64,000 nt of DNA from an uncultured Eudoraea sp. Lineage in GTDB: Bacteria; Bacteroidota; Bacteroidia; Flavobacteriales; Flavobacteriaceae. Below the pieces are notes generated by a model. The model had not been told where the DNA came from. It made no database searches and was given only the letters and a program-made list of their open reading frames with translations. The stretch is from assembly GCF_947260015.1 (NCBI RefSeq), contig NZ_CAMYOM010000001.1:84456-148455 (forward strand), given 5' to 3'. A program made the translations under genes and the position numbers. Positions 1 to 64,000 of this stretch are shown here, in pieces (the first letter of the stretch is position 1; each line of letters starts with the position of its first letter).

Positions 1-998
1 CCTATTCAAAGGTGTTACTTAATGCCAATGAGAATCCCTATGGTCCTTCCGAAAGGGTTAGAAAAATACTTACAAATTCGTTTGATGAAGCATGTAGGTA
101 CCCGTTTCGAAGTTTATCCGGCTTAGTAGAAATGATTGCCTTAAAAGAAGGTGTAAACAAGGATTATGTGGTAGTAACCGGAGGTTCTACAGAAGGACTA
201 AAGGCCACCGGTCTTGTCTACGGACTTGGTAATGGCGAGATTATTTCTGCAGACCCCACTTTTCAGGCCATGTTACGGTATGCAGAAACATTTAAGGCAA
301 AAGTACATCGCGTCCCTTTAAATGCAGACATGGAACACGACTTGCCCGCTATGGCCGAAAAGATAAATAAGAATACCAGGCTTATTTTTATTTGCAATCC
401 AAATAATCCGACCGGTACTATTTTGAATAAATCAAGTTTACTGGACTTCTGTAAGTCCCATGATAATGATGCAGTAATATTTAGTGATGAAGCCTATTAT
501 GATTTTATTACAGAACCTGAATATCCTTCAATGGTAGAGTTGGTAAAAGAAGGAAGGAATATTATCGTTTCTAAAACATTTTCTAAAGTTTATGGTCTTG
601 CGGGATTACGAGTTGGTTATTTAATTGCCAAGCCGGAGATCGCCCGTAATTTGAAATCAGCTGTAATGGCAAATACCAATATACTGGCAATTGAGGCAGC
701 AAAGGAAGCCTTAAGAGATGATGAATTTTACAAGTATAGTATTATGCAAAATTTTAAGGCAAAATCACTAATCTACCAGTATCTGGATGATTTAGGCTTG
801 GAATATGTGAAGTCGCACACCAATTTTGTCTTTTTTAAAACCGGTAGGCCAATTCAAGGAGTGATTGATGATATGAAAAAGTACAATGTTCTTATTGGTC
901 GCCCTTTCCCCCCTTTAAACCAATGGGCTCGTATAAGTACCGGGAGATTAGCGGATATGGAGGTATTTGGTAAAGCTTTAAAACAAGTAATGAGTTAA
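1..998 (+). CDS. PLP-dependent aminotransferase, histidinol-phosphate aminotransferase-like (5' truncated by window edge)
   Basis: [19 protein letters not shown] and [17 protein letters not shown] motifs of class I/II aminotransferases; reading frame stays open upstream of the listed GTG to the window edge. Confidence 0.85.
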
Positions 999-1051
999 AT
1001 TATTTTATTTTTCACTTCTCTTTTATATTACAGCATACAATAGAACACTTT

Positions 1052-1798
1052 TTGATGGAAAGTACAGAATTACATAATGAAAATACCATACATAAACACA
1101 CTGGGTTTTTAAAGAAATATGAAAAATATTTAGGCGAGTTCGTTTATGGCGGAATAGATGGTTGCGTGACTACTTTTGCTGTTGTAGCAGGCTCTGTAGG
1201 TGCTGGCCTCGGTAGTAATATTGTAATAATTCTTGGATTTGCAAATTTGCTGGCAGATGGGTTCGCTATGTCTGTTGGAGCTTACTTATCTAATAAAACA
1301 AAAAAAGATAATTACAATAAACATAAACAAATAGAATATTGGGAAGTTGATAATCTTCCTGAATTGGAAAAAGAAGAAATAAGGGTGATATACAAGGAAC
1401 AGGGTTTTGAAGGAGATCTTTTAGAAGAAGTAGTTAAAGTGATAACGAGCGACAAAGACCGATGGGTAAACGTAATGATGAAAGAGGAATTAGTAATGTT
1501 TGAAGAGGATAAATCTCCGGTAATAATTGGTGGTGTTACGTACATGTCGTTTATAATAATAGGTGTAATTCCACTTTTAGTATATGTGGTGGATTACATT
1601 TACCCACTAGAAAGTGATCTTTTTCTGCTTTCTTCCATTTTAACAGGAACAGGTTTTATCATAATTGGTTGGCTGAAAGCTTTTGTAAATCAGACGCCCT
1701 TTTGGAAAGGAATACTGGAAACACTATTATTAGGATGTATTGCAGCGATAGTAGCCTATTTTATTGGAGATTTCCTGGAACGGATAATAGTTTATTAA
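1052..1798 (+). CDS. VIT1/CCC1-family transporter
   Basis: [21 protein letters not shown] and [13 protein letters not shown] motifs, C-terminal TM segments. Confidence 0.85.
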
Positions 1799-1935
1799 AA
1801 ATTATAAGGGTAGCACAAAACAGTAAATTAGCCCTTTTTAACGAATATATCTACCTAAAATCGGACTTCCTACGCTTAAAAGAAGGAAAAGTATTATTAT
1901 AGAGCTCTTATTATTTATTGATAAACCCATATCTA

Positions 1936-2031
1936 ATGAAAAAAAGAACTACACTTTCCTTTATCCTTTATAGTTTTTTTATTTTTTGTTTCCTCTGGTC
2001 GGTTTATATTTTTCTTTTTAAGTTTTCATAA
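1936..2031 (+). CDS. Candidate 31-aa single-TM microprotein (MKKRTTLSFILYSFFIFCFLWSVYIFLFKFS)
   Basis: Short ORF read directly; basic N-terminus then hydrophobic stretch; hairpin/T-run terminator 30 nt downstream. Confidence 0.3.
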   Translation: MKKRTTLSFILYSFFIFCFLWSVYIFLFKFS

Positions 2032-2060
2032 AATCTGCATTCCTCATAGCATTGCAAAAT

Positions 2061-2088
2061 AAAAGCCAGCTTGTTAAAGCCGGCTTTT
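2061..2088 (+). terminator. Rho-independent-like terminator
   Basis: AAAAGCCaGC-ttgttaaa-GCcGGCTTTT hairpin. Confidence 0.6.
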
Positions 2089-2164
2089 AAAGAGAGATCA
2101 AACAAAAAACTAATTAACAATTCTCTTTATCCTATACGTCTCTTTGATCGTTCTTAATGAATAC

Positions 2165-2449
2165 TTAATTTAAATAGCTCCCTTTGAATAATTCAGTCAC
2201 TTCATTGTTATTCGTAACAGACAATGAAATTCGAAAATCGAGCTTAAAATGGTTACTGTAATAATACGTTTTCCTGCTTCTGCTGTACGCTACAGGAGCA
2301 TTAAAATCCTTTAAAACCTCCAGAAGATTATATACAGAGCGTTCGCTCAATTCCATTCTTCTTGCAAGTGACTGCGGTGGACCTGTACATTCTGACTCAA
2401 TTAGTAAATGAAGTTTTTGTAAGTTTTCCAAGGTTTTAATTTTATTCAT
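2165..2449 (-). CDS. Small helix-turn-helix protein (HTH_11/DeoR-like fold)
   Basis: LARRMELSERSVYNLLEVLKDFNAPVAYSRSRKTYYY winged-HTH pattern. Confidence 0.6.
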   Translation of the reverse strand: MNKIKTLENLQKLHLLIESECTGPPQSLARRMELSERSVYNLLEVLKDFNAPVAYSRSRKTYYYSNHFKLDFRISLSVTNNNEVTELFKGSYLN

Positions 2450-2554
2450 CTTCTACCCTTTTGTATCATAAAATAATTATCGGGGATATTTATTTAAAGT
2501 GTTTGTTGGAAATATGGCTTAATAATCCAGCTATATTAATTCTTTTATAATATT

Positions 2555-2600
2555 ATAGAATATTTTCTATATTTCCAAATATATGTAGATATTTTTCTAC
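2555..2600. promoter_or_regulatory. Pair of operator-like inverted repeats
   Basis: ATAGAA-TATT-TTCTAT (2555-2570) and GTAGA-TATTTT-TCTAC (2585-2600), both 16 bp, centres 30 bp apart, between divergent HTH genes. Confidence 0.45.
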
Positions 2601-2707
2601 TTCCTTATAAAATATAATATCTCTCACAGGAATTCAGTTCTTTTTTATCTCTTTTTAAAACCCTATCTTTGATAAAATGAAGTTTTATGTCGATTATTTT
2701 CTAGGAG

Positions 2708-3097
2708 ATGTTTAAAACAATAGATCGCTTAATGCAGTTTATTAAATTTGCCGGACTCAGTGCAAGGCAGTTCGATTTATCTATTGGTGCCAGTAATGGC
2801 TACACCTTACGAATGAAAAAGAACAATGCTTCTATCGGTAGTGATGTCATTGAAAACATCCTTAAGGTTTATCCACAGTTGAATGTCGTCTGGCTGATAA
2901 CTGGGGAAGGTGATATGTTGAAAAAGCAGGAAGAGGATGAAATTCTTGATTTTGATCATCTACCCAAATCGAGGCAACAAGAGATTGAAGATCTTATTGA
3001 ACAAAAAATCAAGGAACGCCAGGAAGAGGAATTAAAACGATTACTAAAAGAAGTTACAGAAGAGATTGAAAAAACGCAGAAGCGTATAAAAGAATAG
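2708..3097 (+). CDS. XRE-like helix-turn-helix DNA-binding protein
   Basis: N-terminal HTH (LSARQFDLSIGASNGYTLRMKKNNASIGSDVIENILKVYPQLNVVWLITGEG) and charged coiled-coil C-terminus. Confidence 0.7.
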   Translation: MFKTIDRLMQFIKFAGLSARQFDLSIGASNGYTLRMKKNNASIGSDVIENILKVYPQLNVVWLITGEGDMLKKQEEDEILDFDHLPKSRQQEIEDLIEQKIKERQEEELKRLLKEVTEEIEKTQKRIKE

Positions 3098-3099
3098 CA

Positions 3100-4356
3100 T
3101 TAATAATTAATCTTTAACTGTTTTACCAGTTCTTCCCTTAAGGTTATTAGCTTTATTAATTGCTGTTGGCCATTAGTTTCTTGAGCAATATCTTCCTTCA
3201 GTTTTTTAAATCTTTTTACATTTTTATTAAGCATGCTATTTGCGTTAAAATCAGCATTTTTTAGAATATCTTCTATCTCCTCCGACAGATGCTCATACAT
3301 TATTAATATTTCCACCCGGTATTTGATGGCTTTAGATATAACTATAAGAAGAAGTACAACACAAAATATGGCGGGAAACGCCCTTATATTACCAGCTGCA
3401 TCCAATGAACTTACATCCTGTGTGGCTTCCCAGAACTGAAAGGAATATAAAATTATTGGTGAAAGGATAGCGTATTTCCACCATTGCTGACAGGTAATAA
3501 ACCATAACACTAACGGAATAAGTATAATCAATTTTTGCAGCAAAAACCAAATGAAAATTCTCACATTCAGGAATCCATTGTTGTGGACTTGAATTATCCC
3601 TAATTCCAACTCCTGCTCGTTTTCAGGAATTAAATAATGTATAAACCAAAGAAGCGGTGTAAAAACTAACAAACAAACTACTATTAAATTTAGGCGATCT
3701 CGATGTGCGCCAGCAAACTCGTTTATTGAGCTATAATGCCTATTAAGCCGATTTTCTAATATTAGTTTTACATTATAGATTTTTTGAAGATAACTGGTCC
3801 GAGTTATTTTTTCTCTTTTCTCAATCAGAGATTCCAAATTTTGACGGTAAACATTATTGGAGTTACTGATGTTACGACTTATAATAGATTTAATTGAAAT
3901 CTCTAACTGTATTTTCCGATAGTGCTTAAAATAATAAGAATCCAAAAAAAAGATTATAATAATTGTTGATGAAATCAGCAAAACCTTAACCGTAATTGAG
4001 TAAATCTCAAAATAAAAGAGATGATAAGAGTACTTGCTAATTGGTTCAAATAAACTATCTATTATGTTGTATAAGTATAATAGTAATAAAGGAGCGATCA
4101 GGTATCTCCACTTTGTCGAAATTGAGGTAAACCATATCAATAATAGAGTAAATGGAATGATATCTTTAAAAAGATACCAAACAAAAAGTTTATTACTAAG
4201 GAAGTCATGCGAATATTCAAGTCCAAAAAATGAAAATCCCCTGAAATCAGAGCTAAAAAGCAAATGAATATAACCTAAAAATGGCAAAACAGCTATGATA
4301 AAAGCCATTATTACATCCAACATATATTTTCGTTGCCATTTAGATTTTAATGCCAT
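3100..4356 (-). CDS. Uncharacterised multi-TM membrane protein with two homologous halves
   Basis: Multiple TM segments; C-terminal half carries NNGFLNVRIFIWFLLQK...WWKYAILSPIILYSFQFWEA, shared with the 5627-6274 protein; N-terminal half has related NKLFVWYLFKDIIPFTLLLIWF. Confidence 0.7.
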   Translation of the reverse strand: MALKSKWQRKYMLDVIMAFIIAVLPFLGYIHLLFSSDFRGFSFFGLEYSHDFLSNKLFVWYLFKDIIPFTLLLIWFTSISTKWRYLIAPLLLLYLYNIIDSLFEPISKYSYHLFYFEIYSITVKVLLISSTIIIIFFLDSYYFKHYRKIQLEISIKSIISRNISNSNNVYRQNLESLIEKREKITRTSYLQKIYNVKLILENRLNRHYSSINEFAGAHRDRLNLIVVCLLVFTPLLWFIHYLIPENEQELELGIIQVHNNGFLNVRIFIWFLLQKLIILIPLVLWFITCQQWWKYAILSPIILYSFQFWEATQDVSSLDAAGNIRAFPAIFCVVLLLIVISKAIKYRVEILIMYEHLSEEIEDILKNADFNANSMLNKNVKRFKKLKEDIAQETNGQQQLIKLITLREELVKQLKINY

Positions 4357-4476
4357 TGAAACTAATTTTTTTTACTGACAAATTCTATTTTTACCTTTAG
4401 AAAATATCTAAAAGTTTAGTCGCATGTTCTAATTATATATTAACAGACTATTAAATATACTGATTTTATCCTATAT

Positions 4477-4899
4477 ATGCAGAAAATAATCTATACAGTT
4501 AAAGAACTAGATATGGTTTCGAAAGAGATACTGGGCAACGTATCGTCTAGAATCCTCTGTTTTAACGGAGAAATGGGAGCCGGCAAAACCACACTAATTA
4601 AAGCGCTGGTCCGGAGTTTAGGTGGTGGCGATCAGGCCAATAGTCCCACCTTTGGGATTGTAAATGAATATCAAACTCAAAAAGGAGAGCTTTTGGGTTA
4701 TCATTTCGATTTTTACCGCCTGGAGAGTGAAGGAGAAGCCCTGGATCTGGGACTGGAAGACTATTTTAGTCAGGATACCTGGGTATTTATAGAATGGCCC
4801 GAAAAGATTGGATCACAACTACCCCAAAATTACACAAGAATTTCTCTGGAAATAGTTGATCCTGTTACCCGTAAAATTGAAATTACAAAAGCTGATTAA
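4477..4899 (+). CDS. tsaE: tRNA threonylcarbamoyladenosine biosynthesis ATPase TsaE
   Basis: GEMGAGKTTLIKAL P-loop, NSPTFGIVNEY, FIEWPEKI motifs. Confidence 0.92.
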   Translation: MQKIIYTVKELDMVSKEILGNVSSRILCFNGEMGAGKTTLIKALVRSLGGGDQANSPTFGIVNEYQTQKGELLGYHFDFYRLESEGEALDLGLEDYFSQDTWVFIEWPEKIGSQLPQNYTRISLEIVDPVTRKIEITKAD

Positions 4900-5322
4900 T
4901 AATTTAAAGTGACTTAAGTATAATGGAATTATATACTTTGAAGCACTAATTTACCAGGAATGCCACTAATTATATCATCGATAAAGTGCACTAAAACATC
5001 GACCAATGATAGATGGGGTGAAAATATACATTCTTCTTTCTTCTCATTTGTTAAAATTTTATTTAAGAAAACAAGACTTTCTACGAATGTTCCTTTCTGT
5101 ATTTTAGATTTTAAATCATGAATTATTATAATAAATGTGCGATCAAGAATTAGAACTAATTAGTCTGTGACAAGTGAATTGATGTGATTTCGTTCGAGAA
5201 GAGAGGAATTCGCTATCGTAAAAGGCCCTTTTTTATTGCATTGAATTCGACGAACGGTAAAAATATCGTTAAAATGAATGATTTTTACGGTAAAAGGTTG
5301 TATTTTTCCGACAAATAACAAT

Positions 5323-5349
5323 TTGGTAGTGTATTTTTTCCTACATTTG
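5323..5349 (+). promoter_or_regulatory. Bacteroidota-type promoter candidate
   Basis: TTG-N16-TACATTTG (TAnnTTTG -7 element) upstream of the small lipoprotein ORF. Confidence 0.45.
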
Positions 5350-5391
5350 TTATTGAGAGCTAATCAAATCTTTAACGAAAAACGTATTACG

Positions 5392-5529
5392 ATGAACACT
5401 AAAAGAACTTTATTTGGAATTTGCACCTGCCTTATTCTGATGGCAGCATCCTGCACCTCGAACAGTACTGCAGACGATCAATTGTATGAAGATGCAGTGG
5501 AGAAAAAGGATATTATTCTTAGAGATTAA
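5392..5529 (+). CDS. Small predicted lipoprotein (45 aa)
   Basis: MNTKRTLFGICTCLILMAASC lipobox signal; downstream ATG chosen over the long ORF start at 5278. Confidence 0.6.
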   Translation: MNTKRTLFGICTCLILMAASCTSNSTADDQLYEDAVEKKDIILRD

Positions 5530-5560
5530 AAATTATTGAATATAAAATTACTTTTTAAAG

Positions 5561-5589
5561 AAAAGGGCAATCATAAATTGCCCTTTTTT
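5561..5589 (+). terminator. Rho-independent-like terminator
   Basis: AAAAGGGCAAT-cataa-ATTGCCCTTTTTT. Confidence 0.75.
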
Positions 5590-5626
5590 ACGTTAAAGCA
5601 ATATATACCCTCGAAATATTGTTTTA

Positions 5627-6274
5627 ATGAGTCAAATTCCATTCAAGAGTAAAAAAGCCAAAACTAGATTGTATATAGAATCTATAGCTATTTTTTTAAT
5701 TATTGCCGCCCCTTTCATTTTTAAATTACATGATTATTTACCCAGAGACCCGGAGGCCACTTTCAATTTCCTGGGGATAACTATTGATAATAACGGATTT
5801 GCCAATGTGCGTACTTATGTGTGGTTCTTATTAGGTAAAATAGTTCCCTTTTATTTATTATTGATCTGGTTCTTTACCAACAAACACTGGTGGTATCATA
5901 TACTTTTAGTACCTATATGTATGTATGCCTTCCAGATATTAGAAGCCTTTTACTACTATGATGATCAAACTGTAGATATAGAAAACACTTTGTGGATCTT
6001 ACCGGTGTGTATGGTCGTCATTCCCTTTGTGTACTTTATTAGAGTAAAGCTTTACGATAAATATGTACACGGTATTGACCTGGACGCCATGGATGCAGAA
6101 CTCCAATACTACAAAGACAAAGAGCGACGGGAAAATGATAAAGTAGGTCTTAAGACAAAAATTGAAGATAAAATGGAAGAGGATCTATCGCAAAAAACAC
6201 CAGATAATGCACTGAAAAATATCTTTAAGCAGTTGCAACACTCTTTAAGAAGTTTGTTCAATATGTTTTTATAG
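5627..6274 (+). CDS. Uncharacterised membrane protein, paralogue of one half of the 3100-4356 product
   Basis: NNGFANVRTYVWFLLGKIVPFYLLLIWFFTNKHWWYHILLVPICMYAFQILEA motif. Confidence 0.7.
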   Translation: MSQIPFKSKKAKTRLYIESIAIFLIIAAPFIFKLHDYLPRDPEATFNFLGITIDNNGFANVRTYVWFLLGKIVPFYLLLIWFFTNKHWWYHILLVPICMYAFQILEAFYYYDDQTVDIENTLWILPVCMVVIPFVYFIRVKLYDKYVHGIDLDAMDAELQYYKDKERRENDKVGLKTKIEDKMEEDLSQKTPDNALKNIFKQLQHSLRSLFNMFL

Positions 6275-6294
6275 AAGAAAAAATAATTAGTCTT

Positions 6295-6326
6295 AATCCT
6301 GCTCCCATAGAGCAGGATTTTTTTTT
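6295..6326 (+). terminator. Rho-independent-like terminator
   Basis: AATCCTGCTC-ccata-GAGCAGGATTTTTTTTT. Confidence 0.8.
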
Positions 6327-6412
6327 ACCCCTTATCCATACAAACCCGCTTCATCAAAAAAAAAATTGTAATTTTGAGTTGACTGTAAATTTACGGTTAC
6401 CAATTACTTCTT

Positions 6413-7612
6413 ATGCATCAGCCTTCCTCACCATTTAGTAAACAGCAGCTACTTCCACAGGAAGAAACACTGGAAGTTTTAAAACAAAAAGGAGAACTCT
6501 TTATTGGGATCCCAAACGAAAACCAATACCAGGAAAAACGTATTTGCCTTACTCCCGATGCCGTAAATGCCTTAACCTCAAATGGTCACCGGGTTTTAAT
6601 GGAGGCGGGCGCAGGAGAAAGTGCGAGCTACACCGACAAGGAATATACAGAAGCAGGTGCCAATATAACACGCGACACAAAAAAAGTGTTTTCATGTCCG
6701 CTATTATTAAAAGTAGAGCCCCCTACCCTGTCGGAAATTCAATTGATGAATCCACAGGCGACTATTATTTCCGCATTGCAAATAAAAACAAGGTCTAAGG
6801 ACTATTTTGAGGAACTAGCCAAAAAAAGGATCACGGCAATAGCATTTGAATATATTCGGGATGAGGATGGTAAGTATCCTGCTGTTCGTTCCTTAAGTGA
6901 AATTGCGGGTATTGCTTCGGTGCTTATAGCTTCGGAAATCATGGCTGCTACCAACCAGGGCAACGGGCTTATGTTTGGTAATATTAGTGGGGTACCTCCA
7001 ATAGAAGTCGTAATCGTAGGGGCAGGAACCGTTGGAGAGTTTGCAGCCAGGTCCGCTTTAGGGCTCGGAGCCAATGTAAAAGTCTTTGATAATTCCCTTA
7101 CTAAATTACGGAACATTCAAACTAATCTTAAACAGACCATATATACTTCTACTCTGCAACCCAAGAACCTTTTAAAGAGTCTTAAGCGCTGTGATGTTGC
7201 AATAGGGGCCGTACGCGGTAGTGACAGATCACCTATTGTAGTTTCCAGTACTATGGTAGAACATATGAAAAAAGGATCAGTAATCATTGATGTAAGTATA
7301 GATATGGGGGGTTGTTTCGAAACCAGTGAGCTTACCACCCACGATAAACCCACTCGCGAAAAATTTGGTGTCATCCACTACGGCGTGCCCAATATTCCTG
7401 CAAGATATCCCAGAACGTCATCAGTGTCTATCAGTAATATTTTTACCCCATATCTACTCAAGATCGGAGAAGATGGAGGCCTGGAAAATTCATTGAGATT
7501 TGACAGGGGCCTGCGAAATGGATTATATATGTATCATGGCATACTTACTAATAAATCCGTTGGTGAATGGTTCGATCTGAAATACAGTGATATCAACTTC
7601 CTTATTTTTTAG
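6413..7612 (+). CDS. ald: Alanine dehydrogenase
   Basis: EKRICLTPDAV, GAGTVGEFAARSALGLGANVKVFD, VIIDVSIDMGGCFETS motifs. Confidence 0.88.
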   Translation: MHQPSSPFSKQQLLPQEETLEVLKQKGELFIGIPNENQYQEKRICLTPDAVNALTSNGHRVLMEAGAGESASYTDKEYTEAGANITRDTKKVFSCPLLLKVEPPTLSEIQLMNPQATIISALQIKTRSKDYFEELAKKRITAIAFEYIRDEDGKYPAVRSLSEIAGIASVLIASEIMAATNQGNGLMFGNISGVPPIEVVIVGAGTVGEFAARSALGLGANVKVFDNSLTKLRNIQTNLKQTIYTSTLQPKNLLKSLKRCDVAIGAVRGSDRSPIVVSSTMVEHMKKGSVIIDVSIDMGGCFETSELTTHDKPTREKFGVIHYGVPNIPARYPRTSSVSISNIFTPYLLKIGEDGGLENSLRFDRGLRNGLYMYHGILTNKSVGEWFDLKYSDINFLIF

Positions 7613-7615
7613 TTA

Positions 7616-8002
7616 ATGGCATTTCTGAAACGATTGGGATTTTACCTAATAGGATTATCAATCGGACTTGTTTTCCTTTTCTTCTTTCTGAAAAAAAAAT
7701 CTGATGAAACCGGCGTGAGCTTTTGTTACCTACCTAACTGTAGGGTATTAAAAGAATTGCGGTCCAAACCCCTCACCTATTCCAAGCAGATAGATCAGAT
7801 GGTTGCTGACCAAACCCTGGATTCTCTTACTATTGCCTACTTTATGAATGAAGGTGATGTTAATTTTAAAAAAAGTAACATTAGAAATACAACTTGTAAG
7901 ACCTATTTAATAGAAGGAATGGTAAAGGAAAAATTGATGGCTTTAACCATAAAGAACTGCGACAGTATAGTTATAATAGATAATTTACAAGACCTTGATT
8001 AA
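7616..8002 (+). CDS. DUF4258-like conserved membrane-anchored protein
   Basis: N-terminal TM, CYLPNCRVLKELRSK motif; position directly after ald. Confidence 0.6.
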   Translation: MAFLKRLGFYLIGLSIGLVFLFFFLKKKSDETGVSFCYLPNCRVLKELRSKPLTYSKQIDQMVADQTLDSLTIAYFMNEGDVNFKKSNIRNTTCKTYLIEGMVKEKLMALTIKNCDSIVIIDNLQDLD

Positions 8003-8123
8003 TAAATAGATATGTAATATTTATTAAAGTTATAATAGATTTTTTTTGATACTAATAAACAAGAATCTATTAATGATGACTATTTTAGAAATTACGCTAA
8101 CTATCTTCTTAATGATAAGCTCT

Positions 8124-8155
8124 TACAAAATATTAATGAATATTAATATTTTGTA
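8124..8155. repeat. Perfect 13-bp inverted repeat
   Basis: TACAAAATATTAA-tgaata-TTAATATTTTGTA in a ~416-bp intergenic region. Confidence 0.6.
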
Positions 8156-8418
8156 GTCTTATTCTTACTTACTATAAATCCAGATCTATTAAAGACTGTT
8201 ATCATCTAAAACTAAATTAGAAATTATTCCGTATATCAGTTCAGAAGTATAATAAATTGGGGCGTTTTGGAGTTATTATGTAGGATAAGTCGCTATTAAT
8301 TAGACTTTACCGGAGCGAACCCTAGATAACATACTTTTTATAGTATTCTAAAATTGAAAGTTAGCTATTGTTAATAGGGCTTAAAGTGAATATAATATCT
8401 CTGTGATAACAAATTTGT

Positions 8419-10083
8419 ATGAAAAATATTTTGATTCTTTTTTTATGGTTTTTCTTTAGTCAGCCAAACCATGCTCATAATCAGACTCCCTCTATTGAGT
8501 CCCGGATTGATGACCCAATCGAATTGAGTAAGAAAATTATAAATGAGGGCGCCGACTCCTGGAGCGAGGATGCAAAGCAACGAATACTTGATATTTACGG
8601 ATCCGCTAACTCGTCCAATGCAACCAACAAGAATTATATTTTGTTGGAATCACCAAGTCTGGTATTTGATTATTTCCAAGGTGGATTTGGCAATTCACAG
8701 GAACTGTTAAGTAAAGACATTTTTCTTAATATGTTGAATCAGGCTGTCAATTCACCGGACATAGCAAGTGCAGAAGTGGCCAAAGCAAGCATGGAGCAAA
8801 GCTTGAAAGAATATCTTTTAGCTTATGACATAGTAAAGAAATTTAAAGAATCTAATTCTCTAAGCAATGAAGATGCGATTAAGTTTTTAGAAAATAGATT
8901 TGGATATAACAAGCTTAGTTTCGCGAAAAATTTAACTAATGCCAGTTCAGACAATTATAATCCTGTATCAAATAAGAAAAATGCAAGAAAAGTAATTTCA
9001 AAAATAAATTTTATAAAGAAGACATATCCAAGTCAAATCCCTTTAATTAATGTTCTGGCCGAACTGGAAGAATTTTATCAGTTATTGCAAGAAGCCAATA
9101 TTGGCTTAACTGCATATGTACCGTATAATAACTTTAAAAATTCCGTTTATAAATTAAATAAACAGAGAATAAGCGAAAGAATACAATGGCGTTCAACCAT
9201 AGAAATTAAATATCCAACAAATGGAACGGTTTGGATTGCTCCTGGCCCTGTTGAATTAAAATGGACCACATCTAACTTGGATGAAAGCAAAACTATTAAG
9301 TTCTTTTTAACCAGGGACGATGTGGTGGTGCAAGAACTAGGTGTTTTCAAAAACATGAACTTTGTAAAAGATGTAAGGCTTAGAAGAGGACTTCCCGCCG
9401 GAGATAAGTATAAAATAATGGGAATTGAACTCTTTCCCGTAAATAAATACCATATAGCAAAGTATGCCACTCCATATTTTACGATAAAGAAAGCAGATAA
9501 GATACCTGAAGAAATTATAGTCGAGGTCCCTGCTGAAATTGTTGAAACTCCTGTTGACATTGCAGAGATACCTATTGCAGTAAAAGAAGTTATTGTGGAG
9601 CCGGTTCAAGAGCCCGCCAAAGTAGTTGAGAAACCCGCGGTGCCGGTTCAAAAACCTAAAGAGACAATTGCTGTAGTGGAGGAAGAGGAGAAAGAAATAA
9701 CTGTATCAGAAGTAGTTAAGACCCCAAATAGAACTGTTTTTGAAGGAAGAAAAATTTCGTATCAAAAAGAATTGGTTGTAGATAGTGAGACAATAACCAT
9801 AAGTCTTTATGATCATGGCAGAGCAGATGGTGACATTGTATCTATCTATCTTAATGGAGAGCAAATTGTGGCTAATCATATATTAACATACACTAAAAAA
9901 AGTTTTGAGGTAAAACTGAATTTAAATAAATCGAATGATCTTTTTCTCTATGCCCATAATTTGGGAAAATTTCCTCCAAACACAGTCTCCATAGAAATAA
10001 AGGATGGTTCCAGTGCAGAAAATATTGTTCTGAATTCTGACTTGTCCAGTTGCGAAGCAGTATTAATAAGTGTAAAACAATAA
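8419..10083 (+). CDS. Large secreted protein: N-terminal helical region, Kre9/KNH-like beta domain, Pro/Val/Glu linker, C-terminal beta domain
   Basis: Signal peptide; IKYPTNGTVWIAPGPVELKWTTSNLDESKTIKFFL; VPAEIVETPVDIAEIP... linker; DGDIVSIYLNGE...LFLYAHNLGKFPPNTVSIEIKDG. Confidence 0.6.
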   Translation: MKNILILFLWFFFSQPNHAHNQTPSIESRIDDPIELSKKIINEGADSWSEDAKQRILDIYGSANSSNATNKNYILLESPSLVFDYFQGGFGNSQELLSKDIFLNMLNQAVNSPDIASAEVAKASMEQSLKEYLLAYDIVKKFKESNSLSNEDAIKFLENRFGYNKLSFAKNLTNASSDNYNPVSNKKNARKVISKINFIKKTYPSQIPLINVLAELEEFYQLLQEANIGLTAYVPYNNFKNSVYKLNKQRISERIQWRSTIEIKYPTNGTVWIAPGPVELKWTTSNLDESKTIKFFLTRDDVVVQELGVFKNMNFVKDVRLRRGLPAGDKYKIMGIELFPVNKYHIAKYATPYFTIKKADKIPEEIIVEVPAEIVETPVDIAEIPIAVKEVIVEPVQEPAKVVEKPAVPVQKPKETIAVVEEEEKEITVSEVVKTPNRTVFEGRKISYQKELVVDSETITISLYDHGRADGDIVSIYLNGEQIVANHILTYTKKSFEVKLNLNKSNDLFLYAHNLGKFPPNTVSIEIKDGSSAENIVLNSDLSSCEAVLISVKQ

Positions 10084-10189
10084 CTCCTTAAAGGAAAATA
10101 CGCTAACAAAAAGTTGATTTGGGTTGTTTGCAAAAGCATCTTATTTAATAGCTCCAAAAACCAATTTACTAATAGAACAAATGGTCTGT

Positions 10190-11356
10190 CTAAATTTTTC
10201 GTCGACGACGTTCTTTTTTTATCAACTCCAATTCCCTGTTAGTCTGTCCCGCAACCGAAGTATTTTCTTCGGCCCGTCGAATTAAATAAGGCATTACATC
10301 ACGTACGGGTCCAAAAGGTAAATACTTTGCTACATTATAGCCCTTCTCCGCCAGATTAAAAGAAATATGATCGCTCATTCCGTATAGTTGGCCAAACCAA
10401 ATACGGTTGTCATTATTAGCAATCCCTTTTTGCTTCATCAAATCAATTAATTTGTAAGAACTCAATTCATTATGGGTACCGGAAAAAAGGGAGATCCTAT
10501 CCAGGTGTTCAACGATATAGGCCACTGTTGTATCATAGTTAGAATCACTTTCAGATTTAGTAGCACATATTGGGGAAGCATAATTATTTTCTAAAGCTCT
10601 TTCATTTTCCTTTTCCATATAAGCTCCACGAACGGTCTTGATTCCAATTTTAAAATCTTCGTTCCGGGCTTTGGCATGAAGCTCTTTAAGGTAATCCATA
10701 CGATCCCAACGGTAAAGTTGTAGTGTGTTAAATACAATAGCTTTATCCTTATTGTATCTACGCATCATTTCTTCCACCAATTCATCGGCAGCATCCTGCA
10801 TCCAACTTTCCTCGGCATCTATTAAAAGTGAAACATCCAGGTCATATGCTTTTTTACATGTAGTATCAAAGCGGCCCACTACTCTGTCCCATTCTTCTTT
10901 TTCTTTTTTTGACAGGGATTTGCCTTTTCCAATTTTTCGGAATAGTGCCACCCTGCCATAGCCACTTGGTTTAAAGACTGCGAAAGGAATAGCATCTAGT
11001 TTCTTTACAAATTCTAGTATCTTCAAGGTTTTCTCCAGGGCAGCATCCAGAGGATCTTCTGTATCTTTACCTTCTACAGAATAATCAAGAACAGAACAAA
11101 CACCTTTGTTCCACATTTTATCTACTACTGTCATGCAATCTTCCTCACTTACACCACCGCAAAAATGATCGAATACTGTAGCCCGAATAAGGCCATCAAC
11201 CGGTAATCTTGCTTTTAGAGCAAAATTGGTCATTGCCGTACCAATTTTAACAAGCGGTTCATTAGCTATCATTCTAAAAAGAAAATAGGCTCGCTCCAAT
11301 TCAGAATCGGATTTAAGAGAAAATGCTGTTGAAGTATCTTCAAAAATTCTGTTCAT
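10190..11356 (-). CDS. Proline dehydrogenase
   Basis: Proline oxidase family motifs: LLIDAEESWMQDAADELV, KIGIKTVRGAYMEKE, SGTHNELS, FGQLYGMSDHISFNLAEKGYNVAKYLPFGPVRDVMPYLIRRAEEN. Confidence 0.92.
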   Translation of the reverse strand: MNRIFEDTSTAFSLKSDSELERAYFLFRMIANEPLVKIGTAMTNFALKARLPVDGLIRATVFDHFCGGVSEEDCMTVVDKMWNKGVCSVLDYSVEGKDTEDPLDAALEKTLKILEFVKKLDAIPFAVFKPSGYGRVALFRKIGKGKSLSKKEKEEWDRVVGRFDTTCKKAYDLDVSLLIDAEESWMQDAADELVEEMMRRYNKDKAIVFNTLQLYRWDRMDYLKELHAKARNEDFKIGIKTVRGAYMEKENERALENNYASPICATKSESDSNYDTTVAYIVEHLDRISLFSGTHNELSSYKLIDLMKQKGIANNDNRIWFGQLYGMSDHISFNLAEKGYNVAKYLPFGPVRDVMPYLIRRAEENTSVAGQTNRELELIKKERRRRKI

Positions 11357-11494
11357 TATTGCTGATTTGTTATCAATTCAAAGATAATAACAGAATTTGT
11401 ATTCATTTACTAAAAAATAGCCTTTATTTTGTGTTTTACTTTTAATAAGTCATTCATTTAAGAATATCACGAAAGACAATATAAACTATAACCC

Positions 11495-12556
11495 ATGGAA
11501 TCAATTACTTCTTTTTCTGCCCAAATCCATTTTAATTATTTGGGATATGAAGCTTTTGAATATCATTTAAAAAAATCTAACTATTCCAGTATTTTTATTC
11601 TTGTTGACCAAAATACAAGGGAGCACTGTCTGCCTAAATTTTTAGCCAGTGTTGGAGGTGATTATAACTTCGAGATTGTAGAAATAAAATCTGGTGAAAT
11701 TAACAAAAGTATTAGCAGTTGCATACAGGTTTGGGAAGCACTTTCGGCAATAGGTGCGGACAGACAGAGTTTATTAATAAATCTGGGAGGTGGTGTTATT
11801 ACAGATTTGGGTGGTTTTGTAGCCTCAACATTTAGGAGAGGCATAGATTTCATTAATGTTCCCACAAGTTTACTGGCCATGGTAGATGCGTCTGTTGGAG
11901 GAAAGACAGGAGTTGATATGGGAATGTTAAAAAATCAGATAGGTGTTATAAACCAGCCTGAAATGGTGCTCATTATTCCTAAATTTCTGAATACGCTAGA
12001 TAAAAGGCAATTGAATAGTGGCTTCGCGGAAATGCTCAAACATGGCCTAATCACAAGTGAACCGTTTTGGAGAGCTCTTAAAAAAGTTAATTCTGTTGAC
12101 CAATTGGAAGATCATATTTACGAATCCATAGTTATAAAAAATGAAATAGTTCGTCAGGATCCAAGAGAGAAAAGTCTTAGAAAAATATTAAATTTTGGTC
12201 ATACCTTTGGGCACGCAATTGAATCCTATTTTTTAGAGAATCAGGAACGTGAATCCTTGCTTCACGGTGAGGCAATCGCCATCGGCATGATATTGGAAGC
12301 ATTCTTGTCACATCAGCAAACCGGTTTGGGAATTAATCAATTGGAAGATATCAAAATGACTTTACTCAAACATTTTGAAAAAGTTGATTTTAACGATAAC
12401 GACATCGATGCGATTATAGATCTTTTAAAATTCGATAAGAAGAACTCGCACGGAAGTATCTTCTTTGTTCTTTTAAAAAGGATTGGTGAAGCCCAGATTG
12501 ACAATAGAGTTCCTGATGATATGTTGAGCCAGGCATTTTCTTACTACAAAGATTAG
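11495..12556 (+). CDS. aroB: 3-dehydroquinate synthase
   Basis: INLGGGVITDLGGFVASTFRRGIDFINVPTSLLAMVDASVGGKTGVD and LNFGHTFGHAIE motifs. Confidence 0.95.
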   Translation: MESITSFSAQIHFNYLGYEAFEYHLKKSNYSSIFILVDQNTREHCLPKFLASVGGDYNFEIVEIKSGEINKSISSCIQVWEALSAIGADRQSLLINLGGGVITDLGGFVASTFRRGIDFINVPTSLLAMVDASVGGKTGVDMGMLKNQIGVINQPEMVLIIPKFLNTLDKRQLNSGFAEMLKHGLITSEPFWRALKKVNSVDQLEDHIYESIVIKNEIVRQDPREKSLRKILNFGHTFGHAIESYFLENQERESLLHGEAIAIGMILEAFLSHQQTGLGINQLEDIKMTLLKHFEKVDFNDNDIDAIIDLLKFDKKNSHGSIFFVLLKRIGEAQIDNRVPDDMLSQAFSYYKD

Positions 12557-12584
12557 CAATTTCATATACTAAAATTGCTGTTTT
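12555..12584 (+). terminator. Possible terminator after aroB
   Basis: AGCAATTT-catatacta-AAATTGCTgTTTT. Confidence 0.45.
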
Positions 12585-12672
12585 ACAACTCTTTGAATTC
12601 CTAAAGAAAAAAAAAGTATAGTTTAGGTACAGGATTAAGACAACTGATACGGTTGTATTCAAATACCTGCTT

Positions 12673-12993
12673 ATGAAACGAATACTTATAGATTACAAAA
12701 AGTTAAATCACGATGTAACCAGTCTTCTGATTGAAACCTATCCTTACGGATACGGGGATGAAGATATAATTGCATTTAGAAATGTTAACGGTGAATTCAT
12801 TGAAGCAGTAGAACTTCAAACTGCAGATACCCTGTATCTTATTAAAATAAGTAAGAGTCTTTCTCATTTCATTGCTAATTTCGATGAAAACATAGCCGAA
12901 GGCATTGAAGCAATAATAGATGAATCTATTGAAGGGCCTTCCTTAGAACTTAATATTGAAGAAGAAAATGAGGACGAAAAAGGTTTTGATTAG
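12673..12993 (+). CDS. Conserved hypothetical acidic protein (106 aa)
   Basis: ORF with coding-like composition, acidic C-terminus. Confidence 0.55.
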   Translation: MKRILIDYKKLNHDVTSLLIETYPYGYGDEDIIAFRNVNGEFIEAVELQTADTLYLIKISKSLSHFIANFDENIAEGIEAIIDESIEGPSLELNIEEENEDEKGFD

Positions 12994-13520
12994 TCTTTAA
13001 GGTAACGCTCACGCAAAACGTTTCTATGGTGTCTCTGGTGGCCGCAACAAATAAATCCCAAAGCCGCAACACTCATAGGGGAATCACTTGCAATACCAAC
13101 TCTTTTCAATGTCTCATCAGATAATTTTTCAAAAAGAGCAATCGTAGATTTCCGTATAGTTCTATAATTTTCTATCAATTCTTCCTTATTCCAACTATCT
13201 GCATTAGATTCTTCAACAAACATATCCTGATCAAACCCTGGTAAAGATGTTTTATCATTTCTGGCAAATCGAAGAGCCCTATATTGAAATACGCGCTCAG
13301 CATCTAAGATATGAACCAACACCTGTGCCACAGTCCATTTTCCAACACTATATGAATAATGAAACTTATCTTTCGGAATACTGGAAATAAACAATGGAAA
13401 ATTCTCCAATTGCCTTCTTAACATCTCTACCAGTTCCACATCCCCCAAAGTTGCAATGTAAGGTTCGTAAAAGGGATGGAAATCTTCTTTTTTCAGTTCA
13501 GAATTCTTCATAGTGGCCAA
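12990..13520 (-). CDS. DinB-like (DfsB/YfiT) superfamily protein
   Basis: KWTVAQVLVHILDAERVFQYRALRFARND and CCGHQRHHRNVLRERYL motifs. Confidence 0.82.
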   Translation of the reverse strand: MATMKNSELKKEDFHPFYEPYIATLGDVELVEMLRRQLENFPLFISSIPKDKFHYSYSVGKWTVAQVLVHILDAERVFQYRALRFARNDKTSLPGFDQDMFVEESNADSWNKEELIENYRTIRKSTIALFEKLSDETLKRVGIASDSPMSVAALGFICCGHQRHHRNVLRERYLKD

Positions 13521-13646
13521 TAAGAAAGTTAATATCTTTCTGTTTTGAATTATTAAAGAGAATAGTTGCGGGGAAATTTAACTTAAATCAATAAAAATTG
13601 AACATAACTACAACATCAGCAAGTTGAGTTCAGGAAATGTTGCCAT

Positions 13647-14126
13647 TTATAACTCATTAAAAATGGTGTGCATTAAACGTTTTTTGTCGTTAATACTCTC
13701 TTCCAGGGAAATCATGGTCTCCGTTCTGCTAATCCCTTCAATATCATCTATCTTAAATATGATATTCTTGGCGTGGATAGTATCTTTCGCTCTGATCTTA
13801 CAAAAAATATTGAATTTACCGGTAGTGATATGGGCTACAGTAACATAGGGAATTTGGTTCAAACGCTCTAAAACAAATTTCGTTTGATGTGATTTTTCCA
13901 GAAAGATGCCTACATAGGCTATGAATGCATAACCTAGTTTTAAATAATCGAGAGTAAGTGAAGATCCACGAATAATCCCAGATTCCTCCATTTTTTTCAC
14001 TCGTACATGAACTGTTCCTGCAGAGATAAGTAATTTTTTAGCAATATCAGTGAATGGTGTCCTGGTATTGTCGATTAACATATCCAGAATTTGATGGTCT
14101 ATTTCGTCTAATTTTATTTTTCCCAT
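13647..14126 (-). CDS. Lrp/AsnC family transcriptional regulator
   Basis: LDEIDHQILDMLIDNTRTPFTDIAKKLLISAGTVHVRVKKMEESGII HTH and C-terminal effector domain. Confidence 0.92.
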   Translation of the reverse strand: MGKIKLDEIDHQILDMLIDNTRTPFTDIAKKLLISAGTVHVRVKKMEESGIIRGSSLTLDYLKLGYAFIAYVGIFLEKSHQTKFVLERLNQIPYVTVAHITTGKFNIFCKIRAKDTIHAKNIIFKIDDIEGISRTETMISLEESINDKKRLMHTIFNEL

Positions 14127-14232
14127 TTTAAGTATAATTTTTACTTCGGGCTAAATTTAAGAATTAAAATGTAATAAATAATGCGTTTTTTTGTGTTATA
14201 TGCAAAAAATAAACACTTTTTCCTCATATAGT

Positions 14233-15336
14233 TCAAAAAAGAAGTTGATACAATTTTCTATCAGATTTCAAAAAGTTCAGATCATTTTGATCACTACAAT
14301 TTAGATATTTGTGGCCAAAGCTATCCTTTAATTCACCCGTTACTTCAATAAAAGGGTTGAACATTATGGTTTCTTTATTCAATACTTCTTTATAAAGTAT
14401 ACCAATACTATGGTCAAATTTCTTATTAATAAGATTTGCATTTAAGATTAAGACATCAAAAAAACGCTTATTATTTTCAGGTATGTCAAAATAAGTATCC
14501 AAACTATATCCTTCAATTTTGCTTTGCGCAATTACCAATATTGCCTTAATTAAGGCGTAAAAAATAAATTCCCTTGTACGCTCTCTTTGGTAATCATCTG
14601 GAAAATGACCTGCTTCAAATAATATGGTGGGTGTTCCCAGTAGTTGAAAAGTATCTCCTACACAATTGGGGTTAAAGGCATCGTCATATCTGCCAATTTG
14701 ATCGGGTATAAGGGATGACAATGCTTTATGTATGGCCACAATTATTTTCATGCTTTGACCTCTGCTAACTGATACGTTGCGCTGAATATCATGAGAAGGG
14801 GCCAAAAACGATAAAGTGGCCGGTTTCTTGAGGCTTCCCACGTTAAAAATCGTTCGCTGATCATGGAGATTAAAACAAAAATCAGGCTTTATTTCATCAT
14901 AAAGATCCCGCAGAATTCTGCTTTCTGGTTGACTTAATTCGAGTGCGTCTCTGTTTAAATCTACCTTATTCGCATTTTCTCTCGTATAGACGGCAGCACC
15001 ATCAGGGTTTAAGACGGGAACTATAGTTAGTGTTACCGATGATAAAATTTGATTAGTAAGGTCGTCGCTCTTATTTAAATAATTAATTAAGTCCAGTACG
15101 GCCTTCGAGGTAGTGGTCTCGTTACCATGCATCTGTGACCACATTAAGATTTTTATTTTTCCGCTACCCAATGTTACTTTGTAAATCAGTCTATTTTCTA
15201 CAGATTTTCCCAGGGGAGAAATTTTATTCTGAATTGAATTCCTCTCTATAAAAGATTGAAGTTGCAAACTGCTAATATATCTTCCATGCACAGAAAGCTC
15301 TTTTATTTCCGGATAATTTAAAGAAGAAAAATTCAC
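14233..15336 (-). CDS. M14-family zinc carboxypeptidase
   Basis: MWSQMHGNETTTSKA (HxxE), NPDGAAVYTRENANKVDLNRDA, NLHDQR motifs. Confidence 0.88.
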   Translation of the reverse strand: MNFSSLNYPEIKELSVHGRYISSLQLQSFIERNSIQNKISPLGKSVENRLIYKVTLGSGKIKILMWSQMHGNETTTSKAVLDLINYLNKSDDLTNQILSSVTLTIVPVLNPDGAAVYTRENANKVDLNRDALELSQPESRILRDLYDEIKPDFCFNLHDQRTIFNVGSLKKPATLSFLAPSHDIQRNVSVSRGQSMKIIVAIHKALSSLIPDQIGRYDDAFNPNCVGDTFQLLGTPTILFEAGHFPDDYQRERTREFIFYALIKAILVIAQSKIEGYSLDTYFDIPENNKRFFDVLILNANLINKKFDHSIGILYKEVLNKETIMFNPFIEVTGELKDSFGHKYLNCSDQNDLNFLKSDRKLYQLLF

Positions 15337-15353
15337 AGATAATTTAATTTAAA

Positions 15354-15410
15354 TTACAAATGTAAAGGCAATTTCAATTACAAATGTGACAAAATTAGTT
15401 ACATTTGTAA
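15354..15410. promoter_or_regulatory. Three-copy operator-like palindrome TTACA-NN-TGTAA
   Basis: TTACAAATGTAA (15354-15365), TTACAAATGTGA (15378-15389), TTACATTTGTAA (15399-15410). Confidence 0.55.
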
Positions 15411-15604
15411 ACAAAATAGGTGGTTTGTCCGGGAGATATGAGTACTGTTGTAACCAAATTAGGATGTAAGTTTTATATTATATATTAATTAACTATATAT
15501 CAGATATTTATATTTATTTATTTAAATTGTTACTATAATATATTTTAACTAAAATATTGCGAATATATCAAAAAAAATAAAACCATTTAATCTGTTATTA
15601 TACA

Positions 15605-15973
15605 ATGGTAAACACAGAGGAATTTGTTCAGCGTTTAGAAAAAATACTAAAATATTATGGGCTTTCCGCTTCAGCTTTTGCGGATAAGATAGCCGTCCAA
15701 AGATCTACTATTTCCCACTTACTCAGTGGTAGAAATAAACCCAGCCTTGAATTTGTCCTGAAGGTTGTTAAGTCGTTTCCCGAAGTTAACCTTTATTGGT
15801 TGCTAAATGGAAAAGGGACATTTCCGGCGGTTCAAAAAGAAACAGCTACGCCCCACTCTACCGAAACTGTATCCTCCACAGAATACCCTTCCAACTCGAA
15901 ATCCATTAAAAAAATAATAATTTTTTATGAAGATGGTAGTTTCGAGGCTTTTAACAAAAACGCGGGGCAATAG
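15605..15973 (+). CDS. XRE-family helix-turn-helix regulator
   Basis: LSASAFADKIAVQRSTISHLLSGRNKPSLEFVLKVVKSFPEVNLYWLLNGKG. Confidence 0.85.
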   Translation: MVNTEEFVQRLEKILKYYGLSASAFADKIAVQRSTISHLLSGRNKPSLEFVLKVVKSFPEVNLYWLLNGKGTFPAVQKETATPHSTETVSSTEYPSNSKSIKKIIIFYEDGSFEAFNKNAGQ

Positions 15974-16041
15974 CAACAAGGCCTGATAAATTCATTAAAT
16001 ACTCAGCATAGATATCCGTACTATTTCGTTATTTTGCATCT

Positions 16042-16416
16042 ATGAAATGGCTTTACCTCATAGTTTGTGTTTTTTTTATCACAAGCTCCTGTTACCAACC
16101 TAAAAGAGACTGCAAAGCATTTAAAAATGGCACTTTTACTTTTACTTCAATAATAAATAACGAAGAAAAGACCACCACTTTTGTTCGGTATGATAATATT
16201 GAAATTGATTTTTATGAAGGAAAGAGTGACACCTCCTCGGTAAGGTGGATAAATGATTGTGAATATATAGTGAAGAAATTGAACCCAAGAAATATGGCCG
16301 AAGAGAAATCAATTCACATGAAAATACGAACCACAACAGATAGCTCCTACACTTTCGAGTATGGGATTGTGGGAGAAACAAATAAATCTTTGGGAACAGT
16401 ATTAAAAATTAAGTAA
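16042..16416 (+). CDS. Predicted small lipoprotein, conserved hypothetical
   Basis: MKWLYLIVCVFFITSSC lipobox; stop closely followed by terC-like start. Confidence 0.6.
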   Translation: MKWLYLIVCVFFITSSCYQPKRDCKAFKNGTFTFTSIINNEEKTTTFVRYDNIEIDFYEGKSDTSSVRWINDCEYIVKKLNPRNMAEEKSIHMKIRTTTDSSYTFEYGIVGETNKSLGTVLKIK

Positions 16417-16418
16417 TT

Positions 16419-17234
16419 ATGTTCGATATTTTAACAAGCCCTGATGCCTGGGTAGCGCTGCTAACATTAACTTTTTTGGAGATAATATTAGGTATTGACA
16501 ATATTGTATTTATTTCGATTGCCGCAAATAAACTACCCAAAAAAGATCAAAAAAAAGCCACAAATATTGGATTATTATTGGCCATGCTACAGCGTATTAT
16601 ATTACTGTTTGCAGTTTCACTTCTTATTGGCTTAAGGATTCCCTTTTATTATATTAATGCCTCCTGGATCTCTATAGGGGTTAGCGGCCAGGCCCTGATC
16701 CTGTTTTTGGGAGGTATTTTCCTTTTATATAAAAGTACATCGGAAATTCATGAAAAGGTAGAGATGCCGCAACATGATGAAGATGAGCTAAAATCTAAAA
16801 ATATTACCAGTTTCTCCAAAGCTATTGTACAAATTGTCATAATTGATTTTATATTTTCCATAGATTCAATATTAACAGCTGTTGGTATGACCAATGGCAT
16901 TGGTGATAAGCCTATGGACGCCCTTGTACTTATGGTTATTGCTGTTGTTGTTTCTATATTAATCATGATGATCTTTGCCAATCCGATTCGGATTTTTATT
17001 AATAATCATCCTTCCATGCAAATACTCGCTCTTTCCTTTTTAATTTTAATTGGTTTTATGCTAATTGCAGAATCTGCGCATCTAAGCCATGCAAGAATTT
17101 TTGAGCAGGAGATTGGAGCTATTCCAAAAGGGTATCTATATTTCGCGATAGCCTTTTCTTTGTTAGTAGAGTTTTTAAATATAAAGATGCGGAAAAAAAA
17201 TAATCCAAAAGAAATACCGGAAAAGCATACATAA
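16419..17234 (+). CDS. TerC family integral membrane protein
   Basis: TFLEIILGIDNIVFISI, IIDFIFSIDSILTAVGM, ILIGFMLIAESAH motifs. Confidence 0.92.
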   Translation: MFDILTSPDAWVALLTLTFLEIILGIDNIVFISIAANKLPKKDQKKATNIGLLLAMLQRIILLFAVSLLIGLRIPFYYINASWISIGVSGQALILFLGGIFLLYKSTSEIHEKVEMPQHDEDELKSKNITSFSKAIVQIVIIDFIFSIDSILTAVGMTNGIGDKPMDALVLMVIAVVVSILIMMIFANPIRIFINNHPSMQILALSFLILIGFMLIAESAHLSHARIFEQEIGAIPKGYLYFAIAFSLLVEFLNIKMRKKNNPKEIPEKHT

Positions 17235-17296
17235 GAAACCAGCCATGATGTTTAATCCTTATCACAATAGTTTTTAGGACATTTCATCGCTATAAG

Positions 17297-18223
17297 CTAC
17301 AATACTTGTGATTCCTGAAGCTTTTGTTGCTGTTGTTTTACGGTCAAAGTACTGCCGTCATGACTCCATCCAGGTGGGCCGAATATGTACATCAAAGCAT
17401 GAGATAACTTTTTCGACTTTTTAACATCCTTCCAGATATCCTTGTATTCATGTGTAAGTATCACCAGTGGATTATAAGAGTTTGGGGAATGAATAACACC
17501 ATATTTAATCTTTGTATCATTATCCAGTTCTTTCCATGTGCCGAAGACTTTATCAAAGATATTGAGGATTCCCCCGTGATTTTTGTCCAGATACTCTACG
17601 TTTGTAGAATGATGTACCTGATGCATCGTGTGTGTATTAAAAATCTTTTCAAGGAACCCCATTTTTGGAATATAGACAGAATGCAACTGAAATTGCCACA
17701 TAATCTCTATTCCTATACACACAATTACCATTTCTGGTGGAAAACCTAATGCGGGCATCCACATATAGAAAAAAGGTTTGTGAAAAATTGTGAACCATCC
17801 ATTGCGAACTGCGGTACCCAGGTTAAAATTATCAGAAGAATGATGGACGATATGACCTGCCCAAAATAATCTTATTTCATGGTTTGCCCTATGAAAACAA
17901 TAGTAGGTAAAATCATCGGCCAACATGCAAAGTAACCATACATACCAAGCATAGCCAAAGGACTCATACCCCAAAAGGTTAGTGCGCACTCCATTCGTAA
18001 CAGGGTTAAAAAATTCGTAAGACACCTCAAAAAGTGCTATTGCAAAGATAATTTTAAACAACGGTCCGATTATGGCAGCTCCAATGCCCATGGCACCACT
18101 GGCGAACAAATCTTTCCAGTTATATAATTGTTCGTCTCCATGTGTTTTGCTGTATATAATTTCAAAAATAATTAGGGCGATGAAACAGGGGACGCCGTAA
18201 ATCAGGGGGTTAGTAAAATCCAT
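17297..18223 (-). CDS. Sterol desaturase / fatty acid hydroxylase family protein
   Basis: Histidine clusters HRANHE, HIVHHSS, HTMHQVHHSTN. Confidence 0.9.
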   Translation of the reverse strand: MDFTNPLIYGVPCFIALIIFEIIYSKTHGDEQLYNWKDLFASGAMGIGAAIIGPLFKIIFAIALFEVSYEFFNPVTNGVRTNLLGYESFGYAWYVWLLCMLADDFTYYCFHRANHEIRLFWAGHIVHHSSDNFNLGTAVRNGWFTIFHKPFFYMWMPALGFPPEMVIVCIGIEIMWQFQLHSVYIPKMGFLEKIFNTHTMHQVHHSTNVEYLDKNHGGILNIFDKVFGTWKELDNDTKIKYGVIHSPNSYNPLVILTHEYKDIWKDVKKSKKLSHALMYIFGPPGWSHDGSTLTVKQQQQKLQESQVL

Positions 18224-18344
18224 AAATTTGCTGAAGTTTTCTCTTTATTATTGCAAGTTTTGGTAATTATAGCCAAAACAATTATAATTACCAAGTTAAA
18301 ATTAATGCCATCCTAATTATAACCTATAAATACTTTAGATATTA

Positions 18345-21020
18345 CTAAAAAAGCTTTGTTTGCCCTTCGTCGTCTTCCTTACTTAGATTGTCTTTGGTAT
18401 TTGCCAGATTATTTTTTTTCTTAGGTTTTTTACTTATCCCTTTGGTCTCCGGAACTATATTTTCTTCATCCACTACCTCAATATCCAGGGTGTCATGAAC
18501 TTCAGGTATTTGATATGGCAAAGGCTCTAATGCATTTATTTCAAGGACTTTTTCTTTAGTTAGTTGATTCCCCATGGCAGAAATGCCTTTAACGCTAATA
18601 AACTCCTCTATATTGATTGTAAGGTTGTCTTTACGTTCTTCGCCTCGTTTTTTCGAATACACTAATTCCGCCATAGGCCGATAATCCGTAAATACTTTTT
18701 CGAGATAGGATTTTGAGTGGTCCGTAATTATTTTTTCTTCTTTGTCCCAGTTTTCTACAAGAAATCGTTTTATGTAAAACAATTCTTTTTCTCCTTCCCA
18801 GTATATTACAGATATAGGTTTGTTGGGGACCCATTTTTCCAAAACAATTATATCATCATCAAAACGCATGGTCAACTCCGGAATAACTGCTTTCAGGATT
18901 CCTTTTTGATTAATTATCAGAAGTCGGTCTTCATTCGTAAACTCACCCATCAGTTCCCCACGGTTATCCACATTCAGCCGCTGAACTGTATCGTCAAACC
19001 ATAGCTTTCGAGGTTTAAGAGTAGAAAGTCCTTTTTCTTTAAGTTCCACTCTTTTTACTGAATATTTAGTTACAATATTCCCTTTTGAAGCACGTCCCTT
19101 TATCATCACATCGGCAAAATCCAGGTCCCACTTTAATTTCTTTATGTTGCCGGCTTGCCTGAGAAGAATCGTTACCACTTCCGCTTCACCATTTGGGTTT
19201 GCGGAAAAATAACTAATATCAGAACTACTTTTACCAGCAGTAAGATCGTAAAGTTTATCACGTGTAATTCCGGTAACATTAAAGCGCTTGACATAGCTCG
19301 ATCCTCCTCTTCCATCCTTATAGATCATATTATAGGTTGTGCGCTGGTCCTTTTTCTTAAACACGGCTACGTGAATTATGTTTTTGCCAATAAATATTTT
19401 TGAATCTACCCTGGTAATCATCATATGTCCACTTTTGGTAAATACGATAATATCATCTATATCGCTACAATCTGTTACATATTCATCGCGTCTTAATGAA
19501 GTTCCAATAAAACCCTCCACTCTGTTCACATATAGCTTAGTGTTTCTGATAACCACTTTTGTTGCCTCAATATCATCAAATATTCTAATTTCAGATTTAC
19601 GCTCTCTGCCTTTGCCATATTTACTTTTTAATTCTTTAAAATATGAAATAGCGTAATCTATCAAATTAGCCAGGTGGTCTTTAGTTTTGGCAATTTTATC
19701 TTCCAGACTGTCAATATATTGTTGTGCTTTATCCAAATCAAATTTGGATATTCTTTTAATCCTGATTTCCGTAAGCCTGACAATATCTTCTTCCGTTACT
19801 CCTCTTTTGAGGTGTTTAACATGTGGCTTAAGCCCTCTATCTATGGCGCTTATGACTCCTTCCCAGGTTTCTTCTTCTTCTATGTCTCTATAGATTCGGT
19901 TTTCTATAAATATTCGTTCCAGGGACGCAAAATGCCATTGTTCCTGGAGTTCAGATAATTGTATCTCCAATTCGGCTTTTAGCATAGCAACCGTATTATC
20001 TGTAGAACGTTGAAGCATTTCTGTAACCCCTATAAATAAGGGTTTGTTGTCTTCTATAATACAACCCAAAGGAGAAATTGAAGATTCGCAGGAAGTAAAC
20101 GCGTATAAGGCATCGATGGTCTTATCTGGCGAAATACCGCCGGGCAGATGTATTAGTATCTCAACCTGTGCGGCTGTATTGTCTTCAATCTTCTTTATTT
20201 TAATCTTCCCTTTATTATTTGCTTTCAGGATTGAATCTATTAATGAAGAAGTATTTGTACCATAGGGTATTTCATTAATAACAAGTGTATTTTTATCAAG
20301 TTGTGAAATTTTAGCCCTAACCCTTACTTTGCCTCCCCTTATTCCGTCGTTGTAGTTGGTTACATCAATAATACCTGCGGTGGGGAAATCTGGAAACAAT
20401 TTAAAACGTTGACCTTTCAAATGCTTAATAGATCCAGCAATAATCTCATTAAAATTATGAGGGAGAATCTTAGTAGACAAGCCAACTGCAATTCCTTCTG
20501 CTCCCTGAGCCAGTAATAGCGGAAATTTCACCGGAAGATTTACAGGTTCTTTCCTTCTGCCATCATAAGATGACTGCCAATCTGTGATTTTTGGGCTAAA
20601 TACTACCTCTAATGCAAATTTGGATAGTCGGGCTTCGATATAACGGGATGCCGCAGCCCCATCGCCCGTTAAAATATTCCCCCAATTCCCTTGAGTATCA
20701 ATAAGTAATTCTTTCTGGCCTATCTGCACCATAGCATCCGCTATACTCGCATCACCGTGCGGGTGATATTGCATTGTATGTCCGACTACATTAGCAACCT
20801 TATTATACCTTCCATCATCCAACTCCTTAAGCGCATGCATAATTCTACGCTGCACGGGCTTAAAGCCGTCCTCAATAGCCGGTACCGCCCTTTCTAAAAT
20901 CACATAAGAAGCATAGTCTAAAAACCAATCCTTATACATGCCCGTAACCCGGGTAAGAGCCTCCTGGCCATTACCATGGTCTTCTTCATGTGCTTCACTT
21001 GCTTCGTCACTCTCCTCCAT
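18345..21020 (-). CDS. parC: DNA gyrase/topoisomerase IV subunit A
   Basis: YASYVILERAVPAIEDGFKPVQRRIMHAL, YHPHGDASIADAMV; adjacent to parE. Confidence 0.93.
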   Translation of the reverse strand: MEESDEASEAHEEDHGNGQEALTRVTGMYKDWFLDYASYVILERAVPAIEDGFKPVQRRIMHALKELDDGRYNKVANVVGHTMQYHPHGDASIADAMVQIGQKELLIDTQGNWGNILTGDGAAASRYIEARLSKFALEVVFSPKITDWQSSYDGRRKEPVNLPVKFPLLLAQGAEGIAVGLSTKILPHNFNEIIAGSIKHLKGQRFKLFPDFPTAGIIDVTNYNDGIRGGKVRVRAKISQLDKNTLVINEIPYGTNTSSLIDSILKANNKGKIKIKKIEDNTAAQVEILIHLPGGISPDKTIDALYAFTSCESSISPLGCIIEDNKPLFIGVTEMLQRSTDNTVAMLKAELEIQLSELQEQWHFASLERIFIENRIYRDIEEEETWEGVISAIDRGLKPHVKHLKRGVTEEDIVRLTEIRIKRISKFDLDKAQQYIDSLEDKIAKTKDHLANLIDYAISYFKELKSKYGKGRERKSEIRIFDDIEATKVVIRNTKLYVNRVEGFIGTSLRRDEYVTDCSDIDDIIVFTKSGHMMITRVDSKIFIGKNIIHVAVFKKKDQRTTYNMIYKDGRGGSSYVKRFNVTGITRDKLYDLTAGKSSSDISYFSANPNGEAEVVTILLRQAGNIKKLKWDLDFADVMIKGRASKGNIVTKYSVKRVELKEKGLSTLKPRKLWFDDTVQRLNVDNRGELMGEFTNEDRLLIINQKGILKAVIPELTMRFDDDIIVLEKWVPNKPISVIYWEGEKELFYIKRFLVENWDKEEKIITDHSKSYLEKVFTDYRPMAELVYSKKRGEERKDNLTINIEEFISVKGISAMGNQLTKEKVLEINALEPLPYQIPEVHDTLDIEVVDEENIVPETKGISKKPKKKNNLANTKDNLSKEDDEGQTKLF

Positions 21021-21051
21021 AAAGAAAGATTAGTATTAATCTAATATATAG

Positions 21052-22905
21052 TTAATTATTTTCTATTAAATCAACCTCTACTTTAAGGTTATTAATAATA
21101 AATTCCTGGCGGTTCGGAGTATTTTTTCCCATATAAAACTTTAAAAGTTCTTCAATAGACAAAGCTTTATCCAGCATAACCGGCTCTAAACGTATGTCAT
21201 CTCCAATAAAGTGTTTAAACTCATCCGGCGAAATTTCACCCAATCCTTTAAAACGTGTTATTTCCGGTTTTCCGGTCAACTTGGTTATTGCTTCATTCTT
21301 TTCGTCCTGACTGTAGCAATAAAACGTTTCTTTTTTATTTCTTACCCTAAACAAGGGTGTCTGTAAAATATATAAATGATTCTCCTTTATTAATTCAGGG
21401 AAAAACTGAAGAAAAAACGTAATAAGTAATAATCGGATATGCATCCCATCTACATCGGCATCAGTAGCTATTACAATATTGTTATAACGCAAATCCTCCA
21501 TGGACTCTTCTATATTCAGAGCAGCCTGAAGCAGATTGAATTCTTCATTTTCGTAGACTATTTTTTTAGACATGCCATAAGAGTTCAGGGGTTTGCCCCG
21601 AAGACTAAAAACGGCTTGTGTATTTACATCTCTCGATTTAGTTATGGACCCTGAAGCTGAATCCCCCTCCGTAATAAACAAAGTTGATTCTAATCGCCTT
21701 TCGCTTTTCATATCTCCCAGATGCAACCTGCAATCACGTAATTTCTTGTTGTGCAGACTTGCTTTTTTTGCTCTTTCCCGTGCCAGCTTGCGTATTCCCG
21801 AAAGTTCTTTTCGTTCGTTCTCGGCCTGAACAATTTTACGCTGTATTTTCTCCGCGGTTTCCGCGTTTTTATGCAAGTAGTTATCGAGCTGTTTCCCAAT
21901 AAAATCGTTGATATATGTTCTTACAGTTGGGAATGAACCTCCCATATCTGTTGAACCCAACTTGGTTTTGGTCTGACTTTCAAAAACAGGCTCCATCACC
22001 TTGATAGAGATCGCTGAAATTATTGATTTTCGAATATCGGAAGCGTCATAATTCTTACCGTAGTAGTCTCTTATTGTTTTTACAATGGCTTCTCTGAAAG
22101 CGGATTGATGCGTACCACCCTGCGTAGTATGCTGACCATTAACAAAAGAGTGGTATTCCTCACTATACTGTGTTTTACTATGTGTAATAGCCACTTCAAT
22201 ATCATTCCCTTTTAAGTGAATTATTGGGTACAATAAATTCTCTTGGGTATTATTGTCCTCCAGTAAATCTTTAAGTCCATTTTCGGAAAAGAATTTTTCT
22301 CCATTAAAAACAATTGTAAGCCCACGGTTAAGATATACGTAATTTTTGAGCATGCGTTCTACATACTCATTTCTATATTTGTATTTTTTAAATATAACCT
22401 CATCAGGGATAAATGAAATCTTGGTGCCTCTTCTCCTGGAAGTTTCTTCCAAAAGTTCTTCATTTACTAATTCTCCGGTTTCAAATTCAGCAGATTTGGA
22501 TTTGCCATCTCTGTTTGACTCTACTTTGAAATACGCGGATAAGGCATTAACTGCCTTTGTTCCAACCCCGTTAAGACCAACAGATTTTTTAAAGGCACGT
22601 GTATCGTATTTACCTCCGGTATTCATTTTGGAGACCACATCAACCACCTTGCCCAATGGAATACCCCGGCCATAGTCCCTAACGGTTACTTTTTCACCTT
22701 GAATAGAAATGTCTATGGTTTTTCCGGCACCCATGACAAATTCATCAATACAATTGTCTATAGTTTCTTTTAGTAAGATATATATGCCGTCATCAGCAGA
22801 AGATCCATCACCAAGTTTTCCAATATACATACCTGGACGAAGGCGAATATGCTCCTTCCAGTCAAGGGATCTTATGTTATCTTCGGTATATTGTGACTCT
22901 GCCAT
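21052..22905 (-). CDS. parE: DNA topoisomerase IV subunit B
   Basis: [54 protein letters not shown] motifs. Confidence 0.94.
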
Positions 22906-23054
22906 GATATTTGGGGATTACCTATGCTAATATAAAGTTTCAAGGCAGAAATCAAAATGTGCACTATAGAAAGTAATTAACAATAAAACAGCATGTATTG
23001 TTGATAGCGAGATTATAGTTCCGGTCAAAATGACAAATCGAGTGATAGGGCCTC

Positions 23055-24149
23055 TTAAACATTAAACCTAAAATGCATAACATCACCGTCCTTTATTACG
23101 TACTCTTTTCCTTCAACACGCATTTTCCCAGCTTCCTTGACTTTTGTTTCACTTCCATAGGCAATGTAGTCATTATATGAAATGACCTCAGCCCGAATAA
23201 ATCCTTTTTCAAAATCTGTATGGATAACCCCTGCTCCTTGCGGTGCCGTGGAGCCTACCTTTATAGTCCAGGCCCTAACTTCTTTGACCCCTGCTGTAAA
23301 ATAGGTTTGAAGGTGCAACAGGGAATAAGCTGCTCGTATCATTTTAGCCGAACCCGCCTCTGTCAACCCTAAATCTTCTAAAAACATTTGTCGCTCTTCG
23401 TAAGTATCTAATTCCGTAATGTCTGCTTCAGTGCCTACAGCCAGAACAATTACCTCTGCCTGCTCATCTGCAACGGCAGCTTTTACCTGATCTACATAAT
23501 TATTTCCTGAGATCGCAGACGCTTCATCTACATTACAGATATAAAGAACTGGTTTGTCTGTAATAAACTGCAAAGGTTTTATAAAATCATTTCGATCATC
23601 ATCTTTAAAAGCCAAAGCGCGCACAGATTTACCGGTTTCTAATCCTTCTTTTACCGCTTGCAAGACCAAGGCTTCTTTTTGAGCCTCTTTATTGCCTGTT
23701 CTGGCAGCTCTATTTACCTTGTCTAACTTCTTTTCAACCGTTTCCAGGTCTTTTAGCTGTAATTCCATATCTATAGTCTCTTTATCCCTAATAGGATCTA
23801 TAGACCCATCCACATGAACTACATTGTCATTATCAAAACAGCGTAAAACATGTAAAATAGCATCGGTTTCCCGTATGTTAGCTAAAAATTGATTCCCTAA
23901 ACCTTCTCCTTTGCTTGCTCCTTTTACCAGTCCGGCGATGTCTACAATATCCACAGTAGCGGGAATAACCCTTTCAGGATTAACCAGTTCTTCCAATTTT
24001 TCTAACCTAAAATCAGGTACGTTGACCACACCAATATTAGGTTCAATCGTGCAAAACGGAAAATTTGCACTTTGCGCCTTTGCATTGGATAAACAATTAA
24101 AAAGAGTTGACTTGCCAACATTAGGGAGTCCTACAATACCTGCTTTCAT
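23055..24149 (-). CDS. ychF: Ribosome-binding ATPase YchF
   Basis: MKAGIVGLPNVGKSTLFNCLSNAKAQSANFPFCTIEPNIGVV. Confidence 0.95.
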   Translation of the reverse strand: MKAGIVGLPNVGKSTLFNCLSNAKAQSANFPFCTIEPNIGVVNVPDFRLEKLEELVNPERVIPATVDIVDIAGLVKGASKGEGLGNQFLANIRETDAILHVLRCFDNDNVVHVDGSIDPIRDKETIDMELQLKDLETVEKKLDKVNRAARTGNKEAQKEALVLQAVKEGLETGKSVRALAFKDDDRNDFIKPLQFITDKPVLYICNVDEASAISGNNYVDQVKAAVADEQAEVIVLAVGTEADITELDTYEERQMFLEDLGLTEAGSAKMIRAAYSLLHLQTYFTAGVKEVRAWTIKVGSTAPQGAGVIHTDFEKGFIRAEVISYNDYIAYGSETKVKEAGKMRVEGKEYVIKDGDVMHFRFNV

Positions 24150-24253
24150 CTATTATATCTTAGAAACATCCTGGCAAGTTAAAACCAGCTTACCATATTT
24201 TGGGTGCAAATATAGTTTTTACCGGTATATTTAGAATCATTTAAACTGCCATT

Positions 24254-24436
24254 ATGAAGAAAATTACCATTCAGGGAATTTTATATGATGAGAAGTCGTC
24301 TTTTTTAAAAAGTCCTATTCTGTGAGCCGATATTGTGGAATATAATCTAACCCGTGATATAAACGATATGACAGCTATGGTTTGTGCAAAACTATTTAGA
24401 GAAATAATCTCGAAAATGATCGAGAACAACCCATAG
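24254..24436 (+). pseudogene. Possible small-ORF pseudogene or recoded ORF (one in-frame TGA)
   Basis: MKKITIQGILYDEKSSFLKSPIL*ADIVEYNLTRDINDMTAMVCAKLFREIISKMIENNP*: coding-like composition on both sides of the TGA at 24323-24325. Confidence 0.3.
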
Positions 24437-24445
24437 AATACTAAT

Positions 24446-24811
<366 letters not shown>

Positions 24812-24908
24812 TTAATATGCAATATACTTGCCCTGATTGTTGCTACAATGCCCCGGCATGCATATTTTTGCGCAAAGGTATATCCTTATACACTATTGCA
24901 CAAATATA

Positions 24909-25970
24909 ATGGCCACACTGGAGCAGAGATTTAAAGCTTTTGTCAAGCTTGGAGAGTTTTTTTTAAATTTCACGAAAACTTCATCGGATAATTTAAGTTC
25001 TGTAGATCATAACAATGAATGGTATTCAAAATTTGAGAGTGCTATCACTTTAGCAGGCCATAAAAATGGTTGGTTTACAAGACAACAGCTGATGTTCGCC
25101 ATAAGTACATGGGCGGAACAGCTTAAAGAAAAAAACCTCAATGAATGGTTATATCCTTATCCTCTCGAGAATAATACTCATAAAATTGTTGCTATAATAA
25201 TGGCCGGAAATATTCCACTGGTGGGCTTTCACGATTTTGTTGCTACGCTTATAAGTGGGAACCAGGTTTTAGTAAAATGCTCCTCTAATGACAATATACT
25301 CTTACCATTTATTGCGAATTACTTAAAACATATTGAACCGGGGCTGATTTCTGAAATAGAGTTTAGTGAAGGAAAGCTAAACAAATTTGACGTTGTTATC
25401 GCAACAGGAAGTAATAATACGGCTCGCTATTTTGAACATTACTTTGGCAATAAACCCAATATCATAAGAAAAAACAGAAACTCCATTGCCATACTTACAG
25501 GAGAGGAAACTAAAGAACAACTTAATGAGCTCGGCGAAGATATATTCCGTTATTACGGATTAGGGTGCCGAAATGTTTCCAAATTATTCGTCCCTATGGA
25601 CTATAATTTTGATGCTTTTTTTAAAAGTATAAATACTTATCAAAGCCTAATTGACCAAAATAAGTATGCCAATAATTATGATTATAATAAGGCTGTTTAT
25701 TTGATGAGTGAATTCAAATTTCTAGACAATGGTTTTTTCTTACTAAAAGAAGATGCAGCGTACGCCTCACCTATAGGCACGGCTTTTTACGAAAGATATA
25801 ACACTACTGAAGAATTGAGAAAAATACTTCTTAGGGATTCTGACCAGATTCAATGTATTATTGGAAGTGATATAATTGAAAATTCACTGCCGTTTGGTAA
25901 AACCCAAAAACCAGACTTATGGGATTATGCCGATGGAATAGATACTGTTGAATTCCTGTTAAAAACATAA
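24909..25970 (+). CDS. LuxC-like acyl-CoA reductase family protein
   Basis: IMAGNIPLVGFHDFVATLISGNQVLVKCSS, ATGSNNTARYFEHYFG, YGLGCRNVSKLFVP; start moved to internal ATG. Confidence 0.82.
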   Translation: MATLEQRFKAFVKLGEFFLNFTKTSSDNLSSVDHNNEWYSKFESAITLAGHKNGWFTRQQLMFAISTWAEQLKEKNLNEWLYPYPLENNTHKIVAIIMAGNIPLVGFHDFVATLISGNQVLVKCSSNDNILLPFIANYLKHIEPGLISEIEFSEGKLNKFDVVIATGSNNTARYFEHYFGNKPNIIRKNRNSIAILTGEETKEQLNELGEDIFRYYGLGCRNVSKLFVPMDYNFDAFFKSINTYQSLIDQNKYANNYDYNKAVYLMSEFKFLDNGFFLLKEDAAYASPIGTAFYERYNTTEELRKILLRDSDQIQCIIGSDIIENSLPFGKTQKPDLWDYADGIDTVEFLLKT

Positions 25971-26046
25971 TAGAAATAATCTATATTACTGATTAGTTTT
26001 TCGTTATTATTTAGGACCTTTAGATCTTCAAAAAAATAAGTTAAAG

Positions 26047-27111
26047 ATGAAAAAACATAATTTTAGTGCAGGCCCATGTATATTGCCAAAAGAAGTGATG
26101 CAAAAGGCGTCAGAAGCAGTGGTTGAATTAGATGGTATTGGTCTTTCTCTTATTGAAATTTCACATCGAAGCAAAGAATTTGTTGCTGTTATGGAAAAAG
26201 CAAGGTCTTTGGCTCTTGAACTTTTAGGGCTTGAAGGAAAAGGATATAAGGCTTTATATCTCCAGGGAGGTGCAAGTCTGGAGTTTCTTATGGTGGCTTA
26301 TAACTTTTTGGAAAACAAGGCTGGTTATATCAATACAGGCACATGGAGTTCTAAAGCAATCAAGGAGGCAAAGCTATTTGGTAATGTTATAGAGGTTGCT
26401 TCTTCTAAAGACAAGAATTTCAATTATATCCCCAGAGGTTATGTCGTTCCGAATGACCTCGATTACCTGCACCTGACTTCTAATAATACCATTTTCGGGA
26501 CACAGATAAAGGAATTTCCTGATACTAAAGTTCCTTTAATTTGCGATATGAGTTCCGATATTTTCTCAAGACAAATGGATTTTTCCAAATTTGATCTTAT
26601 CTATGCCGGAGCACAAAAAAATATGGGCCCTGCGGGCGCAACACTGGTTATTATTAAGGATGATATACTTGGACAAGTATCCAGACAAATTCCTTCCATG
26701 TTGGATTACCAGGTTCATTTGAGTAAGGATAGTATGTATAATACCCCGTCAGTGTTTGCAGTGTATGTATCCATGCTTACGCTTCAATGGTTGAAAGATT
26801 TAGGAGGAATAACTGCCATGGAAGAAATCAATGATAAAAAAGCCAGTCTCATTTACTCTGAGATTGACCTTAATCCGTTGTTTAATGGATTTGCGAAAAA
26901 AGAAGATCGCTCAAATATGAATGCCACATTCACATTAACTGATGAATCACTTAAAGATACCTTTGACGAAATGTGGAAAGAAGCAGGAATTAATGGATTA
27001 AACGGTCATAGATCCGTAGGCGGCTATCGCGCATCAATGTATAATGCCCTTCCATTGGAAAGTGTGGGTGTTTTAGTTGATGTAATGAGTGATCTGGAAA
27101 GAAAAGGTTAA
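26047..27111 (+). CDS. serC: Phosphoserine aminotransferase
   Basis: HNFSAGPCILPKEV, ISHRSKEF, YAGAQKNMGPAGATLVIIKDD, NGHRSVGGYRASMYNALPLESV. Confidence 0.95.
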   Translation: MKKHNFSAGPCILPKEVMQKASEAVVELDGIGLSLIEISHRSKEFVAVMEKARSLALELLGLEGKGYKALYLQGGASLEFLMVAYNFLENKAGYINTGTWSSKAIKEAKLFGNVIEVASSKDKNFNYIPRGYVVPNDLDYLHLTSNNTIFGTQIKEFPDTKVPLICDMSSDIFSRQMDFSKFDLIYAGAQKNMGPAGATLVIIKDDILGQVSRQIPSMLDYQVHLSKDSMYNTPSVFAVYVSMLTLQWLKDLGGITAMEEINDKKASLIYSEIDLNPLFNGFAKKEDRSNMNATFTLTDESLKDTFDEMWKEAGINGLNGHRSVGGYRASMYNALPLESVGVLVDVMSDLERKG

Positions 27112-27157
27112 TTACTGTATTATAGAACCAAATAAATTTAAACTTAGACCTCAGAGG

Positions 27158-28108
27158 ATGAAAATACTTGCTAACGACGGCATATCACAAAATGGAATTT
27201 CCGCATTAGAAGAAGCCGGATTCGAAGTAATCACAACCACGGTTGCCCAGGAACAACTTGTAGATTATATCAATGAAAATGATATTATAGGGATCCTGGT
27301 TAGAAGTGCTACTCAAGTACGTAAGGATATTATTGATAATTGCCCTTCTTTAAAGCTTATTGGCAGAGGTGGCGTTGGTATGGATAATATTGATGTAGCT
27401 TATGCCAAGGAAAAAGGCTTACATGTCATTAATACCCCGGCCGCTTCATCTGAATCTGTAGCCGAATTGGTTTTTGCTCATTTGTTTGGTGGGGTCCGAT
27501 TTCTATATGATGCCAATAGAAATATGCCTCTTGAAGGAGATAGCAATTTTAAAAAATTAAAAAAATCTTATGCTAAAGGTGTTGAGCTACGTGGCAAAAC
27601 CCTCGGAGTAATTGGATTTGGCAGGATAGGGCAAGCTACTGCAAAAATTGCCATTGGGATAGGTATGAATGTTATATTTCACGACCCTTTCTTGGATTCG
27701 GCAACTATTAAAGTGCCTTTCTTTGATGGGCAATCGGTTAGTTTCGATTTTGATAATAGACCCAAGGAAGAGGTACTGAGAGATTCAAATTTTATTACAG
27801 TGCATGTGCCTGCGCAAAAGGAATATGTAATTGGCAAAAGGGAATTTGATATAATGAAAGACGGGGTTGGTATAGTGAATGCAGCCAGAGGTGGTGTAAT
27901 TGATGAAGTTGCCCTTATTGAAGCTTTAGAGAGTGGAAAGATTGCTTTTGCCGGCCTCGATACGTTTGAATCTGAACCTACTCCTGAAATAAAGATTCTG
28001 ATGCATTCAAAGATTTCACTAACTCCCCATATTGGAGCGGCCACGGCTGAAGCCCAGGACCGTATTGGCCTGGAATTGGCTAATCAAATTATTACACTTT
28101 TAAAATAA
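27158..28108 (+). CDS. serA: D-3-phosphoglycerate dehydrogenase family protein
   Basis: GRGGVGMDNIDVAYAKEKGLHVINTPAASSESVAEL, GVIGFGRIGQATAKIAIG, NAARGGVIDEVALIEAL; ATG at 27158. Confidence 0.88.
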   Translation: MKILANDGISQNGISALEEAGFEVITTTVAQEQLVDYINENDIIGILVRSATQVRKDIIDNCPSLKLIGRGGVGMDNIDVAYAKEKGLHVINTPAASSESVAELVFAHLFGGVRFLYDANRNMPLEGDSNFKKLKKSYAKGVELRGKTLGVIGFGRIGQATAKIAIGIGMNVIFHDPFLDSATIKVPFFDGQSVSFDFDNRPKEEVLRDSNFITVHVPAQKEYVIGKREFDIMKDGVGIVNAARGGVIDEVALIEALESGKIAFAGLDTFESEPTPEIKILMHSKISLTPHIGAATAEAQDRIGLELANQIITLLK

Positions 28109-28224
28109 GCGACAGCTACTAACAAAAAATCATTGGTTTTAAATATTAAAAGTGATTTGATCCTCTTGGAGCATGAGCTTTTCAGTTATGTTCCTTAAGC
28201 TAATCATTGGATTTTTTCAAAAGC

Positions 28225-28878
28225 CTATTTCACAATTTGAATCTCTGATAGTGTTAAAAATATTTTGCCCGTTTTAGATCCTTCCTGCTTAATGACGTCC
28301 CGATCAACTTCCGTTTCCTTCCCCAGGAAACGTAAAGGTATTTTTACGCTATTAACCGTAAATTGCACCTCTATAGCTACCGGAAGAGCATCCATATAGT
28401 TTTGATAGCCCAAATAGGTAGTGAAAACTCCTTCTGTTTTAGAACTTATCTCTGATTTCATAATTCTTTTTGCCCCGACATCCATAAAAAGAGTGGCTAT
28501 GGAAAAGTTAGCTTTTGAGGATGTGGGAATTATATTAATAACCTTACATAAAACATCCTTATGATACTCTTCTCCCCTGTTTACGGTAATAAATGGATGT
28601 CTAAAGATTTCATTTAAGGTAAGATCCAAGCCTCGTTTAGGAAGCATAATAAAGTCGTCTGACGTAACTTTAGTAGATTCTCCCCATTTATACCGGACTT
28701 TTCCATATTTAGTTGGCATGTTAATAAAACTGATGTCCACATCCAATTCTATATTGGCATTAAAAGACTTTATAGAATCCATGCGCTTTTTTATTTGAAG
28801 GAGATCATTATCAATCTCCTGCCCGCTAATAAGGTTCAGACTTATAAAAAATATGCATATAAAACTTAATCTTTTCAT
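28225..28878 (-). CDS. LolA-like secreted/periplasmic protein
   Basis: Signal peptide, beta-rich composition; last of a 4-gene minus-strand cluster. Confidence 0.5.
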   Translation of the reverse strand: MKRLSFICIFFISLNLISGQEIDNDLLQIKKRMDSIKSFNANIELDVDISFINMPTKYGKVRYKWGESTKVTSDDFIMLPKRGLDLTLNEIFRHPFITVNRGEEYHKDVLCKVINIIPTSSKANFSIATLFMDVGAKRIMKSEISSKTEGVFTTYLGYQNYMDALPVAIEVQFTVNSVKIPLRFLGKETEVDRDVIKQEGSKTGKIFLTLSEIQIVK

Positions 28879-29708
28879 ACCTGAATGTCCCTTCTTTTAA
28901 AAATAATTATCCCAATTATCATAGTAATTAAGGTATAACCAAATAACATGAAATTTTTAAAGTAAATGGTAGAATACGGTATTTTATAATAGAAAAAATA
29001 TTGCCAGCTATCTGTCAATTTGGAAAAAAACAGTTCATTAAGGAATTCATTTTGAAAGTCGATCTTTAACAGCAGATTGCTGCATATTAAAAAAATAGCC
29101 GAAACGATCCAGGTCTTTGTGGCATCTTTTAATATAACCGCCAGTGTTAAACTTACTACCGAAAAGAAAATCATAGAATTGGCGCCGGAAATAAAGGCGT
29201 AGATAAGCCTGTAAAAAGCTTCATCCGATTCAAAAAAATTCAATCCATCCAAATACACAACTAAATCCCCTCTGCCAAAAATCCAGTAAGAGACAAAAAA
29301 AGTGCTAACCGCCAAAAGGAGCACAATTAATAGCGTAAATCCTATTGAAACAATATATTTACTTAAGATAAAATTCAGTTTATTCACCGGCTGAAGCAAA
29401 ACTGTTTCAAGGGTCCTGTCCTTATATTCAGAGGTAAGAAATCCTGAAATAATTATCATTAGTATTAAAGGGATATGAAACCACAACGAATTCAGGATCA
29501 GATAAATAATTAAGTTCCCATTTAGAAGATTGCCTTTGAACTCAAAAGAATCCTTCAGGTTAGCCAATAAAAGGTCTATTATTCCTGTACCCTGATAATA
29601 GGCACTAACAATTACAAATCCTTCTATAATAAGTATGGCAGCCAATGCATAAAGCGTTTTACTCTGCTTGCGGATTTTATATATTTCTGAGCGTATTAAG
29701 GATATCAT
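28875..29708 (-). CDS. ABC-2 type transporter permease
   Basis: MISLIRSEIYKIRKQSKTLYALAA, LTSEYKDRTLETVLLQPVNKLNFILSKY; multiple TM. Confidence 0.88.
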   Translation of the reverse strand: MISLIRSEIYKIRKQSKTLYALAAILIIEGFVIVSAYYQGTGIIDLLLANLKDSFEFKGNLLNGNLIIYLILNSLWFHIPLILMIIISGFLTSEYKDRTLETVLLQPVNKLNFILSKYIVSIGFTLLIVLLLAVSTFFVSYWIFGRGDLVVYLDGLNFFESDEAFYRLIYAFISGANSMIFFSVVSLTLAVILKDATKTWIVSAIFLICSNLLLKIDFQNEFLNELFFSKLTDSWQYFFYYKIPYSTIYFKNFMLFGYTLITMIIGIIIFKRRDIQV

Positions 29709-30562
29709 ATTTTTCCTCCGCCAAATAAGGCTTTTAAATCTGTTTGCGGAATGCAGGCTGTTACTTCCTGCCCCTCTTCAATTAATTTTTGTAGAATCTC
29801 AGTAATGCTCATTGTTTCAGGAGATACAAAAACCGATTTATTTGAAAATATAGCATTGATATTTTGCAAAACTTCAGACATTTCCAAATTATTTCCCACA
29901 ATTTTGTAGGTGGTAACACTTTCATTAAGCAATTCTGCTGTGGGCCCTTTTTTTATTATTTCTCCCTCGTTAAGAACATAAAGAGTGTCGCATAAATCTG
30001 TTAATTCGTTTACAATATGAGATGAGATAATTATGGTAATTTGATTCTGGCTGCTAAGCTTTTTAATCAATTCATGAAGTGCTATAATCCCCATGGGATC
30101 TAAACCTGAAAAAGGTTCATCTAATACTATGCAATCAGGACTATTCAATAAGGCTATAGCCAGACCCAGCCGTTGTTTCATTCCAAGGGAATAATTTTTT
30201 ACTACATCTGTTCTTTTTGTCGAAAGACCAACCTGTTGCATAGATTGACTGTAAAGTTCTTTGGTAAGATTTAAACCCTGAATCTGGGCAAAAACTTTTA
30301 GATTTCCATAAGCAGAAAGATATCCGTATAAAGCTGGTTTCTCTATTATTCCACCAATTGGCTTTATTCCTTGTGAATTTATTTCTATACTTCCGCTGTC
30401 TGCCCTAATGAGGCCTAATAAGATTCGAAATAAAGTAGTCTTGCCTGCACCGTTGGCCCCGATAAGCCCATAGATTTTACCCTTATGACATTCTATTGTC
30501 ACATTTTTCAGTACTTCAAGTGAATCATAGGATTTGGAAATATTCCTGGCTTCAAGTATCAT
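29705..30562 (-). CDS. ABC transporter ATP-binding protein
   Basis: GLIGANGAGKTTLFRILLGL, YSLGMKQRLGLAIALLNSPDCIVLDEPFSGLDPMG. Confidence 0.95.
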   Translation of the reverse strand: MILEARNISKSYDSLEVLKNVTIECHKGKIYGLIGANGAGKTTLFRILLGLIRADSGSIEINSQGIKPIGGIIEKPALYGYLSAYGNLKVFAQIQGLNLTKELYSQSMQQVGLSTKRTDVVKNYSLGMKQRLGLAIALLNSPDCIVLDEPFSGLDPMGIIALHELIKKLSSQNQITIIISSHIVNELTDLCDTLYVLNEGEIIKKGPTAELLNESVTTYKIVGNNLEMSEVLQNINAIFSNKSVFVSPETMSITEILQKLIEEGQEVTACIPQTDLKALFGGGKI

Positions 30563-31107
30563 ATTGCCCTTTCCATATGTAGTCTCCTGTAGTCAAATCT
30601 GGAGATATAAACTTTTTCAAGAAATGTTCTTTCCCAAAAGTAATTTCGAATTAAAAATAGTGGGTCCTGAGCAATAAAATAAGGGATATAATGATACCAT
30701 TTTACTCCTACAGACCGAAAATAAGAAGTTATTTCATCATTATAACCCAGCTCTTCCGCAGCAACAATTGCCGCATTGCGTTGACATTTAGAGACAGAGT
30801 ACATATCAGCAATTCTGGAATTAAACCCGTGAACAAAAAAAAGATCTTTAGCCCTTTTATAATTTTGAAATCTTGACCAGCCGTCCATAATAACCAGAAA
30901 AATATGTACAAAAGAAAAAAGAAAACAACCAAGCCAAAAAGGTACCCAAAAGAGGGAAAATTGTTCCAAAGAAGCTTCAAATTGAACCCAATAGAACCAT
31001 GATTCCAATAGAAACAGTATCAAAGACCAATGCAATAGTCTTCCTACGCGTAAATAGGAAACCAGCGGATGAGGTTGAGCCGGAAGTTCTAAATAATTCA
31101 TATGCAA
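30559..31107 (-). CDS. Uncharacterised membrane protein
   Basis: Overlaps ATP-binding gene by 4 nt; several hydrophobic segments. Confidence 0.6.
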   Translation of the reverse strand: MHMNYLELPAQPHPLVSYLRVGRLLHWSLILFLLESWFYWVQFEASLEQFSLFWVPFWLGCFLFSFVHIFLVIMDGWSRFQNYKRAKDLFFVHGFNSRIADMYSVSKCQRNAAIVAAEELGYNDEITSYFRSVGVKWYHYIPYFIAQDPLFLIRNYFWERTFLEKVYISRFDYRRLHMERAI

Positions 31108-31408
31108 AGATAACTAAAAACACAGTAATTTATTTTAAGGTACAGGCTATAAACCGATGAATAACCTTGTCTTTGAAGAGAATCCTTAAAGTTAAATATT
31201 ACAAAAATTCGTGTTTGAACCTCACTAGAAAGCTCATAAAAAGCAACCTAAATTAATAACATCAGTTATCAAAGAACATGATCTGTCCATTTATTCTAAA
31301 TTATAGGATTAACCATTATAGTTTTTGATTCTAATTTTTATAAAGACTTTTCTTTTTGAACAATTAGATTTTGTACATTACCATGATAAATAACAAAACA
31401 CTAAGTTA

Positions 31409-32041
31409 ATGGAAGGATTATTAGATTTATTAAACAGTCCCATTGGGAAACAGGTAATAAGCGGTGTTGCAGGACAAACCGGACAAGCTGAAAACAAAAC
31501 AGCCGATGTATTGAGTATGGCTATGCCTTTACTATTGGGGGCAATGAAAAAAAATGTACGCACTCCCGATGGTGCACAGGGGTTGATGAATGCTTTATCT
31601 TCTAAACATGATGGAAGCATTCTTGATGATCTGGGTGGCCTATTTGGAGGTGGTGTGGATCAATCGGTTATGGATGATGGCGCAGGTATTTTAGGACATG
31701 TTTTTGGTGGCAAACAGGCAACTGTTGAGAACGCTTTAAGCCAGCGATCCGGGGTAGATGCAGGATCTGTTGCTAATATTTTAAAAATTGCAGCTCCACT
31801 TGTTATGGGTGTTTTAGCAAAACAAACGGCTGAAAATAAGGTTAGTGATGCGAGTGGAATGAATAATCTGCTGGGAAGTATGTTGGGTGGACAACCCGAG
31901 CAAAACCAAAGTCTTCTTACTACATTGTTGGATGCCGATGGAGATGGCAGTATACTTGACGATGTAGCCGGGATGGTTATGGGTGGTTCCAAAAAGAAAG
32001 GTGGTATGGGAGGCTTACTAGGTGGCCTTTTTGGAAAGTAA
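31409..32041 (+). CDS. DUF937/YidB-like protein
   Basis: LLDLLNSPIGKQVISGVAGQTGQ..., repeated DGSILDDLGGLFGGG / DADGDGSILDDVAGMVMGG. Confidence 0.8.
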   Translation: MEGLLDLLNSPIGKQVISGVAGQTGQAENKTADVLSMAMPLLLGAMKKNVRTPDGAQGLMNALSSKHDGSILDDLGGLFGGGVDQSVMDDGAGILGHVFGGKQATVENALSQRSGVDAGSVANILKIAAPLVMGVLAKQTAENKVSDASGMNNLLGSMLGGQPEQNQSLLTTLLDADGDGSILDDVAGMVMGGSKKKGGMGGLLGGLFGK

Positions 32042-32069
32042 ATTTTAAGCTTTATCTTATATATTTAAC

Positions 32070-32101
32070 AAAACCATTTGTTTTTACAAATGGTTTTTTT
32101 T
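32070..32101 (+). terminator. Rho-independent-like terminator
   Basis: AAAACCATTTG-ttttta-CAAATGGTTTTTTTT. Confidence 0.8.
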
Positions 32102-32127
32102 GTATTTTATACTATAAAATTAATGCT

Positions 32128-32589
32128 ATGAAACTTAAAGCTATAATTAGAATTTTTTCCGTGTTGCTTTTGACAGTATTAATTATTCAATGTTCTGGTT
32201 CTAAGGCAGGTGTCGATATTTCGAAAGAAGAAAAGGAAGTATTTAATCAAAATATGAGTGACACCGTTACCATTAAGAACGATAGCCTGGAATTTGAAAT
32301 ATTAATTATGGACATCGGTTATAATACATGGCTCAATAGTATCGCAAGGCCAAGGGGATATTATACACAGGAATTTATGGAAAACAGAAATCAAATTTAT
32401 GTTATAAACTGGAATCAGCGGGTTTTAGATCCTTTTAAGTATGATCCTAATTTATATGAGTTGCAGATCAATTATTATCCCAATATTGATTATGGGTATG
32501 ATGTGAACTATGAACTTTATAATTATTTTATTTATTTTCAACGCAAATACAATCAACGCCTCGGACCGTTTGTACCACGAATAAATTGA
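32128..32589 (+). CDS. Predicted lipoprotein (DUF6146-like)
   Basis: Lipobox LIIQCSGS; Y/N-rich C-terminus. Confidence 0.65.
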   Translation: MKLKAIIRIFSVLLLTVLIIQCSGSKAGVDISKEEKEVFNQNMSDTVTIKNDSLEFEILIMDIGYNTWLNSIARPRGYYTQEFMENRNQIYVINWNQRVLDPFKYDPNLYELQINYYPNIDYGYDVNYELYNYFIYFQRKYNQRLGPFVPRIN

Positions 32590-32615
32590 ATATATTTACC
32601 CCGATTTTCTTTTTT

Positions 32616-32933
32616 ATGGATAAACTTAAAAAACGCTGGGGTATAGAATCCAGTTTTCAGCTCATCATAATTCTAATTGTATTCTCAATTACTGGTTCTG
32701 CAGCAGTATATATTGCAAAACCATTTCTTGAGTGGATAGGAGTGGAAAGAGGCAATTTTTCGGAAACATGGTGGAGTTCCTGGGCGTACTGGACTTTGAG
32801 AATATTGCTGATCTTCCCATTCTACCAAATTCTTTTGGTCCTGTTCGGATGGCTTTTTGGACAGTTTAAATTTTTCTGGAACTTTGAAAAGAAAATGTTG
32901 AATAGAATGGGATTGGGTTTTCTTTTTAAGTAA
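32616..32933 (+). CDS. Conserved small membrane protein (DUF6787-like)
   Basis: MDKLKKRWGIESSFQLIIILIVFSITGSAAVYIAKP; FPFYQILLVLFGWLFGQFKFFWNFEKKML. Confidence 0.65.
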   Translation: MDKLKKRWGIESSFQLIIILIVFSITGSAAVYIAKPFLEWIGVERGNFSETWWSSWAYWTLRILLIFPFYQILLVLFGWLFGQFKFFWNFEKKMLNRMGLGFLFK

Positions 32934-32981
32934 ATTAATCTTTCCTTAACTTATCGCAATCGCTTTATTTGATTTCTTTGT

Positions 32982-33314
32982 ATGGTGGTAAATCAACAAC
33001 AAAAAATATCATTTTCAATAATTTCATTAGTTCTAATAGTCTTTTTGACGCTTCCTTCGGTTATTCAACTTTTACACGCGTCTAATCATTTGGTCATTAA
33101 CTGTGACAATACTTTTGAGTCACATATCCATTCCAAAGAATTTCATTGTGATTTTAATAAATTTAATTTTTCTCATCACTATTATGTACCCCTTTTTAAA
33201 ACACAATTAGTAGCCACTGTTTTAATAAAAAATGACTTTTCACATACTTATTTCTTCACTCCGGAATCAGATACTCCACTATTTTCTCTTAGAGCTCCAC
33301 CCATATTTTCGTAA
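32982..33314 (+). CDS. Small secreted/membrane-anchored His-rich protein upstream of TonB receptor
   Basis: N-terminal TM; HLVINCDNTFESHIHSKEFHCDFNKFNFSHHYYVP. Confidence 0.55.
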   Translation: MVVNQQQKISFSIISLVLIVFLTLPSVIQLLHASNHLVINCDNTFESHIHSKEFHCDFNKFNFSHHYYVPLFKTQLVATVLIKNDFSHTYFFTPESDTPLFSLRAPPIFS

Positions 33315-33350
33315 CTCAATTTATTAGATTTTTTAATTTAAAAACAGGTT

Positions 33351-35600
33351 ATGAAAGTTTTATTTTCAATAATTATTCTATTAATTTATTTTAATAGCAA
33401 AGCACAATGCACAATTAAGGGGAGTATTTTTGCGGAAGATTCAAATAGCCCTTTAGAACAAGTTTCTGTATATCTCCCTCAATTGGAAAAAGGTGTGGTG
33501 ACAGGAGGCAATGGAGAATTTGTTTTGAATAATCTTCCGGTAGGGACCTATAAAATTGTAGCTTCTTTTATGGGATACCAAACATACTCTTCAACCATTA
33601 CACTTACTATGGGCACAACTACTTTGGATATTGTTCTCTCACCAAGTGCCATAGAAATGGAAGAAGTAATTTTATCTACGCCATTCCACAAATTACAACG
33701 TGAAAACGTAATGAAAGTAGAACAGGCAAAGGTTGAAACTTTAAGAAAGATGGGCGCCATAACTCTATCCGACGGAATTACCAATATTGCCGGAGTAGAA
33801 AGTGTTTCTACAGGTATTGGAATAGGAAAACCTGTAATCAGAGGTTTGAGTTCAAACAGAGTATTGGTATATTCTCAGGGTATTAGACTGGAGAACCAAC
33901 AATTTGGAGATGAACACGGTCTTGGCATAGGCGCAGCGGGTGTGGAAAGTGTGGAGGTCATTAAGGGTCCTGCCTCCCTACTTTACGGTTCTGATGCACT
34001 TGGGGGCGTACTTTTTTTAAATCCGGAACAATTTGCTAGTGCTAATTTAACGGAGGGCGATATTAATTTAAACTATTTTACCAACACTCAAGGCATAGCG
34101 GGGAATGCAGGTTTTAAGACTTCAGGTGAAAAATTTAAATTTCTAATTCGGGGATCATATTCCTCACACGCAGATTATAAAGGGGGAGATGACTTAAGGG
34201 TTACGAATTCCCGTTTTAAGGAATACGATTTGAAAACGGCTTTAGGCTATCAATTCGGCAGATTTAAAACGGAATTTCGCTATAATTTAAACAGCTCTGA
34301 TTTGGGAATCCCCGAAGAAATTGGCATACAGAGTTTAGGGCGAAAGCCAAACCTTCCCTACCAGAAAATAAACAATCACATATTAAGTTTAAAAAATGAC
34401 ATATTCTTTAAAACCTCCAGTCTGAGGGTAACTTTGGGATATATAGCCAACGACAGGAAAGAATTTGAAGAAGAGGAAGAGGATACAGATATGGCTTCTG
34501 ATGCTCCTGAAGAATTAAATCCAGCGCTGGATATGAACCTTTCAACATTCAGTTACAATATCCAATACAATTTACCCGTCATCAGTAAATTACAAACCAT
34601 TGCGGGGGTTCAAGGGATGAGCCAGCGCAACAAAAATTTTGGTGAGGAAGTGTTGATTCCCAATGCTACTACTAATGATATAGGAGTTTTGGCAACTTCC
34701 CACATCCACTTTGACAAAAGTGATGTACAGATTGGTTTACGATTTGATAACAGGTCCATAAAAGGTGAAGAAACCGGGGCAATGGACGAAGAAGGTTACA
34801 TTGCCGAATTGGACCGTAGTTTTAACAGCTTTAATGCAGCTTTGGGATATCGGATTGATATTGTGAAGCATCTTATTGGCAGAATAAATCTTGCCAGTGG
34901 TTTTAGAGCTCCGAATCTAGCAGAACTTACCTCAAACGGGGTGCATGAAGGAACTAACCGGTTTGAAATCGGAAATCCAAATCTGAAGAACGAAAAAAAC
35001 ATACAAACAGATATCTCACTGGAATACAGCAGCCAGCATTTTGAATTCTTCGCTAATGGTTTTTACAACATAATTAACGATTATATTTTTATTGAACCCA
35101 ATGGCGAATTTGTAGATGATAATCCGGTCTACAATTATATACAACAAAATGCCAATTTATACGGCGGAGAAATTGGATTTCATTTTCACCCACACCCGCT
35201 AGACTGGTTGCATGTGCAAAGCAGCTTTGAATCTGTAATAGGCAGATTGAATAATGATGACTACCTGCCACTGATACCGGCAAATAAATTAAGCAATACC
35301 ATTCGATTGGAATTTAATAATTCCCAAAAATGGATAACGAATAGTTATGCCTTTATCACTCTAAACACCACTTTTGATCAGAATAGAGTAGCCAACTTTG
35401 AAACACCTACTGAGGGTTATAATTTATTAAATATAGGACTAGGGGCAAGTCTCAAATTCTTTAAGAAAGATGCGGAAATAGAATTGACAGCTGTAAATAT
35501 CCTCAACAAAAATTATATTTCACATTTGTCAAGACTCAAAATAGATGATATTTCAAATATTGGGAGGAATATTAGCATTGGGATAAGCATTCCACTTTAG
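33351..35600 (+). CDS. TonB-dependent receptor with carboxypeptidase-like N-terminal domain
   Basis: Signal peptide, CarboxypepD_reg-like repeat, plug motifs GKPVIRGLSSNRVLVYSQGIRLENQQFGDEHGLG and GPASLLYGSDALGGVLF. Confidence 0.93.
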   Translation: MKVLFSIIILLIYFNSKAQCTIKGSIFAEDSNSPLEQVSVYLPQLEKGVVTGGNGEFVLNNLPVGTYKIVASFMGYQTYSSTITLTMGTTTLDIVLSPSAIEMEEVILSTPFHKLQRENVMKVEQAKVETLRKMGAITLSDGITNIAGVESVSTGIGIGKPVIRGLSSNRVLVYSQGIRLENQQFGDEHGLGIGAAGVESVEVIKGPASLLYGSDALGGVLFLNPEQFASANLTEGDINLNYFTNTQGIAGNAGFKTSGEKFKFLIRGSYSSHADYKGGDDLRVTNSRFKEYDLKTALGYQFGRFKTEFRYNLNSSDLGIPEEIGIQSLGRKPNLPYQKINNHILSLKNDIFFKTSSLRVTLGYIANDRKEFEEEEEDTDMASDAPEELNPALDMNLSTFSYNIQYNLPVISKLQTIAGVQGMSQRNKNFGEEVLIPNATTNDIGVLATSHIHFDKSDVQIGLRFDNRSIKGEETGAMDEEGYIAELDRSFNSFNAALGYRIDIVKHLIGRINLASGFRAPNLAELTSNGVHEGTNRFEIGNPNLKNEKNIQTDISLEYSSQHFEFFANGFYNIINDYIFIEPNGEFVDDNPVYNYIQQNANLYGGEIGFHFHPHPLDWLHVQSSFESVIGRLNNDDYLPLIPANKLSNTIRLEFNNSQKWITNSYAFITLNTTFDQNRVANFETPTEGYNLLNIGLGASLKFFKKDAEIELTAVNILNKNYISHLSRLKIDDISNIGRNISIGISIPL

Positions 35601-35890
35601 TTTTCTTCCAAAGTTATTGTCTTATCTCTTTTTATTACATAAGTATAAAGCCACATTAAGGTGAAAGAAGGAATTATATCTAAACCAGGCACAATTTCTT
35701 CGATAAAAGCAATCAATCCGGCTATTTTTCCGGGATTCCCTTTGTACATTCTTGTCATTAACCAACCAGCTATGGGAGCCCAAATCAGGTCTGTGAATTC
35801 CCCAATACCTGGTAACATAAATGAAATCATTCCTATACCATCGAAAAGGAGCCCTAATAAAAGGAGTTGATATTTTTTATTTTTAATCAT
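35597..35890 (-). CDS. Small conserved membrane protein (97 aa)
   Basis: Hydrophobic segments, convergent stop overlap with TonB receptor gene. Confidence 0.6.
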   Translation of the reverse strand: MIKNKKYQLLLLGLLFDGIGMISFMLPGIGEFTDLIWAPIAGWLMTRMYKGNPGKIAGLIAFIEEIVPGLDIIPSFTLMWLYTYVIKRDKTITLEEN

Positions 35891-35946
35891 TTAGAAATTG
35901 TAAATAAGTGTCCTATTCAATTTGTTTAACTATTTATGCGAAAAAA

Positions 35947-36546
35947 TTAGGACAGATTTGAACTGATTAATTTTAAAAATTCATTTCGAGTTTCTTCTTT
36001 TTGGAAAGTGCCTCTAAATCCTGATGTTGTAGTTACGGAATTCTGCTTTTGAACACCCCGCATCATCATACACATATGTGCTGCTTCTATTACAACAGCA
36101 ACCCCCTGAGGCTTTAAAGTATCATTTATACAATCTAAAATCTGCTCTGTTAAGCGTTCCTGAACCTGCAACCTTCGTGCAAAAACATCTACAATTCTAG
36201 GTAATTTGCTCAACCCTACGATCTGTCCGTTTGGGATATAAGCAATATGAGCTTTCCCGAAAAAAGGTAACATATGATGTTCGCAAAGAGAATACAATTC
36301 AATATCCTTAACAATTACCATTTCGTTATAAGATTCATTAAACATAGCACTCCTGAGGATAGCAGCGGCATCCTGTTTATAACCCTGCGTTAAAAACAAC
36401 ATTGCTTTTGCCGCTCGTTCAGGGGTTTTAATTAATCCTTCACGACCCACTTCTTCACCTATTTCCTGAATTATTCCTGAAAAACGTTCCGTAATTTCAT
36501 TAGTAATCTCTATGTTATATTCTTCCAGATTGTGATATGATATCAT
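35947..36546 (-). CDS. folE: GTP cyclohydrolase I
   Basis: [53 protein letters not shown]. Confidence 0.96.
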
Positions 36547-36739
36547 AATAAAAAGTATAAATGGCTTGATTTAAAATAAATTCGAATTTAAAGGTTTCTC
36601 CCTTAAAAATCCTAAATTAATGTATTATTAATAAAATGAAAACATCGATAGTTTCTACTGTGCTACTGCCAGCAGATTCCCGGTCCATTACATTTTGAAG
36701 TGTTATGGGTATTGTTTACTTTCATGCCCTAATTAATTA

Positions 36740-37444
36740 TTGATGATTAAGGCCACTAATATCCAAAAATATTTCGGAGAACTTCAGGTTTTGAAAGGGG
36801 TAGATTTGCGCATAAAAGCTGGAGAAGTGGTTTCTATTGTAGGACCCTCAGGCGCCGGTAAAACAACCTTATTACAAATTTTAGGCACACTGGATAATCA
36901 GTCGAACAAAAAGGAAAGTGAGCTGGAAATTAATGGCATTGATGTTACTTCATTAAAAGATAAAGCACTGGCTGCATTTAGAAATAATCATATTGGATTT
37001 ATTTTTCAATTCCACCAATTATTACCGGAATTTTCGGCCATAGAAAATGTATGTATTCCAGCCTTTATTAAAAGAACAGGAAAGGCAGAAGCGGAGACCC
37101 GAGCAACGGAACTGCTAATTTTCCTGGGACTTTCCAATCGCATGCACCACCGACCTAATGAGTTATCCGGAGGTGAACAACAACGTGTTGCAGTGGCAAG
37201 GGCTTTGATAAACAATCCAAGCATAATACTTGCGGATGAACCAAGCGGCAATCTTGATTCGGAAAGTGCAGATAAATTGCATCAACTCTTTTTTCAATTG
37301 CGCGATGAATTTGGTCAAACTTTTGTTATTGTCACTCATAATGAGGAATTAGCTGATATGGCGGACAGAAAGTTAACCATGATAGACGGACAAATCACAG
37401 ACCAATATGTTGAGAGAAGTTTGGGTAGTCCTAAAAAACCCTAG
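36740..37444 (+). CDS. LolD-like ABC transporter ATP-binding protein
   Basis: [51 protein letters not shown]. Confidence 0.92.
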
Positions 37445-37477
37445 TTATCTGAATGAGCTCATTAAAATTATACATCA

Positions 37478-38242
37478 TTGACTTTTAATGAGTTAAAGGA
37501 TTTTTTGGATGCAAAAGTCATCCAATACAATAATCCTCAATTTCTGGATTCGGATCCAATTCAGGTTCCTCATTTGTTCATTAAGAAAGAAGATATTGAG
37601 ATCAGTGGGTTTCTCACATCAACAATTGCCTGGGGTAATCGAAAAAGTATTATCAAAAATGCCCGTTTTTTAATGGACTTATTGGATAATGATCCTCATA
37701 ATTTTGTCCTGTACCACAAGGAATCAGAATTAATAAAGCTTGAACCATTTGTTCATCGTACTTTTAATAGCGTTGATTTGGTATACTTTATAAAAGCTTT
37801 GAGAAGTATATATAGTCAACACGGAGGTTTAGAAGTAATTTTTGGCCAACATACCACAGATAAATCAACACAGCCCGCAATTTCTAAATTCAAACAAACC
37901 TTTTTTGAGTTAACACATCCAAAAAGAACCACAAAGCATGTTTCTGATCCAGCTAAAGGTTCCGCAGCCAAGCGCATTAATATGTTTCTTAGGTGGATGG
38001 TTCGCGATAATACAACCAAGGTAGATTTCGGGATCTGGAAATCCATCTCCCCTGCCCTTTTATCCTGCCCCCTGGATGTTCATTCGGGGAATGTCGCCAG
38101 AAAGCTTGGGTTATTACATCGGAAACAAAACGATTCTAGAGCTGTGAATGAACTTGATTCTTATCTTCGAAAAATGGACCCATCAGATCCTGTAAAATAT
38201 GATTTTGCTCTATTTGGACTGGGCGTATTTGAAAAGTTCTAG
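37478..38242 (+). CDS. TIGR02757-family protein (DUF2400), TTG start
   Basis: AWGNRKSIIKNARFL, KRINMFLRWMVRD...VDFGIW, CPLDVHSGNVARKLGLL. Confidence 0.8.
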   Translation: MTFNELKDFLDAKVIQYNNPQFLDSDPIQVPHLFIKKEDIEISGFLTSTIAWGNRKSIIKNARFLMDLLDNDPHNFVLYHKESELIKLEPFVHRTFNSVDLVYFIKALRSIYSQHGGLEVIFGQHTTDKSTQPAISKFKQTFFELTHPKRTTKHVSDPAKGSAAKRINMFLRWMVRDNTTKVDFGIWKSISPALLSCPLDVHSGNVARKLGLLHRKQNDSRAVNELDSYLRKMDPSDPVKYDFALFGLGVFEKF

Positions 38243-38399
38243 AATATTTAATACTCAACCTGATTAGCCCAATTTGTTATATTATAACTTATAAGAGTAT
38301 TTTCTCAAATAAATTTAGATTATTTACTATATTTATACTAATAGAAAATAAATACGCCTTATTCTGCAATAACAACCTAGCCGAGAAATTAAGGATCGT

Positions 38400-38795
38400 A
38401 TGAGTAGTCTATACTCAATTAAGAAAGAAGAAAATTATCTGGTAATGACTATTTCCGGAGATTATTCTTATGCAGATTTTATAAAGTATCCTAAGATCAT
38501 TAGAAATCAATGTCTAACAGAAAAAAAATATAAAATTTTAGTGAATGTAATTAAGGTAGTTAAAACTGAAATTCCCCTTGTTGAGCTATTTTTTCTGGGC
38601 GAGCACGTCGCTAATGTTTTAAGAGATCATATTAAACTTGCCCTGGTCTGGGATGGAGAAAACCACAATAGATTCCTACAAAAAGTGGCCACCAACAGAC
38701 GTGCATTGATACGCACTTTTGAATCTGATGAAAATGCGAAAGTATGGTTAATTCACGACAGGGAAGATGAACCATTTTTAGACTCAACATCCTAA
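38400..38795 (+). CDS. Uncharacterised protein with STAS/SpoIIAA-like appearance
   Basis: Alternating beta/alpha pattern; YADFIKYPKIIRNQC...KILVNVIKV. Confidence 0.5.
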   Translation: MSSLYSIKKEENYLVMTISGDYSYADFIKYPKIIRNQCLTEKKYKILVNVIKVVKTEIPLVELFFLGEHVANVLRDHIKLALVWDGENHNRFLQKVATNRRALIRTFESDENAKVWLIHDREDEPFLDSTS

Positions 38796-38880
38796 ATCAA
38801 CCATTGTATTATATTAAAAATTAATTCGGATCAAATCCTCATAATAATCAAAAAGGTCTAAGAAATATATCTTTAGTTCA

Positions 38881-40020
38881 CTACAGACCCATAGCACCTA
38901 ATTTCAAATCAATTTTTGAATTTCCTTTCTCAATCGATTCGTAAATAGCTTCAACAATAATCATATCCCGTTTGCCCATTTCGCCGGGAGCAACATTTGG
39001 GGTATCATTTAAAATATGTCTTGCAAAATCATCCATCTGTAATTTTTGCTGGCGTTCATGCGGGAAACTCAAGTCGCCGCCGGAAGTTTTACCTGCCAAA
39101 GGACCATAGGAACTAGCAGGATTTAATTCAAACCAGCCCTTATCACAAGAGGCATACATTCTATTTACATTCGTATTATGTGATGTCATGATATTACCAA
39201 AAGCGCCGCTGGAAAATTCGAATTGTGCGGTGATAGTCTCATCGGTATCCTTAAAATAAACCGGTCTCGTACTAAACTCCTGTGCGCATACGGATATGGG
39301 GTTTTCTCCGGTTCCATAAATTGCGCTTTGGATCGCATAAACACCCATATTCATTAAGGCTCCTCCTCCGGAAAGCGCCTTGTTTAATCGCCATTGATCC
39401 GGATTAGCAACAGATCTGTAGGCAGCTTCTGCGGATATATACTGTACATTTCCAAAAACCTTTTCATTAACCAATCGTTTTATTTCCTGAGTATAGGGTT
39501 CTGAATGAAGACGGTAACCCACGCTTAATTTTACATTTGCTTTATTGCATGCTTCAATTATTGTATCGCATTCCTCAACACTAACGGCCATGGGTTTTTC
39601 ACATATAACATGTTTTCCGGCTTTGGCCGCTCTTATGGAGAAATCGGCATGCATAGAATTAGGTAGTACAACGTAGACTATATCTATGGAGTCGTTAGAA
39701 ATGATATTATCAAAATTCTCATAATTATAAATACTGGCATCGGGGATTTTATATTTATCCTGCCATATCTTTTCTTTTTCAGGGGTTCCGGTAACTATCC
39801 CTGCCAAATAACATAATTCACAATCCAATAAAGAAGGTGCTAACTGATAAGTACTATAGCTTCCCAATCCTACTAATGCTATACCTAATTTCTTTTTTTT
39901 CTGTTTTTGATCATCTATTGCACAAGCCCAGGGCATTCCACTGAGAAGTGCGGCTCCGCCTATTCCTTTGGATAGTTTTTTATTAAAGGATCTTCTGGAA
40001 ATATTCTTCATGTTTACCAA
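38881..40020 (-). CDS. Gfo/Idh/MocA family oxidoreductase with twin-arginine-like signal
   Basis: NISRRSFNKKLSKGIGGAALLSG; GIALVGLGSYSTYQLAPSL; KHVICEKPMAVSVEECD. Confidence 0.9.
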   Translation of the reverse strand: MVNMKNISRRSFNKKLSKGIGGAALLSGMPWACAIDDQKQKKKKLGIALVGLGSYSTYQLAPSLLDCELCYLAGIVTGTPEKEKIWQDKYKIPDASIYNYENFDNIISNDSIDIVYVVLPNSMHADFSIRAAKAGKHVICEKPMAVSVEECDTIIEACNKANVKLSVGYRLHSEPYTQEIKRLVNEKVFGNVQYISAEAAYRSVANPDQWRLNKALSGGGALMNMGVYAIQSAIYGTGENPISVCAQEFSTRPVYFKDTDETITAQFEFSSGAFGNIMTSHNTNVNRMYASCDKGWFELNPASSYGPLAGKTSGGDLSFPHERQQKLQMDDFARHILNDTPNVAPGEMGKRDMIIVEAIYESIEKGNSKIDLKLGAMGL

Positions 40021-40296
40021 ATTAGTTGTTCGAAATCATTTTCATCTAAGCTAAATTTAAAGAAAGTGATCCAATTTTTATTCTTTTTAATCTTAATATT
40101 CGAGATAATCTGGACAGGGCATGGCACAGAATCTTTATCTGAATGTATTGGTTCAGTCTAAATATTATGACAGTACCACACTTATTTCAATGCCAAATAC
40201 CAGATTTCAAGACATATGCTACTAAATTCCTTCATGACATAGCAACTGATTTTTATTGTCTTAACTGAAATTGAGATTCCTTCTGAATTAATCTCC

Positions 40297-40334
40297 GTTT
40301 ATCGAAAAATTTTACTTTAAAGTTTTCGATAAAC
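40297..40334. repeat. Perfect 12-bp inverted repeat upstream of lipoprotein gene
   Basis: GTTTATCGAAAA-N14-TTTTCGATAAAC. Confidence 0.6.
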
Positions 40335-40415
40335 TACTTATTCTACCACACTTTTATTACAACTTAAGCGTTAAAAGAACATATCAATGTAATTAATAAA
40401 CAAATATTTTAAGTT

Positions 40416-41276
40416 ATGAAAAATTGGAAAGTATATGGCATATTCCTGGTTTTCGCACTAGTTTTTACAACTTCCTGTGAGAACTCTGATGAAGGAACAG
40501 ATGTTGCCAATAATCTGGCATTACCGCCATATGAATCTATGGTTATAGATTTTAGCGATTTTATCGATGATTCAAATTCGGGGAAAAGTACGGCCCTGAT
40601 GTATGATGAAAAAGCCCCCGATGGCAATTGGTTTTTTTCACGAATTGTTGTAGGGGTTTGGAATTCAGCACTTTTTACCACCTTGGCAGTACCCGTGGCC
40701 TCCTTCAAATCTGCTTTTGCAAATTCCCCAGAAAATTTAGGAGATAATAAATGGCAGTGGACTTATAGCGTAGATGGCTTTACAAGTAAATATACGGCGC
40801 TTCTTACAGGTGAGGTAACCGGAGAAGAAGTTCTTTGGGAAATGTATATTACCAAGGAAGGAATTGGAGCTTTTGAAAAATTATTATGGTTTACAGGAAG
40901 TTCCGCAATGGATGGTAATAGTGGATATTGGTTATTAAATGAAAGTGCAGAGAGACCAGATGCAATGTTAAGAATAGACTGGGAACGTTCAAATGACGAA
41001 ATTGGCAATATTCGATATACGTGGGTCAGAGCACTGGATGAACAAGAGAATGACGATATGTTTAAAGACAGCTATCTCGAATATGGACTTCAGGATGGTG
41101 ATTTGGATGCTTATTTTAAAGCATACGCTTACGACAGCAACTTACAGGATTTTAGTGATATTAGAATTGAATGGAGCAGAGATACCTTTGTGGGAAGAGT
41201 AATGGCATTTGATTACTTTGAAGATGAATTATGGCATTGCTGGGATAGTAATGGTGATGACGTTCAATGTGAATAA
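40416..41276 (+). CDS. Predicted lipoprotein, unknown function
   Basis: MKNWKVYGIFLVFALVFTTSC lipobox. Confidence 0.7.
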   Translation: MKNWKVYGIFLVFALVFTTSCENSDEGTDVANNLALPPYESMVIDFSDFIDDSNSGKSTALMYDEKAPDGNWFFSRIVVGVWNSALFTTLAVPVASFKSAFANSPENLGDNKWQWTYSVDGFTSKYTALLTGEVTGEEVLWEMYITKEGIGAFEKLLWFTGSSAMDGNSGYWLLNESAERPDAMLRIDWERSNDEIGNIRYTWVRALDEQENDDMFKDSYLEYGLQDGDLDAYFKAYAYDSNLQDFSDIRIEWSRDTFVGRVMAFDYFEDELWHCWDSNGDDVQCE

Positions 41277-41300
41277 TTAAGAATTTTAAATATATTATAT

Positions 41301-41332
41301 AACCCTGCATCTAAACGGATGCAGGGTTTTTT
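41301..41332 (+). terminator. Rho-independent-like terminator
   Basis: AACCCTGCATC-taaacg-GATGCAGGGTTTTTT. Confidence 0.85.
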
Positions 41333-41440
41333 AATTCTTATTCTCTCTAGAAATCCAATTACCAATTGATATATTAAATTTAGGCATTTATATTTTCGAC
41401 ATTTTGTATCTTTTGAAACAATAAATTATATCTGCCTATC

Positions 41441-42133
41441 ATGATTTTTACTAAGCCAAAAAACCTTTTAGTTATCTGCCTTTTTTTAATGGTTTCCATT
41501 TTGAGTGCCCAGGACTGGGCCCAACTTGGACACTTTGACACTGCTAATAAAGAATTACCCGATGCCAAAACCAATGAAAGCCGCGTGGTATTTATGGGAA
41601 ACTCTATTACCATTGGATGGTCTGATCATCAACCGGAGTTCTTTGAGGGTAAACCTTATGTAAATAGGGGAATAAGTGGCCAGACGACTCCCCAAATGCT
41701 GGTGCGGTTCCGAGAGGATGTTATTGATTTAAAGCCTAAAGTGGTTATTATACTTGCAGGAACAAATGACATTGCCGGGAACACAGGACCCTCAAGCTTG
41801 CAAATGATTGCAGATAATTTAATGTCTATGGCAGAATTGGCAGAGGCCAATGGTATAAAAGTTGTTTTATGTTCAGTATTGCCCGCTTATGATTACCCCT
41901 GGGCCCAGGGGCTTAATCCAAATGAAAAAATCCCGGTGCTAAATAATATGATAAAGAGCTATGCCGGTCGTAAAGGCTTTGTCTACCTGGATTATTTTTC
42001 TTCAATGACCGATGGCAAAAATGGACTTAGAGAAGATCTTGGTAGTGACGGGGTTCACCCTAATAAAAAAGGATTTGAGCTAATGGCTCCATTGGCTGAA
42101 AAAGCCATCGCTGATGCATTGGGTAGGCAATAG
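41441..42133 (+). CDS. SGNH/GDSL-type hydrolase
   Basis: VVFMGNSITIGW, NRGISGQTTPQMLVRF, ILAGTNDIAGNTGP, DGVHPNKKGFELM. Confidence 0.92.
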   Translation: MIFTKPKNLLVICLFLMVSILSAQDWAQLGHFDTANKELPDAKTNESRVVFMGNSITIGWSDHQPEFFEGKPYVNRGISGQTTPQMLVRFREDVIDLKPKVVIILAGTNDIAGNTGPSSLQMIADNLMSMAELAEANGIKVVLCSVLPAYDYPWAQGLNPNEKIPVLNNMIKSYAGRKGFVYLDYFSSMTDGKNGLREDLGSDGVHPNKKGFELMAPLAEKAIADALGRQ

Positions 42134-42304
42134 TGCTGCAATAGTGTAAAAAGGTTATACCCAGACCATTTCAGCTGCCGGCATAAAATTATACAAGAGT
42201 GTTAAAGATTCCGGAGGCTTCTAAGTTTCTGCAAAAAATGGATCTACTGTGCTTTTGAATGATTTTTTGGAAACAATAAAACAAATTCGCCAATTACCTT
42301 TTTA

Positions 42305-43312
42305 ATGAAAAATCAACTAATTAGCATATTAATACCATTTAAAAATACTTCGGTTTACCTGCCGGAGTGCGTTGATTCCATTTTATCTCAAAGTTACCAA
42401 AACTGGGAGGTCATTGCTGTAGACGATCACTCGGAGGATAACAGTCGTGCTATAGTTGAACAATATTCATCAAGAGATACCAGAATAAAAGTACATTCTA
42501 ATAAAGGAGATGGTATAATTTCAGCACTCAGGACAGCCTATTATTTGAGCAAAGGTCAATTGTTTACAAGAATGGATTCTGATGATATTATGAATTCCAA
42601 TAAGCTGGAAATCATGGCTTCAGCATTAGAAAAACATGGAAAAGGACATATTGCCATAGGAGGTGTTCGTTATTTTTCGGATCGTGGAGTCGGCAATGGT
42701 TATATGCGATATGAAAAATGGTTGAACAAACTCACCGCCAAAGGAGAAAACTACTCTGAAATCTATAAAGAATGCGTTATCCCCTCCCCTTGCTGGATGG
42801 TCCATAAAAAAGATCTGGAAGAAAGCGGTGCTTTTGAGCATAATAGATACCCCGAAGATTATGATCTTGCATTTCGATTTTATGAACGGGGTTTGCAATG
42901 TATTCCCTGTAGTGAGATATTACACCTTTGGCGCGACTATGACAGCAGAACCTCAAGAACCAGTGAGCACTATGCTCAGAATTATTTTTTACATTTAAAA
43001 CTATATTACTTTCTAAAGCTTCACCATGATCACATGCGACCTTTAACCGTTTGGGGTGCCGGGGAAAAAGGGAAAAGCACTGCCAGAGAGCTGTTAAAAC
43101 AGAATATTCCGTTTTATTGGTTATGTGATAACCCAAAAAAAATAGGTAAAAATATTTATGGACAGGAATTAATGCATTTTAATTTTCTAATTGAACTTAA
43201 AAACCCCCAAAGTATAATTACTGTTGCAAATGAAGAGGCTCAGGAAATGATCACAAATTTCTTTTCAAATTTGGGTCAATCCCCAATGTTCGATTATTTT
43301 TTCTTTTGTTAA
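42305..43312 (+). CDS. Family 2 glycosyltransferase with C-terminal Rossmann-like domain
   Basis: SILIPFKNTSVYLPECVDSILSQSYQNWEVIAVDDHSEDNS, RMDSDD, C-terminal LTVWGAGEKGKSTARELLKQ. Confidence 0.88.
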   Translation: MKNQLISILIPFKNTSVYLPECVDSILSQSYQNWEVIAVDDHSEDNSRAIVEQYSSRDTRIKVHSNKGDGIISALRTAYYLSKGQLFTRMDSDDIMNSNKLEIMASALEKHGKGHIAIGGVRYFSDRGVGNGYMRYEKWLNKLTAKGENYSEIYKECVIPSPCWMVHKKDLEESGAFEHNRYPEDYDLAFRFYERGLQCIPCSEILHLWRDYDSRTSRTSEHYAQNYFLHLKLYYFLKLHHDHMRPLTVWGAGEKGKSTARELLKQNIPFYWLCDNPKKIGKNIYGQELMHFNFLIELKNPQSIITVANEEAQEMITNFFSNLGQSPMFDYFFFC

Positions 43313-43469
43313 AGAATAAATTTTTTTAACCAACCATGAATAATCTATTTTGGGTGGACTCAGCATATATATTAATTTTATTTTTTCATTCAACTCGTTT
43401 TACTTCCTAATTTTGTCATAATTACTAGGCAATATCTTCTCAATACTTTATATATTTGTCAAATCAAAA

Positions 43470-45398
43470 TTGGGAATGCTGTTTAAATATCCGGAACTCC
43501 TTTGGGCCTTTTTTCTGCTGCTAATTCCAATATTAATTCACCTCTTTCAACTTCGGAGATTTAAAAAAACTCCTTTTACCAACGTAAAGCTTTTACAAAA
43601 AGTAGTTGCGCAATCCCGTAAAAGCAGTACTATAAAAAAATGGCTGTTACTTTTCTCCCGTCTATTGTTACTTTCGGGTCTTATCCTTGCTTTTTCACAA
43701 CCGTATTTCGCTAAGGAGTCGGTCTCATATGCCAAAGAAACCGTAATATACCTGGATAACTCATTTAGCATGCAGGCTAAAACAGAGAATGGAACCCTGC
43801 TACAGGATGCAGTTCAGAAGTTATTACAAGGTCTTCCTAAGGATAATACTTTTAGTATTTTCACTAATGAGCAAGTTTTTAGGAACGTTACCTTGATGGA
43901 TATTGGCAATGAGCTTTTGACCCTACCCTATACTTATAATCAGTTAGGGCTTAAGGATGTGCTTCTTAAGGGGAATAATTTCTTTAGTGAAGATGAAAAA
44001 TCTATTAAATATTTGGTACTGGTCTCAGATTTTCAAAACAGAACCGCCATCCGGGAATCCGATACTCTTGGAAATATCCAAACTTTTATGGTTCGCTTTG
44101 ATGCCGTAAATCTTGAAAATACTGTTTTGGATTCGGCGTATATAGCTGAGGTAAATGCAACTACAATAGACCTTTCTGTTAATTTAACTACAACAGGTTC
44201 TTTGGAGACTATCCCTGTTTCTTTATATAATGATGATAAGTTAATTGCCAAAACGGCAGCAACTTTTGATAAGAACAGAAAATCTAATGTTGTATTTACA
44301 TTACCTTCAAATGAAGTTATTATTGGCAAAATTGAAATATCAGATATTGGGTTGCCTTATGACAATCAGTTGTTTTTTAATATTAACCAAAAGGACAAAA
44401 TCAAAGTATTATCTGTAAGTGAGTCAGATAGTGAGTTTTTAAAAAGAATATTTACCGAAGATGAATTCATATTTACAGATGTGCGAATGAATAATCTTAA
44501 TTACAGCATACTGGAGTCGCAAAATCTTATAATTTTAAACGAAATTAAAACTATTCCTGTATCACTCAAAAACACTTTAAGCAATTATGTTCAAAAAGGT
44601 GGTCATCTGATGATTATCCCGGCTTTTGATGCAAATATTGAAAGTTATAATAGCTTCATCGGAAATTATTATTCTACTTCTTTTGTAAATAGAATTGATG
44701 AGGAACGTAACGTAACGGGAATTAATTTTGATCATCCTCTTTACAAGAATGTATTTGCCCAAAGAGTAAACAATTTTCAATATCCAAGGGTAACGAGCTA
44801 TTTCAAAACAAGAACAATGGCGCCTAAAGTACTTTCATTACAGGATCAATCTCCTTTCCTTGTAGGACAGGATGGTATATACTTGTTTACCGCTGCAATG
44901 ATTAATACAAATTCTAATTTTAAGAATTCACCTCTTATTGTACCTACAATTTATAGTATTGGAGCAAATAGTCTTAAATCGCCCAAATTATATAATACCA
45001 TGGGTCAAATAACCACAATAGATGTTAAAGCTGTAAGTGCAAGGGATAATATTCTAAAGGTCACTCAGAAAGAATATGAATTTATTCCAGAACAGCAGTC
45101 TTTTTCTAATAAAACTATTTTAACCTTTAATTACAATCCTAATAAAGATGGTGTTTATGTGATTAGTGAAGAATCCAGACCTATTCAAAATATTAGTTTT
45201 AATTACCCCAGAACAGAAAGCGAAGCTATATATGCTGATTTGGACACATTAAATAGGAATACCACCTTAAATAATTTAACGGAAGTCTTTGAAACCATGG
45301 AAAAAGACAACAGAGTAACTGAGCTATGGAAATGGTTTGCTATTTTTGCTTTGCTTTTTATGCTGGCCGAAGTTCTTATTCAAAAAATATTTAAATGA
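43470..45398 (+). CDS. BatA N-terminal-domain membrane protein
   Basis: PELLWAFFLLLIPILIHLFQLRRFKKTPFTNVKLLQKV; VIYLDNSFSMQAK. Confidence 0.85.
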   Translation: MGMLFKYPELLWAFFLLLIPILIHLFQLRRFKKTPFTNVKLLQKVVAQSRKSSTIKKWLLLFSRLLLLSGLILAFSQPYFAKESVSYAKETVIYLDNSFSMQAKTENGTLLQDAVQKLLQGLPKDNTFSIFTNEQVFRNVTLMDIGNELLTLPYTYNQLGLKDVLLKGNNFFSEDEKSIKYLVLVSDFQNRTAIRESDTLGNIQTFMVRFDAVNLENTVLDSAYIAEVNATTIDLSVNLTTTGSLETIPVSLYNDDKLIAKTAATFDKNRKSNVVFTLPSNEVIIGKIEISDIGLPYDNQLFFNINQKDKIKVLSVSESDSEFLKRIFTEDEFIFTDVRMNNLNYSILESQNLIILNEIKTIPVSLKNTLSNYVQKGGHLMIIPAFDANIESYNSFIGNYYSTSFVNRIDEERNVTGINFDHPLYKNVFAQRVNNFQYPRVTSYFKTRTMAPKVLSLQDQSPFLVGQDGIYLFTAAMINTNSNFKNSPLIVPTIYSIGANSLKSPKLYNTMGQITTIDVKAVSARDNILKVTQKEYEFIPEQQSFSNKTILTFNYNPNKDGVYVISEESRPIQNISFNYPRTESEAIYADLDTLNRNTTLNNLTEVFETMEKDNRVTELWKWFAIFALLFMLAEVLIQKIFK

Positions 45399-46648
45399 AC
45401 ATCCTTCTAAAATCTGCCACAATTGTTGATAAAACCAACAGTAAACTTCATCTAAAAAAACGTGATATTCTTGTTCTTAATGGGGTTATTGAAGAAATAT
45501 CTACCTTGATTAAACCTGCCAGGAATACAAAAACACTAAACTTCAAAAATTTGCATGTCTCTACTGGTTGGTTTGACAGCAGTGTAAGTTTTGGTGAACC
45601 TGGATATGAAGAACGTGAAACCATTAATAATGGGCTCCTTGTGGCTGCGAGAAGCGGATATACAGATATTGTTCTTAACCCGAACACTTATCCACTTCCG
45701 GATAGCAGCGGCGCAATTATTTTTTTGAAAAATGCTGCAAAAGGACAGACTACAAAAATACACCCTTTAGGGACTCTTACAGTACTTAGTGAAGGCATTG
45801 ATCTTGCTGAGCTTTATGACATGCAGAATTCTGGAGCCGTTGGTTTCTATGATTTTAAGAGATCTATTTCAAATTCCAATCTATTAAAGATAGCATTGCA
45901 ATACTCCCAGGATTTTAAGGGATTAGTTTATTCTTTTCCAATGGATAAGCAAATAATGAGTAAAGGTATTGTTAATGAAGGTATTTCTTCAACAAGGGTT
46001 GGTTTAAAGGGAATTCCGGCACTGGCGGAAGAACTTCAAATTGCCAGAGACCTTTTTATTCTGCAATACACAGGTGGATTTCTCCATATCCCCACGATAT
46101 CTACAGCCAAGTCAGTTAGGCTTATTGGAGAAGCTAAACGAAAGGGGCTTAACGTAAGTTGCAGTGTTGCTGTGCATAATTTGTTATTTTCTGACGATGT
46201 TTTGGACAGCTTTGATAGTAATTACAAGGTTTTACCTCCACTTCGAACAAGCAAAGATATAAGTGCTTTGAAAAAAGGTCTTAAAGAAGGTATTATAGAT
46301 TTTGTGACCTCAGATCATACACCAATTGATATTGAAGAAAAACGCATAGAATTTGACAATGCTGCTTATGGCACAATAGGTCTTGAAAATGCGTTTGGTG
46401 TTTTAAATGAGCTGTTCGACACCGAAACGGCCGTCTCCTTTTTATCTAAAGGGAGGGAACGTTTCGGATTAAGTCCGGTGACGATAAAAAAGGGTTCTTT
46501 GGCGAATCTTACTCTTTTTGATCCTGAGTCTGAATTTATTTACACAAAAAAACATAGTAAATCGACTTCTAAGAACAGTATGTTCTTTGGCGAAAAAATG
46601 AAAGGTAAGGTTTACGGAATAATAGCAAACAATCAAATAATAGTCTGA
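45395..46648 (+). CDS. pyrC: Dihydroorotase-family amidohydrolase
   Basis: DSSVSFGEPGYEERETINNGLLVAARSGYTDIVLNPNTYP; DFVTSDHTPIDIEEKRIEFDNAAYGTIGLE. Confidence 0.82.
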   Translation: MNILLKSATIVDKTNSKLHLKKRDILVLNGVIEEISTLIKPARNTKTLNFKNLHVSTGWFDSSVSFGEPGYEERETINNGLLVAARSGYTDIVLNPNTYPLPDSSGAIIFLKNAAKGQTTKIHPLGTLTVLSEGIDLAELYDMQNSGAVGFYDFKRSISNSNLLKIALQYSQDFKGLVYSFPMDKQIMSKGIVNEGISSTRVGLKGIPALAEELQIARDLFILQYTGGFLHIPTISTAKSVRLIGEAKRKGLNVSCSVAVHNLLFSDDVLDSFDSNYKVLPPLRTSKDISALKKGLKEGIIDFVTSDHTPIDIEEKRIEFDNAAYGTIGLENAFGVLNELFDTETAVSFLSKGRERFGLSPVTIKKGSLANLTLFDPESEFIYTKKHSKSTSKNSMFFGEKMKGKVYGIIANNQIIV

Positions 46649-46687
46649 TCAAAGAATAATTTAAGTAATTGTTATAAAAATAAGGCT

Positions 46688-47017
46688 TTGGGACAAGATT
46701 CAGTAGCAAAAGGTAAAACAACAGCAATAATAGCTTATTTCACTATTATTGGCTCTTTAATAGCAATAACCATGAATATGGAGCCAAAAAATGAATTTGC
46801 CAGATTCCATACCAGGCAGGCATTTGGTTTACATCTGGTTTTTATGGGCTGCGCACTATTCTTAAGTCAGTGGTTCAATTTTTTTGTATGGTTGGGCCTT
46901 TATATATTTTATTTTGTCCTTTGGATGTATGGACTTTTGGGCGCCCTAAATAATAAAAAACAAGCTGTTCCAATCTTCGGATCTTCATTTCAGCATTGGT
47001 TTACATTTATTCAATAA
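46688..47017 (+). CDS. Small membrane protein (DUF4870-like), TTG start
   Basis: TTIIAYFTIIGSLIAITMNMEPKNEFARFHTRQAFGLHL-type pattern. Confidence 0.65.
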   Translation: MGQDSVAKGKTTAIIAYFTIIGSLIAITMNMEPKNEFARFHTRQAFGLHLVFMGCALFLSQWFNFFVWLGLYIFYFVLWMYGLLGALNNKKQAVPIFGSSFQHWFTFIQ

Positions 47018-47018
47018 T

Positions 47019-47678
47019 ATGAAAACAGTTCCCTTATCCTTATACCATATAATTCGTCCTTCCTTAATAGAAGATAGGCGACCACCTGTTATCTTTCTCT
47101 TTCATGGTTACGGCAGCAACGAAGAAGATTTGTTTTCATTCGCCTCAGAATTACCTTCAGAATGTTTTATTATTTCTACCAGAGGTCCATACCAATTACC
47201 TCCATTTGGTAATGCCTGGTATGCCATCAACTTTGATGCATCATATGGAAAATGGAGTGATGAGGAACAGGCAATCTCATCCAGAAACAAAATTGTAAAT
47301 TTTATTGAGGAAGCTTGTGAAGCTTATCAATTGGATAAAGACAATGTCACCTTGCTGGGCTTTAGCCAGGGTACAGTATTGAGCTATGCGGTTGCACTTT
47401 CATTTCCGGATAAGGTTAAAAATGTAGTGGCCCTAAGCGGCTATATAGACGAGAATATCCTCGAGAAGGATTATGCTCAAAAAGACCATAAAAATCTTAA
47501 CATTTACGCATCCCACGGTCAGGTAGACCAGGTAATCCCATCTGAATGGGCTCAAAAAGCGCCCATTCTCTTAAAAAAACTGGGCATTAACCATAAATAT
47601 GAGGAATTTCCAGTAGGTCATGGGGTTTCGGCCGAAAATTTTTATTCCTTTAGAAAATGGCTAGAAGAAAATATTTAA
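47019..47678 (+). CDS. Alpha/beta hydrolase (phospholipase/carboxylesterase family)
   Basis: FLFHGYGSNEEDLFSFA, LLGFSQGTVLSYAVAL (GxSxG), ASHGQVDQVIPS, VGHGVS. Confidence 0.9.
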   Translation: MKTVPLSLYHIIRPSLIEDRRPPVIFLFHGYGSNEEDLFSFASELPSECFIISTRGPYQLPPFGNAWYAINFDASYGKWSDEEQAISSRNKIVNFIEEACEAYQLDKDNVTLLGFSQGTVLSYAVALSFPDKVKNVVALSGYIDENILEKDYAQKDHKNLNIYASHGQVDQVIPSEWAQKAPILLKKLGINHKYEEFPVGHGVSAENFYSFRKWLEENI

Positions 47679-48169
47679 TTACTCCTGGTATATAAAAGAT
47701 GATCCATCATTGTAAAATCAACACCCATATCATCTTTTAACTCGTATCTCAAAAATAGTTCTCCCCAATATTTACCATCGGAAAAATCGGCTATTATCCA
47801 TTGATGATTCAGTATTTTTATCTTATTGATCTTAAAATCACTTTCCATACCTTCATACGGAACTAATGGATTATCTCCTTTCTTTTCATTGGTTTCCAAT
47901 AACTTATCTGAAATATAGCGCGAAGGGTTTTCCAGTCTAAGGTGATCATAATATGACAAGGCATCATCATTATTTTGCAATGAAAAATATTGCATATCAA
48001 AAACCTGAAGTTGTAATTTTTGCACAGAATCCTGAAGTACGTTAACTTCAGACTCCAGGTTCTGAATTTTTAAATCCTTATTCTCCAGCATGGTATTGCT
48101 ACTTACAAATAAGTAAAGCGATAACAAAGCGGCAAAAATGAACAGGTAAATAAATATTCTACTTTTCAT
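47675..48169 (-). CDS. Uncharacterised membrane-anchored protein with coiled-coil stretch
   Basis: N-terminal TM, LKIQNLESEVNVLQDSVQKLQLQ. Confidence 0.6.
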   Translation of the reverse strand: MKSRIFIYLFIFAALLSLYLFVSSNTMLENKDLKIQNLESEVNVLQDSVQKLQLQVFDMQYFSLQNNDDALSYYDHLRLENPSRYISDKLLETNEKKGDNPLVPYEGMESDFKINKIKILNHQWIIADFSDGKYWGELFLRYELKDDMGVDFTMMDHLLYTRSN

Positions 48170-48218
48170 AAAATTAAAGATTCAATTATCAAACTATCTA
48201 AAATTATTTTTTTGTAGC

Positions 48219-48983
48219 TCAAACCGAGACAACAAGATTGTCATATGCTAAATGCACATTTTTAGGTAATTTCTCTTCCACTTCATCATGAAAACCCATA
48301 TAATGGCTGATATGAGAAAGATACGCTATGTCTGGTTTAATTATATCAACTAATTCAAGAGCTTCTTCCAGGTTTAAATGAGAATGATGTGGCTCTATAC
48401 GTAATGCATTTACTGACAGCACCTTAACTCCTTTTATTTTATTTATTTCTTCATCAGAAATAGTCTTAACATCTGTAAGGTATGCAAAGTCACCTATTCT
48501 ATATCCATAAACCCTTAACCGATTATGAAATGCCTCAATTGGTATTGCTTGCAGGTCTCCGATTATGAAGGGTTCATTATTCTGTATCAGCTTAACCTTT
48601 ATCGCCGGAGCCCCCGGATACCTGTTCTCATCTGCAAAAATATAGTCAAATCTCCTTTTTAATGCGAGTATTACATCTTCATGAGCATAAACAGGAATAT
48701 CCCCCTGTCTAAAGAAAAAAGGGCGGATATCATCTATACCTGATGTATGATCTGCATGTTCATGAGTAAATAAAATACCATCTAATTTGGTAACTTTATG
48801 AGTTAACATCTGCTGCCTGAAATCAGGACCACAATCAATTACATAATTATAGTCTTTCCATGAAATCAGAACAGAAACTCGAAGTCTTTTATCCTTGGGA
48901 TTTTTACTTAAACAGACCGGATGATTACTGCCAATAACCGGAATTCCCTGCGATGTGCCAGTGCCTAAAAAAGTTATTTTCAA
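48219..48983 (-). CDS. MBL-fold metallohydrolase (PhnP-like)
   Basis: FLGTGTSQGIPVIGSNHPVC, FTHEHADHTSGIDDIRPF, LSHISHYMGFH. Confidence 0.92.
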   Translation of the reverse strand: MKITFLGTGTSQGIPVIGSNHPVCLSKNPKDKRLRVSVLISWKDYNYVIDCGPDFRQQMLTHKVTKLDGILFTHEHADHTSGIDDIRPFFFRQGDIPVYAHEDVILALKRRFDYIFADENRYPGAPAIKVKLIQNNEPFIIGDLQAIPIEAFHNRLRVYGYRIGDFAYLTDVKTISDEEINKIKGVKVLSVNALRIEPHHSHLNLEEALELVDIIKPDIAYLSHISHYMGFHDEVEEKLPKNVHLAYDNLVVSV

Positions 48984-49068
48984 CCTGTCATCTATTTATT
49001 TCAAATTTATAACTTATTTATTTAATAGATACCCCAATCTTATTAACTTTGCTTAAAGCAAACTATAT

Positions 49069-50526
49069 ATGGCTTCAGTATTCAAAAAGGATCGGGCTTT
49101 TGAAAATATGCCCTCAATAAAGGCTAAGACCCTTAGAATAAATCTAAATCCCGATATCTACGGGACCTTTGCGGAAATAGGTGCCGGACAAGAAACCGCC
49201 AGGTGGTTTTTCAGATCAGGTGGCGCCTCAGGCACAATAGCTAAGGCTATGAGTGCCTATGACAAATCCTTTAGCGATGCCGTTTATGGTGTAGAATCTG
49301 CAGGAAGGTATGTTACTCAAAGCAGGCTTAAAAAAATGCTTTCGCATGAAATGCAACTTATGGAAGAACGGATTAGTAGAGAAGAAAATCCGGATAAACT
49401 TTTCTTTACTTATGCAAATACGGTCGCAACTATAGACTTTTCAAAGCGATATAAAGGCCATGGCTGGGTAGGAATTCGTTTTCAATTAGATCCAACTCAA
49501 AAGGAATTTGACGAAATCATTTTGCATGTCAGGTTTATGCAAAACGAAGCACGACTACAGCAGGAGACCCTAGGTATAGTTGGTGTAAATCTCATTTACG
49601 GTGCATTTTACAAGTATAATAAACCCAGAAAATTATTAAAATACCTCTATGATCATATTGACCGGGATACCCTGGAGATTGATATGGTAAATTTCTCGGG
49701 TCCAAATTTCAATAATGTTGACAATAGGCTAATGAGTCTTCAGCTTATCAGAAATGATATGACTGATGCGGTCATGTTTGGCCCTGACGGAAATAATCTT
49801 CTTCCGGCTGCTATTCTATATAAGAAGAATATCCTTGCACTTAGGGGGAGTTTTAGGCCTGTGACTAAGGTGAACATGGATATGTTTGAAAAATCCTATG
49901 AAATTTTTATACGTGATCCGGCAGTTGATGAAGATAATTCCATAGTAATATTTGAAATTACATTGTCTAATTTAAGAGCTTCTGGTGAAATAGATGAAAG
50001 TGATTTTATGGACCGGGCCAAATTATTGTGTTCATTAGGACATTCGGTAATGATATCCAAATTTCAGGAATATTTTAAGTTGGTTGAATACTTTAACAAC
50101 TATACGAAAGCGAAAATTGGTCTTACAATGGGAGTTAATAATCTTGTAGACATTTTTGATGAAAAATATTACAGACATCTAAGTGGTGGTATTTTAGAAG
50201 CTTTTGGCAAGTTATTCTTTAAAGAACTCATTGTATATCTCTATCCAATGAAGAATCCGGAGACCGGTCAGATCATGACTAGTAACAATGTGAAGGTTCA
50301 TCCGAGAATGAAAGAGTTATACAAATTTTTTAAGTACAATGGGAAAGTAATGGATATTATAGACTACGATACTGAAATTATGGACATATTCTCCAGAGAT
50401 GTATTGAAAAAAATCACGAGTGGAGAAGGTGGTTGGGAGAAAATGTTGCCAGAAGGTATTTCGGAAATAATAAAGAAAGAACACCTTTTTATGCGAACTG
50501 ACGATAAACTAAAAGAAAAAGTTTAA
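49069..50526 (+). CDS. Large conserved protein of unknown function
   Basis: Long well-formed ORF; NLNPDIYGTFAEIGAGQETARWFFRSGGASGTIAKAMSAYDKSFSDAVYG; no signal peptide. Confidence 0.75.
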   Translation: MASVFKKDRAFENMPSIKAKTLRINLNPDIYGTFAEIGAGQETARWFFRSGGASGTIAKAMSAYDKSFSDAVYGVESAGRYVTQSRLKKMLSHEMQLMEERISREENPDKLFFTYANTVATIDFSKRYKGHGWVGIRFQLDPTQKEFDEIILHVRFMQNEARLQQETLGIVGVNLIYGAFYKYNKPRKLLKYLYDHIDRDTLEIDMVNFSGPNFNNVDNRLMSLQLIRNDMTDAVMFGPDGNNLLPAAILYKKNILALRGSFRPVTKVNMDMFEKSYEIFIRDPAVDEDNSIVIFEITLSNLRASGEIDESDFMDRAKLLCSLGHSVMISKFQEYFKLVEYFNNYTKAKIGLTMGVNNLVDIFDEKYYRHLSGGILEAFGKLFFKELIVYLYPMKNPETGQIMTSNNVKVHPRMKELYKFFKYNGKVMDIIDYDTEIMDIFSRDVLKKITSGEGGWEKMLPEGISEIIKKEHLFMRTDDKLKEKV

Positions 50527-50540
50527 CGCTAAATTCGATA

Positions 50541-50571
50541 AAAAAAGGCCTTAATTATTAGGGCCTTTTTT
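50541..50571 (+). terminator. Rho-independent-like terminator
   Basis: AAAAAAGGCCttaattattaGGGCCTTTTTT. Confidence 0.75.
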
Positions 50572-50589
50572 AATGCTGATAGTTTCATT

Positions 50590-51039
50590 CTAAAGAATCT
50601 GGGCAGCGTGATCTTTGGTTTTAACTTTGTCAATAACCTTTAGAACGAAACCGTTTTCGTCAACAATAAAGGTCTTTCTGTGAATACCATCGTATTCCCT
50701 GCCCATAAATTTTTTAGGACCCCAGACTCCAAATGCATTAATTACGGTATGATCTTCATCGGCCAAAAGTGGAAAAGGAAATTCGTATTTATTCCTAAAA
50801 CCAGCTTGTTTTTTTTGAGAATCCTCACTGACCCCCAATAGTTCATAGCCTTTTGACTGCAGTTCTGCATAATTATCCCTAAGATTACAGGCTTCAGCAG
50901 TACATCCTGGGGTATTAGCCCTCGGATAAAAAAATACAACTAACTTTTTACCGGAATAATCGCTTAATTTTACCAAATTGCCATCCTGATCAACAGATGA
51001 AAAGTCAGGGACTTTATCACCTTCTTTAAGTGTGTTCAT
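50590..51039 (-). CDS. bcp: Thioredoxin-dependent thiol peroxidase (BCP family)
   Basis: GDKVPDFSSVDQDGNLVKLSDYSGKKLVVFFYPRANTPGCTAEACNLRD. Confidence 0.95.
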   Translation of the reverse strand: MNTLKEGDKVPDFSSVDQDGNLVKLSDYSGKKLVVFFYPRANTPGCTAEACNLRDNYAELQSKGYELLGVSEDSQKKQAGFRNKYEFPFPLLADEDHTVINAFGVWGPKKFMGREYDGIHRKTFIVDENGFVLKVIDKVKTKDHAAQIL

Positions 51040-51094
51040 AATTTATTTTCAATTAATTTTGTGTTTATTTTATTCATTGTAAAATTAAACAAAA

Positions 51095-51757
51095 ATGACC
51101 AAATCGGAAAAAGTATCCTTTGCAATAAAAGTACTGAAGGAATTATATCCTGAAATACCCGTACCGTTAGAACATAAAGATCCATATACATTGTTAATCG
51201 CCGTATTATTATCGGCCCAAAGTACTGATGTACGTGTAAACCAGATAACACCTATATTATTTGCAAAAGCCGACAATCCCTACGATATGATTAAAATGTC
51301 TGTTGAGGAAATAAAGGAAATCATTAAGCCGGTAGGACTTTCACCTATGAAATCGAAGGGAATCCATGGCTTATCCGAAATATTGATAGAAAAGTACGAG
51401 GGTAATGTTCCATCGGAATTAAGCTTATTGGAAGAATTACCGGCAGTGGGTCATAAAACTGCAAGTGTAGTGGTCTCTCAGGCATTTGGTATACCTGCTT
51501 TCCCGGTTGATACCCATATTCACCGTTTGATGTATCGTTGGGGTTTCTCCAATGGTAAAAATGTGGTTCAAACCGAGAGAGATGCAAAGAGGTTATTTCC
51601 CAAAGAAATATGGAACGATTTGCATCTTCAAATTATTTGGTATGGTCGTCAATATTCCCCTGCCAGAGGCTGGGATCTAGACAAAGACTTAATAACCAAA
51701 ACGATAGGGAGAAAAAAAGTATTACACGACTATTATAAAATAAAAAAGGCCCGCTAA
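51095..51757 (+). CDS. nth: Endonuclease III-like DNA glycosylase/lyase
   Basis: AVLLSAQSTDVRVNQITPILF, LPAVGHKTASVVVSQAFGIPAFPVDTHIHRLMYRWG. Confidence 0.9.
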   Translation: MTKSEKVSFAIKVLKELYPEIPVPLEHKDPYTLLIAVLLSAQSTDVRVNQITPILFAKADNPYDMIKMSVEEIKEIIKPVGLSPMKSKGIHGLSEILIEKYEGNVPSELSLLEELPAVGHKTASVVVSQAFGIPAFPVDTHIHRLMYRWGFSNGKNVVQTERDAKRLFPKEIWNDLHLQIIWYGRQYSPARGWDLDKDLITKTIGRKKVLHDYYKIKKAR

Positions 51758-51766
51758 CTGCGGGCC
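51742..51766 (-). terminator. Terminator closing sigma/microprotein unit 1 (minus strand)
   Basis: Minus-strand GGCCCGC-agtta-GCGGGCCTTTTTT; overlaps 3' end of nth. Confidence 0.7.
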
Positions 51767-51774
51767 ATCTTGTC

Positions 51775-51918
51775 TTAATTCAAAGTTGTTTCAAATTTGA
51801 ATGTCTTGTACCTCGTAATTCTGAAGGACCTGGAATAATTCAGTAAGAACTGTATTGTTTCAGGACTGGTTTTGGCCAGTTTACAAGCGTTTTGTTCTTC
51901 AGAGTAAATTTTTTCCAT
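51775..51918 (-). CDS. 47-aa microprotein A (MEKIYSEEQNACKLAKTSPETIQFLLNYSRSFRITRYKTFKFETTLN)
   Basis: Manually translated, below the ORF-track size cutoff; gapless paralogue of microprotein B; terminator immediately downstream. Confidence 0.75.
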   Translation of the reverse strand: MEKIYSEEQNACKLAKTSPETIQFLLNYSRSFRITRYKTFKFETTLN

Positions 51919-51941
51919 ATTATTATAGTATTATTATTACT

Positions 51942-51962
51942 AATAACGCAACTAATATGGAA
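51942..51962. promoter_or_regulatory. Conserved spacer element, copy 1
   Basis: AATAACGCAACTAATATGGAA; 20/21 identical to 53107-53127. Confidence 0.5.
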
Positions 51963-51998
51963 ATATTGCTCTGATGTATTCCTTTGTATTCCTTGCTC

Positions 51999-52580
51999 TT
52001 AATTTGTTAAAACAATATTATTCTTTTCTATTATCTTTCTGAGGTTTATAAGTGCATATCGCATTCTTCCTAAAGCTGTATTTATGCTAACTCCGGTATT
52101 TTCAGAAATCTCTTTAAAACTCATGTCCTTGTAAATTCGCATAAGAAGAACTTCTTTTTGGTCATCAGGTAATTCTTCAATCAAAGATCCAAGATCACTA
52201 TCTATCTGATCTTTAATAATCTGCTTTTCTGCATTAAGCTTGTCGTCACCTATAACTGAGAAAATATTAAAATCATCACTTCCTTCAAACTTAGGCATAC
52301 GCTTGTTCTTTCTAAAGTGATCAATAATCAAGTTATGTGAAATTCTCATTACCCATGGCAAGAATTTTCCCTCTTCACTATAAGATCCTTTTTTAAGGGT
52401 TTTGATTACCTTGATAAAGGTATCCTGAAAAATATCCTCAGTTATATCCCTGTCCATTACCTTGGAATAAATAAAGCTACTTATACGTTGGTTGTGTCTG
52501 TTTATAAGAACTTCAAGTGCTTTTTCGTCGCCACTGATATAATCTCTTACTAATTCTGAATCATCAATTTTAAATTCCAT
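51999..52580 (-). CDS. RNA polymerase sigma-70 factor, ECF-like (copy 1)
   Basis: ITEDIFQDTFIKVIKTL, FLPWVMRISHNLIIDHFRKNKRMP, MSFKEISENTGVSINTALGRMRYAL. Confidence 0.93.
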   Translation of the reverse strand: MEFKIDDSELVRDYISGDEKALEVLINRHNQRISSFIYSKVMDRDITEDIFQDTFIKVIKTLKKGSYSEEGKFLPWVMRISHNLIIDHFRKNKRMPKFEGSDDFNIFSVIGDDKLNAEKQIIKDQIDSDLGSLIEELPDDQKEVLLMRIYKDMSFKEISENTGVSINTALGRMRYALINLRKIIEKNNIVLTN

Positions 52581-52880
52581 AATCGGTAGTATTTTTTGGT
52601 TAATATAAAGGAGCTTCTTTTTGGTGGCCCTTGGGTTAATAGTTTAAATATTTTAGTAGCTATGATTTCATAATTATACTTTAAAAGTATCTAAATAGCG
52701 AGGTCTGAGAAAAACTATGTTGTCAAACCCCTGATTTTTGATGTCAAAGAGCGATTTAGCAATTTTAGACACAATAAATCCAAAATAAATTAGTTGCAAA
52801 TTGATTTTCCAGAAGCCTGAATATATCCCCGGTTTAGTTCGATTTAATTAAATAAGAGACTTTAGTAACTACCAGAAACT

Positions 52881-52911
52881 AAAAATCCCCTTGATGTATT
52901 ATCAAAGGGAT
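52881..52911 (-). terminator. Terminator closing sigma/microprotein unit 2 (minus strand)
   Basis: Minus-strand ATCCCtTTGAT-aatac-ATCAAgGGGATTTTT. Confidence 0.65.
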
Positions 52912-52942
52912 CAGTGTATATCCTAATAAAATGGGTATATGA

Positions 52943-53086
52943 TCAATTCAAATTATTTTCAAATGTAAGTCCTTTATGATTTACAATATTTAATGCCTTG
53001 GAATACTGAAGTAATAACTTTACACGCTCTGGTTTAACTTTTACAAGTTTGCATTTGTTTTGCTGTCTGGGGTAAATCTGTTCCAT
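52943..53086 (-). CDS. 47-aa microprotein B (MEQIYPRQQNKCKLVKVKPERVKLLLQYSKALNIVNHKGLTFENNLN)
   Basis: Manually translated; gapless paralogue of microprotein A in the same relative position; terminator downstream. Confidence 0.75.
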   Translation of the reverse strand: MEQIYPRQQNKCKLVKVKPERVKLLLQYSKALNIVNHKGLTFENNLN

Positions 53087-53106
53087 ATATAATATTGTTA
53101 TGTCTA

Positions 53107-53127
53107 AATAACGCAACTAGTATGGAA
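53107..53127. promoter_or_regulatory. Conserved spacer element, copy 2
   Basis: AATAACGCAACTAGTATGGAA; 20/21 identical to 51942-51962. Confidence 0.5.
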
Positions 53128-53155
53128 CCATGTGTATTAATCGCTATAGAACCTA

Positions 53156-53737
53156 TTAATTCGTTAAAACAATATTATTCTTTTCTATGATTTTTCTTAG
53201 GTTAATTAAGGCATAGCGCATTCGTCCTAAAGCAGTATTAATACTTACTCCTGTATTTTCAGCTATTTCTTTAAAACTCATATCCTTATATATACGCATT
53301 ACCAGGACTTCTTTTTGATCATCTGGGAGTTCTTCTATTAATAATACAAGATCACTGTCTATCTGGTCTTTAATTAACTGTCTCTCTGCATCCAGTTTGC
53401 CATCACCCAAAACGGAAAAAATGTTAAAATCCTCACTACCCTCAAATTTGGGCATTCGTTTATTCCTTCTAAAATGGTCAATGATCAGATTATGAGCTAT
53501 TCGCATAACCCAAGGTAAAAACTTACCTTCTTCATTATAGGCGCCTCTTTTTAAGGTCCTTATTACCTTTATAAAGGTATCCTGAAAGATATCTTCAGCA
53601 ATAGCCCTGTCCAGGACCTTGGAATAAATAAAACTGGTAAGACGTTGATTGTGCTTGTTTATCAGCATTTCCAGGGATTTTTCATCCCCGCTAATGTAAT
53701 TCTGAACTAAAATTGAGTCCGCGACTTGTAGTTGCAT
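53156..53737 (-). CDS. RNA polymerase sigma-70 factor, ECF-like (copy 2)
   Basis: Gapless 193-aa alignment with copy 1, about 30 differences by eye; same sigma-2/sigma-4 motifs. Confidence 0.93.
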   Translation of the reverse strand: MQLQVADSILVQNYISGDEKSLEMLINKHNQRLTSFIYSKVLDRAIAEDIFQDTFIKVIRTLKRGAYNEEGKFLPWVMRIAHNLIIDHFRRNKRMPKFEGSEDFNIFSVLGDGKLDAERQLIKDQIDSDLVLLIEELPDDQKEVLVMRIYKDMSFKEIAENTGVSINTALGRMRYALINLRKIIEKNNIVLTN

Positions 53738-53933
53738 ACTAATTACTTTTTTGGTTAAACTTAGGGGCCTTTCTTTATGGAAAGGACTTTAGTTATTCAG
53801 GTTAATGCTCAAAAAAGTAATTTTCGCGTATAGGCGGGTTTTTTAGTTATTACGCTTCAAATATAGAAAAAATATATTTTCTCAAGTAAACAATGTTGTG
53901 ATATTGCAGAATTTAGTTGTAAAAGGCCACCTA

Positions 53934-53965
53934 TTGGTGTTTGAATTCAACATATCGTATCTTTG
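53934..53965 (+). promoter_or_regulatory. Candidate uvrA promoter
   Basis: TTG-N21-TATCTTTG, 17 nt before the probable ATG at 53983. Confidence 0.4.
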
Positions 53966-53982
53966 CCGACCTAAAGCAAGAA

Positions 53983-56763
53983 ATGTCTGCAATAACCGAG
54001 GTAGATCCAAAGAAAAATATAATAATCAAAGGGGCTAAACTGCATAATCTTAAAAATATTGATGTAGTTATTCCCAGAAATAAATTAATTGTTATTACTG
54101 GACTTTCGGGTTCAGGTAAGTCCAGTCTGGCTTTTGATACGCTCTACGCCGAAGGACAACGTCGTTATGTAGAAAGCCTTTCCTCATATGCCCGGCAATT
54201 CCTTGGTAAATTAGATAAACCCAAAGTAGATTATATAAAAGGTATAGCCCCTGCAATAGCCATTGAACAGAAGGTAAATTCCACAAATCCACGATCCACA
54301 GTGGGTACAACTACTGAAATCTATGACTATTTGAAGCTTCTCTATGCCAGAATTGGCAAGACCTATTCACCAATTTCCGGTAGAGAAGTTAAAAAGCATA
54401 ACGTAACAGATGTAATAAACCATGTAAAATCATTTGAAGAAGGTACCAAGCTCTTATTATTGGCTCCAATTGTTATTTCCAAAGACAGAGATCCGGTGAA
54501 ATCTCTACAATTGCTATCCAAACAAGGATATGCGAGGATAAAACATAATGGTACGGTTATCAGGATTGATGAATCACTAAAAGATATTGGTTATAATTTT
54601 GAATTGGTTGTAGATCGGATTATTAAGAAAGATGATGAGGATTTTCTTAATCGATTGGCCAACGCAGTGGATACTGCTTTTTTTGAAGGTAAAGGATACT
54701 GTTTTATTGAAGAAATCACTAATGGAACGGTAACCCAATTTAACAATAAGTTTGAAATGGACGGAATGGTCTTTATGGAACCTAACACACATCTATTCAG
54801 TTTCAATAATCCTTACGGGGCTTGTCCAAAATGTGAAGGATATGGTGATGTTATTGGCATAGATGAAGATCTTGTAATACCTAATTCGGGGTTGTCTGTA
54901 TTTGAAAATGCTGTATTTCCATGGCGAGGAGAGAGCATGAGTTGGTATAGAGATCAATTAGTGAATTCCTCTTATAAGTTTGATTTTCCTATCCATAAAC
55001 CTTGGTATCAACTTAATGAGGAGCAAAAACTATTGGTCTGGCAAGGTAATGAGCATTTTGTAGGAATAGATAAATTCTTCCGGCAATTAGAAGAAAAGAG
55101 TTATAAGATTCAAAATAGGGTAATGCTCTCCAGATATAGGGGTAAAACAAGATGCAACTCCTGCAAAGGGAAGCGCCTTAGAAAGGAAACCAATTATATC
55201 AAGATTGATAACAAATCTATTTCAGATCTTGTGGAATTGTCAATTGAAAACTTAATCACATTTTTTGACACACTTTCACTAAGTGAACACGACTTGCAGA
55301 TCGCAAAAAGATTATTAGCAGAAATCAAAACCAGACTAAGCTATTTGGATAAGGTTGGATTGAGCTATTTAACAATCAACAGAAAATCAAATACTCTTTC
55401 AGGTGGAGAAAGTCAGCGAATAAACCTGGCAACATCTCTTGGCAGTAGTTTGGTTGGATCTATGTATATCCTGGATGAACCCAGTATTGGCTTACATCCG
55501 AGAGATACAGAGAATCTCATAATGGTTTTAAAATCTCTCAGAGATTTAGGTAATACTGTTATCGTTGTTGAGCATGATGAAGATATAATGCTTGCAGCAG
55601 ATGAAGTTATTGACATTGGCCCGGAAGCTGGCACGCATGGAGGCGAGGTAGTGGCCCACGGACCTATGGCTGAAATCCTAAAATCATCCTCACTTACGGC
55701 AAGTTACCTGAATGGAACCATGGAAATTGAAATTCCCAAAAAACGCCGAACCTCCAATTTCTTTATTGAAATCAAAGGAGCCAGGGAAAACAATTTAAAG
55801 AATATTGATGTCACTTTCCCCCTTAATATGCTTACAGTAGTAACAGGTGTATCAGGAAGTGGGAAAAGTACATTGGTTAAAAAATTACTTTACCCAATAT
55901 TGCTTAAAGAAGTTGGTGGATATGGCGAAAAAGCAGGCCAATATACCGAAATGTCCGGAAAATTTCAATCTGTAAAAAACGTTGAGTTCGTAGATCAAAA
56001 TCCAATAGGAAGATCTTCTCGTTCAAATCCGGTCACTTATATTAAAGCTTATGATGACATCAGGGCATTGTTTGCCTCACAGAAATTGAGTAAACTCAGA
56101 GGTTATCAGGCCAAACACTTCTCCTTTAATGTAGATGGTGGTAGGTGTGAAAAGTGTAAGGGAGAAGGTGAGATTACTGTAGAAATGCAGTTTATGGCCG
56201 ATGTTCATTTAGAATGCGATACCTGTGGCGGAAGGCGTTTCAAGAAAGAAGTTCTGGAGGTAAAATTTGAAAATGCCAATATTGATGATATATTGAACAT
56301 GACCATAGATAATGCCATTGAATTCTTTGAAACTAATTTAAAAACTAAAATAGTTGGTAAATTACGACCACTGCAAGAGGTAGGTCTGGGCTATGTTACC
56401 TTAGGACAATCCTCTTCTACCCTTTCCGGTGGAGAGGCACAGAGGATAAAACTGGCTTCATTCCTTGTAAAAGGGACAACTAAAGAGAAGGCTTTATTCA
56501 TTTTTGACGAACCTACTACCGGGCTTCACTTTCATGACATTAAAAAGCTTTTAAAATCTTTTGACGCTTTACTAGAAAGGGGTCATTCTATTGTTGTTAT
56601 AGAGCATAATATTGAATTTATCAAATGTGCAGATTACATGATAGATCTTGGACCAGATGGAGGCGATAATGGTGGTGAGCTTATTGCTTTCGGAACTCCG
56701 GAAGAAGTTGCCTCCAAAACTAAATCTCATACTGCGCGTTATCTTCGTGAAAAGCTACTATAG
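53983..56763 (+). CDS. uvrA: Excinuclease ABC subunit A
   Basis: [75 protein letters not shown], CxxC zinc modules. Confidence 0.96.
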
Positions 56764-56943
56764 AATTAATTAAAACTTTTTTCTTTCTCAAATGCATAAG
56801 GTGCAGTTCAATTCTTTGGTTACAATTATTTATAATTATCTGATTTACAATACTTTAAAAATATATTAATATTTCTGGCACGCTGTTTGTAATAAGTTGA
56901 GTGAATGTAAATAGTTGCATTCGGAAATTTAAAACCTTATATC

Positions 56944-58164
56944 ATGAGAAATTTAATATTCATTTTTATGGCTCTTTTTTTAGGTACTGCGAGTACCATG
57001 GCAGCCACCGTGGAAGATAAGGTTGCAATACGCAATGCTTATCAATACAACAATTCCTTCATCTTTGTTGAAAATGGCATTACGTTTTCCGTTTATCCGG
57101 ATGGAGAATTCGATTTCTATATTAACAACCGTGTTAATGTAGGAGCTAATGTAAATTTCGGAAGTACCAACCTTACATTCAATTCAGGTTATGATTATAA
57201 TCCATATGTTCAATATGATGATTATGGTGCAGTTGTTCAAGTACAAAATGTACCGATCTTTTATGATTATTATGGACGTGTTAATCAAATTGGTGGTGTT
57301 GATGTATGGTACCGAAATGGTAGAGTGAGACGACTTGGTGGAATGAATGTCTATTATAATAACAGAGGTTATTATAGTAATTATACAGGATATGTTAACG
57401 TATATAACCAATATTATACATACAGACCCTATTACAGCTATTTCGTAAGACCTGCAGCTGGTTTCTGCCTGGTATACAATAACCCATACAGAAGATATTA
57501 CAACCCAGTTCGATATACTTATTACAGACCCTATCAATATAATTATAGGAGAGCCTATGCTAATGTGGGTCATCATTATAACAACCATAAAAACTACAAT
57601 AGGCGCAGCAAGGTATACAGGAATGATAAACGTGTGGTTGCCAGAGAAAATAATTCGCGCAGAGGCGATAGTTACAGAACCGGTAATTCAGTAAGAAATA
57701 CAAAAGCTGTTGCTCAAAGAGATAATAGAAGCAGTACTAAAAGAACTATAAACAGTACGACTGCGAACAGATCTAATAGAACAACTCCTAATAGTATGAA
57801 AAGAACTGTTGCAAACAATGGTAGAAATATTGAAAGTACTGCTGTTAGAAATGGAACTAAAAGATCTGCACGGTCTGCAACAAGCAGAACGGTAACAAAA
57901 AAGCAAGTTGCGGTAGCTCCAAGGAGTAAAACAGCACAGCGCAGCAGTAGTACCTATAACAGACCGGAAAGATCAGCAACGAAAAGCAGGACTGTTAGCA
58001 CTAAGACAGTAACAAAACGATCAGTTGCTTCTAAGCCTTCTGGTAGAAGTTCAGGAAGTGCAACAATTAAGAGGACAAGTACCGCAAATAGAACAGTAGG
58101 TAGAAGTCCTTCCAGGAATACCGGAAAAAGTAATAATACACGAAGCAGAAGTACAAAAATATAA
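56944..58164 (+). CDS. Secreted Tyr/Asn-rich protein with highly basic low-complexity C-terminal tail
   Basis: Signal peptide MRNLIFIFMALFLGTASTMAA; tandem YDYYGRVNQIGGVDVWY / YRNGRVRRLGGMNVYY units; R/S/T/N-rich tail. Confidence 0.65.
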   Translation: MRNLIFIFMALFLGTASTMAATVEDKVAIRNAYQYNNSFIFVENGITFSVYPDGEFDFYINNRVNVGANVNFGSTNLTFNSGYDYNPYVQYDDYGAVVQVQNVPIFYDYYGRVNQIGGVDVWYRNGRVRRLGGMNVYYNNRGYYSNYTGYVNVYNQYYTYRPYYSYFVRPAAGFCLVYNNPYRRYYNPVRYTYYRPYQYNYRRAYANVGHHYNNHKNYNRRSKVYRNDKRVVARENNSRRGDSYRTGNSVRNTKAVAQRDNRSSTKRTINSTTANRSNRTTPNSMKRTVANNGRNIESTAVRNGTKRSARSATSRTVTKKQVAVAPRSKTAQRSSSTYNRPERSATKSRTVSTKTVTKRSVASKPSGRSSGSATIKRTSTANRTVGRSPSRNTGKSNNTRSRSTKI

Positions 58165-58194
58165 TAAAGATAGTTTTAGGTTGGTTAGTTGTTT

Positions 58195-58230
58195 AACCCC
58201 GTAGCGGATTAGTCCCTGCGGGGTTTTTTA
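58195..58230 (+). terminator. Rho-independent-like terminator
   Basis: AACCCCG...CGGGGTTTTTT hairpin. Confidence 0.75.
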
Positions 58231-58291
58231 TTGGTAATATTCCGGATATATGCAACTTCTTAAAATTGAGATACCCTTAAAACCTAACAGC

Positions 58292-59755
58292 TTATTTTTC
58301 TTTCTTTCCTAAAAATCCTGAAAGAACACCAAAGACATCTTCAGATATTTTAAATCGGTATAAGATTCCAACATACACGACAGAAATAAGTACACTTTTT
58401 AAAACAATGTTGACTAATGGATTAAAAGTAAATTCCACGAAATAGAAAATGGCCACCATTAAAACCAGGAGACCTGCAATTTTTGCAGTTTCAATCGTAA
58501 AGGGCATGATATTAAATTTCCGTTTAACGTATATCAGTTTAATTGTATTGTAAATACATATGGCTATAAATGTTGCAAAAGCCGCCCCATTTAACCCGTA
58601 TTCGGGAATAAGCAACCAATTGAAAAGTATCGTAAAGGCTGCCAAAAGAACACCCATAAACAATAAAGCCCGGTAATAGTCAGAATTAAAGAGTATTGCA
58701 TTATTGTTGCCTATTAGAGCATCAAAAAGTTTAGTGCATCCAATTAATAAAACAATAATATAACCTCCGCGATATGCTTTTGGTAGCAGAGAATAAAGAT
58801 CATTAAGATTAAGCAGGATCAGAATAAAAATAAGACCGGATACAATGAACAAGGTTAAAGAGCTTTTTTGATATAATCTTTTCAGCTCAACCATATCATT
58901 CCTATTCAGTATTTCAGCGGTCATCGGGTAGGTAATTTGGTGCATCGCTCTTGCTGGCACCGCAATAACGGTTGCAATAAAAATAGCTACCGTATAATAT
59001 GCAACATTTTGAATAGGAATAAACTGATTTATCATAAAACGATCTATCTCCAAAAGGATTACCGCAGTGGATCCACCCAAAATGATAAGAATGCTGTAGT
59101 TTACCATAGAATTGGTATTCTTTGGCCAACTAAACCACAGTTTTGGTCTTTTTAGACTATAGGCATAGAGTTTCATTAATATAGTTCTAAAGAGGTAAAG
59201 ACCTACCAATGCCTTTAAAAAAAGATCTACGCTTATGAACTCCATAAACAACAGGATTAGGAGTAAGCTGACCCCTACCCTAACAAACACCTCTTTCATG
59301 AAATTCCCAAAAACCGATTTCATTTGAACTTTAGACCAGGCATAAAATATTTCAAAATAAGCCATAGCAAGTCCTATTAAGAAAATATACCAGACATAAT
59401 CTTTTACAATAACATTCTTCCTGGCCAGGAAATTACCTATTGCTTCATTGGCAAAGTAACTCACTCCAGCAAGGGGAATGACAATAAGCAATGGAAGGAG
59501 TACCATTAGGGTGAGAAAACCATCAGCCGATTTTGAATCATTAAAATTGCTGTAATATTTTACAAGAGTATTGGGTACACCAAATGCCATCAATGGCATT
59601 AGAATAGCAGATGAGGAAAGAATTACTCCTACCAGGCCATAATACTCATCAGTGAGAAAACGGGTGTAAAGGAAAAGTGTATTGATAGCTCCTATCGCAA
59701 ATCCAAGATAAGTGATAGTAGTATTCTTTAACGATTGTTTAAAAATTATTCCCAT
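58292..59755 (-). CDS. Polysaccharide biosynthesis / oligosaccharide flippase family protein
   Basis: Many TM segments, N-terminal TTITYLGFAIGAINTLFLYTRFL; Wzx/MurJ-like layout. Confidence 0.85.
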   Translation of the reverse strand: MGIIFKQSLKNTTITYLGFAIGAINTLFLYTRFLTDEYYGLVGVILSSSAILMPLMAFGVPNTLVKYYSNFNDSKSADGFLTLMVLLPLLIVIPLAGVSYFANEAIGNFLARKNVIVKDYVWYIFLIGLAMAYFEIFYAWSKVQMKSVFGNFMKEVFVRVGVSLLLILLFMEFISVDLFLKALVGLYLFRTILMKLYAYSLKRPKLWFSWPKNTNSMVNYSILIILGGSTAVILLEIDRFMINQFIPIQNVAYYTVAIFIATVIAVPARAMHQITYPMTAEILNRNDMVELKRLYQKSSLTLFIVSGLIFILILLNLNDLYSLLPKAYRGGYIIVLLIGCTKLFDALIGNNNAILFNSDYYRALLFMGVLLAAFTILFNWLLIPEYGLNGAAFATFIAICIYNTIKLIYVKRKFNIMPFTIETAKIAGLLVLMVAIFYFVEFTFNPLVNIVLKSVLISVVYVGILYRFKISEDVFGVLSGFLGKKEK

Positions 59756-61032
59756 TACAACAGCTTAGCCAGCTTTGCGGTAAGCGTTCTTCTGTTATAT
59801 TCTTTAATATTTACTGAAGATACCATTAAATTACCTTGCTGATAAAGATGAAACCATTTTAAAATTACAGCTTTAAGATCTACTAAAGAATTGTAATTAC
59901 AAACGACACCCGAGTTGGTACGTTTTACAATTTCTCCGCCATCCCAATGTTCAGGCCCTATGGCTAAGATTGGCCTTTTGGCCGCAAGATATTCAAATAG
60001 TTTTCCAGGAATAATACCTCGCGTATTTGCTGCATCAATCTCTACTAAAAGTAATAACTGAGAACTCCTCTGATAATTAACTGCCTCCTCGTGGGTGACA
60101 TATTCTTTAATCCTTGTATAGTTCTTTAGCCCATTATCATTTATGCTATTTAAAACATCCTGGCCAACCACCCCAATTAGATTTAATTGAAAGACATTCC
60201 GAAAAGTTTCATTTTCACCAATGATCTCGGACAGTACTTTCCAAAGGTTTTCCGGATTTCTTCCGGTAAGAAGTGAACCAATATGGGAAAGTGTAAATTT
60301 CTTATCCAGGGCACTAAAGGGTAGTTCGCTTTCTGGAATATCATAGCCATTGGTAATTACATACACTGGATTCGTGGTAATTGATTCAAATTCAACTTTA
60401 GTAGTATTGCTGGTAACCAAAAGCTTATCGCAACCATTTGCAACTTCTTTTTCCAATAGACGATGTTTCCTTTCTGAAGCTTTAGTTAGTCTTAGTTTAC
60501 TGTGATAACCTATAGAAGTCCATGGATCCCGAAAATCCGCTAGCCACTTAACATCAAGATTCTTTTTTAGTTCCAAACCAATTAAATGGAGGCTATGGGG
60601 AGGGCCAGTCGTAATTATTGTGTCTATTTCCTCCTTTTTAATTATACCCGTTAAAAACCGGACTGAAGGCCTTACCCAGTACTTTCTGGCATCAGGAATA
60701 AACACATTGCCCCTTATCCACAGTAAAAAATTTTCTAATAAGGAAGCATTGTCATCACTTATAACCCCTGAACTTATTTGTTTAGTTTTCTTTTTACTTA
60801 AAAATCCAGCATATAAATAAGGTTCGAAGATCTTGCTTGTATAAATAGTAACATTCTCAGGAATTTCTTTAGTAAGGCTACTATCAGTAATAGGATACTT
60901 TGGGTTTTCAGGAATATAAATGACGGGGTGTATGTCAAATTCAGGTAGATACTTTACAAATTTCAGCCATCGCTGAACCCCCGGACCCCCGGCAGGGGGC
61001 CAATAATAACTAATGATAAGGACCTTATGCAT
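59755..61032 (-). CDS. Glycosyltransferase (GT-B/GT4-like)
   Basis: MHKVLIISYYWPPAGGPGVQRWLKFVKYLPEF; GIIPGKLFEYLAAKRPILAIG. Confidence 0.85.
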   Translation of the reverse strand: MHKVLIISYYWPPAGGPGVQRWLKFVKYLPEFDIHPVIYIPENPKYPITDSSLTKEIPENVTIYTSKIFEPYLYAGFLSKKKTKQISSGVISDDNASLLENFLLWIRGNVFIPDARKYWVRPSVRFLTGIIKKEEIDTIITTGPPHSLHLIGLELKKNLDVKWLADFRDPWTSIGYHSKLRLTKASERKHRLLEKEVANGCDKLLVTSNTTKVEFESITTNPVYVITNGYDIPESELPFSALDKKFTLSHIGSLLTGRNPENLWKVLSEIIGENETFRNVFQLNLIGVVGQDVLNSINDNGLKNYTRIKEYVTHEEAVNYQRSSQLLLLVEIDAANTRGIIPGKLFEYLAAKRPILAIGPEHWDGGEIVKRTNSGVVCNYNSLVDLKAVILKWFHLYQQGNLMVSSVNIKEYNRRTLTAKLAKLL

Positions 61033-63467
61033 TATCCCTCCTTCTTTTTTCGCAAACGAAATACTGAAAATAAGCCACCCCCTAAAAACACTATAATCAT
61101 CAAAATAGAACTTGCCAGAGTAATTTTTCCACCGATTTCAATTACATCCGGTTCAAACTTAAACTCTACTATATGATTGCCCTTTGGGATATTCAATGCT
61201 CTTAATGCGTAATTGACTTTAAAATGACTTACCAATTTACCATCAATATAAGCCTTCCAATCCCCGGGATAGTACATTTCTGAAAATACCGCAAGTCCGT
61301 TATTTGAATTGTTTGTGATATAGGTTAAATGATTAGGCTTATATTCCTTGAGGTTAATGTAAGCCAAAGAATCTTTTGGAAAATTAAATTGCTTTATTTG
61401 AGAAAAATCAAAGGTGTTAACAACGGCTTCATTAAGAACATCCAAACTATCCAGTGCCTTAATTTCTTCATCGGCACTTTGTACTTTTATAAGCCTTTTA
61501 ATAAACCAAGCATTACCATTGACTTCAGGATTTGTAATCGCATAATTACTACCTTCTTCATCTTTTTGAACAATATATTTTACATTAAGCATATTAAGGA
61601 CTCGCAAATTATTTCTATAAATATGGAAATCAAATAAATCCTGCATCGCTGCAGGTTTTGCAGCATGATAGCCTCCAATAGACTGATAAAAATAGGATGT
61701 TCTGGCTCCGTTAAGGCCTTCTGAAGGGTCATAAACCCTGAATACTCCGTCGTCTTCGGCAATCCGCTTGTCCATTGGCAACTGCTGAAACGGTTGGTTC
61801 ATCCTTTTTTGCCTGTCAAAATCTTTCTCATTCACATACCGAAGATCAACACCTACCAGGTCAAAAATTACCAACAAAGAGAGGGTCAAAATCACCACAT
61901 TTTCCTTAAGCCTCCCTTTAAGATAGAGCCAAATAGCAAGACCGGCTAACAGCACATATATTAAAGATCGAATGGTATCATTAACATAAACAGCCTCCCT
62001 GTCTCGCTTTATCATCGTCATTACCTCATCGCCAAAATATTTCTGATACGTGTTATCATTTAAACCCGTAAAATCAAAAACTCCTTTAATTATGAAAAGT
62101 GTAATTCCGAGTCCCACAACAATAATTAAACTCGTTTTCAAAGCCGTTAGTTTTTTACTCTTTGCTATAGAGGGCTTAAATACTTGTACTAATGCCATTA
62201 CTGCGAGGATGGGCGCACAGAGTTCTAAGATTACCTGAATGGAAGAAACCGCTCTGAATTTGTTATAAAGTGGAAAATAGTCAATCATAAAATCGGTAAG
62301 AAGACCAAAGTTCTTTCCCCAGGATAAAAAGAGTGAAATTAAAGTTCCTCCTAATAACCACCATTTTAAACGTCCTTTAACTAAAAACAACCCTAAGACA
62401 AAAAGAAAAATTATAATTGCACCAATATAAGCCGGTGCTGCTACACCCGGTTGATTTCCCCAATACAATGGAAGAGAACTACTAAATTCCAGAGCCTTTG
62501 TTCGTGGTAATCCCTGTTCTGTCAGATATTCATAAGCTTTGGAATTAGTGCCTAGGTCTTCATTATTACTACCTCCAAAAAGTCTGGGAACAAATAAATC
62601 CAGAGATTCAGCTATTCCATAACTGTATTGAGTTATGTATTCCTTATCTAGTCCCTCCAAGTTTTCTTTGGCAGACCCGTCCGGGTTTATCGTAAGTTCT
62701 GACTTGCCTCTTGTGCTCCAATCCGCATATTCTTTGGTTGCCATAAGGGATGTCGCATTAGCGGTAATCCCCAAAATTACTGCTACAATAAGCAGTCCCA
62801 CAGAAATGAAAAAGTGTTTCAGTTTATTTTTTTTAATGGCATCAACTAAATATGCAACTCCGAGCACGAGAATAAGTAACATAAAATAATAGGTCATCTG
62901 GAAATGATTTGCCCCTATTTCCAAAGCCATAGCCAGGGATGTAAGGATAAAACCCCAGATGTACTTTTTTCTAAAAGTAAGTATAATACCGCCTAATAGA
63001 ATTGGTAAATACCCTATGGCATGGGCCTTCGCATTGTGCCCTACCCCCAGAATTATAATAAGATAGGTAGAAAAACCAAAAGCTAGTGCACCAAAGATCG
63101 CTAACCCATAATCCACCTTTAAGCAACATAATAATATATAGAATCCAACAAAATACAGGAATAAATAATCTGCCGGACGGGGAAGAAATCGAATAGTTCT
63201 ATCAAGCTTTCTTACATAATCATGCGGATAATAAGCTCCTAATTGATATGTTGGCATCCCCCCAAAAGCACTATTAGTCCAATAGGGCTCCTCATTAGAA
63301 TTTTTCCGAAAATCATTTTGCTCCTTAGCCATTCCGGTATATTGAATAATATCGGACTGGATGATGGTTTTACCCTGAAGTACGGGGTAGAAGTAGGCCA
63401 GAGAGGCAACAATAAAAAAAACAAGCGCAAAAAAATGGAAAAATAAAGCCTTTGTACCTCTATTCAT
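61032..63467 (-). CDS. YfhO-family membrane protein
   Basis: Multi-TM, VLQGKTIIQSDIIQYTGMAKEQNDFR, FSEMYYPGDWKAYIDGK. Confidence 0.88.
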   Translation of the reverse strand: MNRGTKALFFHFFALVFFIVASLAYFYPVLQGKTIIQSDIIQYTGMAKEQNDFRKNSNEEPYWTNSAFGGMPTYQLGAYYPHDYVRKLDRTIRFLPRPADYLFLYFVGFYILLCCLKVDYGLAIFGALAFGFSTYLIIILGVGHNAKAHAIGYLPILLGGIILTFRKKYIWGFILTSLAMALEIGANHFQMTYYFMLLILVLGVAYLVDAIKKNKLKHFFISVGLLIVAVILGITANATSLMATKEYADWSTRGKSELTINPDGSAKENLEGLDKEYITQYSYGIAESLDLFVPRLFGGSNNEDLGTNSKAYEYLTEQGLPRTKALEFSSSLPLYWGNQPGVAAPAYIGAIIIFLFVLGLFLVKGRLKWWLLGGTLISLFLSWGKNFGLLTDFMIDYFPLYNKFRAVSSIQVILELCAPILAVMALVQVFKPSIAKSKKLTALKTSLIIVVGLGITLFIIKGVFDFTGLNDNTYQKYFGDEVMTMIKRDREAVYVNDTIRSLIYVLLAGLAIWLYLKGRLKENVVILTLSLLVIFDLVGVDLRYVNEKDFDRQKRMNQPFQQLPMDKRIAEDDGVFRVYDPSEGLNGARTSYFYQSIGGYHAAKPAAMQDLFDFHIYRNNLRVLNMLNVKYIVQKDEEGSNYAITNPEVNGNAWFIKRLIKVQSADEEIKALDSLDVLNEAVVNTFDFSQIKQFNFPKDSLAYINLKEYKPNHLTYITNNSNNGLAVFSEMYYPGDWKAYIDGKLVSHFKVNYALRALNIPKGNHIVEFKFEPDVIEIGGKITLASSILMIIVFLGGGLFSVFRLRKKKEG

Positions 63468-63488
63468 TGGTTGCTTTAGTGGTAATGG

Positions 63489-63755
63489 TTATTCAATTTC
63501 TTCAAAATCTATAAACTCCCCTAATTGTTCGGAATCCTTATTCGTTCGTACTGTTTTTTTATCGATACTAATATCTCCATCATTAGTATTCCCCTCCTGA
63601 TTTTGATAGCCTTGAAATTGTTCAAATTTTTCTTTAAAATGCTTCTCTGTCTTTCGCGCAGCATAGCCAAATATTCTGGGGCCAAACCATTTAGCAAATA
63701 ATTTGAGCGTATAGTATACCAGAAGTATTATTAAAATCGTTCTTAAAAAACCCAT
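63489..63755 (-). CDS. DUF4834-like small membrane protein
   Basis: MGFLRTILIILLVYYTLKLFAKWFGPRIFGYAARK. Confidence 0.7.
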   Translation of the reverse strand: MGFLRTILIILLVYYTLKLFAKWFGPRIFGYAARKTEKHFKEKFEQFQGYQNQEGNTNDGDISIDKKTVRTNKDSEQLGEFIDFEEIE

Positions 63756-63841
63756 AATGTCTGAATTTTATATATCAAAAATACAATTCCAACGTTGTAT
63801 TAACATTACAAAATTCATAAAATAATTATAAAATCTACCTG

Positions 63842-64000
63842 ATGTTTCGAGTTATTGAGCTAAAAATTATTAAAAATGCCATTTTTTTATTAGCATTATT
63901 GACCCCTTTATTAGGTATCTGCCAATATACAGATGTAATTAATTCTAACCGACCTGGTTTATCTGTAAGCGCCTATGCAGTGGGAAAAGGAGTCCCTCAG
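63842..64000 (+). CDS. Transporter / outer membrane protein-like N-terminus (3' truncated)
   Basis: Frame open to window end: MFRVIELKIIKNAIFLLALLTPLLGICQYTDVINSNRPGLSVSAYAVGKGVPQ. Confidence 0.55.
   Translation, partial: MFRVIELKIIKNAIFLLALLTPLLGICQYTDVINSNRPGLSVSAYAVGKGVPQ

Follow-up and report, generated by a model that had tools for sequence, protein, structure and literature searches.

The class I anti-sigma factors RskA, RslA, ChrR and RseA are encoded beside the gene of their ECF sigma factor. Gene overlap is common in sigma/anti-sigma pairs, and the zinc motif Hx3Cx2C is optional in class I anti-sigma domains, about half of which have it. CnrY of Cupriavidus metallidurans (class II) is a very small, membrane-anchored anti-sigma module. 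In class I complexes helix 1 binds sigma4 and helix 4 binds sigma2 at the polymerase clamp surface, which is thought to block core binding, and the last helix of CnrY binds sigma2 in the same way as class I helix 4 (PMC7406223). EcfO-Reo and Das1-Dma1 of Bacteroides and Phocaeicola are sigma/anti-sigma pairs from the same phylum as the organism studied here (PMC13114119, PMC12596196).

Here we analysed two 47-aa microproteins, A and B, encoded in a 64,000 bp stretch of DNA from an uncultured Eudoraea sp. (the window). Like the class I proteins, they belong to a family encoded beside an ECF sigma gene, and a long-form relative of the family shows the class I layout of helices 1-3 plus helix 4 in its AlphaFold model, with RskA, ChrR and RslA as its best, though weak, Foldseek matches. 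They differ from class I in their size, in having no helices 1-3, membrane segment or Hx3Cx2C motif, and in a hairpin that ends in Asn. CnrY is likewise very small, but it has two helices, one per sigma domain, and this likeness was drawn without sequence comparison. Reo and Dma1 span the membrane, whereas the microprotein family appears to be soluble and is far smaller; EcfO-Reo was ruled out as the same system because Reo spans membranes. SigP of P. gingivalis was also set aside as an orthologue of the sigma factor: its published promoter motif differs and no small partner is mentioned in the part of the published account available to us, although no direct comparison was made. RA0C_1534 of Riemerella, an oxidative stress sigma factor, is a possible relative, but only as a lead, its orthology not being established. 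We propose, with a probability of about 0.6, that A and B act as minimal, soluble anti-sigma factors in a sigma-driven feedback loop, their binding to sigma and its inhibition being inferred.

Results

Two sigma-microprotein cassettes between nth and uvrA

Both microprotein ORFs were found in the window letter for letter as the first-pass annotation had given them, the one of B being taken from an inner ATG (Table 1). Microprotein A starts 80 nt past the stop codon of sigma A and microprotein B 69 nt past that of sigma B, on the same strand in both cases. The two sigma copies contain only Sigma70 region 2 and region 4 in about 190 aa, with Pfam matches above the cut-off, as is required of ECF sigma factors. 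They share 162 of 193 residues (83%) and their silent sites are saturated. Because each microprotein lies 3' of its own sigma gene, the repeated unit is the whole sigma-microprotein cassette, located between nth (with bcp beyond) and uvrA. The names nth, bcp and uvrA are those that we presume from general knowledge of such sequences, and were not obtained from profile libraries. Elsewhere in the window, positions 56944-58164 hold an ORF of 406 aa whose middle is rich in Y and N and whose long tail is rich in R, S, T and K.

Table 1. Features of the duplicated locus and its neighbours (positions in the window)
Feature	Positions	Strand	Description
bcp-like peroxiredoxin gene	50590..51039	-	ORF, class-wide synteny; conserved neighbour
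nth-like endonuclease III gene	51095..51757	+	ORF, class-wide synteny; convergent neighbour
Terminator after microprotein A	51742..51766	-	7-bp all-GC stem and T run; shared with convergent nth
Microprotein A	51775..51918 (51918..51775)	-	47 aa, ATG to stop; second cassette
ECF-type promoter of microprotein A	51944..51969	-	GCAATA-N15-CGTTA
ECF sigma factor A	51999..52580	-	193 aa; Sigma70_r2 E 4e-13, Sigma70_r4_2 E 1e-10
Terminator-like hairpin after microprotein B	52881..52912	-	12-pair stem and T run
Microprotein B	52943..53086 (53086..52943)	-	47 aa, ATG to stop; first cassette
Corresponding element of microprotein B	53109..53134	-	CACATG-N15-CGTTA; -35 part diverged, -10 part kept
ECF sigma factor B	53156..53737	-	193 aa; Sigma70_r2 E 1.7e-15, Sigma70_r4_2 E 4.5e-11
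Housekeeping-type -7 element TAnnTTTG	53858..53867	-	upstream of sigma B; TATATTTG
uvrA	53941..56763	+	ORF, synteny; divergent neighbour; start as listed, real one possibly further in

The microproteins are coding genes of an uncatalogued family

A and B had been described as two paralogues of an uncatalogued family, a view borne out by the absence of any matching Pfam or NCBIfam model for the 47-aa proteins and by the relatives, which support coding. The two proteins are identical at 23 of 47 residues and their genes differ at 15, 15 and 24 first, second and third codon positions, so that the substitution test proposed between the copies favoured coding, but only weakly when taken alone. The relatives gave a clear answer. 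In homologue pairs with at least 60% amino acid identity, 30, 18 and 52% of the differences fell on codon positions 1, 2 and 3, and close pairs had a median dN of 0.089 against a dS of 0.58, indicating purifying selection. Homologues were matched in 126 of 151 sampled genomes of the same family, none of the matches containing an internal stop; the ORF also lies directly 3' of sigma in 80 of 80 loci. The refutation set beforehand, stops or frameshifts in relatives, was thus checked and did not overturn the coding claim. A 70% identical orthologue of A occurs within the same genus, and the start codon is ATG in all 98 homologues from the fetched loci. The clear third-position excess and the lack of internal stops in relatives settle the coding status: A and B are real coding genes.

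Two details of the first-pass annotation held for the pair and not for the family. The Cys common to A and B (Cys12) is not conserved family-wide, since only 52 of 98 homologues have any Cys, and the shared length of 47 aa is not fixed, the 98 homologues measuring 46-50 aa within the family and others being longer elsewhere. Constraint is instead strongest on the core helix ETIxFLLNYSKAL and on the C-terminal Asn. This Asn is the last residue in 167 of 168 distinct homologues, compared with 17 of 488 other long ORFs of the same loci. Since its codons AAT (86) and AAC (81) are used about equally, it is, as judged from codon usage, the residue and not the DNA that is kept. The sigma proteins also often end in LTN, with Asn last in 118 of 164 distinct ORFs, less strictly than the microproteins. 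Mimicry of the sigma C-terminus by the microprotein (both often LxN; LLNYSK versus LINLRK) was considered and dropped, there being no profile signal for it.

An ECF-promoter transcript of F. psychrophilum has been catalogued as the small RNA Rfp11 (PMC9723704), and whether it is identical with the microprotein gene is undetermined. The idea that the transcript is a regulatory RNA carrying an incidental ORF can nevertheless hardly be sustained, because the substitutions follow codon structure, the terminal Asn is kept through either codon, and an Rfam search of the window returned no match. Phage and plasmid collections gave no match either. We found no description of the family in the literature, in a search confined to an open library, so that absence is not proven.

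Conservation, linkage to sigma and duplication

The iterated profile search that had been suggested traced the family through the class Bacteroidia: profile A1 found homologues in 168 of 298 genomes of the order and in 93 of 296 of the class (class and family labels being the search tool's own). In distant lineages the order uvrA, sigma and microprotein, nth and bcp is often intact. When loci were located by the sigma protein alone, the microprotein lay directly 3' of sigma in all of the best 80 loci from named genomes, which include Maribacter, Arenibacter, Flagellimonas, Christiangramia, Aquimarina, Winogradskyella and Tenacibaculum. They carry 90 microprotein copies, each with the terminal Asn. 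Adjacency to an ECF sigma gene, a criterion for class I anti-sigma factors, is thus met in these loci and by class-wide synteny. Related genomes contribute to the synteny and motif counts given here, which are not counts of independent events.

Twenty genomes without a single-sequence microprotein match were re-examined by profile, which recovered clear copies in about eight of them. In five loci (L313, L315, L317, L318 and L320) the sigma gene is followed by a decayed microprotein that keeps the core helix (e.g. IKRILAFSKA) and has lost the terminal Asn. No recognisable microprotein was found beside sigma in L321, nor in L323 (sigma more divergent), and five of the 20 genomes gave neither a sigma match at E<=1e-30 nor a convincing microprotein. 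Degenerate or missing copies were confined to a few genomes of about 1.6-2.2 Mb, G016 remaining unresolved. In most cases, therefore, a genome has either both genes or neither, the exceptions lying in these 1.6-2.2 Mb genomes.

Each sigma copy at the 27 double loci is accompanied by a microprotein of its own. In trees whose branch support was unexamined, the second-copy sigmas formed one clade together with one first-copy and three single-copy intruders, and the first-copy microproteins of the double loci one clade with a single-copy intruder. A single old tandem duplication that made both cassettes would be the simplest reading of these trees. Covariation between sigma and microprotein was confounded by clade: the pair with the highest mutual information (34-17) seems to reflect a difference between clades, and its signal is gone when only the double loci are considered.

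The tight pairing and the separate copy for each paralogue would suit any dedicated partner of sigma, for instance a Crl-like positive cofactor that stabilises it or aids core binding and so provides positive feedback. We regard such a role as improbable, because the long-form relatives described below resemble inhibitors and not activators, and the persistence of sigma without a recognisable microprotein in L321 and L323 is easier to understand if the microprotein is dispensable for sigma activity.

Promoters of the microprotein and sigma genes

The motif NCAATA-N13..18-CGTT was present upstream of 122 of 168 distinct homologues, against 1.44 expected in shuffles, and the spacing between CAATA and CGTT was 15 in 103 of the 122 strict matches. 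Microprotein B is not among the latter, as its element did not match the strict motif. CAATA-N15-CGTT is conserved class-wide, even in GC-rich genomes and where no sigma gene is adjacent, and may be compared with the promoter type assigned to ECF factors in the start-site map of F. psychrophilum (PMC9723704). That it is recognised by the adjacent sigma factor is inferred from its position. In 12 of 192 cases, L164-L169 among them, the sigma gene too is preceded by the ECF-type motif. The element upstream of sigma B corresponds to the TAnnTTTG -7 consensus quoted in PMC7366714.

A genome-wide search for ACAATA-N15-CGTTA showed no clear excess over a reversed-pattern control, so the regulon could not be defined; many of the hits were one recurring, probably coding, sequence. 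Two further observations concern these regions. A second ACAATA-N15-CGTTA site with a TTAC-TTTGTAA-like spacer occurs in three genera (G039:C44:211335, G074:C3:197224 and G055:C3:805425), and GCCT directly precedes the microprotein ATG (GCCTATG) in many distant lineages, though not in Flavobacteriaceae (e.g. L154, L163, L171, L173, L177, L179).

In loci L149, L159, L171, L172, L175 and L324-L326 the microprotein gene immediately precedes nth on the same strand, frequently with bcp as the next gene, and no sigma gene was found near it in the fetched stretch. That the promoter is mostly kept there, and that the microprotein has an ECF-type promoter of its own, would fit a protein that is merely an output of the sigma regulon and acts elsewhere without binding sigma, for example by aiding Nth or the peroxiredoxin against oxidative damage. 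We consider this unlikely, although it deserves to be kept in mind: most of the class links the microprotein to sigma, nth is convergent and not co-transcribed with it, and the long forms, whose genes overlap that of sigma, resemble anti-sigma domains.

Predicted structure of the short form and its long relatives

AlphaFold predicted a single short helix (residues 19-30) and a beta-hairpin for the 47-aa form, with no long TM-like helix, in agreement with the earlier statement that a TM segment is lacking. Foldseek searches with this model gave nothing above noise, so that no sequence or fold match of its own was found for the short form in Pfam, NCBIfam or Foldseek. The bundle of helices 1-3 with helix 4 on a linker is absent from the 47-aa models, being seen only in the model of the long form L344, and the zinc motif Hx3Cx2C is absent from the aligned sequences.

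In one small lineage (f18) the protein is extended at its N-terminus and measures 86-89 aa. The alignment built from it (A4) matched in 157 of 296 class genomes, many of the matches being 76-83 aa proteins in the same place (e.g. MIKTFTQDDLIRYLYHETTEKETQEI...). These long forms (76-89 aa) at the same locus have three extra N-terminal helices, and the microprotein profile aligns to their last 35 or so residues, that is, helix 4 and the C-terminus. In hhalign the microprotein scored a probability of 97.1 (E 7.8e-11) against A4 and 94.9 (E 4.4e-8) against A5, and L364 carries both halves, an N-terminal part and a hairpin ending in LN. Profile comparison thus demonstrated that the helix and C-terminus of the microprotein are homologous to the end of the 76-89 aa proteins.

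The f18 long form was modelled with helices at 7-14, 20-32, 34-55 and 60-71 plus a hairpin. Its best PDB match by E-value and probability was RskA bound to SigK (4nqw_B, probability 0.72), followed by probability, among the matches listed, by ChrR (2q1z, 0.57, rmsd 1.1 over 48 columns) and RslA (3hug, 0.44, rmsd 1.2 over 42 columns); all E-values were above 0.9 (0.9 to 5). The NCBIfam anti-sigma family NF052375 was the family most often matched, 8 of 29 long forms aligning to its N-terminal part, the best E being 2.1e-5 and the 16-25 bits far below its cut-off of 100. At each of ten loci inspected, the start codon (ATG) of the long form falls within the last part of the sigma gene, giving an overlap of 26-83 nt. 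The different lines of evidence point the same way, and no single one of them is conclusive; the resemblance of the long forms to class I anti-sigma domains, resting on models and sequence comparison, is suggestive but not established.

Discussion

The short form has no helices 1-3 and hence no sigma4-binding helix 1, which counts against an anti-sigma function. Since the window proteins retain the equivalent of helix 4 without helices 1-3, they may be minimal anti-sigma factors that cover sigma2 only. In the mechanism that we propose, each microprotein would pair with the ECF sigma factor whose gene directly precedes its own. Transcription of the sigma gene would start at a housekeeping-type promoter, and sigma in its active state would drive the internal CAATA-N15-CGTT promoter, so that more microprotein is produced, in proportion to sigma activity. 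The conserved helix (19-30) would dock on region 2 of sigma in the manner of class I helix 4, keeping sigma off core RNA polymerase and damping the response. The two cassettes would then be separate sigma/anti-sigma pairs that diverged after the old tandem duplication. From the neighbours nth, bcp and uvrA, the stress sensed is likely to be oxidative or DNA damage.

A broader hypothesis, which we hold tentatively and at slightly less than even odds, is that the microproteins form a class-wide family of single-helix anti-sigma factors, derived from a class I domain by loss of the three-helix bundle, in which the near-invariant C-terminal Asn would be at work. If true, this would help to explain the scarcity of recognised anti-sigma neighbours for Bacteroidetes ECF factors. 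For one sigma factor that is deeply conserved, the family offers a concrete anti-sigma candidate, which the profile libraries used here fail to detect. If the anti-sigma reading is right, it would show how small an anti-sigma domain can be, and the duplicated cassettes would be a natural source of matched sigma/inhibitor pairs with which to test specificity.
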